Made by a program: the position numbers and the translations under genes | Notes under the pieces: generated by a model | The model's database searches: none | Seen by the model: only the letters and a program-made list of their open reading frames with translations | Told to the model about the DNA's origin: nothing | Origin: an uncultured Rhodobiaceae bacterium | Lineage (GTDB): Bacteria; Pseudomonadota; Alphaproteobacteria; RS24 | Direction: 5' to 3' | DNA length: 33,579 nucleotides | NCBI GenBank assembly: GCA_937876775.1 | Contig: CALEFA010000052.1 | Span: 1 to 33,579, forward strand | Shown here: positions 1 to 33,579 of the stretch, piece after piece | Position numbering within the stretch: position 1 is the stretch's first letter | How the letters are laid out: the number at the start of each line of letters is the position of its first letter

Positions 1-561
1 AATGAAAATGCGCGCACTGCGCTGCGAATAAATCACCACCGCGTCAAACATGGCCTGCCGCAAGGCGTTGGCCACTGGTGGCTCAAAATCTGTGGCGGCC
101 AACGCTTCATACAGCACCGCCTTTTCAACACTTATATTGTGCACCGCTAAAAGCGCTTGCAGATTGCCAGCCAAATGGCTGCCAGCAATATGCAAAACCG
201 GCTTGTCGGCGTGCGCTGGTTGCTGGCTAGCAATTAAATCGGCCAGACTCTCAACATCGCCTGTAGCCTGGACAGCGCGACCAAACCCGGCCGCCAACGC
301 AGCCAGTTGGGTTTGCGGCCCCACTGTATAGGCCGGTAACGCCAACCAGATCGATGCGTTTGAGCCAAGCCGTTGGTGCAAGGCCCGCACGCCATTGGCA
401 CTGGTGAAGGCCAAACCTTGGATATGCTCTGGTGATGGCAAGGCGACTTTTTGTGCGACAATAGATATGACCGGCGCAATCACACATTCGTGACCCTGCG
501 CGTTCAGTTGCCGTACCAAGTTCAGCGCATCATCATGTGGTCGCGTAATCAGCAGACGCAT
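1..561 (-). CDS. hemD: Uroporphyrinogen-III synthase (3' end outside window)
   Basis: Reading the minus strand from the ATG at 559-561 gives an open frame that runs off the left edge (187 residues visible). It begins MRLLITRPHDDALNLVRQL, and the Arg-Pro at residues 7-8 is the typical HemD N-terminus. Further along come a TSANGVRAL segment and a GDVESLADLI segment, as in the family. HemD closes and inverts the D ring of hydroxymethylbilane to make uroporphyrinogen III, the precursor of heme, siroheme and cobalamin, in the cytoplasm. The start lies one base after the hemC stop, so the two are surely co-transcribed and the product of HemC feeds HemD directly. The family is poorly conserved, so the call rests on the N-terminal motif, the general pattern and the hemC neighbour. 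The C-terminal part cannot be judged. Confidence 0.9.
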   Translation of the reverse strand, partial: MRLLITRPHDDALNLVRQLNAQGHECVIAPVISIVAQKVALPSPEHIQGLAFTSANGVRALHQRLGSNASIWLALPAYTVGPQTQLAALAAGFGRAVQATGDVESLADLIASQQPAHADKPVLHIAGSHLAGNLQALLAVHNISVEKAVLYEALAATDFEPPVANALRQAMFDAVVIYSQRSARIFI

Positions 562-562
562 G

Positions 563-1495
563 TTAGCGCCCTCGCACCAAATGCGGTTTTTCGGCTTTCA
601 ATTGTGCTGCCAATTCATTCCCCAGAGCGGCTGCGTCGGCGATTGATCCGCGCATTTGCCCCTCGGCACAATCGTTCCCCTCATCAGACAAAAGGCGTCC
701 GGTCACAACCAGCTCATCGCCGGAAATTTCCGCATGCGCGGCAATCGGCGTGCGGCACGAACCATCCAAGGCGTTGAGAAAACGCCGCTCAGCAGTCACA
801 CAAGCGGCGGTCGCAGGGCAATGCAGCGCCCGCAGCCAAAGTTGCATGTCCTCATCGTCGGCGCGGCATTGCACGGCCAAGGCGCCCTGCCCAGCGGCCG
901 GCACCATCACCTGCGGCGCCAGTGGCACAGCGCCATCTGGCGACAGGCCAAGGCGTTTGAGACCAGCCAGTGCCAAAATTGTGCCATCGAGCCCATCAGC
1001 CGCAATCTTACCGAGCCGCGTGCCGACATTGCCGCGCAGGCTGGAGATATTAATATCAGGCCGTGCGTGCAGAATTTGCGCTTTGCGACGCAAAGAGGCG
1101 GTGCCAATTTTCGCCCCTTGCGGCAAATCGGCGAGGCCGTTTTTAAGCTCTAAGCCGACCCGTGGCACCAGCACATCGCGGGCATCTTCGCGCGGCAATA
1201 TAGCGGCAATCACCAGACCGTGTTCATCCTCGGTTGGCATATCCTTCAAACTATGCACCGCCAAATCGAGGGTTGACCGGCGCAGACCATCGTCCAACTC
1301 TTGGGTAAACAGCCCCTTGCCGCCAATGTCCGCCAACGGTTTATCGAGAATGGCATCGCCACGCGTCATGATTTCCCGCGCTTTAATCGCCTCATCCGAC
1401 CAGCCATGCGCAGCAATTAGCGCCTCACGCACTTTTTGCGTTTGCACCAAGGCCAGAGGAGATGCTCTTGTTCCGATTGTGATCTGCCGTTTCAT
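563..1495 (-). CDS. hemC: Porphobilinogen deaminase (hydroxymethylbilane synthase)
   Basis: The 310-residue product has the full family length. It polymerises four porphobilinogens into hydroxymethylbilane. Visible motifs in order: GTRASPLALVQT at residues 8-19, HSLKDMP with the substrate-binding region, PREDARDVLV, GTASLRRKAQ with the arginines that hold the growing chain, LRGNVGTRLGK, GQGALAVQCR, and DGSCRTPIAAHA, whose Cys carries the dipyrromethane cofactor. All key residues are present. The start MKRQITIGT sits right at the N-terminus expected for HemC. It is divergent from tsaD and followed after one base by hemD, so it heads a tetrapyrrole operon. Confidence 0.98.
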   Translation of the reverse strand: MKRQITIGTRASPLALVQTQKVREALIAAHGWSDEAIKAREIMTRGDAILDKPLADIGGKGLFTQELDDGLRRSTLDLAVHSLKDMPTEDEHGLVIAAILPREDARDVLVPRVGLELKNGLADLPQGAKIGTASLRRKAQILHARPDINISSLRGNVGTRLGKIAADGLDGTILALAGLKRLGLSPDGAVPLAPQVMVPAAGQGALAVQCRADDEDMQLWLRALHCPATAACVTAERRFLNALDGSCRTPIAAHAEISGDELVVTGRLLSDEGNDCAEGQMRGSIADAAALGNELAAQLKAEKPHLVRGR

Positions 1496-1513
1496 ACGCG
1501 GTCCTATAATAAC

Positions 1514-1541
1514 TTGGCAATTTGCCTAGCGCATATATAAA
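1514..1541 (+). promoter_or_regulatory. Possible sigma-70 promoter for tsaD
   Basis: TTGGCA at 1514-1519 and TATAAA at 1536-1541 are separated by 16 bases in the 111-base divergent region between hemC and tsaD. The implied start is about 60 bases before the tsaD ATG. The match is good at both hexamers, but alternative registers exist in this AT-rich stretch. Confidence 0.4.
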
Positions 1542-1606
1542 GTCGCGTCAAAGGGTTCGCTATCATACCGATGGTCGCAGGCAGAGAGGTACAGAGAAGT
1601 TTGGTG

Positions 1607-2701
1607 ATGCAGCACAAAATCGTTTTGGGTATTGAGACAAGTTGCGACGAAACAGCCGCCGCGATTATCCGTGCGCCTATCGACGCCGACGGGACGATTT
1701 GTGGCACCGGAGACATCTTATCCAATGTCGTGCTGAGCCAAATCGACATGCATGCCCCCTATGGCGGTGTGGTTCCAGAGTTGGCGGCGCGGGCGCATTT
1801 GAGCCAACTCGATCACTTGGTGGCGCAAGCCTTGGACGAGGCCGACATAGCCTTGGACGGACTAGACGCCATTGCCGCCACCGCCGGCCCCGGCCTAATC
1901 GGCGGCTTGCTCATTGGCCTGACAACGGCCAAAGCCATTGCCTTAGCGGCCAATAAACCTTTTATCGCAATCAATCATTTAGAGGGCCACGCCCTGACCG
2001 TCCGGCTAACCAACGCAACCCGGTTTCCATATTTACTATTATTAGTATCAGGCGGTCATTGCCAATTGATGAGCGTGGAAGGTCTGGGCACCTATCATTG
2101 CCTTGGCACGACGCGCGATGATGCCGTCGGTGAGGCCTTTGACAAAGCCGCGAAACTATTACGTCTCGGCTATCCCGGCGGGCCAGAAATAGAAGCGCGC
2201 GCCCTAAGCGGTGACAGTAAAGCCTATGCCTTACCAAGACCGCTGATCAATGGGCCTCAAGAGGACGACGACTGCGACTTTTCATTCTCCGGCTTGAAAA
2301 CAGCCCTGCGCCAGCAAGCCGAAAAACTACAGCCCTTGAGCGACCAACATATTGACGATTTAGCCGCCAGTTTTCAGGCCGCGGTGATGGATTGTTTGGC
2401 CGAGCGCAGCGCCAAGGCTATGCGTTTATTCAGCGCCCGTCATGCGCCAGACGATACCACGCCTTGGCCATTTGTGATTGCTGGCGGGGTGGCGGCCAAT
2501 CAGGCGCTGCGAACGCGGCTGGCTGATGTTGCCGAACAATATGGCTTTATATTGCAAGTAGCACCGCCGGCTTTATGCACAGACAATGCGGCGATGATTG
2601 CTTGGGCTGGTGCTGAGCGCCTCGTCGCTGACCGGATGACCGAACAGCCGATGGCAGCGCCCGCACAAGCACGCTGGCCGTTGGCCGATTTAACTGACTA
2701 A
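1607..2701 (+). CDS. tsaD: tRNA N6-adenosine threonylcarbamoyltransferase
   Basis: TsaD transfers the threonylcarbamoyl group from TC-AMP to A37 of ANN-decoding tRNAs, working with TsaB and TsaE. The protein starts MQHKIVLGIETSCDET, the normal TsaD N-terminus of the ASKHA fold. I chose this ATG over one at 1571, which would add a 12-residue tail that the family lacks. The metal site HxxxH is seen in NHLEGHALTVR, with later signature segments LLLVSGGHCQL, GLKTALRQ, VIAGGVAANQALR and the C-terminal CTDNAAMIAWAG supplying the final metal-binding Asp. At 364 residues it is slightly longer than usual. Its 3' end faces the terminator hairpin at 2730-2759. In many alphaproteobacteria tsaD is followed by gpsA; here other genes intervene. 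Confidence 0.97.
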   Translation: MQHKIVLGIETSCDETAAAIIRAPIDADGTICGTGDILSNVVLSQIDMHAPYGGVVPELAARAHLSQLDHLVAQALDEADIALDGLDAIAATAGPGLIGGLLIGLTTAKAIALAANKPFIAINHLEGHALTVRLTNATRFPYLLLLVSGGHCQLMSVEGLGTYHCLGTTRDDAVGEAFDKAAKLLRLGYPGGPEIEARALSGDSKAYALPRPLINGPQEDDDCDFSFSGLKTALRQQAEKLQPLSDQHIDDLAASFQAAVMDCLAERSAKAMRLFSARHAPDDTTPWPFVIAGGVAANQALRTRLADVAEQYGFILQVAPPALCTDNAAMIAWAGAERLVADRMTEQPMAAPAQARWPLADLTD

Positions 2702-2720
2702 ATTTATCTGACTGTATTAA

Positions 2721-2759
2721 GACAAAAAAAGCACCGATAGGGGAGGGTCTATCGGTGCT
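2721..2759 (-). terminator. Rho-independent terminator of the tandem-hairpin RNA (probably bidirectional)
   Basis: A perfect 11-bp stem (2730-2740 with 2749-2759) closes an 8-base loop. On the minus strand it is followed by seven U residues (2724-2730), giving a classic terminator for the RNA and small ORF upstream. On the plus strand the hairpin is followed by CTCTATTTTT, so it may also end tsaD transcripts. It is at the same time hairpin 4 of the array, with loop ACCCTCCC on the minus strand. Confidence 0.85.
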
Positions 2760-2850
2760 CTATTTTTGGCCGGGAGGGTGGCCATATTGAGTGCATAAGG
2801 GAGGGAGACGCACTCATCTTTTTCTAAAAGCCGGGAGGAGGCTTTTAGAT
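2722..2850 (-). ncRNA. Tandem four-hairpin RNA with C-rich anti-Shine-Dalgarno loops (CcsR/cuckoo-like)
   Basis: Reading the minus strand there are four consecutive hairpins: (1) 9-bp stem 2840-2848/2824-2832, loop TCCTCCC, so that CCTCCTCCC is exposed; (2) 7-bp stem 2810-2816/2788-2794 with a 15-base loop holding TCCCTCCC; (3) 5-bp stem 2780-2784/2767-2771, loop ACCCTCCC; (4) 11-bp stem 2749-2759/2730-2740, loop ACCCTCCC, followed by U7. The stems are unrelated in sequence while the loops are alike, so selection is on the loop. Alphaproteobacterial CcsR ('cuckoo') RNAs show the same plan: tandem hairpins with a CCUCCUCCC motif behind a small-protein gene, processed from its mRNA. Here the array abuts the 40-residue ORF, whose stop codon lies in stem 1. 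The likely role is pairing to Shine-Dalgarno regions or titrating a binding protein; this is inference. Confidence 0.75.
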
Positions 2851-2967
2851 AATTGTAATCCCAGCGACCCCTTGGGTGACCAAGGCCACGCCATAGAGCG
2901 CCAGAAGACCTTTAACAACAGTAACGCCGGTGAAGGCTTTCCGTGATGGTTTCAATAAATTGCTCAT
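2845..2967 (-). CDS. 40-residue hydrophobic small protein preceding the hairpin RNA
   Basis: The minus-strand ATG at 2965-2967 opens a 40-codon frame ending in TAA at 2845-2847. The protein has a basic start (MSNLLKPSRKAF) followed by about 25 mostly hydrophobic residues (from VTVVKGLLALYGVALV onward), which could form one membrane helix. It does not look like DUF1127, the family usually found in front of CcsR RNAs. The stop codon is built into the first stem of the hairpin array, so the ORF and RNA share a transcript. A promoter-like sequence lies 50-80 bases upstream (3019-3047). No strong Shine-Dalgarno is seen (GTGAG about 7 bases before ATG). It is too short to be sure it is translated. 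Confidence 0.6.
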   Translation of the reverse strand: MSNLLKPSRKAFTGVTVVKGLLALYGVALVTQGVAGITII

Positions 2968-3018
2968 TGCAGTCTCACTGTTCAGTTCAAATTGGTTACG
3001 CGTTTACGTTACAATTAT

Positions 3019-3047
3019 TATATAGGGCATGCCGCCACAAAAAACAA
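3019..3047 (-). promoter_or_regulatory. Promoter for the small ORF and hairpin RNA
   Basis: On the minus strand TTGTTT (3042-3047) and TATATA (3019-3024) are 17 bases apart, within the run CCCTATATAATAAT. The same bases also read as ATTG-N18-CCTATAT, close to the pattern reported for alphaproteobacterial RpoH promoters, which would suit a stress-induced RNA. The choice between housekeeping and heat-shock sigma factor cannot be settled here. Confidence 0.5.
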
Positions 3048-3071
3048 TGAATATTTGGCAAATTATTCATT
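3046..3071. repeat. Inverted repeat overlapping the -35 region (operator candidate)
   Basis: AATGAATA (3046-3053) and TATTCATT (3064-3071) form a perfect 8-base inverted repeat around a 10-base spacer that itself contains TTTG-G-CAAA. It touches the -35 hexamer of the minus-strand promoter at 3019-3047. This is where a repressor or activator would bind, and a TetR-family gene lies just upstream. The regulator is unknown. Confidence 0.4.
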
Positions 3072-3216
3072 ATTTAACGAGATTGTCACATTCACAGATA
3101 GACCATTGTTTTTATTGACTATTTTTTTCATAAAAGCGTAAGAAGTCATGGAAAAGTGGGTGTTTCCGGCTTGCAAGCTGATTTTTCTTTGAAATTTTTG
3201 TTGAATTTTACCGGCT

Positions 3217-3876
3217 TTACAGCTCTCGCGGCATTTTTTGGCCAACAATATCGCCGGGAATTGTCGTTGGTGCCACTAACTTACCGTCATTGCGAATAAT
3301 CAGACCACGCATCACCAAGGTCAGCACACCGGACAGTTCTTGCTCTAATTCTGCCAAGGTTTGATTGGTGAATAATTGTGCATAGCGATATTTTAACGTC
3401 GCCGCCTGAATGGCAATTGTCGTTTGCGCCAGATTATCAATGGTAAACTCACCCGAGGCTTGGCCTTCGCGCAAAATACGTTGAAAAGCGCGGCGTTCGC
3501 GACGGAAACTTTCGACCTGAAATTGTGGCCGTTCGCGAATAACAATTTGCGCCAACTCCAACACTTTTGCGCTGTTTTCCAGCAAATGGAAGGTATAGCG
3601 CAGATCCGCAAAAACAATCTCTTCAAGGCGTTGGCGCGAGCTCCGGTGCGGACATTCCAGCACCGATTCAATCGTCTCAATAGCGCTCAGAGCTTGGCGA
3701 CGCGCTATTTCTGCGGCAATGTCAATTTTACCTTTGAAAAAACGGTATATATTACCTGGCGACATGCCACAATCACACGCCACTTCGGCAATCGTCGTCT
3801 TCGGATAACCGTAGTGACGAAACCGCTGCTCCGCGGCTTCAATGATCTGTTCGCGTGTTACATCTGTTTCGCTCAT
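3217..3876 (-). CDS. TetR/AcrR-family transcriptional regulator
   Basis: The 219-residue protein begins with a TetR-type DNA-binding domain: TREQIIEAAEQRFRHYG (helix 1), TTIAEVACDCGMSPGNIY (helix-turn-helix, about residues 27-46), then FFKGKIDIAAEIARR at the start of helix 4. The C-terminal ligand and dimer domain (residues about 60-200) is helical and gives no clue to the inducer. It is transcribed divergently from gpsA and lies upstream, on the same strand, of the small ORF and hairpin RNA, 249 bases away. TetR proteins often control adjacent genes, so either gpsA, itself or the small ORF is a candidate target. The start chosen gives a normal TetR N-terminus with no extra tail. Confidence 0.9.
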   Translation of the reverse strand: MSETDVTREQIIEAAEQRFRHYGYPKTTIAEVACDCGMSPGNIYRFFKGKIDIAAEIARRQALSAIETIESVLECPHRSSRQRLEEIVFADLRYTFHLLENSAKVLELAQIVIRERPQFQVESFRRERRAFQRILREGQASGEFTIDNLAQTTIAIQAATLKYRYAQLFTNQTLAELEQELSGVLTLVMRGLIIRNDGKLVAPTTIPGDIVGQKMPREL

Positions 3877-3933
3877 CGGCGCAATCTAGCATGAAACACT
3901 GAACAATCAATAAAATATTCACACACCCACCTG

Positions 3934-3939
3934 TATAAT
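3934..3939 (+). promoter_or_regulatory. Possible -10 box for gpsA operon
   Basis: A perfect TATAAT lies 47 bases before the gpsA ATG in the 110-base gap between the divergent TetR gene and gpsA. No convincing -35 hexamer is found 16-18 bases upstream, so it may depend on an activator or be incidental. Confidence 0.3.
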
Positions 3940-3986
3940 AGTTTTTGCCGACTTGCATCTAGAGCCCGAGATGGTTATTCAGAAGA

Positions 3987-5012
3987 ATGGAAAAAACCTA
4001 CTCATATGGGGTGATTGGCGGCGGCGCGTGGGGCACAGCTCTGGCCTGTGTTTTGGCCCGACGCAGCAGTGGCGCCAGCGATGCAACGCAAACGGTCAAA
4101 CTATGGGCCCGCGAGGCCGAGACGGTTGAAGCGATTAACCGCCATCATGAGAACCGCCCATTTCTGGCCAATGTCCGCTTGCCGGAAAACATTATAGCGA
4201 CCAGCGACCTAACGACCTTGGCCGACTGCGATATTATTCTCATGGTCGCGCCGGCTCAATTCGCCCGCCCGATTATCGCCCAACTCGCCCCGCTGTTGAG
4301 CCGTGACACATCTCTCGTCTTGTGCGCTAAAGGCGTGGAGCGCGGCAGTTTGAAATTCATGTCACAAATGGCTGCAGAATATGTGCCGGCCACTCAGATT
4401 GCGGTTTTGTCTGGCCCCAGCTTTGCCGCCGATGTGGCGCGCGGCATGCCAACCGCCGTGACGCTTGCCTGTGCCGATGCAGGGCGCGGCCATGCCCTGT
4501 GCCAAGCCATCGGCTCAGCCGGTTTCCGACCTTACCTATCTGGCGACATTATCGGCGCCGAAATTGGTGGCGCCATTAAAAACGTACTGGCCATTGCTTG
4601 CGGTATTGTAATTGGCAAGGGTCTCGGCGAAAGCGCCCGCGCCGCCACCACAGCCCGCGGCTTTGTTGAAATGCAACGCCTCGGCATGGCCATGGGCGCG
4701 CAGGCCGAAACTTTGGCTGGCCTGTCAGGTTTGGGCGATTTGATTTTGACCTGCGCCAGCCTGACCTCGCGCAATTTCTCACTGGGCCATGCTTTGGGCG
4801 AGGGGCAAAAAGCTGAAGATATTCTCGGTCAGCGCGCCTCCGTCAGCGAGGGAGCCATGAGCGCCGAAGCGGTGCGCCTATTGGCTGAAACACACGGTCT
4901 GGATATGCCAATTTGTTTGGCCGTTGATAATATTTTAGCTGGCCGCGAAAGCGTCGACACGGCCATTGAAAACCTGCTGGCGCGGCCATTTACCGCCGAA
5001 GGCACAAACTAA
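3987..5012 (+). CDS. gpsA: Glycerol-3-phosphate dehydrogenase [NAD(P)+]
   Basis: GpsA reduces dihydroxyacetone phosphate to sn-glycerol 3-phosphate, the backbone of phospholipids, in the cytoplasm. The 341-residue product has the dinucleotide-binding GVIGGGAWGTALA at residues 8-20, then LCAKGVE, LSGPSFAADVARGMPTAVTLA, GGAIKNVLAIACGI with the catalytic Lys, and GLSGLGDLILTC near the substrate site. Length and order are standard. It opens a four-gene plus-strand cluster with a YciI-like, an EVE and a Rieske protein (gaps of 13, 8 and 5 bases), suggesting one transcript. The start at 3987 gives the normal N-terminus. Confidence 0.97.
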   Translation: MEKTYSYGVIGGGAWGTALACVLARRSSGASDATQTVKLWAREAETVEAINRHHENRPFLANVRLPENIIATSDLTTLADCDIILMVAPAQFARPIIAQLAPLLSRDTSLVLCAKGVERGSLKFMSQMAAEYVPATQIAVLSGPSFAADVARGMPTAVTLACADAGRGHALCQAIGSAGFRPYLSGDIIGAEIGGAIKNVLAIACGIVIGKGLGESARAATTARGFVEMQRLGMAMGAQAETLAGLSGLGDLILTCASLTSRNFSLGHALGEGQKAEDILGQRASVSEGAMSAEAVRLLAETHGLDMPICLAVDNILAGRESVDTAIENLLARPFTAEGTN

Positions 5013-5025
5013 GTTAGGAACCTAA

Positions 5026-5322
5026 ATGTTTTGTTTAATTTGCAAAGATAAGCCCGACCACGTGCAACTGCGCATGGACAATCGTCCGGCTCATGTTGAG
5101 TATGTTTTATCCGCTGGCATTGTCGCCGCCGCTGGGCCGTTTACCTCAGATGATAACGAGACAATGATTGGCACCATGATGCTGCTCAATGTCGACAGCC
5201 GCGCCGCTGCCGAAGAGTTCGCCGCCAATGACCCCTATGCCAAAGCCGGTCTGTTCGACAGTGTCGAAGTGTTTGCATGGAAACATTTGATTGGCGGGCT
5301 CGACGACCCGAATAAGGCATAG
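5026..5322 (+). CDS. YciI-family protein
   Basis: A 98-residue protein of the YciI-like ferredoxin-fold family. It shows the typical start MFCLICKDKPD, the RPAHVEYV segment with the conserved His, a Gly-Pro turn (AAAGPFTSDD), and FAANDPYAKAGLFDSVEVFAW, whose DPY motif is conserved. The biochemical role of the family is poorly known; a small-molecule lyase or dehalogenase-type activity has been proposed for relatives. AGGA upstream of the ATG (TTAGGAACCTAAATG) supports the start. It lies 13 bases after gpsA, the usual alphaproteobacterial position. Confidence 0.88.
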   Translation: MFCLICKDKPDHVQLRMDNRPAHVEYVLSAGIVAAAGPFTSDDNETMIGTMMLLNVDSRAAAEEFAANDPYAKAGLFDSVEVFAWKHLIGGLDDPNKA

Positions 5323-5330
5323 GCGCGATT

Positions 5331-5762
5331 ATGGCTTTCTGGCTTTTCAAATCTGAACCCAACACATGGGGCTGGGACGACCAACTCAAACGTGGTGCCA
5401 AGGGCGAGCATTGGGATGGGGTGCGCAATTTTCTGGCCAATAAAAATATGAAACAAATGCGTCTTGGTGATCGCGGCTTCTTTTATCATTCGGTCAATGA
5501 AAAACGGATTATGGGGACGGTGCAAATCATCAAGGAACATTACCCCGACCACACAGACCCGAAAGGGCGTTTTGGCATGGTCGATATTATGGCCGTTGAA
5601 ACCGCCGCCTATCATGTCACTTTAGCGGAAATCAAAGCTGAGCCGAAATTGGAGAATATGGTGCTGGTCAATAATTCGCGCCTATCCGTGCAGCCGGTCT
5701 TGGAAAAAGAATGGCGCTTGGTTTGCAAAATGGCTGGACTTGATCCAGACCGTAGCGCCTAA
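5331..5762 (+). CDS. EVE domain-containing protein
   Basis: The 143-residue protein is one complete EVE domain. It begins MAFWLFKSEPNTWGWDDQ, continues with WDGVRNFLANKNMKQMRLGD and GFFYHSVNEKRIMGTVQI, and ends with a WRLVCKMAGL segment, all typical of the family. EVE domains are PUA-like folds that bind modified bases in DNA or RNA (related to YTH domains). The stand-alone bacterial form next to gpsA and yciI has no assigned substrate. In this housekeeping setting a role with modified RNA is more likely than defence, but this is inference. It is translationally close to its neighbours. Confidence 0.93.
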   Translation: MAFWLFKSEPNTWGWDDQLKRGAKGEHWDGVRNFLANKNMKQMRLGDRGFFYHSVNEKRIMGTVQIIKEHYPDHTDPKGRFGMVDIMAVETAAYHVTLAEIKAEPKLENMVLVNNSRLSVQPVLEKEWRLVCKMAGLDPDRSA

Positions 5763-5767
5763 AGCCA

Positions 5768-6178
5768 ATGTGGCTGCCTGCTCGCGGCACGCTGATTTGT
5801 CCGCTCAGCGCTTTGGATGAAAAACCGGCGCGTAGCTTCATTCTGCGCGGTGACCAAGCCGATCAGGAAATCGACCTTATTGTCTGGCAGGACGACGGCA
5901 TTGTCACCGCTTATGTCAATCAATGCCCTCATTTACATTTACCTTTGGAAACCATGCCCGATCAATTGCTCAATTGGGCACAAACGGCGCTTATATGTTC
6001 GGCCCATGGCGCGCAGTTTGACCGTACGGGTCACTGTTTCATCGGCCCGTGTGCCGGCGATCGCTTAAAGCGTCTTGATGTCGCCATTGTCGAAGCCGTG
6101 AATGCCGACGGGCATATGGTGAAAAACATTGTGCTCAACGGGCCGCTAGAGCTTGCGGGCGACGAGCCGCTTGGGTAA
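5768..6178 (+). CDS. Rieske [2Fe-2S] domain protein
   Basis: A 136-residue single-domain protein. The cluster ligands are complete: CPHLHLPLE provides C-x-H and ICSAHGAQF provides C-x2-H, followed by GHCFIGPCAGDRL, the third Rieske loop. There is no signal peptide and no catalytic domain, so it should be a soluble cytoplasmic electron carrier or ferredoxin-like subunit. It starts five bases after the EVE gene stop. Partner enzyme unknown; the same gpsA-linked gene is found in related genomes as a hypothetical Rieske protein. Confidence 0.9.
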   Translation: MWLPARGTLICPLSALDEKPARSFILRGDQADQEIDLIVWQDDGIVTAYVNQCPHLHLPLETMPDQLLNWAQTALICSAHGAQFDRTGHCFIGPCAGDRLKRLDVAIVEAVNADGHMVKNIVLNGPLELAGDEPLG

Positions 6179-6260
6179 GCTGACAGCCTAAACCCGCCTC
6201 AGTGCGGCCCCTTACCAAATCTGGGCCCAATGGCTCATTTCAAAAATAATGAGGAAGCCT

Positions 6261-8201
6261 ATGTCTGATAACCTAATTTTTGATGTTCCTGCCGATATCA
6301 GCGCCAATGCGCTGGTCGACGATGCCAAATATCAGCAAATGTATGCCGCCTCAATTGACGACCCCGAGCAGTTTTGGGGGGATCATGGCAAACGCCTCGA
6401 CTGGATGCGCCCTTATAGTAAGGTCAAGAACACCCATTACGGCAAAGATGAGGTCTACATTAAATGGTACGAAGACGGCACGCTCAACGCCTCGGTCAAT
6501 TGCATCGACCGGCATTTGCAAAAACGCGGCGATCAGGTGGCGATTATTTGGGAGGGCGATGAGCCCAGCGACGATGCCAAAATCACCTATCGCCAGTTGC
6601 ACGAGGAAGTCTGTCGTTTCGCCAATGTGCTGAAAGCGCGCCATGTGAAAAAAGGTGATCGGGTTACCATTTACATGCCGATGATCCCCGAAGCGACCTA
6701 TGCCATGCTGGCCTGCGCGCGTATTGGCGCCGTGCATTCCGTGGTCTTCGGCGGCTTCTCCCCCGATGCCTTGGCCGGACGCATTTTGGACTGTGAGAGC
6801 ACCTGTATCATCACCGCCGATGAGGGCGTGCGCGGCGGCAAAATCATTCCGCTGAAAGCCAACACAGACGCCGCCTTGGCGCAATGCCCGGATGTTGAAA
6901 CCGTGGTTGTGGTGCAGCGCACGGCCAATAGCGTAGCCATGCAAGACGGTCGCGATATTTGGTATCACGAAGCAAAAGCCGCCGTTGCCGCCGATTGCCC
7001 AGCCGAAGAAATGAACGCCGAAGACCCGCTGTTCATTTTGTACACCTCGGGTTCGACGGGCAAACCAAAAGGCGTTTTGCACACCACTGGCGGTTATATG
7101 GTGTATGCCTCAATGACCCATGAATATGTCTTCGATTATAAAGACGGCGATATTTATTGGTGCACAGCTGATGTGGGGTGGGTCACCGGCCATTCTTATA
7201 TCGTCTATGGGCCGCTGGCCAATGGCGCCACCACGTTAATGTTCGAGGGCGTGCCGAATTATCCTGACAATTCGCGCTTTTGGCAGGTCTGTGACAAACA
7301 TCAGGTGAATATTTTCTATACCGCACCAACCGCTTTGCGCGCCCTGATGCGCGAAGGCACCGGGCCGGTGAAATCAACCAGCCGCGCGTCTTTACGCTTG
7401 CTCGGTTCGGTCGGTGAGCCGATTAACCCCGAAGCTTGGCTGTGGTATCACCGCGAAGTTGGCGACAGCCGATGCCCGATTGTCGACACGTGGTGGCAGA
7501 CCGAAACCGGTGGCATTCTGATCACCCCACTGCCGGGCGCGACCGCCCTGAAACCAGGGTCAGCTACGCGACCTTTCTTTGGCGTTAAACCCATGTTGGT
7601 CGACGCCGACGGCAATGAGCTGACCGGTGCCGCCTCTGGCAATTTATGCATCACCGATAGCTGGCCAGGGCAAATGCGGACGGTCTATGGCGACCATAAG
7701 CGTTTCATTGAAACTTATTTCAGTCAGTATCCGGGCAATTACTTCACCGGCGACGGCTGCCGTCGTGATGAAGATGGCTATTATTGGATCACCGGTCGGG
7801 TTGATGATGTGCTGAACATTTCCGGCCACCGCTTGGGCACAGCAGAAGTCGAAAGTGCCTTGGTGGCACATGATGATGTTGCCGAGGCGGCGGTGGTTGG
7901 CTATCCGCACGACATTAAAGGGCAGGGGATATATTGCTATGTCACCCTCAATGCCGGCCTGTCGGGCGATGACGCGTTGAAAAAAACCTTGGTTCAATGG
8001 GTGCGCAAGGAAATTGGCCCCATCGCATCACCCGATTTGATTCAGTTTGCTCCCGGTCTGCCGAAAACTCGGTCGGGCAAGATCATGCGCCGCATTTTGC
8101 GCAAAATCGCTGAGGATGATTTTTCCAACCTCGGCGATACATCGACATTGGCCGACCCCGCTGTTGTTGAAGATTTGATTGAGAACCGACAAAACCGCTA
8201 G
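6261..8201 (+). CDS. acs: Acetyl-CoA synthetase (acetate--CoA ligase)
   Basis: The 646-residue enzyme activates acetate to acetyl-CoA through acetyl-AMP. It has the Acs N-terminal segment ([18 protein letters not shown]), the P-loop [12 protein letters not shown], the [10 protein letters not shown] acetate/AMP motif, [20 protein letters not shown] and the C-terminal [16 protein letters not shown], whose Lys is the catalytic and acetylation-controlled residue. I start at 6261 (MSDNLIF) because GAGGA lies six bases upstream; an in-frame ATG at 6249 lies before that ribosome site. The stop TAG (8199-8201) directly abuts the stop of the convergent nuclease gene. Confidence 0.97.
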
Positions 8202-8648
8202 CTACTGCACCGCCCCGCACCATTGTGCGCGTCGCCCGCGATAGGGCTGCGCCAGCTCGGCTTCCAAAAGCGCCTGCGAAAGGCTGACCCCATCAGCCGT
8301 TTGGGCAGTCGCCAGAACACGACCGGCATAAGTGCCATAGCGCACATTGACCAAACGCAAGTCATCTTGTTGCAACCACTTAATCGCAAAGTCGCGGGCC
8401 AATTTTGCACGCGCTGTTTCAGCCGGACATTTGCCTTTCATCTCTGGCGTATCGACACCCGATAGTCGAATTTTCACCGTCACCGTCTGGTCAAGCCAGA
8501 TAGGCACACGGGCGCGGAATGTGTCGCCGTCAATCACTTGCAAAACCTCAAAGCTAAACGGGCCAGCTAATGTTTGCGCCGCACGGGCCTGAACCGGAGC
8601 GCCGATCAGGACAAGGATCAAAAACAATGAAGAACCAAAGCGTGACAT
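8202..8648 (-). CDS. Secreted SNase-like (thermonuclease family) protein
   Basis: The 148-residue product has an N-terminal signal peptide (FGSSLFLILVLIGAPVQARA) and one SNase fold: VIDGDTFRARV, then IRLSGVDTPEMKGKCPAE, YGTYAGRVLA and a Trp-Cys near the C-terminus. The Asp, Arg and Glu residues of the staphylococcal nuclease site are largely present (DGDT, RLSGVDTPE), so activity is plausible. I chose the ATG at 8648 because it is preceded by GGAGGGTT, a near perfect Shine-Dalgarno site, and gives a signal peptide; a longer frame to 8726 does not. Export suggests a periplasmic or extracellular nuclease. The enzyme may scavenge nucleic acids; this is inference. Confidence 0.9.
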   Translation of the reverse strand: MSRFGSSLFLILVLIGAPVQARAAQTLAGPFSFEVLQVIDGDTFRARVPIWLDQTVTVKIRLSGVDTPEMKGKCPAETARAKLARDFAIKWLQQDDLRLVNVRYGTYAGRVLATAQTADGVSLSQALLEAELAQPYRGRRAQWCGAVQ

Positions 8649-8774
8649 AAACCCTCCGTGCTCGCAATGGGAGGTTGTTTCTAAAACCACACGCAAAGCG
8701 CGAGTGCTGGGGCGCGCAGCCCTCATTCACTAAACTATTATGAATTATGAAAATAAGATACTAACTAACAGTTG

Positions 8775-8808
8775 AATAATCGGTGCCGACGACGGGGCAC
8801 GGATTATT
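8775..8808. terminator. Long stem-loop between DUF1674 gene and nuclease gene
   Basis: AATAATC/GATTATT (7 bp) and GTGCC/GGCAC (5 bp), separated by one mismatch, enclose an 8-base loop. The hairpin lies 20 bases after the DUF1674 stop on the minus strand and could end that transcript, though no U-tract follows. It may instead be an RNA-processing or attenuation element in front of the nuclease gene. Confidence 0.4.
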
Positions 8809-8828
8809 TCCGTTAGCAATCAGAGGCC

Positions 8829-9011
8829 TTAAAAATCGGAGACGATGCCAGCCTTTTCCCAATCGCCATAGCGGGTCGGTTCGGGGCCTTCCTGGCCGCC
8901 ACTTTCCGATGCCCGTTTCCGGACAATATGCGCCGCGCGCCGTGCCTGTGCTTCCTGCAAAGCGCGCGCCGCCGCCTGTTGTTGTTTTTGCTGTGCCGTT
9001 GTTTTTTCCAT
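8829..9011 (-). CDS. DUF1674 / SDHAF4-like succinate dehydrogenase assembly factor
   Basis: The 60-residue protein ends in GGQEGPEPTRYGDWEKAGIV plus SDF, which is the family signature of DUF1674. Its mitochondrial member SDHAF4 assists flavinylated SdhA assembly. The N-terminal half is a charged coiled-coil-like segment (MEKTTAQQKQQQAAARALQE). I chose the ATG at 9011; a longer frame to 9227 would run through the rsmB gene on the other strand and adds residues that do not resemble the family. It is divergent from rsmB with a 52-base gap. Its link to respiration comes from family knowledge, since no sdh genes are near. Confidence 0.9.
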   Translation of the reverse strand: MEKTTAQQKQQQAAARALQEAQARRAAHIVRKRASESGGQEGPEPTRYGDWEKAGIVSDF

Positions 9012-9063
9012 CTGCTTAATATGGATGCTTGCAAGCCATTTGCCAAGATGGTCTAACCGCGAC

Positions 9064-10407
9064 ATGAATACGCAATCTAAATCCACTGGCCGTGGCCGCG
9101 GCGTTAACGCCAGTCGCCGGGCCGCCGCCTCTATGCTGGCCGCCATCGAACGCGGCAAAACTCTCGACGAGGCGCGCGACAAGCTCGATGGTCTGGCCGA
9201 TAATGATCGCGCCTTTGCCAATGCCATGGTGTTGTCAGCTTTGCGCCATTACGGCGAAATCGAAATTCTTTTACAGCCCTTCATGAAGCGCCCCATCCCC
9301 GGGCGTTCGCATTTGGCGCGCGCGCTTTTATATATTGGGGTCGCGCAGATCGTTTATATGCAGGTCGCCCCCCATGCCGCGATTAATGAAACCGTCGGCG
9401 CCACTGGTCGTCGCGAGCAACCATTCCGTGGCCTGATTAACGCCGTGTTGCGACGCGTGGCCGAGGCCGTGCCAATTGCCGCCGACCCGCTTGCTTCTCT
9501 GCCGGAATGGATGATCAATAGCTGGCAAACCGCCTATGGCGAAGCCGCCTGCGCCGCCATTGCCGAAAACATCCAGCGGTTGCCAGCTCTAGATTTACAA
9601 TTCACCTCAGCCGCAGCCATGACCGAATTCATTAACGCCATGCAGGCGCGCAATGATGACAGTGATAGTCCGGCACGCCACCATGTGCTGAACCCCGATT
9701 GCCTGCGCCTTGAAAACGCCGGCGCCGTCGAGCATTTGCCATTTTTCGCCGATGGCACATGGTGGGTGCAAGACATTGCCGCCAGTCTCGCTGTGCGGTT
9801 GTTGAACATCGCGGCCGACGATGAGGTGCTTGATATATGCGCCGCGCCCGGTGGCAAGACATTGCAATTGGCGGCCCGTGGTGGCCGTGTCACGGCAGTT
9901 GATATTTCCGCCAGCCGGATGCGCCGTTTGCAAGAAAACCTGACCCGCACCAAGCTCGAGGCAGACTGCCAAACAGGCGATTTTCTCGACTGGCAGCCGG
10001 GGCGGCAATGGTCACATATTCTGCTCGACGCACCGTGCTCAGCGACCGGCACTTTGCGCCGCCACCCAGATTTGAAATTGCACAGACGCGCTGGCAGTGG
10101 CGCCTATATGGCCAAACAGCAAGCCGATATGTTGGATAAGGCGGCCGCCCTGACCAAAGCTGGTGGCACGCTGATGTTTTGCGTTTGCTCGCTAGAGCCG
10201 GAAGAGGGCGAGGCGGCGGCAGCAGCATTTTTGCAACGCAATCCACGTTTTCATGCAGCGCCGCTGCAAGCCGAGAATTTACCGGCTGGTTTTACCACCG
10301 CCATTACCGATGAAGGCTGGCTGCGCACGACACCCGCCATGTTGCCAGAGGCCGGTGGTTGCGATGGGTTTTTCGCCGCCTGTTTCCACAAAAAAGCCGA
10401 CGCCTAA
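9064..10407 (+). CDS. rsmB: RsmB/NOP-family 16S rRNA m5C methyltransferase
   Basis: The 447-residue protein has an N-terminal NusB-like helical domain (about residues 1-150, RAFANAMVLSALRHYGEIE) and a SAM-dependent methyltransferase domain. The latter shows DICAAPGGKTLQLA (SAM binding), VTAVDISASRM, LLDAPCSATGTLRRHPD with the second Cys, and FCVCSLEPEEGE with the catalytic Cys. RsmB methylates C967 of 16S rRNA. The start at 9064 (MNTQSKSTGRGRG) is chosen because an ATG at 9025 would add 13 residues and extend into the divergent promoter region. It is followed by rpe, a common alphaproteobacterial order. Confidence 0.93.
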   Translation: MNTQSKSTGRGRGVNASRRAAASMLAAIERGKTLDEARDKLDGLADNDRAFANAMVLSALRHYGEIEILLQPFMKRPIPGRSHLARALLYIGVAQIVYMQVAPHAAINETVGATGRREQPFRGLINAVLRRVAEAVPIAADPLASLPEWMINSWQTAYGEAACAAIAENIQRLPALDLQFTSAAAMTEFINAMQARNDDSDSPARHHVLNPDCLRLENAGAVEHLPFFADGTWWVQDIAASLAVRLLNIAADDEVLDICAAPGGKTLQLAARGGRVTAVDISASRMRRLQENLTRTKLEADCQTGDFLDWQPGRQWSHILLDAPCSATGTLRRHPDLKLHRRAGSGAYMAKQQADMLDKAAALTKAGGTLMFCVCSLEPEEGEAAAAAFLQRNPRFHAAPLQAENLPAGFTTAITDEGWLRTTPAMLPEAGGCDGFFAACFHKKADA

Positions 10408-10454
10408 GCACGCCACGTCTTGCGCCAAGCGGCAAATAAGCATAGTTACAATCT

Positions 10455-11123
10455 ATGAGCTCTGTAAAAATATCGCCGTCCATTCTCTCAGCTGATTTTG
10501 CGAAATTGGGCAAAGAAGTGGCCGCCATTTGCGCCGCTGGATGCGACTACGTCCACGTCGATGTGATGGATGGCCATTTTGTTCCCAATATCACCATTGG
10601 CCCAGATGTTGTAAAAGCCATTAAGCCGCACGCCAGCAAGCCGTTGGATGTGCATTTGATGATCTCGCCGGTCGATCCGTATATTGAGGCTTTTGCCGCT
10701 GCCGGTGCTGATATCATCACCTTTCATCCGGAAGCTGGCCCACATGCGCACCGCACCGCACAGGCCATTAAAGCGGCGGGCTGCAAAGTAGGCGTATCGC
10801 TGAACCCGGCAACACCGGTGAGCGTTCTGGATCATTTGCTCAATGACATTGATTTGGTTTTGGTGATGTCGGTCAACCCAGGTTTTGGCGGTCAATCTTT
10901 CATCGCCAGCCAGCTTGATAAAATTCGCGACATTCGCAGCCGTATCACCGCCAGTGGTCGGGCCATTGAATTGGAAGTCGATGGCGGCATCAACCGCGAA
11001 ACAGCTGGCGCCGCCATTGCCGCCGGTGCTGACGTACTGGTCGCCGGCACCGCCACATTCACCGGCGGGCCAAGCGCCTATGCCGATAATATAGCGGCGC
11101 TGAAAGCTTGCTCTGATAGCTGA
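10455..11123 (+). CDS. rpe: Ribulose-phosphate 3-epimerase
   Basis: The 222-residue TIM-barrel enzyme interconverts ribulose 5-phosphate and xylulose 5-phosphate in the pentose phosphate pathway. It has the start KISPSILSADFAKLG, the metal-binding HVDVMDGHFVPNITIG, HLMISPVDPY, VMSVNPGFGGQSF with the phosphate loop, and ELEVDGGINRETA. All His/Asp metal ligands of the family are seen. Its TGA overlaps the ATG of the next gene (TGATG at 11121-11125), so translation is coupled to the heparinase-like gene. Confidence 0.98.
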   Translation: MSSVKISPSILSADFAKLGKEVAAICAAGCDYVHVDVMDGHFVPNITIGPDVVKAIKPHASKPLDVHLMISPVDPYIEAFAAAGADIITFHPEAGPHAHRTAQAIKAAGCKVGVSLNPATPVSVLDHLLNDIDLVLVMSVNPGFGGQSFIASQLDKIRDIRSRITASGRAIELEVDGGINRETAGAAIAAGADVLVAGTATFTGGPSAYADNIAALKACSDS

Positions 11124-12877
11124 TGCGCCGAACCCGCAAGCTGGCCCTGACCATAGATGTACTGACATCGGTAAGCCGCCAATTTCGCGCCGCCATCAAA
11201 AATCAATTTTATCGCAGCGCCCTTGGGCGTGGCTTTTGGTTCCACCAACAAGCCGATGATGCGCCAAACGGTGAGGTGTCTTTCGACTATCCGCCGCACT
11301 TGCGCCCCGGTTCGGCGGCGCGCGGCGAAGCATGGCTAGCCGGCGATTATAGTCTGCCCGGCGGGCTCATGCGCGACGCCAAGGCACCGGTCTTCTCTCT
11401 CTTTGCACCGAGCAGCCAATGGGCCAGTGCTTTGCATAGCTTTGATTGGCTGCAAGATCTTATGGCGGTCGAAGATGACGCCGCGCGCGAGCAGGCTTTG
11501 CAACATATTTTGGCGTGGACACAGGCTGATTTCATCTGGAAAAAACAGCCCATGTTACCTGCTGTGACGGCCCGTCGCTTAATGTCATGGAGCGCTCATA
11601 TACCGGCTTTGCGCCCCTATGGCGACCGGCGTCAATGGGCCAGTATTGAGCTGTCCATGGCCAATCAAGCGCGCTGGCTCGATCTCACCATGAGCCAGGT
11701 GAGTGAAGGTGTCCACCGCCTCTATGCCGCCACTGGTCTGGCATTTGCCGGTCTGATTTTGCCGCAACGCGGCGATATTTTGCGCGCCGGCATGGGGCAA
11801 GTTGGCCGCGAAATACGACGGCAAATTCTTCCCGATGGCGGCCATATCAGCCGCTCCCCGCAAGTCACGGCTAAGCTTCTGGCCGATTTTATGGCGCTTG
11901 ACGCGGGTCTCGCACGGCGCAACATCACCCCGCCCAACGGCTTTCAGGAAACTCTGGCGCGGATGAAGACAATTCTCGCCATGCTGTGCCATGAAGATGG
12001 CGGCCTCGCGTGTTTTCATGGCGGTCAGCATGTCGACAACCGCACCCTTGCGCCGCTTCTCAAGGGTCACAAGGCCGCCGCCATTGGTTTTGCCCAGCGT
12101 AGCGGCTATCAAAAATTAGCGGCTCAAAAAACCACCTTGCTGGTTGATGTTGGCGATGCGCTGAGCGGCGCCGATAGTATCGCCGCTCATGCCGCGCCAC
12201 TGGCGTTTGAAATGAGCCACGACAAGCAGCGCGTGATTGTCAATTGCGGCCCCAGTAAAACCCGTGGGGCGGCGTGGTCATTGGCCGCCCGCGCCGCCAG
12301 CGCCCACTCAACATTAGCCTTTGACGATGGCTCTGAAGCCGTATTTTTAGAGGCCGGCTTGGCGGCACGACAATTGGGGCCGCGCCTATTGGCCGATGAT
12401 TGGCGCGCCAATAGTCGACGGATTGAAGACCCCACCGGCGTCTGGCTGGAGGCCAGTCACGGGCTTTTCGCGGCAAGCCATGGCGTGCGCCACAATCGTC
12501 GGCTTTTCATGGATGCGCAGGGCGAGGATATTCGCGGCGAAGATTTATTATTGCCCGACAAAGCCTCGCCAGTGCGGCGCGGCGCGCGGTTTCATTTGCG
12601 TTTTCACCTTCATCCCAGCGTCCGCGCCAGCCTGCAAGGCGGCGGCCAATCGGTGTTATTGATAACCGCCAGCGGTCAAGGTTGGCAATTTCGTATGGCC
12701 GGTGAAGAAAATACTAGCCTGCAGATTGAAGACAGTGTCTATATGGGCGAAAGTGACGTGCCCATGCGGTGCCAGCAGATTGCCATCGGCGGCACATTGA
12801 GCGAAAACGACACATTAATTAGATGGGGCTTGCGCTATGCAGGCCGCACTGGCAGAAGACGCAAAGCGTCAATATAA
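11123..12877 (+). CDS. Heparinase II/III-family protein
   Basis: A 584-residue cytoplasmic protein with no signal peptide. The N-terminal half (residues about 60-330) looks like the alpha/alpha-toroid of heparinase II/III proteins ([32 protein letters not shown]), and the second half is a beta-rich domain with [46 protein letters not shown]. This family occurs between rpe and purH in many alphaproteobacteria, where it is annotated as heparinase II/III-like but is not known to cut heparin. A polysaccharide lyase acting on an internal or cell-envelope glycan is possible. Overlaps rpe by one base and is followed by purH after 38 bases. Confidence 0.85.
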
Positions 12878-12915
12878 AGCGTATTGTAAGCTTGGTTAGC
12901 GAAGAGGAACCCACC

Positions 12916-14499
12916 ATGTCTGATAAAAAACCCATCACCCGCGCACTATTATCGGTTTCCGATAAAACCGGCATTGTCGAATTTGCCGGCGTGTTAGCAG
13001 CTCATGGGGTGGAGCTTGTATCCACGGGTGGCACCGCTAAATTATTGCAAGACGCTGGCCTCGCCTGCCGCGATGTTTCCGAGCTGACTGGTTTCCCTGA
13101 AATGATGGATGGCCGCGTTAAAACCCTGCACCCAAATGTTCACGGCGGTCTGTTGGCCATTCGCGACAATGACGCCCATGTGGCGGCCATGCAGGCACAT
13201 GATATTGTCGCCATTGACTTATTAGTGGTTAATTTATACCCATTTGAAGCCACCGTCGCCAGCGGTGCTGATGCTGAAACATGTATTGAAAACATCGACA
13301 TTGGCGGGCCGGCGATGATCCGCGCGGCCGCCAAAAATCACAATGATGTGGCGGTTGTTGTCGACAATGATGATTATCAGGCCATTCTCGACGGCCTCGC
13401 CAATGGCGGCACAGATTTGGCGCAGCGTCAGCGTTTGGCACAAAAAGCCTATGCGCGCACCGCCGCCTATGATGCGGAGATTTCCAATTGGATGGCCGCA
13501 CAGCTTGATGTTGCCATGCCAGCCTATCGGGCCTTTGGTGGCCAGCTCCAGCAATCATTGCGCTATGGCGAGAACCCACACCAGCAAGCTGGTTTCTATG
13601 TCGGCGGCGCGGCGCGTGCCGGTGTCGCCACCGCCCAGCAAGTGCAGGGCAAAGAACTGTCTTATAATAATATCAATGACACAGACGCCGCCTATGAGCT
13701 GGTCGCCGAATTTGGCACCGACATTGGCCCGGCTTGCGCCATTATCAAACATGCCAACCCGTGCGGCGTGGCGCTTGGCAGTTCATTGCCTGACGCATTC
13801 GCCAAAGCCCTGCGCTGTGATCCGGTTTCGGCCTTTGGCGGCATTATCGCCATGAACCAAACTTTGGATGAAACCACAGCCAAGGCCATTACCGAGATTT
13901 TCACCGAGGTGATCATCGCGCCCGACGCCGATGCGGCAGCGCGCGAGATTATCGCCGGTAAAAAGAATTTACGCTTGCTCTTGGCCGGCAGCTTACCAAA
14001 CCCAGGGGATCGCGGCATGACCATTCGCAATGTCGCCGGCGGCTTCCTTGTGCAAAACCGTGATAATGGCCAGCTTACTGAAACAGCGCTGACATGTGTC
14101 ACCAAGCGCCAACCCAGCGCCGCCGAAATGCAGGATTTGCTGTTCGCATGGCGTGTCGCCAAACACGTAAAATCCAACGCCATTATTTACGCCAAAGACG
14201 GCGCCACCGTCGGCATTGGGGCGGGACAAATGAGCCGCCTAGACAGCTCTCGCATTGCCGCGCGCAAAGCCCAAGACGCGGCCGGCGCCAGCGGAGCGGA
14301 CACCACGCTGGCCCTCGGTTCAGTAGTCGCCTCAGACGCTTTCTTCCCGTTTGCCGATGGGCTTTTAAGCGCTGCTGAAGCGGGTGCCACGGCGGTTATT
14401 CAACCCGGTGGGTCGATACGCGATGATGAGGTGATTGCCGCTGCCGATGACGCTGGGCTGGCCATGGTGTTCACGGGCATGCGCCATTTCCGTCATTAG
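12916..14499 (+). CDS. purH: Bifunctional AICAR formyltransferase / IMP cyclohydrolase
   Basis: PurH performs the last two steps of de novo purine synthesis. The 527-residue protein has the IMP cyclohydrolase MGS-like domain first ([46 protein letters not shown]), then [14 protein letters not shown], and the AICAR transformylase domain with [13 protein letters not shown], whose Lys-His is catalytic, [13 protein letters not shown], and [11 protein letters not shown] near the end. I start at 12916 (MSDKKPITR), after a GAAGAGGAA ribosome site; an upstream ATG at 12823 overlaps the preceding gene. Its stop lies 4 bases from the convergent stop of the periplasmic repeat protein. Confidence 0.98.
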
Positions 14500-14503
14500 A
14501 TAA

Positions 14504-16843
14504 TTAATTCGTTGCGCTGACGCACTGGCTTTGCGCCGCCTCGCCCCAAGCGTGCAGCTGCGGAAATGCCTCAACCGCCTTTTTCCAATTGGCTGGCGCT
14601 TGCGGGCGCGAAAAGACTTTCGCGCGCATGGCGCAAGCGCTTTCCGCCTTATCCAAGGTCAGAAAAATCGTCGCCAAACCAACACGCGCGCCCATGCCAA
14701 CCGGATCATCAGCTGGCGTGCGCCGCGCCAAACTGGCCAAAGCGCGCGCCGCCTCTAATCCACGGTCGGAAGCGGCCAAAGCAGCCGCGCGCAAAAACCA
14801 TGCATTGGGTCGACGCGGAAACTCCTTGGCCAAAGCGTCGGCCAAATCCAGCGCTTGCTGAGGTCGCTCGGCGGTCAGATTAAACGCAATCAACGCCTCC
14901 AACAAAACGGCTCGCGGACGACCCTGCAAACCGTCTAACCCCAAGTTAAGGAAATCATAGTAATCGGCCAAACTGCCGTCAGCCTGCATCTCATCAAGCC
15001 GTTTCTTCCATTGTCCCAACACCAAGGCAGCGCGTCCCTCATCGGCGGGGTCAAGCAAAGCAGTAAGCCGGTCAGCGTCATTTTTACCGATCAAATAACG
15101 CAGGGCTTGCGGCACAAGCGGGCGCGTATCGCCGCCCTCGGCTTCAAATGTGCCCCAAGCAATGCCGAATTTATCACCGTCTAAATCGCCCTTAAGCGCC
15201 AAATCAATAGCTGCCCGATGCACCGCCAACCGATCGCCAGATAAGCAACCCGGCGGGCATTGACTGTTCAGCCACAGCCCATAAAGCACCTGCCCGCCTT
15301 GCGCTTGCTTGCGCAGACGCTTGCTCGGCGGAGCCTTTGCCGCGCCATCAACCACCGCCTGCGCCAATAAACGCACCCGCATGCCCAAGAATAATTGATA
15401 GGCTGGCATCTCCGGCCCAAACCCCGACAACAACCGATCAGCCGCCGCCCATTGCCGCTCAGCGGCGGCTTGACGTGCCAGAACAATTCGCGCCCGCATG
15501 GCCAATACTGGCGCCAAAGCACTCGGGTCTGGTGACGTCAGTGGCGCATTCTGAAAGTTCTTCGCCAACGCCAAACGCGCCGCATTGGGCGGCTCTTCGC
15601 TCGACAATTGCGCCAGCACAATCAGCTGTTCAATGCGTGTGCGTTCCGGCCCATCGGCCAGCCCCACCAATGCCGCACGCAGATGCGTTAGCGCCAAGGT
15701 CAAATCCCCAAGGCCGATTTGACTGGTCCCCATTTGATAATCCACCTGCCGCCTCAAAGCGGCTGGAAGATGTGGGTAATAAGGTTTAACGCCGCGCCAC
15801 CCCTCGCGCACGACAGTATATTTTTGCGTCGCAAACCCATTGCGCATCTGCCGCAAACCTGTCCCCGGCTGATAGTCCAATGCCTCCAGCAAAGTTCGAT
15901 CGCCAGCCACCAAGGCTAAGGCCTGACGCAAAATCACCGGCTCAGCCTGCATTGCCGGTTGTAAAATCACCGCGATTTCGTCGGCTGGGCGCGCCGCCTG
16001 AATGGCGCTGATCGCCGCTTGCAAGGCAGTATTACCGGCGGCGCCACTAGTGACTGAACGCGGCGCTTGGCCATCGCCGCTCTCGCCATTATCGCCATTG
16101 TCGCCATCAGCAATCAAAGCCGGAAGCGGCGGTTGAAAACCGGGGGCCGAGATGTCGTCGAAAAATGCCTGCACAGCAGCCTGAAACTGACCGGCGTCAT
16201 TGCGTTTGAGAGACGATAAAAGCCGCTCAAGCGTCGCTTGTGCCTGCGCCACATTGCCATTTTCAACCTGCGCCACCGCCATCCCATACATGGCACGTTG
16301 CACCAGAACCGGATGTTTGAACTCAAAGGTCAATTTTTGTAAATCAGCCCGCGCCGCAATTAACGCTTGGCGTTTTTCATTGGCGCTAATATGGCGCACA
16401 GCGCGCGCCAACTGACCCCAAGCGGCCGCATAGGCACTGGCGACGCGCAAGCTTTCAATATCGCGCCATAAATCGGACGACAATAAATCCTCAAAAGCAA
16501 ATTCATCGCCGCGCACATTGGCTTCCGCCAGATCGCGCATGCGGTGCATTTTTTCTGCCAAAAGTGTTGCTTGTTGGTCAAAGGGCGCCAATTCCAGTGG
16601 CCCCATCGGGCTGTCATAGCACGCCTCCATGGCGACAGAATATTTGTCCATTGCCTTCAGCAAGGCGCTGGCCTTTTCTGGCGTCGCCGATAAGTCGGCC
16701 AAAAGCCTGTCCGGCGCCGCTTCAAATAAAGTCGGCACAGGTGGGCAGTCGGCCTGCGCTGGCGCCACCAAAAGCAGCAATAAAATACAAATCGCGCCGC
16801 CCAAGCTGGCGCGCAAATTTTCACCATTCGGAAAACGTCGCAT
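14504..16843 (-). CDS. Large periplasmic helical-repeat (TPR-like) protein of the ExbBD-VWA operon
   Basis: The 779-residue protein has a signal peptide (LGGAICILLLLLVAPAQA, cut before Asp-Cys), then mostly amphipathic helices that look like degenerate TPR/SEL repeats. Clear repeat-like stretches are TSQIGLGDLTLALTHLRAAL (about 375) and RPQQALDLADALAKEFPRR with ANAWFLRAAALAASD-like continuation (about 665-700). A short Asp/Gly/Asn-rich segment (DGDNGDNGESGDG, about 244-256) divides the N-terminal domain from the rest. No catalytic motif was recognised. It follows the VWA gene by five bases and is the last gene of the unit. By analogy with TPR partners of TonB2 systems and of Bat VWA proteins, it may be the periplasmic partner or scaffold that the motor acts on. 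That role is inference. Confidence 0.8.
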   Translation of the reverse strand: MRRFPNGENLRASLGGAICILLLLLVAPAQADCPPVPTLFEAAPDRLLADLSATPEKASALLKAMDKYSVAMEACYDSPMGPLELAPFDQQATLLAEKMHRMRDLAEANVRGDEFAFEDLLSSDLWRDIESLRVASAYAAAWGQLARAVRHISANEKRQALIAARADLQKLTFEFKHPVLVQRAMYGMAVAQVENGNVAQAQATLERLLSSLKRNDAGQFQAAVQAFFDDISAPGFQPPLPALIADGDNGDNGESGDGQAPRSVTSGAAGNTALQAAISAIQAARPADEIAVILQPAMQAEPVILRQALALVAGDRTLLEALDYQPGTGLRQMRNGFATQKYTVVREGWRGVKPYYPHLPAALRRQVDYQMGTSQIGLGDLTLALTHLRAALVGLADGPERTRIEQLIVLAQLSSEEPPNAARLALAKNFQNAPLTSPDPSALAPVLAMRARIVLARQAAAERQWAAADRLLSGFGPEMPAYQLFLGMRVRLLAQAVVDGAAKAPPSKRLRKQAQGGQVLYGLWLNSQCPPGCLSGDRLAVHRAAIDLALKGDLDGDKFGIAWGTFEAEGGDTRPLVPQALRYLIGKNDADRLTALLDPADEGRAALVLGQWKKRLDEMQADGSLADYYDFLNLGLDGLQGRPRAVLLEALIAFNLTAERPQQALDLADALAKEFPRRPNAWFLRAAALAASDRGLEAARALASLARRTPADDPVGMGARVGLATIFLTLDKAESACAMRAKVFSRPQAPANWKKAVEAFPQLHAWGEAAQSQCVSATN

Positions 16844-16848
16844 ATCCG

Positions 16849-17973
16849 CTACTCCAAATTGGCCAGAAACGGCGCCAGCTCATCATGGAACCGATCATCG
16901 AAAATTAGCAAAGCCAGCGTTTTCATCAACTGACGCTCATCCGATAAAGTGGCCGCCGTGCCGCCACCCAGTTTGGCAAGACGGCGAAATGACGCCATCG
17001 CCCCTTGTTGATTGAGGTCAATGCGATCTTCGGTTGGCGTCACCCGACCGAGATAGGCGCGATTGGCTTCGACCCGACTATCAAGCAAGGACACCCGACC
17101 GCCTCGGCTTTTCATCCGCTCGACAATTTGCGCGCCCTCATTGGCTTCGCTGCGGTGCGGTGGGGCGTCACCAATAATAATCACCACCCGCTGTGCGCCA
17201 ACACGCCAAGCAATTTTATTTTCAGCTACGCGCAAAGCCTCAACCACCGCTTCGGGAATATCGCCGCCGCCGACAGCGTCAATACCGGCCATAAATTGAC
17301 GCGCTTTTAAAATGTCAAAACTTGGCTGCGATATACGGGTCACAAATTCATGGTCGCTGTAATCGCGATAGGCGATAATGCCAAAACGCGCCAAGGGCAC
17401 AAGATTGCGTACATAGCCAGCTAATTGTTGCATGCGTTCGCGCACGCTGCGGTGCACCCACACCATTGAGCCAGTGGCATCAATGGCGAACACCACATCA
17501 ATACCGGTCTTTTGCAAATGTTCGATATAATCAGCGAAACTTTGCGGCACGCCGGAAATCAACCCGCCGCCGGGCAGGGCGCGCTGTGTCACCGCTTGCG
17601 ACGGCTGCGGCATGGCCGGGGCAATCGCCGCCATGGTTGCATTATCCATCATCATATCATTGAAATCTGTGTCTAGCGGCACTTCCAGTAATTCCGACAA
17701 ATCCAATTCGGCCTCGGCTTCGCGGATTTCATCAACCGGCTGCTGTTGTGACAGATCAAGGTCAACCTCCTGCGGGCCGTCACTGGCCGCCGACACGACA
17801 ACGCTTTCGGTCTGTGAGCCGCCGCCGCGTTCACCGCCAAACAGCAACACAAGAACAATCGCCACGACGATGAAATGCAGCGCCAAAGACAAGGCAAAAA
17901 ATGTCAGCCACCAACGCCGCGACAGGCCCAAAAGCCGCCGCCGCATGGTTTGGAACAGCCCGCTCTCAGACAT
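16849..17973 (-). CDS. TonB-like membrane-anchored VWA-domain protein
   Basis: The 374-residue protein has a short basic cytoplasmic tail (residues 1-20), one membrane helix (about 22-45), an acidic linker (66-107, many Asp/Glu) and a periplasmic von Willebrand A domain (about 157-340). The MIDAS motif reads AIDATGSM (Asp165, Thr167, Ser169), followed by GIIAYRDYSDHEF, GGGDIPEAVVEAL and IIIGDAPPHR with the later Asp269. The helix LTFFALSLALHFIVVAIV contains Ser29-x3-His33, the spacing of Ser16 and His20 that couples E. coli TonB to ExbBD. It starts at the stop of ExbD2 (shared base) and is followed by the repeat protein. I infer it to be the energy-transducing arm of the ExbBD motor with a metal-dependent adhesion domain as its head. 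Confidence 0.85.
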   Translation of the reverse strand: MSESGLFQTMRRRLLGLSRRWWLTFFALSLALHFIVVAIVLVLLFGGERGGGSQTESVVVSAASDGPQEVDLDLSQQQPVDEIREAEAELDLSELLEVPLDTDFNDMMMDNATMAAIAPAMPQPSQAVTQRALPGGGLISGVPQSFADYIEHLQKTGIDVVFAIDATGSMVWVHRSVRERMQQLAGYVRNLVPLARFGIIAYRDYSDHEFVTRISQPSFDILKARQFMAGIDAVGGGDIPEAVVEALRVAENKIAWRVGAQRVVIIIGDAPPHRSEANEGAQIVERMKSRGGRVSLLDSRVEANRAYLGRVTPTEDRIDLNQQGAMASFRRLAKLGGGTAATLSDERQLMKTLALLIFDDRFHDELAPFLANLE

Positions 17974-18395
17974 TATCGCGCCCCTTCACCGTCGTCGTAA
18001 AACTCCGTCTTAATGCGTATTTCGCCGACCCCCGCCCGCGCCATAGCTTGGCGGAAATCCAATAGCGCCTTGGCGTGGGCGCGCCGGTCTGCAACCAGCT
18101 CAATAGTCAGCCCCTGCTCGCCGACTTGCTTTTCGGAAAAATGCGTCACCAATTCGCCAAGCGTCAATGGCGTCTCGCCAGTCAGATAAAATTGATCATC
18201 ACTGCGTAGCCAAACCGACAGGCCGGTCGCCTCATACGCCATATCGACCTTAGAGCGAGCCACTTCGATTTGCTGCGGGTGATTGGTGGTCGGACGTCCG
18301 GCGACCAGAACAAATAGGATCAAGAGAAACACAACATTGATCAGCGGTAACAGATCAATCGATTTAATTTCGCGGCGTGTGTGTTGCAGCTTCAT
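17973..18395 (-). CDS. ExbD/TolR-like protein 2 (Asp/Asn-swapped membrane motif)
   Basis: The 140-residue protein has the ExbD plan: a short basic cytoplasmic tail, one membrane helix (about 15-32, DLLPLINVVFLLILFVLV) and a periplasmic domain (about 45-135). In canonical ExbD the motif is Asn-x2-Thr-Pro-x2-Asp with Asp as the proton-carrying residue. Here residue 14 is Asp and residue 20 is Asn, whereas the paralogue next door has Asp20. The protein therefore lacks the usual protonatable residue but gains an Asp six positions earlier. It lies 8 bases after ExbD1 and overlaps the VWA start by one base. As ExbD works as a dimer inside an ExbB pentamer, a mixed dimer with one canonical Asp is likely; inference. 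Confidence 0.88.
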   Translation of the reverse strand: MKLQHTRREIKSIDLLPLINVVFLLILFVLVAGRPTTNHPQQIEVARSKVDMAYEATGLSVWLRSDDQFYLTGETPLTLGELVTHFSEKQVGEQGLTIELVADRRAHAKALLDFRQAMARAGVGEIRIKTEFYDDGEGAR

Positions 18396-18403
18396 CGCGA
18401 GTC

Positions 18404-18823
18404 CTAAAAGTCGGCCAAATCAATGTCGAAGACATCGCGCTCTATGGTGACAGATGTCGCGCCGGCTTTGATCAGCACATCCATTGTGTCCATAACCATT
18501 TGCACATCGGCCTGACCGGCTGGCATAACAACAAATAATTGCTCGGCATCTTGCGCCACCCGCTGGCCGACATAAGAGCTGATTTGCTGGGCGTCACTAA
18601 GCGCGCCATTGAGCTGCAAAGCACCGTCGGCGGCGAGGGAAATAATCGCCGGTTGGCTGCTGCCCTGAACACCGCCACTGCCGCGTGGCGGGGCGAGCTG
18701 TGCTTGCGAAAATTGCACAAAGTCAGAGCCCAATAAAAAGAACAACAGCAGCAGAAAGATCATATCAATCAGCGGCGTCAATCCCATAATGGCAGGCTTG
18801 CGGCGGGCGGTGTCGAGGTTCAC
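18404..18823 (-). CDS. ExbD/TolR-like protein 1
   Basis: A 139-residue ExbD-family protein. The membrane segment MGLTPLIDMIFLLLLFFLLG (residues 13-32) carries the conserved Asp at position 20 that in E. coli ExbD lines the proton path. The periplasmic part has the beta-alpha pattern of the family (IISLAADGALQLNG, LFVVMPAGQADVQMVMDTMD, AGATSVTIERD). It overlaps the ExbB-like gene by 4 bases (start 18823, ExbB stop 18820) and is followed by a second ExbD after 8 bases. Together they form the stator of an inner-membrane proton-driven motor. No TonB-dependent receptor is nearby. Confidence 0.92.
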   Translation of the reverse strand: MNLDTARRKPAIMGLTPLIDMIFLLLLFFLLGSDFVQFSQAQLAPPRGSGGVQGSSQPAIISLAADGALQLNGALSDAQQISSYVGQRVAQDAEQLFVVMPAGQADVQMVMDTMDVLIKAGATSVTIERDVFDIDLADF

Positions 18824-19557
18824 TGCTGGTTTGCGCTCTCACTACGCACCAAAATATCCGACAGCGCGTCCTCAACCAAATCCCGCACATCATCGACCGC
18901 ATTGTTCAAAATTGCCGATAACATAGAAAATGGCAAAGCCACCGCCAGACCAAAGGCGGTGGTCAAAAGCGCCTCCCAAATACCAGAGGCCAAAATCGCT
19001 GTATCAGCGCCGCCGCCGCCCTGACCGACACCCTGAAAAGCAACAATCATGCCCAAAACCGTGCCCAAAAGACCGAACAAAGGGGCCGATGCGGCAATCA
19101 ACTCAAGCACCCAAATATTGCGGCTCAAATGGCGCAATAGATACTGCGCCCGTCGGCTTAACTCTTCGCGTAACAAGGCCGATGTCATGGCGCCGCTCTG
19201 CGCTTGGGTGATTGCAAAGGCCAAAAGAGCCGCCGCCGGATGCGTCAATGTTGATAATGTCGGTGCCGCCACCTCGCCGTTTCGATAGGTAGATAAGGCC
19301 TCGGTCAAATGTTTGGGGCGCCAAATATCCATGCAATAGAATTGATAGAGCTTCACACCGGCGATCGGCAGACCAATGGCTGACAACAGGGCTATCACCC
19401 ATGTCACCACGCCGCCCTTGTCAAATAACAAAGTCCAAAACCCCGGCTCTGCGGGCGCCTCTTGGGCGAAGGCGGCGGGCACAAAGGCCCATAAAAAAGC
19501 GCATAGAATGACCGCAGAAAATCCGGCCGACTTTAGAAAATTACGAGACAACAGCAT
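18820..19557 (-). CDS. MotA/TolQ/ExbB proton-channel family protein
   Basis: The 245-residue protein starts at 19557, where GGAGG precedes the ATG by about seven bases. Helices: a signal-like N-terminal one (SAGFSAVILCAFLWAFVPAA), VTWVIALLSAIGLPIAGVKL, and two C-terminal helices. APLFGLLGTVLGMIVAF has the Thr equivalent to ExbB Thr148, and GIWEALLTTAFGLAVALP has Glu and Thr equivalent to Glu176 and Thr181. So the channel residues are intact. It opens the five-gene unit and overlaps exbD1 by 4 bases. An extra N-terminal cleaved or membrane segment is often seen in such ExbB homologues. The partners are two ExbDs and a VWA-headed TonB-like protein rather than an ordinary TonB. Confidence 0.93.
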   Translation of the reverse strand: MLLSRNFLKSAGFSAVILCAFLWAFVPAAFAQEAPAEPGFWTLLFDKGGVVTWVIALLSAIGLPIAGVKLYQFYCMDIWRPKHLTEALSTYRNGEVAAPTLSTLTHPAAALLAFAITQAQSGAMTSALLREELSRRAQYLLRHLSRNIWVLELIAASAPLFGLLGTVLGMIVAFQGVGQGGGGADTAILASGIWEALLTTAFGLAVALPFSMLSAILNNAVDDVRDLVEDALSDILVRSESANQQ

Positions 19558-19591
19558 AAGAACCTCCACACGAAAGCTAAATACTAAAGCG

Positions 19592-19626
19592 AAAAAAAAA
19601 CGCCGCCAGTAAATTCTGACGACGTT
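19592..19626 (-). terminator. Rho-independent terminator after acyl-CoA dehydrogenase
   Basis: On the minus strand an 11-bp stem (AACGTCGTCAG with CTGGCGGCGTT, two G-U pairs) closes a 6-base loop and is followed by 7 T residues. It separates the acyl-CoA operon from the ExbBD-VWA operon downstream, whose first ATG is only 35 bases further on. Confidence 0.9.
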
Positions 19627-19653
19627 CTTATTTTTCTCACTTCAAAGCGATGG

Positions 19654-20805
19654 CTATAGCGAACGAGCAACCAGCATCCGCATAATCTCATTCGAACCGC
19701 CATAAATCCGCTGCACGCGGGCATCAGTATACATACGGCTAATCGGATATTCATCCATATAGCCATAGCCGCCAAAGAACTGCAGACAAGTGTCGATGAC
19801 TTCACATTGGCGTTCGGTTACCCAGAATTTGGCCGCAGCAGCTGAGTTGGCATCAAGCTCGCCTTTCAACAATTGCATGGTCAATTGATCAACCATAGCG
19901 CGCGCCGCCATCCATGTGGCTTTGCACTCGGCCAATTTGTATTGCGTGTTTTGATAGTCGAAGATCGCATTGCCGAAGGTCTTGCGCTCGCGCGTATACT
20001 CAACAGTAATGTCGATCGCCCGCTCCATGGCGCCCAAGCCTTGTGAGGCAATGATCAAGCGCTCGGCAGGCAATTGCTGCATCAACTGATAAAAGCCACG
20101 GCCTTCTTCGCCGCCTAGAACGCTGGTGGCCGGCACTTTAACATTATCAAAGAACAATTCAGATGTGTCGGCGGCATGTTGGCCCATTTTTTCGAGATTG
20201 CGACCGCGCGCAAAACCTTCTGTGCCATTGGTTTCAACCAGCACCAGCGAAATGCCTTTGGCGCCTTGGCTTGGGTCGGTTTTGGCGACAACAATCACCA
20301 GATCGGCGTGCTGACCATTACTGATAAAGGTCTTCGAACCATTAACGACATATTGATTGCCCTCTTTCAGTGCCGTGGTTTTCACAGACTGCAAGTCGGA
20401 ACCCGTGCCTGGCTCCGTCATAGCAATGGCGCAGACCATTTCACCGCTGGCCATTTTTGGCAAAATATGCGCCTTCTGCTCATCTGTGCCATAGGCGTTG
20501 ATATAATGCGCGCAGATCAGCGAATGCACCGTATTGCCGAAACCGACAACCCCTGTGCGTTCCATTTCTTCCACCAAAATCGCTTCATGGCGATAGTCGC
20601 CACCAGCGCCGCCAAACTCTTCCGGAATGGAAGCGCACAGCAAACCAGCAGCGCCCGCTTTATTCCAAGCTTCGCGATCGACGATGCCCTGTTTGGTCCA
20701 TTTTTCAGAATGGGGTGCAAATTCGCGCGTGTAAAATTTATTAACCGCGTCTTTGAAAATCTCAAGATCTTCGGTCATCCACGGTGGATTATATGTATCA
20801 AGCAT
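19654..20805 (-). CDS. Acyl-CoA dehydrogenase (long-chain/isovaleryl type)
   Basis: The 383-residue flavoprotein oxidises acyl-CoA to trans-2-enoyl-CoA. Family motifs: IPEEFGGAGGDYRH, CAIAMTEPGTGSDLQSVKT (FAD/substrate), VVNGSKTFISNGQHADLV, ERKTFGNAIFDYQNTQYKLA, FGGYGYMDEYPISRMY and IYGGSNEIMRMLVAR. The Glu that serves as base in short- and medium-chain enzymes is Gly in IYGGSN; the base is expected in LPAERLIIA, as in long-chain and isovaleryl enzymes. It is the last gene of the lipid/CoA cluster, 79 bases after the crotonase gene, and ended by the terminator at 19592-19626. The exact substrate cannot be told. Confidence 0.94.
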   Translation of the reverse strand: MLDTYNPPWMTEDLEIFKDAVNKFYTREFAPHSEKWTKQGIVDREAWNKAGAAGLLCASIPEEFGGAGGDYRHEAILVEEMERTGVVGFGNTVHSLICAHYINAYGTDEQKAHILPKMASGEMVCAIAMTEPGTGSDLQSVKTTALKEGNQYVVNGSKTFISNGQHADLVIVVAKTDPSQGAKGISLVLVETNGTEGFARGRNLEKMGQHAADTSELFFDNVKVPATSVLGGEEGRGFYQLMQQLPAERLIIASQGLGAMERAIDITVEYTRERKTFGNAIFDYQNTQYKLAECKATWMAARAMVDQLTMQLLKGELDANSAAAAKFWVTERQCEVIDTCLQFFGGYGYMDEYPISRMYTDARVQRIYGGSNEIMRMLVARSL

Positions 20806-20884
20806 GTTTTTAACTCCCTAACTGACCATGACTATAGGGGGAGACGAAAGGGTCGGCAAGATTTAAGGCCGCGACATGTTGTGC

Positions 20885-21706
20885 CTATTTTCCGGTGAAT
20901 TTTGGCCGTCGTTTGTCTTGAAAAGCGGTGACCGCTTCCTGATGGTCCGCGCTCATATTGGTTAGCGCCTCATAGCCCATGGCGGTTTCCATGGCCTGCA
21001 CCGCCATTTGCCGCAGTGGCATATTAACAATGCTCTTGGTCCAATTGATCGACTGAGTGGCACCATTAGCCAGACGCTCAGCCAGCTCATAGGCGCGCGG
21101 CAATAACGCATCCGGTGCCAAGAGGTGATTAACCAACCCCAATCGATAGGCTTCTGCCGCCGGTATCATATCGCCGGTCATTAAATATTCTTTAGCTCGA
21201 TTGAAGCCGATAAGTTGCGGCCAGATCAGCGCCCCGCCATCACCAGCCACTAGGCCCATGGCAACATGCGGGTCGCCAATTTTGGCCGTCTCCGACAGCA
21301 TCACCACATCGCACAGCAAAGCAATCGATGCGCCAAGGCCAGCTGCTGGCCCATTAACAGCACTAATGATTGGCTTTTCCAATTCCAACAGACCCATGAC
21401 AATGGCTTTGGCATCGGCGCCAATGTCGGCGAATTTTTTCGGCTCATCGATCATTTCTTGGAACCAATCAATATCGCCGCCGGCGCAAAACGCGCCACCA
21501 GTGCCGGTCAGCACAAATACATCCGCCTTGTCATATTGAGCCGCGCGAAACACATGCGCTAAATCTTCGTGCATTTGTTCGTTCACCGCATTAAACGCCT
21601 CAGGCCGGTCAATGCGAATGGTTGCCACATTGCCGCGCGCCAAGTCTGCATGGCGTTCAATCGTCAACGTGTCATATTTGGCTTTAAATCCGTGGCTCAT
21701 TGGCAT
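20885..21706 (-). CDS. Crotonase-superfamily protein (enoyl-CoA hydratase-like)
   Basis: The 273-residue protein has the crotonase oxyanion-hole motif GGAFCAGGDIDWF and the second loop VNGPAAGLGASIALLCD. In rat enoyl-CoA hydratase the catalytic Glu residues lie in GGGCELA and GQPEI; here the matching bases are Ser (GLGASIA) and His (GDPHVAMGLVAGDGGA). Both glutamates are therefore missing, while an Asp occurs in AGDGG. This points to a subgroup with different chemistry (isomerase, decarboxylase, hydrolase) or a different acid/base set. It sits between an ACAD/monooxygenase-like gene 6 bases upstream and an acyl-CoA dehydrogenase downstream, so it acts on a CoA thioester in the same path. The substrate is unknown. 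Confidence 0.9.
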   Translation of the reverse strand: MPMSHGFKAKYDTLTIERHADLARGNVATIRIDRPEAFNAVNEQMHEDLAHVFRAAQYDKADVFVLTGTGGAFCAGGDIDWFQEMIDEPKKFADIGADAKAIVMGLLELEKPIISAVNGPAAGLGASIALLCDVVMLSETAKIGDPHVAMGLVAGDGGALIWPQLIGFNRAKEYLMTGDMIPAAEAYRLGLVNHLLAPDALLPRAYELAERLANGATQSINWTKSIVNMPLRQMAVQAMETAMGYEALTNMSADHQEAVTAFQDKRRPKFTGK

Positions 21707-21712
21707 CTCTCG

Positions 21713-22864
21713 CTACAATTGCATGGTCTCATGATAACCGCCCAGCATTACCCGACCGACCAACTCATAGGTGCTGGCACTGGCAATCATATGTTGGGTC
21801 ATGGTTTCAGCATCGCGCAACCGCCGCTGTATCGGCGAGCATAAATATACCGATGTGCCTCCCGCGAGGTCGTGGATAATCCGCACGACAGCCACTGATT
21901 GACGTACCGCATGGGTCGAAACCAGCCGCAAATCCGCCCTTTTTTCCGGTGTCACCTCAACGCCGGCGCAAACGTCCTGCCAAATTTCTCCCAAAGTATC
22001 GCGATACAGAAGCCGCGTGGCGCGCAAGGTCGCTTCGGCTTGCGCCAATTGGCTTTGCACACCGCTTTTCTCCGCCAAAGTGCGGCGCTCACCGGCACCT
22101 TTCTTGACCCCGACGAACCGCGTGAAATCTTCAATCGCCGCCCGCGCATTGCCCAGCGCAACCGCCCCGACACCGGCCGCCAAAAAGGCAAAATACGGCA
22201 TTTGATATAATGGCCCATCATGCCATGGCAGATCTTTACCAATCGCATAGCTATGGGCGACGGGAATCCGTGCTTGGCTCAACTCAACATCGCCCGAAGA
22301 CGTGCCCTTTAACCCTAAAGTATGCCATGTATCGTGAAACTGTATAAGCTCACGAGGCGCCATAACTAGCCGCATTTCTGCGGTTTTTAGGTCATCATCA
22401 GGGTTTTCAGTCAGCAAACAACCAAGGCCGATATAGTCGGCATTGGCCGAACCGGAAGCCCATGCCCAGCGGCCCGAAACGACATAATCGTCGCCATCGC
22501 GATAGCCACGGCCATTGGGCGCAAAAATGCCGCACGTAATGCGGTTTTCAGCGGCAAACATGGGTTGCGCAATGTCCGCTTTGATGAACGCCGACCCGAG
22601 CGCCGCCGTCGCGCCAATCATGCAAACCCAGGCGCTGGCCGCATCATATTGCGCCAATTGTTCCAAGCGGGCCATGCCGTCGACCGGTGACAGCTCATGG
22701 CCGCCCAAATCACGCGGCACAAACATAGAAAACATACCTTGCGCCGCCAGTTGACGCGCAAATTCAGCTGGCAACCGCCGCCCCGCCTCAATCTCATCCG
22801 ATAGGCTAGCGGCCTGCAGGCACACCGCATCAAATTGTTTCGTGCTCAAGGCTTGTTGTTGCAT
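21713..22864 (-). CDS. Acyl-CoA dehydrogenase-family flavoprotein (DszC/HsaA-like monooxygenase type)
   Basis: A 383-residue member of the acyl-CoA dehydrogenase fold. It has the N-terminal FVPRDLGGHELSPVDGMARL, DAASAWVCMIGA, VVSGRWAWASGSANADY, DTWHTLGLKGTSSGDVEL and the C-terminal LAGGTSVYLCSPIQRRLRDA with MTQHMI. This pattern fits the group that includes flavin-dependent hydroxylases (DszC, HsaA, HpaB relatives) rather than beta-oxidation enzymes, and it lacks the usual acyl-CoA dehydrogenase EPGTGSD and YGG signatures. It would need a flavin reductase, not seen here. GAGGAGAG precedes the ATG. It heads the three-gene cluster, 53 bases after xth. Confidence 0.85.
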   Translation of the reverse strand: MQQQALSTKQFDAVCLQAASLSDEIEAGRRLPAEFARQLAAQGMFSMFVPRDLGGHELSPVDGMARLEQLAQYDAASAWVCMIGATAALGSAFIKADIAQPMFAAENRITCGIFAPNGRGYRDGDDYVVSGRWAWASGSANADYIGLGCLLTENPDDDLKTAEMRLVMAPRELIQFHDTWHTLGLKGTSSGDVELSQARIPVAHSYAIGKDLPWHDGPLYQMPYFAFLAAGVGAVALGNARAAIEDFTRFVGVKKGAGERRTLAEKSGVQSQLAQAEATLRATRLLYRDTLGEIWQDVCAGVEVTPEKRADLRLVSTHAVRQSVAVVRIIHDLAGGTSVYLCSPIQRRLRDAETMTQHMIASASTYELVGRVMLGGYHETMQL

Positions 22865-22917
22865 TAAGTCTCTCCTCTTGCCAAAGCTTATGACAAGAAG
22901 ATGTGGTTTGCAAAGCG

Positions 22918-23727
22918 CTAACCGACGTCGAGATCAATCCACAAAGGCGCATGGTCAGATGGCCGTTCCCAACCGCGCCCATCGCTGAGGACTTGATAAT
23001 CGCTGACCTTATTTGAGAGGTTTGGCGTCACCCAGATATGATCCAGCCGACGGCCACGATTTGACTCAGCCCAATCGCGCGCCCGATAGCTCCACCAGCT
23101 GTAAAGTTTTTCTTCTGGCGGCACAAACCGACGCGCCACATCATCCCAATCCAGCGTCGCCTGCAGGCCGGCCAATTTTTCAATCTCAATCGGCGTATGG
23201 CTTACCGTCTTTTGCAAGGCTTTGGACGACCACACATCATGTTCACCGGGGGCGATATTAAAGTCTCCCAAAATGACCGATTGCAGTGTCGCCTTTTGCT
23301 TGGCCTGCGCCTTAAAATTTTTGGTCATCTGCGCCAGAAAGGCCATTTTGTGAGCAAATTTTTCATTGATCTGCGGGTCCGGTTCGTCACCCCCTGCTGG
23401 CACATAAAAGTTATGAACGCTTAGCGGCCCCGACGCCGTGTCAAAGATGGTTTCAATATGGCGACCATCGCCCTTCTTGCAATAATCAACAATATGGCTT
23501 TCCGCAATCGGCACACGCGACAAGGTCGCCACACCGTGATAGCCCTTCACGCCATTTTTGGCGATATGCGGATAGCCGAGCTTATGCATGATTTTTTCCG
23601 GAAAACTATCATTCGGACATTTGGTTTCTTGCAGGCAAATCACATCCGGTGAAATTTCCGCCACCAATTTTTCCACTAAGGGTGCGCGCAAGCGAACCGA
23701 ATTAATATTCCAAGATACAATACGCAT
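22918..23727 (-). CDS. xth: Exodeoxyribonuclease III (AP endonuclease)
   Basis: The 269-residue protein has the ExoIII order: MRIVSWNINSVRLR (Asn), CLQETKC (metal-binding Glu), YVPAGGDEPD, ILGDFNIAP (Asp-Asn), GRRLDHIWVT, and PSDHAPLWIDL with the catalytic Asp-His. It cuts at abasic sites in DNA repair. Length is normal. It is the last gene of the dapC-ftsK-lolA run, 22 bases after the unknown acidic protein. The symbol is given for the family as a whole. Confidence 0.97.
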   Translation of the reverse strand: MRIVSWNINSVRLRAPLVEKLVAEISPDVICLQETKCPNDSFPEKIMHKLGYPHIAKNGVKGYHGVATLSRVPIAESHIVDYCKKGDGRHIETIFDTASGPLSVHNFYVPAGGDEPDPQINEKFAHKMAFLAQMTKNFKAQAKQKATLQSVILGDFNIAPGEHDVWSSKALQKTVSHTPIEIEKLAGLQATLDWDDVARRFVPPEEKLYSWWSYRARDWAESNRGRRLDHIWVTPNLSNKVSDYQVLSDGRGWERPSDHAPLWIDLDVG

Positions 23728-23749
23728 GGCTATCTCCTCGGCGCCGCGA

Positions 23750-24406
23750 TTAAAATAGATTCAAAGTTTGGCCGGTCAACGCCAACGGCCAATGGCCATA
23801 CTCAAACAAACGATATTTCAGCATCAGCGGATGATTCAACGCGTCTTCGCCCATTTCCATATCATCATTCTGCGCCGCCTCAACCGCCGCCGCAGCCAGC
23901 ACAAGCGCCGCCCCATGCGCCGCTTGCTGGCCAGCGCCGACCGCTAAATCGATAATATGGTCAGGCAATTCATCGGCCATATATAGCGCTTCTTCAGCCA
24001 TTTCGCGCAACACGTCACTGAGCTGAGCGGCCAAATGCGATAACATTACACCAAGCCCTTCCTCGCTCACGCCGCGCAGGGCCTGATCAAGCAAAGCAGC
24101 GCGCAATTGCTCTTCGGCCTCCCAAGCTTGTGTATTCATATCAAGGGTTTCCGAGGCGTCTAGCGCATCGTCCCAATTCAACACGGCGATGGCATCGGCG
24201 TGCGGATAGCCCAGCGTATCTAGATAGGCGCGCGCGATTTGCTTGGTCTCCTCGCCAAATGGCTCGCCCAATGAGGCAAACCACGGCGCCCGCACCGCCT
24301 CTTGCGCAAATTCGCGCAAGGCTGACAAAACCGGTATTTCAGCCTCAAGGGCCAAAAGATTTTCCGCGCTATCGTCCCAGTCGGAACCATTGCCATATTC
24401 GCTCAT
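23750..24406 (-). CDS. Conserved-looking acidic protein of unknown function
   Basis: The 218-residue protein is rich in Asp, Glu and Ala. It starts with MSEYGNGSDWDDSAENLL, has a helical middle (about residues 95-180, EEQLRAALLDQALRGVSEEG, LSDVLREMAEEALYMADELP) and a C-terminal stretch LFEYGHWPLALTGQTLNLF. No signal peptide, membrane segment or catalytic motif was found. It lies base-to-base between lolA (its ATG ends at 24406, lolA stop is 24407-24409) and xth. Such tight packing in an envelope/division operon suggests co-expression, but I do not recognise its family. Confidence 0.75.
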   Translation of the reverse strand: MSEYGNGSDWDDSAENLLALEAEIPVLSALREFAQEAVRAPWFASLGEPFGEETKQIARAYLDTLGYPHADAIAVLNWDDALDASETLDMNTQAWEAEEQLRAALLDQALRGVSEEGLGVMLSHLAAQLSDVLREMAEEALYMADELPDHIIDLAVGAGQQAAHGAALVLAAAAVEAAQNDDMEMGEDALNHPLMLKYRLFEYGHWPLALTGQTLNLF

Positions 24407-25033
24407 TTACTCTTCACTTTCATCTTCTTGTACAAAAAACCTTGAATTGGGCAGGCTGTCGACCACGCGCACTTCGGTGAGAGCAAATTGCGTCACCAAA
24501 TTCTGCGCATCGGTAATTTGCCAACCAATGAGACGCATTGTCGGATGCTCAAAAACCAAGGTCATGAGACCCGCCGTTTCGCCGTCATCGCCATCGACCA
24601 ATGTCACTTGAGCGCGACCGCCCTCAATTAAAATTTCCTTCACATTGGCCGGTGAAATCGGCTTATCCCAAACATCACGCATCAACTGCAACGGCGTCAC
24701 CGAGACCGGATAACGATTGGCTTCAGCGCCGGGCGCCTCTTGCACGCTAATCCATGGCCCCGACACAGTAATAATGCTTTGCGCCTCGTCCTCATAGGCA
24801 AACCGCATTTTGTCGGGCAAGGCGAGGGCGAATGTGCCGCGTAAAAGCCCGCCATTGGGGGCGCGTTGCAAGAACCGACCCGTCTGCGGCGGCAGCGCCA
24901 GAAACGCTTGGCGCAATTGCGTTAGGCTCAGCTCTGGGGGCGGTTCAGCCGCTTGCGCTGGAGTGATGATAAGCCCACAGGCCAGCGTCAGCATGGCGCA
25001 AAACCGGCCTAAAGAACTGCCAAAAGGGATCAA
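24407..25033 (-). CDS. lolA: Outer-membrane lipoprotein carrier LolA
   Basis: The 208-residue protein carries a signal peptide ([15 protein letters not shown]) and the LolA fold: [38 protein letters not shown], then a beta-sheet with [17 protein letters not shown] and [18 protein letters not shown]. LolA takes lipoproteins from LolCDE and delivers them across the periplasm to the outer membrane. The long start is a TTG at 25031-25033 that overlaps the ftsK stop (TTGA). An ATG at 24994 (MLTLACG) would still give a signal peptide, so the start is uncertain. Next to ftsK as in other alphaproteobacteria. Confidence 0.92.
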
Positions 25034-27402
25034 TGTTTGCCTGCCAAAATCTCGCGCTTGCCGGCGTGGTTGGGTGGACTGATGACGCCCTGTTCTTCCA
25101 TTTGCTCAATCAACCGCGCCGCGCGATTATAGCCAATTTGCAAACGACGCTGAACATAACTGGTCGAGGCGCGGCCATCGCGGGTGACAATTGCCACCGC
25201 CTGATCATACAGGCTGTCGCTCTCTCCGCCACCGCCAAGCAAATCGGCAATCTCCTCAGGCGGCTCTTCGGTCACCTGTTCAATATAATTTGGCACCGCT
25301 TGTTTTTTCAAGAAGCTAACGACTTTTTCGACCTCTTCATCCGATACGAACGGCCCATGCACACGCTGAATGCGCCCGCCGCCGCCCATGAATAGCATAT
25401 CGCCCTGTCCCAATAATTGCTCCGAGCCCTGTTCGCCCAGCACCGTGCGGCTGTCGATTTTCGAGGTCACTTGAAACGAAATCCGGCTAGGGAAATTAGC
25501 CTTAATAGTGCCGGTAATCACATCGACAGAAGGGCGCTGGGTCGCGGTAATCAAGTGCACGCCCGCGGCCCGCGCCATTTGCGCTAGGCGCTGCACCGCC
25601 GCCTCAATATCCTTACCGGCGACCATCATCAAATCAGCCATTTCATCAATCACCACCACAATAAAAGGCAGAACTTCAGTTTCAATGGTTTCTTCTTCGA
25701 ACACTGGTGCCCCACTATCGGGGTCAAAGCCGGTTTGCACACGGCGGCTCAAGGTTTCGCCCGTGCGTTGCGCCTCAGCCATGCGTTCGTTAAAGCCCTC
25801 AATATTCCGGACGCCAATTTTGGCCATTTTGCGGTAGCGGTTCTCCATTTCCTGAACCACCCATTTCAGCGCCACCACCGCTTTCTTGGGCTCGGTCACC
25901 ACTGGTGCCAGCAAATGCGGAATGCCGTCATAAACCGACAGCTCCAACATTTTCGGGTCGACCAAAATCAATCGGCATTGGTCCGGCGTCATCCGATAGA
26001 GCAAAGATAAAATCATCGTGTTAATGCCCACTGACTTACCAGAGCCGGTGGTGCCAGCAACCAAAAGATGGGGCATTTTTGTCAGGTCAGCCATCACTGG
26101 CCCGCCGCCAATGTCCTTGCCCAGCGCCATGGTCAATTTGCTCTTGCCGCTCTCAAAATCGGCGCTGGTCAAAAGCTCGCGTAAAGAAACAATCTCGCGC
26201 GTCGCATTGGGCAGTTCAATGCCGATGACATTAGCCCCCGGCACAGGCGCCACCCGACAGCTCACCGCACTCATTGAGCGGGCAATATCATCCGACAGGC
26301 CAACCACCCGCGATGAGCGCACGCCAGCGGCAGGTTCCAATTCATACAAGGTCACGACCGGGCCAGGCCGCACCTTGCCGACCGTGCCGCGCACCCCAAA
26401 ATCTTCCAAGACCGATTCCAACAAGCGCGCATTGGCTTCCAAGGCGTCTTTGCTCAACACATTGGCTGGCCTTTTAGCGCGAATTTCATTTAGCAGGCGT
26501 AGCGGTGGCAGTTCAAACTTGCCACTGGAATCAAAGCTAAGGCTGGGTTGCGCTTCGCGGGCGGCGCGGCGGCCGGCTTTCGGCGTCGTTTTTTTGGCCT
26601 CAACCGTTACCCCGGCCAGAGCAGCGGCCGGTGCTTGCTTGACCGGCATGACATCCTCGACATCATCGGCCGCCACCTCACGCTCATCAGCTGGCTGGCG
26701 ACGCAGGCGCAAGATTTGCCCAACGCGTTGCAGCGGTGCGAGCCAAGAGGCGGGCGCAAACAATCCGCCAATGGCCTGAATGGCTTGGCGCGTATAACGC
26801 AAATTTTGCAGCCCCCGCCATATGGCTGCCAAGCTGGTGCGCAACCATGCCGCCGAGGTTAACGCCAAGGTCAAGCCGGTCAGGCCGAGAACGGCAGCCA
26901 CCGATTGTTCACTGACACGACCTGGATGGATCGACCAAGCGCCCAAAACAGCGTCCAAGCCATCGGCCAAAATTTGCCCAATAGCCCCGCCAGGAAACGG
27001 CGCATACGGCGAGGCCGCGAGGCCATAAATTGCGAGCCCCATGCTGGTCAACAAAACCCCAAAGACACCAGCGATGAACCGCCAATTCGGATGGCTCACC
27101 GGCAGACGCCGCAAACGACGCAGGGCATAGGCCAACATTGGCAACAAGGCCAGCCAAACACCATGGCCGATGACTTGGTAAACCGCGTCGGCAAAAACAG
27201 CCCCCGGTGTGCCCAACCAGTTGCGCGTGGCGTCAAGGCTTGTGGTGTTCCAGCTTGGGTCTGCTGGGTTGAAACTAATCAAAGCGGCGGCCATTAGCCC
27301 GATGACGACCAGAAGGGTGACAGCCGCCAATTTCGATATGCCGGCAGAAATTTGGAGGCCGAGCGAACGAGCCGCTTTGCTGGCGCGATCTTGCCAACTC
27401 AT
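25030..27402 (-). CDS. ftsK: DNA translocase FtsK
   Basis: A 790-residue cell-division and chromosome-segregation motor. N-terminal membrane helices cover about residues 20-210 ([52 protein letters not shown] and one more). A short linker leads to the motor with [19 protein letters not shown] (Walker A), [34 protein letters not shown] (Walker B) and [20 protein letters not shown]. The C-terminal gamma domain ([17 protein letters not shown]..., [19 protein letters not shown]) reads the KOPS sites. Overlaps the upstream aminotransferase by 4 bases and the lolA start by up to 4. The linker is short, as in many alphaproteobacteria. Confidence 0.97.
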
Positions 27403-28631
27403 GACGCCACCTCATGCGCAGCGGCCATTGGCGGCGAGAGGTGGGTGGCAATATCTCTCAGCGCGGTTTCGGTTTCCTGCAAATCGCCGACCAGCGCAAT
27501 GCGAATATAACCGTCGCCGATATTCTGACCATCGGCACTGGGCCGCGTTAAATAAGCGCCGGGCAAAACCCGAAGGCCCAATTGCTGCCAAAGCTGCAAA
27601 GCCGCGGCCTCGCCATTATCGACCGGCAACCAAAGAAAAAACCCGCCCGGTGGCCGAAAAAAGCCCGGCCAATTGGAAAAGATTTTCTCTGCCATATCAA
27701 ATTTTTGCTGATACAGCGCGCGGTTGTCGCTGACATGCGCGTCGTCAGCCCATGCTAAAGCAGCAGCATTTTGAACGGCTATTGGTGATTGTGGCGCGGC
27801 AATCATCCGCAAATCAAAAAACTGTTGCATTAACTGCGCCCCACCAGCGCAAAAGCCACTCCGCAAGCCTGGCAAATTACTGCGCTTAGACAAGGAGTGA
27901 AACGCCATCACGGGCGCATCCGTGTCTTTATGTTGCTGCATGATTTGCAAAATCGACGGCGGCGGTGTGGCCTCATGAGCGCGGTCATAGATTTCTGCAT
28001 AACATTCATCAACCAAAAGAATAAACCCATAGCGCTTGGCCAAATCATAGGTTTTTTGCAAGTAATCAAGATTTGCAATCGTGCCTTGCGGATTGGCCGG
28101 TGAACATAAATATAAAGCCCGCATGCGCGCCAATGTGGTTTCCTCAAGCGCTTCAAGATCGGGCAAAAAGCCCGTGGCTTCACTGGCGTCAAGATAAAGC
28201 GGCGTCGCGCCGGCAGCGGTGACCGCGCTGGCATAGACTTGATAAAACGGGTTGGGCATGGCCATCAGCCCGTCGGGTTTGGGCGGCGCCAATTGAGCGG
28301 CCAAAAACAAGCCTTCGCGCGTGCCATTCAACGGCATTATTTGCGCCGCCTCGGCCAAGCTGTCAGCGGCAATACCAAACCGACGGTTTAACCAACCGGC
28401 CACCGCCTCGCGCCAAGCTGGCAGGCCTGCGATTGGTGGATAGCGCCTATAGCTATCGGTTTCGGCGGCCAATGCCTGCAAAACAAAATCTGGTGCCGGA
28501 TGGCGCGGCTCGCCAATCGCCAGCGATATCGCCGGGCGCCCCGGTTGATGCGCGTCCAACAAACCACGCAAGCGCGCGAATGGGGATTGGACCCCAGATT
28601 TGGGCAGGGCGTCAGCTCGCCGGTGTGGCAT
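27399..28631 (-). CDS. dapC: Class I aminotransferase, DapC-like (N-succinyl-LL-DAP aminotransferase)
   Basis: The 410-residue PLP enzyme begins with [17 protein letters not shown] and [15 protein letters not shown], then [42 protein letters not shown], and the PLP Lys in [15 protein letters not shown]. The C-terminal FFLWLPVD and IRIALVGD segments carry the substrate-binding Arg. Similarity is closest to DapC, which makes N-succinyl-LL-diaminopimelate in lysine and peptidoglycan synthesis; position in a division/envelope operon agrees. Substrate choice is inferred, not shown. AGGAGA precedes the ATG. It heads the run ftsK-lolA-unknown-xth. Confidence 0.85.
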
Positions 28632-28647
28632 ATGTGTCTCCTAAAAA

Positions 28648-28684
28648 TAAACCCGCAAAGGGCTCTACGCCCCTCACGGGTTTA
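28648..28684 (-). terminator. Stem-loop terminator after the ammonium transporter gene
   Basis: TAAACCCG (28648-28655) pairs with CGGGTTTA (28677-28684), and GGGC/GCCC forms an inner helix. On the minus strand the stem is followed by TTTTTA (28641-28646), shortly before the dapC ribosome site. It most likely ends amt transcripts; it could also act in the dapC leader. Confidence 0.6.
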
Positions 28685-28751
28685 TCGAATCAGCCTGACC
28701 TACATTAACGCGGAGTTGGCGCTATGGTCAAAGCAGCATTCACATTTTGTC

Positions 28752-29972
28752 TTAACCGCCCAAGCCAGTTTCAGGATTAGCGGCAATTTTGTGGATCGAT
28801 AAATCCGCCCCTTGACGCTCTTCCTCTTCGGTCAAGCGAATGCCAATCGTGCGTTTCAGCAGACCATAGATAATCAGTCCGCAAATCGCTGCAAAGGCAC
28901 AGCCGGCAACAGTGCCAATAAGTTGACTGATCAGGCTTACGCCGCCCAGACCGCCCAGCGCCTGCTGGCCGAAAATACCACACGCAATGCCGCCCCAAGC
29001 GCCAGCCAAACCATGCAGCGGCCAAACGCCCAACACATCGTCAACTTTCAATTTTTCTTGGCAATAGATGAACAAGTAAACGAAAAGAATACCGGCGATG
29101 GCACCCGTTACCAGCGCGCCAATTGGGTGCATAACATCCGAGCCGGCGCATACCGCGACCAGACCCGCCAAGGCGCCATTGTGCACAAAGCCCGGGTCAG
29201 ATTTGCCAAATAACAACGCCGCCAAAAGTCCGCCGACCATGGCCATTAATGAATTGACCGCGACCAAACCAGATACGCCTTCGAGAGATTGCGCGCTGAC
29301 CACATTGAAGCCGAACCAGCCAATGCACAGCAACCAGCTGCCCAATGACAACCAAGGAATAGATGATGGCGGAAAGGCTGAACCGCGGGGGCCATAACGT
29401 CCAAGACGGGCGCCGAGCATGACAACGGCAGACAGGGCTAACCAGCCGCCAACGCCGTGCACCACAACCGAACCGGCGAAATCATGGAAGCTGGCGCCGA
29501 AGCTTTCTTCCAGCCAGCTTTGGAAACCAAAATTGCCGTTCCATACAATGCCTTCAAAGAAGGGATAGACCAATCCGACAATAACAGCGGAAGCCAAGAG
29601 TTGTGGGCCGAAGCGCACCCGCTCGGCGATGCCGCCGGAAATGATCGCTGGAATGGCTGCGGCAAACGTCAGCAAGAAAAAGAATTTAATTAACGAAATG
29701 CCCTGAGGGCCGTAGGTCTCATTGCCAGCCGCGCCACTAATCACACTGGCTGACGACAAAAAGTCGACGCCATAAGCAACCGAATAACCGACAAAGAAAT
29801 AAGCCACAGTCGACACGCCAAAATCAGAAATGATTTTAACCATCGCGTTAACTTGGTTCTTGCTGCGCACCGTGCCGACTTCTAGAAACGCGAAACCTGC
29901 GTGCATGGCAAAAACCAAAATGGCACCCATGAGAATGAAAAAGACGTCGCCGCCTACGAGTGTATGTGTCAT
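28752..29972 (-). CDS. amt: Ammonium transporter (Amt/MEP/Rh family)
   Basis: The 406-residue integral membrane protein has about 11 helices. Typical segments are MHAGFAFLEVGTVRSKN, SGGIAERVRF, HDFAGSVVVHGVGGW (Asp and first pore His), GSWLLCIGWFGFN, and PLHGLAGAWGGIACG (second pore His). The cytoplasmic tail ends with a charged EEEERQGADLSIH. I start at 29972 (MTHTLVGG) because it lies downstream of the sigma-54 promoter at 30001-30018; the longer frame to 30035 would begin upstream of it. No glnK gene follows, unlike in many bacteria. Regulation by nitrogen limitation is directly supported by the promoter and the NtrC box. Confidence 0.95.
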   Translation of the reverse strand: MTHTLVGGDVFFILMGAILVFAMHAGFAFLEVGTVRSKNQVNAMVKIISDFGVSTVAYFFVGYSVAYGVDFLSSASVISGAAGNETYGPQGISLIKFFFLLTFAAAIPAIISGGIAERVRFGPQLLASAVIVGLVYPFFEGIVWNGNFGFQSWLEESFGASFHDFAGSVVVHGVGGWLALSAVVMLGARLGRYGPRGSAFPPSSIPWLSLGSWLLCIGWFGFNVVSAQSLEGVSGLVAVNSLMAMVGGLLAALLFGKSDPGFVHNGALAGLVAVCAGSDVMHPIGALVTGAIAGILFVYLFIYCQEKLKVDDVLGVWPLHGLAGAWGGIACGIFGQQALGGLGGVSLISQLIGTVAGCAFAAICGLIIYGLLKRTIGIRLTEEEERQGADLSIHKIAANPETGLGG

Positions 29973-30000
29973 TTGAACCCCCAATACAAAAAATGAACTT

Positions 30001-30018
30001 ATGCAAGTTGCGTGCCAA
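30001..30018 (-). promoter_or_regulatory. Sigma-54 promoter of amt
   Basis: The minus strand reads TTGGCACGCAACTTGCAT, matching the sigma-54 consensus TGGCACG-N4-TTGC exactly, with GG and GC elements at the -24/-12 spacing. The expected transcription start is about 20 bases before the amt ATG at 29972. RpoN promoters need an AAA+ activator such as NtrC. Confidence 0.88.
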
Positions 30019-30071
30019 AATGGCCATGGCCTCAAGTGCCCTGCGTTCTGTCAGTTCTCGAGGCGCGCAAG

Positions 30072-30103
30072 GGCAGCTGTCTCGCAAAAGCGAGAAATCT
30101 GCC
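30072..30103. other. Stem-loop in the amt/UbiH-like divergent region
   Basis: TCTCGC-AAAA-GCGAGA (30080-30095) forms a perfect 6-bp tetraloop hairpin, with an outer GGCAG/CTGCC helix. It lies between the sigma-54 promoter and the NtrC box. No T-tract follows immediately. The role is unknown; it may be incidental. Confidence 0.3.
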
Positions 30104-30129
30104 TGTTTGTTAATCGAGGCCTGTGCTTG

Positions 30130-30146
30130 TGCACAATATTTGTGCA
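30130..30146. promoter_or_regulatory. NtrC enhancer box
   Basis: TGCACAATATTTGTGCA is a 7+3+7 perfect inverted repeat that fits the NtrC consensus TGCAC-N7-GTGCA. It lies about 145 bases upstream of the expected amt start, the normal enhancer distance for a sigma-54 promoter. It could also act on the plus-strand gene at 30242. Confidence 0.78.
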
Positions 30147-30241
30147 GTTTTCCTTGCCATGCGCCCGAATGGGGCGGCAAATCCGCCCAAATGGCGTGCT
30201 TGGGTCTAGACGAGCTGGCAATATTGAGGCAGTGTCAGCCG

Positions 30242-31495
30242 ATGACGAGACTTCAGACAGCCCCACCAATTCTTATTGCTGGCCAAGGCAATGGCGCCAA
30301 AGTCGCTGCCCTTGCGCTGGCGGCGGCGGGGTTTCATGTGCACATCGAGCCGCCTCGGCCATTGGCCGATATGCCAGACTGGCAGAATGTGCTGGCGCTC
30401 AGCCCGGCCGCCCATTTGATGCTTGAAACCTTGGGTGTTTGGTCGCAATTAGACCTGCCCAGCACCGCGGTTACAAATCTTATTGTGCACGGGCAAAGGC
30501 CTCAACGCCAATCGGCCTTGCTGCCGCATTCCTTGGGGTTTGCGCCAAATCAAACTGATGAGGCAACAGCCGAGGCAGTTGATGTCATGGCGCATATAGT
30601 CAGCTTGGCGAGCCTTAGTCGGGCAATCGATAGGTGTTTTGCCGCCTGTAAAAATATCACCCGCCTACCAGCGATGATTGCCGATCACGATCCGCGCAGC
30701 AAAACCATAGAGCTTGAGAATGGTGACCAACAGCCATGTGGACTTTTGGTCGATGCGACCCGCGCAGCAAGGCCATGGCGCGATATGGCCGCCCATCAGG
30801 CCGATTACAAAACTGTGGCCCTTACCGCTGAAATCGCCAGCCAGCGCCCGCATGGCCATATGGCGCAGCAAATTTTCACCGCCTCGGGGCCGTTGGCGCT
30901 TTTGCCCCTCGCTGATGCGCATCGCTTGGCGCTCATCTGGTCGCTACCGGAACGGCGCGGCCACGCCTTGGCCGCGGCAGATGCAGCTATTTTCAACCAT
31001 GAATTAAGCCGTGCGACGGAAGATTTTTTTGGCCCGCTTGAGGTCATCGGAAAACCGGCCAAGCAGCCGCTTTTGCTGTATTTAGCACATGATTTCGTCG
31101 CCCCGGGACGGGTGCTGATTGGCGATGCGGCGCACATTATTCACCCGCTCGCCGGACAGGGGTTCAACCTGACCCTGCGCGACATTGCTGAACTGGCCGA
31201 TTGTCTGCACCATGGTCGACATCTGGGACTGGCCAGCGATGATTTTAGCATTTTGGAAGCCTACCAGACCCACCGCCGCAGCGATGCTGGCCTTACTGTC
31301 GCCGCCACCGACGGCTTGAACCGGATTTTCTCAACCCGTCACAGCCTGTTAACCGGCTTAGCCAGTCTCGGGCTTGGGGTAAGTGATGGTTTGGCGCGGC
31401 GGTTTCCGCAAATGCGCCTCGCTTTTGCCGCGCAGGCCGATTACGGTACCAGCCCACCGGCACGCCTGATGCGCGGCGAGAATTTCACCGACTAA
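30242..31495 (+). CDS. UbiH/UbiF-like FAD-dependent monooxygenase
   Basis: The 417-residue protein has the FAD-binding start PPILIAGQGNGAKVAALALA, a central region with ALSPAAHLMLETLGVW, and the strong second FAD motif GDAAHIIHPLAGQGFNLTLRD, the hallmark of the ubiquinone-hydroxylase family. Between them, the usual GADG-Ser-Arg motif is replaced by LLVDATRAARPW, so it is a divergent member. The family hydroxylates the ubiquinone ring; alphaproteobacteria carry several (UbiH, UbiL, UbiM) with differing sites. Start 30242 gives the correct FAD N-terminus; an open frame extends upstream to 29960 but crosses the sigma-54 promoter and NtrC box. Its stop abuts the convergent Trm112 gene. Confidence 0.85.
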   Translation: MTRLQTAPPILIAGQGNGAKVAALALAAAGFHVHIEPPRPLADMPDWQNVLALSPAAHLMLETLGVWSQLDLPSTAVTNLIVHGQRPQRQSALLPHSLGFAPNQTDEATAEAVDVMAHIVSLASLSRAIDRCFAACKNITRLPAMIADHDPRSKTIELENGDQQPCGLLVDATRAARPWRDMAAHQADYKTVALTAEIASQRPHGHMAQQIFTASGPLALLPLADAHRLALIWSLPERRGHALAAADAAIFNHELSRATEDFFGPLEVIGKPAKQPLLLYLAHDFVAPGRVLIGDAAHIIHPLAGQGFNLTLRDIAELADCLHHGRHLGLASDDFSILEAYQTHRRSDAGLTVAATDGLNRIFSTRHSLLTGLASLGLGVSDGLARRFPQMRLAFAAQADYGTSPPARLMRGENFTD

Positions 31496-31720
31496 TCAGC
31501 CCTCGAGTTTACGCGCCTCTTCCGGCAACATAATCGGAATGCCATCGCGCACGGGGTAAGCCAGTCCGGCGTCTTTGGAAATTAATTCACTGGTCGTCTT
31601 ATCAAGCGTCAGCGGTCCGCGGCTCACCGGACACACCAAAAGCTCCAGCAAATGCGCGTCTGGCCATGACGGGGTTTTCGCGTCAGCATTGTCTTCTTGC
31701 GGGTTTTCTTGCGATGTCAT
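31496..31720 (-). CDS. Trm112-like / YcaR family protein
   Basis: The 74-residue protein has a 20-residue acidic tail at its N-terminus, then [18 protein letters not shown] and [20 protein letters not shown], the Trm112/UPF0434 core. Its metal ligands are reduced to one Cys, common in the bacterial YcaR group. In eukaryotes and archaea Trm112 activates methyltransferases; bacterial relatives are less known. It lies 8 bases after the LON-domain gene and ends next to the UbiH-like gene. Confidence 0.92.
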
Positions 31721-31728
31721 TTTCGTTC

Positions 31729-32409
31729 CTACTGCATTGAATTATCATTGCTGCCATTCGCCGAGGCCATTTGCGCCAACACCATTTCGGTCAAAGCAAT
31801 CAAAATATCGGCCCGCTGCGCTAGACTATCAGCCTCCAGAAGGGCTTGTTTTTCCTGCGGCCCATAGGGGCTAATGATCGACAGCGAATTGACCAAAGCT
31901 TCATTACCCGATTGCTCGATCCTGTCCCAATCGGCGGTCATGCCATTGGCATCGAGATAGCGACGCACGACATCCAGCAAACTATCGCGGTCGACATCCA
32001 GCGCGCCGACATCAGAAATCAGATCGCTATCAAATGACTGGTAATTCGGACGCACTTGCCGATAGGCGGTGGTCACGGGCAATTCTTCGTCGACACGGAA
32101 GCGGCAAATACCAGTTAAGCTGACCACCATGCGGCCATCATCGGTTTCACTGAAAGAGGTGATGCGCCCGAGACAGCCGGTCTGCATTAATTTTGTCGGG
32201 CCGCTGGCTTCTTCCGCTGTCTTTGGCGGCACTGGCTGAATGATACCGAGAAAGCGGCCATGGGCCAGACTGTCCTCAAACATTTTCAAATAGCGCGGCT
32301 CAAAAATATTCAGCGGCAATTGTCCGCGCGGCAGCAACAGCACGCCCTCAAGCGGGAACACTGGAATTGTGGCTGGTAGCTCACTGGTGGTTTTGAACTT
32401 CTGACTCAT
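31729..32409 (-). CDS. LON peptidase substrate-binding domain protein
   Basis: The 226-residue protein is one LON N-terminal domain without the AAA+ or protease domains. It begins with [20 protein letters not shown] then [15 protein letters not shown], and follows with [28 protein letters not shown] and the helical C-terminal part. A function in binding unfolded clients is suspected for these stand-alone proteins. I start at 32409 (MSQKFKTT) since TAGGAA precedes it; an upstream frame overlaps the thioredoxin gene. It lies 7 bases after a chaperedoxin gene, which fits a proteostasis role. This pair is conserved in alphaproteobacteria. Confidence 0.92.
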
Positions 32410-32416
32410 GGGCTTC

Positions 32417-33364
32417 CTAGCTAAACAATAAAGACGATAATTGCCGCCGCCCGGCGACGACAACCTCATCAGCGGCGCCATAGGCGTCAAAGAATTCTAA
32501 TAATTGGCGACGCGCGGCATTGTCGTCCCAATCGCGATTGCGGGCGATAATTTCGAGCAGGGCAGCGATCGCTTCTCCGCGACGCCCCGCCCCGTGATAG
32601 GCCAGCGCCAGATCAAACCGCGCCTGATGATTATTGGCGTCGGCCTCAAGCGCTGCCAACAGCGCGCTATCATCCAGCAACTCAGCCGCTTTATCGGCCA
32701 TTTTTTCAGCCAGCGCCAAGGCCGCGCGGGCGGCCAAAATATCTGGGTCATTGCTGGTCGGCGGGGCCATCTCCAGAGCTTGCTGCGCCGCCGGTAAATT
32801 ATCCATCTGCAAATGACACTGCGCCAGTCCGGCAATAGCGCCAACATGCGTAGGTTCCATGCCAATTACATCAGCAAAGGCTTGGCCGGCGGTGGCAATA
32901 TCGTTTTGCGCCAGCGCCTCTTGCGCCGCCTGCATCAGCTGGTCGACCGGCGAGGGGCCCATATCGGCGCCAAGATTTTTTTCGATAAAGGCTTTGACCT
33001 CGCTCTCAGGCAGGGCACCCATAAAGCCGTCGACTGGCTGGCCATTTTTGAACGCAAAAACCGCCGGTATGGATTGCACCTGCAATTGCTGCGCCACCGC
33101 TGGGTGCTCATCAATATTCATTTTCGCCAAGCGCACCTGACCCTGCGACAGGCCGATTAATTTTTCCAGCACTGGGGTCAATTGTTTGCACGGGCCGCAC
33201 CATGGGGCCCAGAGGTCTAGCAACACCAGCTGGCTTTTTGAGGCTTCGATGACCTCGGCCATAAAATTCTGTGTCGTCACATCCAGAATGTTCGCGGCCG
33301 CATCATTTGCGGCGGCGTCAACTGCGCCATTGGCGGCCATTATATCGTCAAGATTATTGCTCAT
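32417..33364 (-). CDS. Thioredoxin-TPR fusion (CnoX/YbbN-like chaperedoxin)
   Basis: The 315-residue protein has a thioredoxin domain (about residues 28-131: LDLWAPWCGPCKQLTPVLEK with the Cys-Gly-Pro-Cys site, cis-Pro in SIPAVFAF) followed by TPR-like helices (about 140-310: QEALAQNDIATAGQAFADVIG, LAALEADANNHQARFDLALA). The arrangement matches CnoX/YbbN, a chaperone that protects unfolding proteins during oxidative stress and hands them to GroEL or DnaK. Unlike E. coli YbbN, both redox Cys are present, so disulfide reduction is possible. AGGAAG precedes the ATG at 33364. It leads a three-gene minus-strand unit. Confidence 0.93.
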   Translation of the reverse strand: MSNNLDDIMAANGAVDAAANDAAANILDVTTQNFMAEVIEASKSQLVLLDLWAPWCGPCKQLTPVLEKLIGLSQGQVRLAKMNIDEHPAVAQQLQVQSIPAVFAFKNGQPVDGFMGALPESEVKAFIEKNLGADMGPSPVDQLMQAAQEALAQNDIATAGQAFADVIGMEPTHVGAIAGLAQCHLQMDNLPAAQQALEMAPPTSNDPDILAARAALALAEKMADKAAELLDDSALLAALEADANNHQARFDLALAYHGAGRRGEAIAALLEIIARNRDWDDNAARRQLLEFFDAYGAADEVVVAGRRQLSSLLFS

Positions 33365-33462
33365 TGATACTTCCTTTGCTCTAACATGGTGTCTTTCAAG
33401 CCGATTGCCAACCCCAGACGCGCTTTAACTGATTTTTGCTGCGATATTGTATGGAAACAGGC

Positions 33463-33491
33463 TTGTCAAACAGCAGACAATGGTGCATAAA
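33463..33491 (+). promoter_or_regulatory. Possible promoter of tRNA-Gly
   Basis: TTGTCA (33463-33468) and CATAAA (33486-33491) are 17 bases apart, 34 bases before the tRNA. The -35 is a good match and the -10 only partial. Confidence 0.4.
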
Positions 33492-33524
33492 TCGCCTCGC
33501 TGTTAAGCAACAGCCATCTGTGAT

Positions 33525-33579
33525 GCGGGCGTAGCTCAGGGGTAGAGCACAACCTTGCCAAGGTTGGGGTCGTGAGTTC
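33525..33579 (+). tRNA. tRNA-Gly (GCC), 3' part outside window
   Basis: The sequence starts with acceptor strand GCGGGCG, followed by D-arm GCTC-AGGGGTA-GAGC, anticodon stem CAACC/GGTTG and loop TTGCCAA, giving anticodon GCC (33557-33559) for glycine. The window ends in the T-arm (GTGAGTTC). All positions visible are standard. Confidence 0.95.

Follow-up and report, generated by a model that had tools for sequence, protein, structure and literature searches.

A hydrophobic peptide gene followed by an array of anti-Shine-Dalgarno hairpins, beside a TetR-family gene in the PS1 clade

Four hairpins with C-rich anti-Shine-Dalgarno (aSD) loops, the last of which is a terminator, lie on the minus strand at positions 2722-2849 of a 33,579-nucleotide stretch of DNA (termed ‘the window’ throughout) from an uncultured Rhodobiaceae bacterium, and mark a candidate regulatory RNA of the PS1 clade, with proteorhodopsin and the uptake functions of TRAP and TonB type as plausible targets. 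This clade consists of little-studied aquatic alphaproteobacteria, for which a limited literature search returned no described small RNA; the genome that hosts the window measures 1.7 Mb, and its named relatives in the order (Rhodobiaceae MAGs, PS1 clade bacteria and IMCC14465) are represented by mostly MAG-based genomes. In minus-strand order the locus comprises a TetR-family gene (3217-3876), a palindrome (3045-3070) overlapped by the -35 element of a promoter-like sequence, a 40-codon gene (2967-2845), the four hairpins and a U7 tract.

The gene for TsaD (1571-2701, plus strand; Pfam TsaD, 307 bits) is a convergent neighbour that falls outside this unit. Read on the plus strand (2722-2765), the terminator might provide tsaD with a 3' hairpin, whose loop (GGGAGGGU) is perfectly complementary to loops 3 and 4 of the array.

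The hairpin array and its conservation

The stem of hairpin 1 (2823-2849, minus strand; TCTAAAAGCC-TCCTCCC-GGCTTTTAGA) contains the peptide's stop codon TAA (2845-2847), and is followed on the same strand by hairpin 2 (2786-2818; loop CTCCCTCCCTT), hairpin 3 (2767-2784; TGGCC-ACCCTCCC-GGCCA), the terminator stem of hairpin 4 (2729-2760; GAGCACCGATAG-ACCCTCCC-CTATCGGTGCTT) and the U7 tract of an intrinsic terminator (2724-2730, as read from the sequence). Written as RNA, loops 1 to 4 are UCCUCCC, CUCCCUCCCUU, ACCCUCCC and ACCCUCCC. The first-pass annotation, made from the letters of the window, had reported the four hairpins, the 40-residue reading frame, the stop codon within stem 1, the U7 tract and a promoter-like sequence upstream, and each was found at the place on the minus strand where it had been put. 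Its account of the first loop was right in calling it a C-rich aSD loop, but overstated the exposure of CCUCCUCCC, of which the first CC is paired, so that only UCCUCCC is left exposed. CCUCCUCCC occurs only at hairpin 1; the full sequence is missing from three of the four loops, and the other loops carry CUCCCUCCC or ACCCUCCC.

The predicted fold of 143 nt reaches -54.4 kcal/mol, as compared to -21.96 +/- 3.26 kcal/mol for 200 shuffled sequences (z = -9.95), none of which folded as well; when the C-rich motifs were held fixed during shuffling, 0 of 300 shuffles attained the observed hairpin score, both for this array and for each of 23 others. No second cluster emerged when hairpins with loops of the CCTCC type were sought throughout the window, and a tRNA was the sole Rfam match in the window at gathering level.

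Wherever the region was read in the order, two to four hairpins with C-rich (CCUCC) loops follow the peptide's stop codon. The conservation in relatives that had been proposed as a check was found: the loops are kept, while the stems are either replaced or altered in compensation. At hairpin 2 the stems differ entirely between groups of relatives (5' arms GAGTGCGT, GGATATCT, AGGTGCG, GTAACCATAA and GAATAAAGACTTT) and are still self-complementary, with the C-rich loop retained; this hairpin was left out of the covariation counts because automatic alignment misplaced its diverged stems. For hairpin 4, an alignment of 14 rows (distinct variants chosen by hand) displayed pairing in 95.2% of cells, with double-sided changes in 25 cells as opposed to 8.2 after shuffling (0 of 500 shuffles) and a covariation of 0.438 versus 0.204 for shuffled alignments; sliding the partners by one to three columns lowered pairing to 34-58%.

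The number of units and their details vary. Hairpin 3 with a C-rich loop was found in groups g1 and g5 and in part of g6, the genomes of g4 carry the motif on two hairpins only, and in some relatives unit 1 lacks a stem or unit 3 lacks a C-rich loop. Overlap between the stop codon and stem 1 is seen in the window's genus, in g5 and in part of g6, and is absent from g4 and from many g6 genomes; the earlier suggestion that reading of the peptide could remodel the first hairpin is thus confined, as a possibility, to those relatives that possess the overlap.

The leading peptide and the neighbouring regulator

The peptide gene (2845-2967, minus strand; MSNLLKPSRKAFTGVTVVKGLLALYGVALVTQGVAGITII) encodes a hydrophobic product of 40 residues, a profile of which matches relatives with E values of 1e-18 to 1e-21 and is represented in 23 of the 28 genomes of the order. 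Of the 15 genomes with a completeness of 90% or more and contamination of 5% or less, 14 contain a match; in the single exception (G024) the promoter palindrome lies at the end of a contig, and the peptide gene is therefore probably located beyond it. Values of pN/pS in close pairs (0.05-0.21) indicate that the frame is translated into a protein under purifying selection; in the alignment LALYG, one T and one G are invariant. A structure model of moderate confidence (pLDDT 71, pTM 0.34) contains one helix spanning residues 6-39, and the peptide is predicted to form one membrane helix.

Comparison of the peptide with Pfam and NCBIfam identified no family match, and DUF1127 (PF06568), which usually leads CcsR/‘cuckoo’ arrays, was found, although detected in an E. 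coli control, in 0 of the 28 genomes of the order, in agreement with the earlier statement that the leader is not a DUF1127 protein. Beyond the order, nothing convincing emerged from 385 genomes of the class, in which the profile gave two weak matches only; the better of these (L092) was set aside as either chance or a remote relative, the stretch inspected there being free of CCTCC motifs.

Directly upstream of the peptide and array lies the gene for a TetR-family regulator (3217-3876, minus strand), which the first-pass annotation overlooked together with two operator-like palindromes. Its product matches Pfam TetR_N (39.8 bits; cut-off 24) and TetR_C_27 (27.7 bits), both above cut-off, and the gene adjoins the peptide and array in 20 of 20 relatives examined, at 52-95% identity. 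One palindrome (ATGAATAATTTGCCAAATATTCATTG; 3045-3070, minus strand) is positioned in the promoter of the peptide and array, and is kept in every relative for which upstream sequence exists; its right arm is overlapped by a -35 element, TTGTTT (3042-3047, minus strand, as read from the sequence), at which ATTGTTTTTT is invariant among aligned relatives. TATATA follows 17 nt downstream of TTGTTT, and the -10 element CTATAT (3020-3025, minus strand) is conserved in aligned relatives as CTATaT. When the region upstream of the peptide was aligned for 21 genomes, a single strong block was visible (TGAATaA-n8-TATTYATTGTTTTTT, then CTATAT). The second palindrome (GTGAATATTTTATTGATTGTTCAGTG; 3897-3922, minus strand) lies 21 nt ahead of the start codon of TetR, with three mismatches to the pattern, and a corresponding consensus (TgAATA.TTTaTTGATT.TTCA) stands at the equivalent position before TetR in 21 of 21 genomes aligned.

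The palindrome pattern matches the window four times, against 0.44 matches expected. A scan of the order that allowed up to three mismatches recovered the locus and few other matches (a reversed control pattern gave none), and most of those others correspond to the second palindrome before TetR, lying on the same contig some 0.7-0.9 kb further upstream; the palindrome is hence nearly unique to the peptide/array locus on an order-wide scale. The simplest reading is that the two palindromes would act as the operator pair of a local, autoregulating repressor. That the sign of the putative TetR control would be repression is suggested by the overlap between the right arm of the first palindrome and the -35 element.

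Candidate targets and competing readings of the array

The genome that contains the window harbors 41 occurrences of GGGAGG at 3-10 nt from an ATG, as compared to six for the reversed pattern. Twenty such sites, mostly picked as common to a second genome (G003), were inspected, and include those of a TonB receptor, a rhodopsin and a TRAP DctP protein. Across the order, most proteorhodopsin starts retain GGGAGG or GGGAG, and no fewer than half of DctP starts retain GGGAGG, although such conservation is not specific for targeting, because strong Shine-Dalgarno (SD) sequences are expected at highly expressed genes in any case. Predicted duplexes between the loops and the starts of proteorhodopsin, DctP and TonB-receptor genes range from -10.8 to -13.5 kcal/mol, and make these mRNAs plausible candidate targets, the composition of which is not independent evidence since they were chosen by motif. 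The starts of the peptide and TetR genes themselves give weak duplexes (-2.2 to -3.6 kcal/mol), and autoregulation in cis through pairing to either start was set aside as unlikely on the basis of that energy.

We consider it fairly probable that a TetR repressor controls a single transcript which delivers both a membrane peptide and an aSD-hairpin small RNA that represses mRNAs with GGGAGG-type SD sequences. From the arrangement of the locus, we infer that the TetR-family protein would sit on the operator that overlaps the -35 element of the peptide/array promoter, and on a second operator at its own promoter, leading to autoregulation; its release from the DNA would allow synthesis of one short transcript, yielding a single-span membrane peptide of 40 residues and a 3' array of aSD hairpins that ends in the terminator. 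RNase E may cut the RNA from the peptide mRNA, as is reported for CcsR. The C-rich loops would then pair with the GGGAGG-type SD sequences of other mRNAs and block their translation, in the manner reported for NfeR1, and the equivalence of the loops would provide redundancy. As to the peptide, our guess is that it is either a non-homologous replacement for DUF1127 or has a separate function in the envelope and is induced alongside the RNA. A more elaborate proposal, which we regard as rather improbable, is that the peptide has taken the place of DUF1127 as the functional partner of the aSD RNA under a dedicated TetR protein, giving a dual output (reduced translation of uptake and light-energy functions, plus an action at the membrane) whose two parts are coupled by the stop codon in stem 1; were this true, then in genomes with that overlap the ribosome that terminates the peptide would either open up or mask the first aSD loop.

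Four other readings must be weighed against this one. The hairpins might act in cis only, serving as a 3' untranslated region to shield the peptide mRNA, hold back RNases and end transcription, with loops that have no targets in trans. The placement of the array directly behind the stop codon, the terminator at its end and, in part of the relatives, the overlap of hairpin 1 with the stop codon would all suit such a role; however, plain stabilizers need stems rather than a particular loop sequence, and here it is the loops that are kept and the stems that are replaced. Moreover, RNAs described as acting in trans have these same loops (PMC10746234), as do arrays without a leading reading frame in both relatives and other alphaproteobacteria, and a purely cis-acting array is considered unlikely. 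It is less probable still that the loops serve as a sponge for another RNA or for a protein with affinity for C-rich single strands, for example through ‘kissing’ between the array and a putative mirror-image hairpin (loop GGGAGGGU) at the end of the tsaD mRNA. The repetition of similar loops on unrelated stems fits this view, and the duplexes of the tsaD-side hairpin with loops 2-4 (-15.4 to -16.7 kcal/mol) beat those of every candidate target tested; nevertheless, such pairing is expected even without function, because any convergent terminator gives complementary loops, and there is no candidate protein.

The peptide itself could instead be the active product, either similar to a type I toxin or as a membrane peptide of the stress response, with the array acting to restrain it. 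Its size and hydrophobicity resemble those of small single-span toxins, and one helix is predicted, but pairing of the loops to the start of the peptide gene is poor (-2.7 to -3.6 kcal/mol) and control by a dedicated, neighbouring TetR protein is unusual for type I modules; we judge this very unlikely. Scarcely credible is an element of the plus strand, where four GGGAGG-type runs would form a G-quadruplex, whether in DNA or in the 3' untranslated region of tsaD. No evidence for such a structure, raised as a possibility by the first-pass annotation, was found: each run occupies a hairpin loop of its own, with tens of bases between one and the next, the g4 relatives retain just two of the runs while the hairpin design persists, and the promoter, reading frame and U-tract agree in placing the unit on the minus strand, the direction that the same annotation had preferred.

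Relation to other arrays and to known aSD RNAs

Several g6 relatives possess a second array, consisting of two hairpins with CCUCC loops, without an evident leading reading frame (L005, 1501-1625, plus strand; L008, L015, L018, L022 and L023); in L005 it sits between a 504-residue reading frame and a speB-like frame, and in several genomes it is found about 4-5 kb from a rhodopsin gene. Alphaproteobacteria of family f10 (L179, L180, L181 and L182) likewise carry CCUCCUCCC arrays of two hairpins; a promoter-like sequence of the TTGACAA type accompanies them, and a leading frame is not obvious. A class-wide search with a CCTCCTCCC pair pattern located real arrays in f22 and f10, besides many matches that look like chance. 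That arrays without an evident reading frame exist in g6 and in other alphaproteobacteria suggests that a peptide is not always required for such RNAs to function.

Two further elements were noted. Four g6 relatives (L010, L011, L026 and L027) display a single terminator hairpin, with CUCCUCCC or a similar loop, behind a conserved frame that, judged by its ending, is probably a TonB receptor. In L020, L025, L028 and L031, sequence resembling CGCGTATATTA precedes a conserved element (AGTGCTCTCCTCCCCCCTCATTGGAGACACTT), behind which lies a GC-rich terminator; the element in L020 gave no Rfam match at E <= 0.01.

The best Rfam match of the array in the window is ar14 (RF02344), at 46.0 bits (E 2.8e-7) across three hairpins; the gathering cut-off of 58.8 is reached neither by this array nor by any genome of the order, and CcsR1 (RF02791) does not match the window array at E <= 10. 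These shortfalls are weak evidence against membership, because genuine DUF1127-led arrays from other alphaproteobacteria, which the same array search also recovers, miss the cut-offs too (ar14 at best 56.9 bits; CcsR1 44-52 bits for L094, cut-off 65.3).

The ar14 RNA NfeR1 of Sinorhizobium meliloti is a 123-nt transcript under the control of LsrB and NtrC, with a promoter of the form CTTAGAC-N17-CTATAT and three identical CCUCCUCCC loops, and its aSD loops silence mRNAs in trans in a redundant manner (PMC10746234). The unit described here shares with it several aSD-loop hairpins on strongly diverged stems, the last being the terminator, and the CTATAT -10 element; it differs in that a reading frame leads, the loops are mostly CCUCCC and number four rather than three identical copies of CCUCCUCCC, and the regulator encoded next door belongs to the TetR family. 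In the Rhizobiales, SmelA075 and SmelA099 are trans-encoded small RNAs with three and four aSD-loop hairpins, respectively, on variable stems, presumed to block ribosome binding sites through CCUCCUCCC loops, and the section that describes them mentions no leading small-protein gene (PMC3927594).

The ccaF1-CcsR1-4 locus of Rhodobacter sphaeroides is described as a small-protein gene (encoding a 71-residue, RNA-binding DUF1127 leader) with an RpoHI/RpoHII promoter, behind which hairpins with CCUCC loops, the source of processed RNAs, stand in a row that a terminator closes (PMC10253847). The analogy to CcsR or ‘cuckoo’ (CIN1) RNAs drawn by the first-pass annotation is sound with respect to this design, a terminator-closed row of CCUCC loops directly behind a small-protein gene, but does not extend to strict membership (by the ar14 and CcsR1 scores and by the loops); the leader here is a hydrophobic peptide of 40 residues without DUF1127, and next to it lies a TetR gene accompanied by a pair of palindromes. 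Formal membership fails for ar14 on score and loop identity, and for a CIN1-type locus on DUF1127. The type of RNA is thus already known, whereas the peptide leader and the putative TetR control are new; the locus indicates that the aSD-hairpin design of alphaproteobacterial RNAs is not tied to DUF1127, and the PS1 clade makes it testable whether the leading small protein is a functional partner of such an RNA or a passenger.
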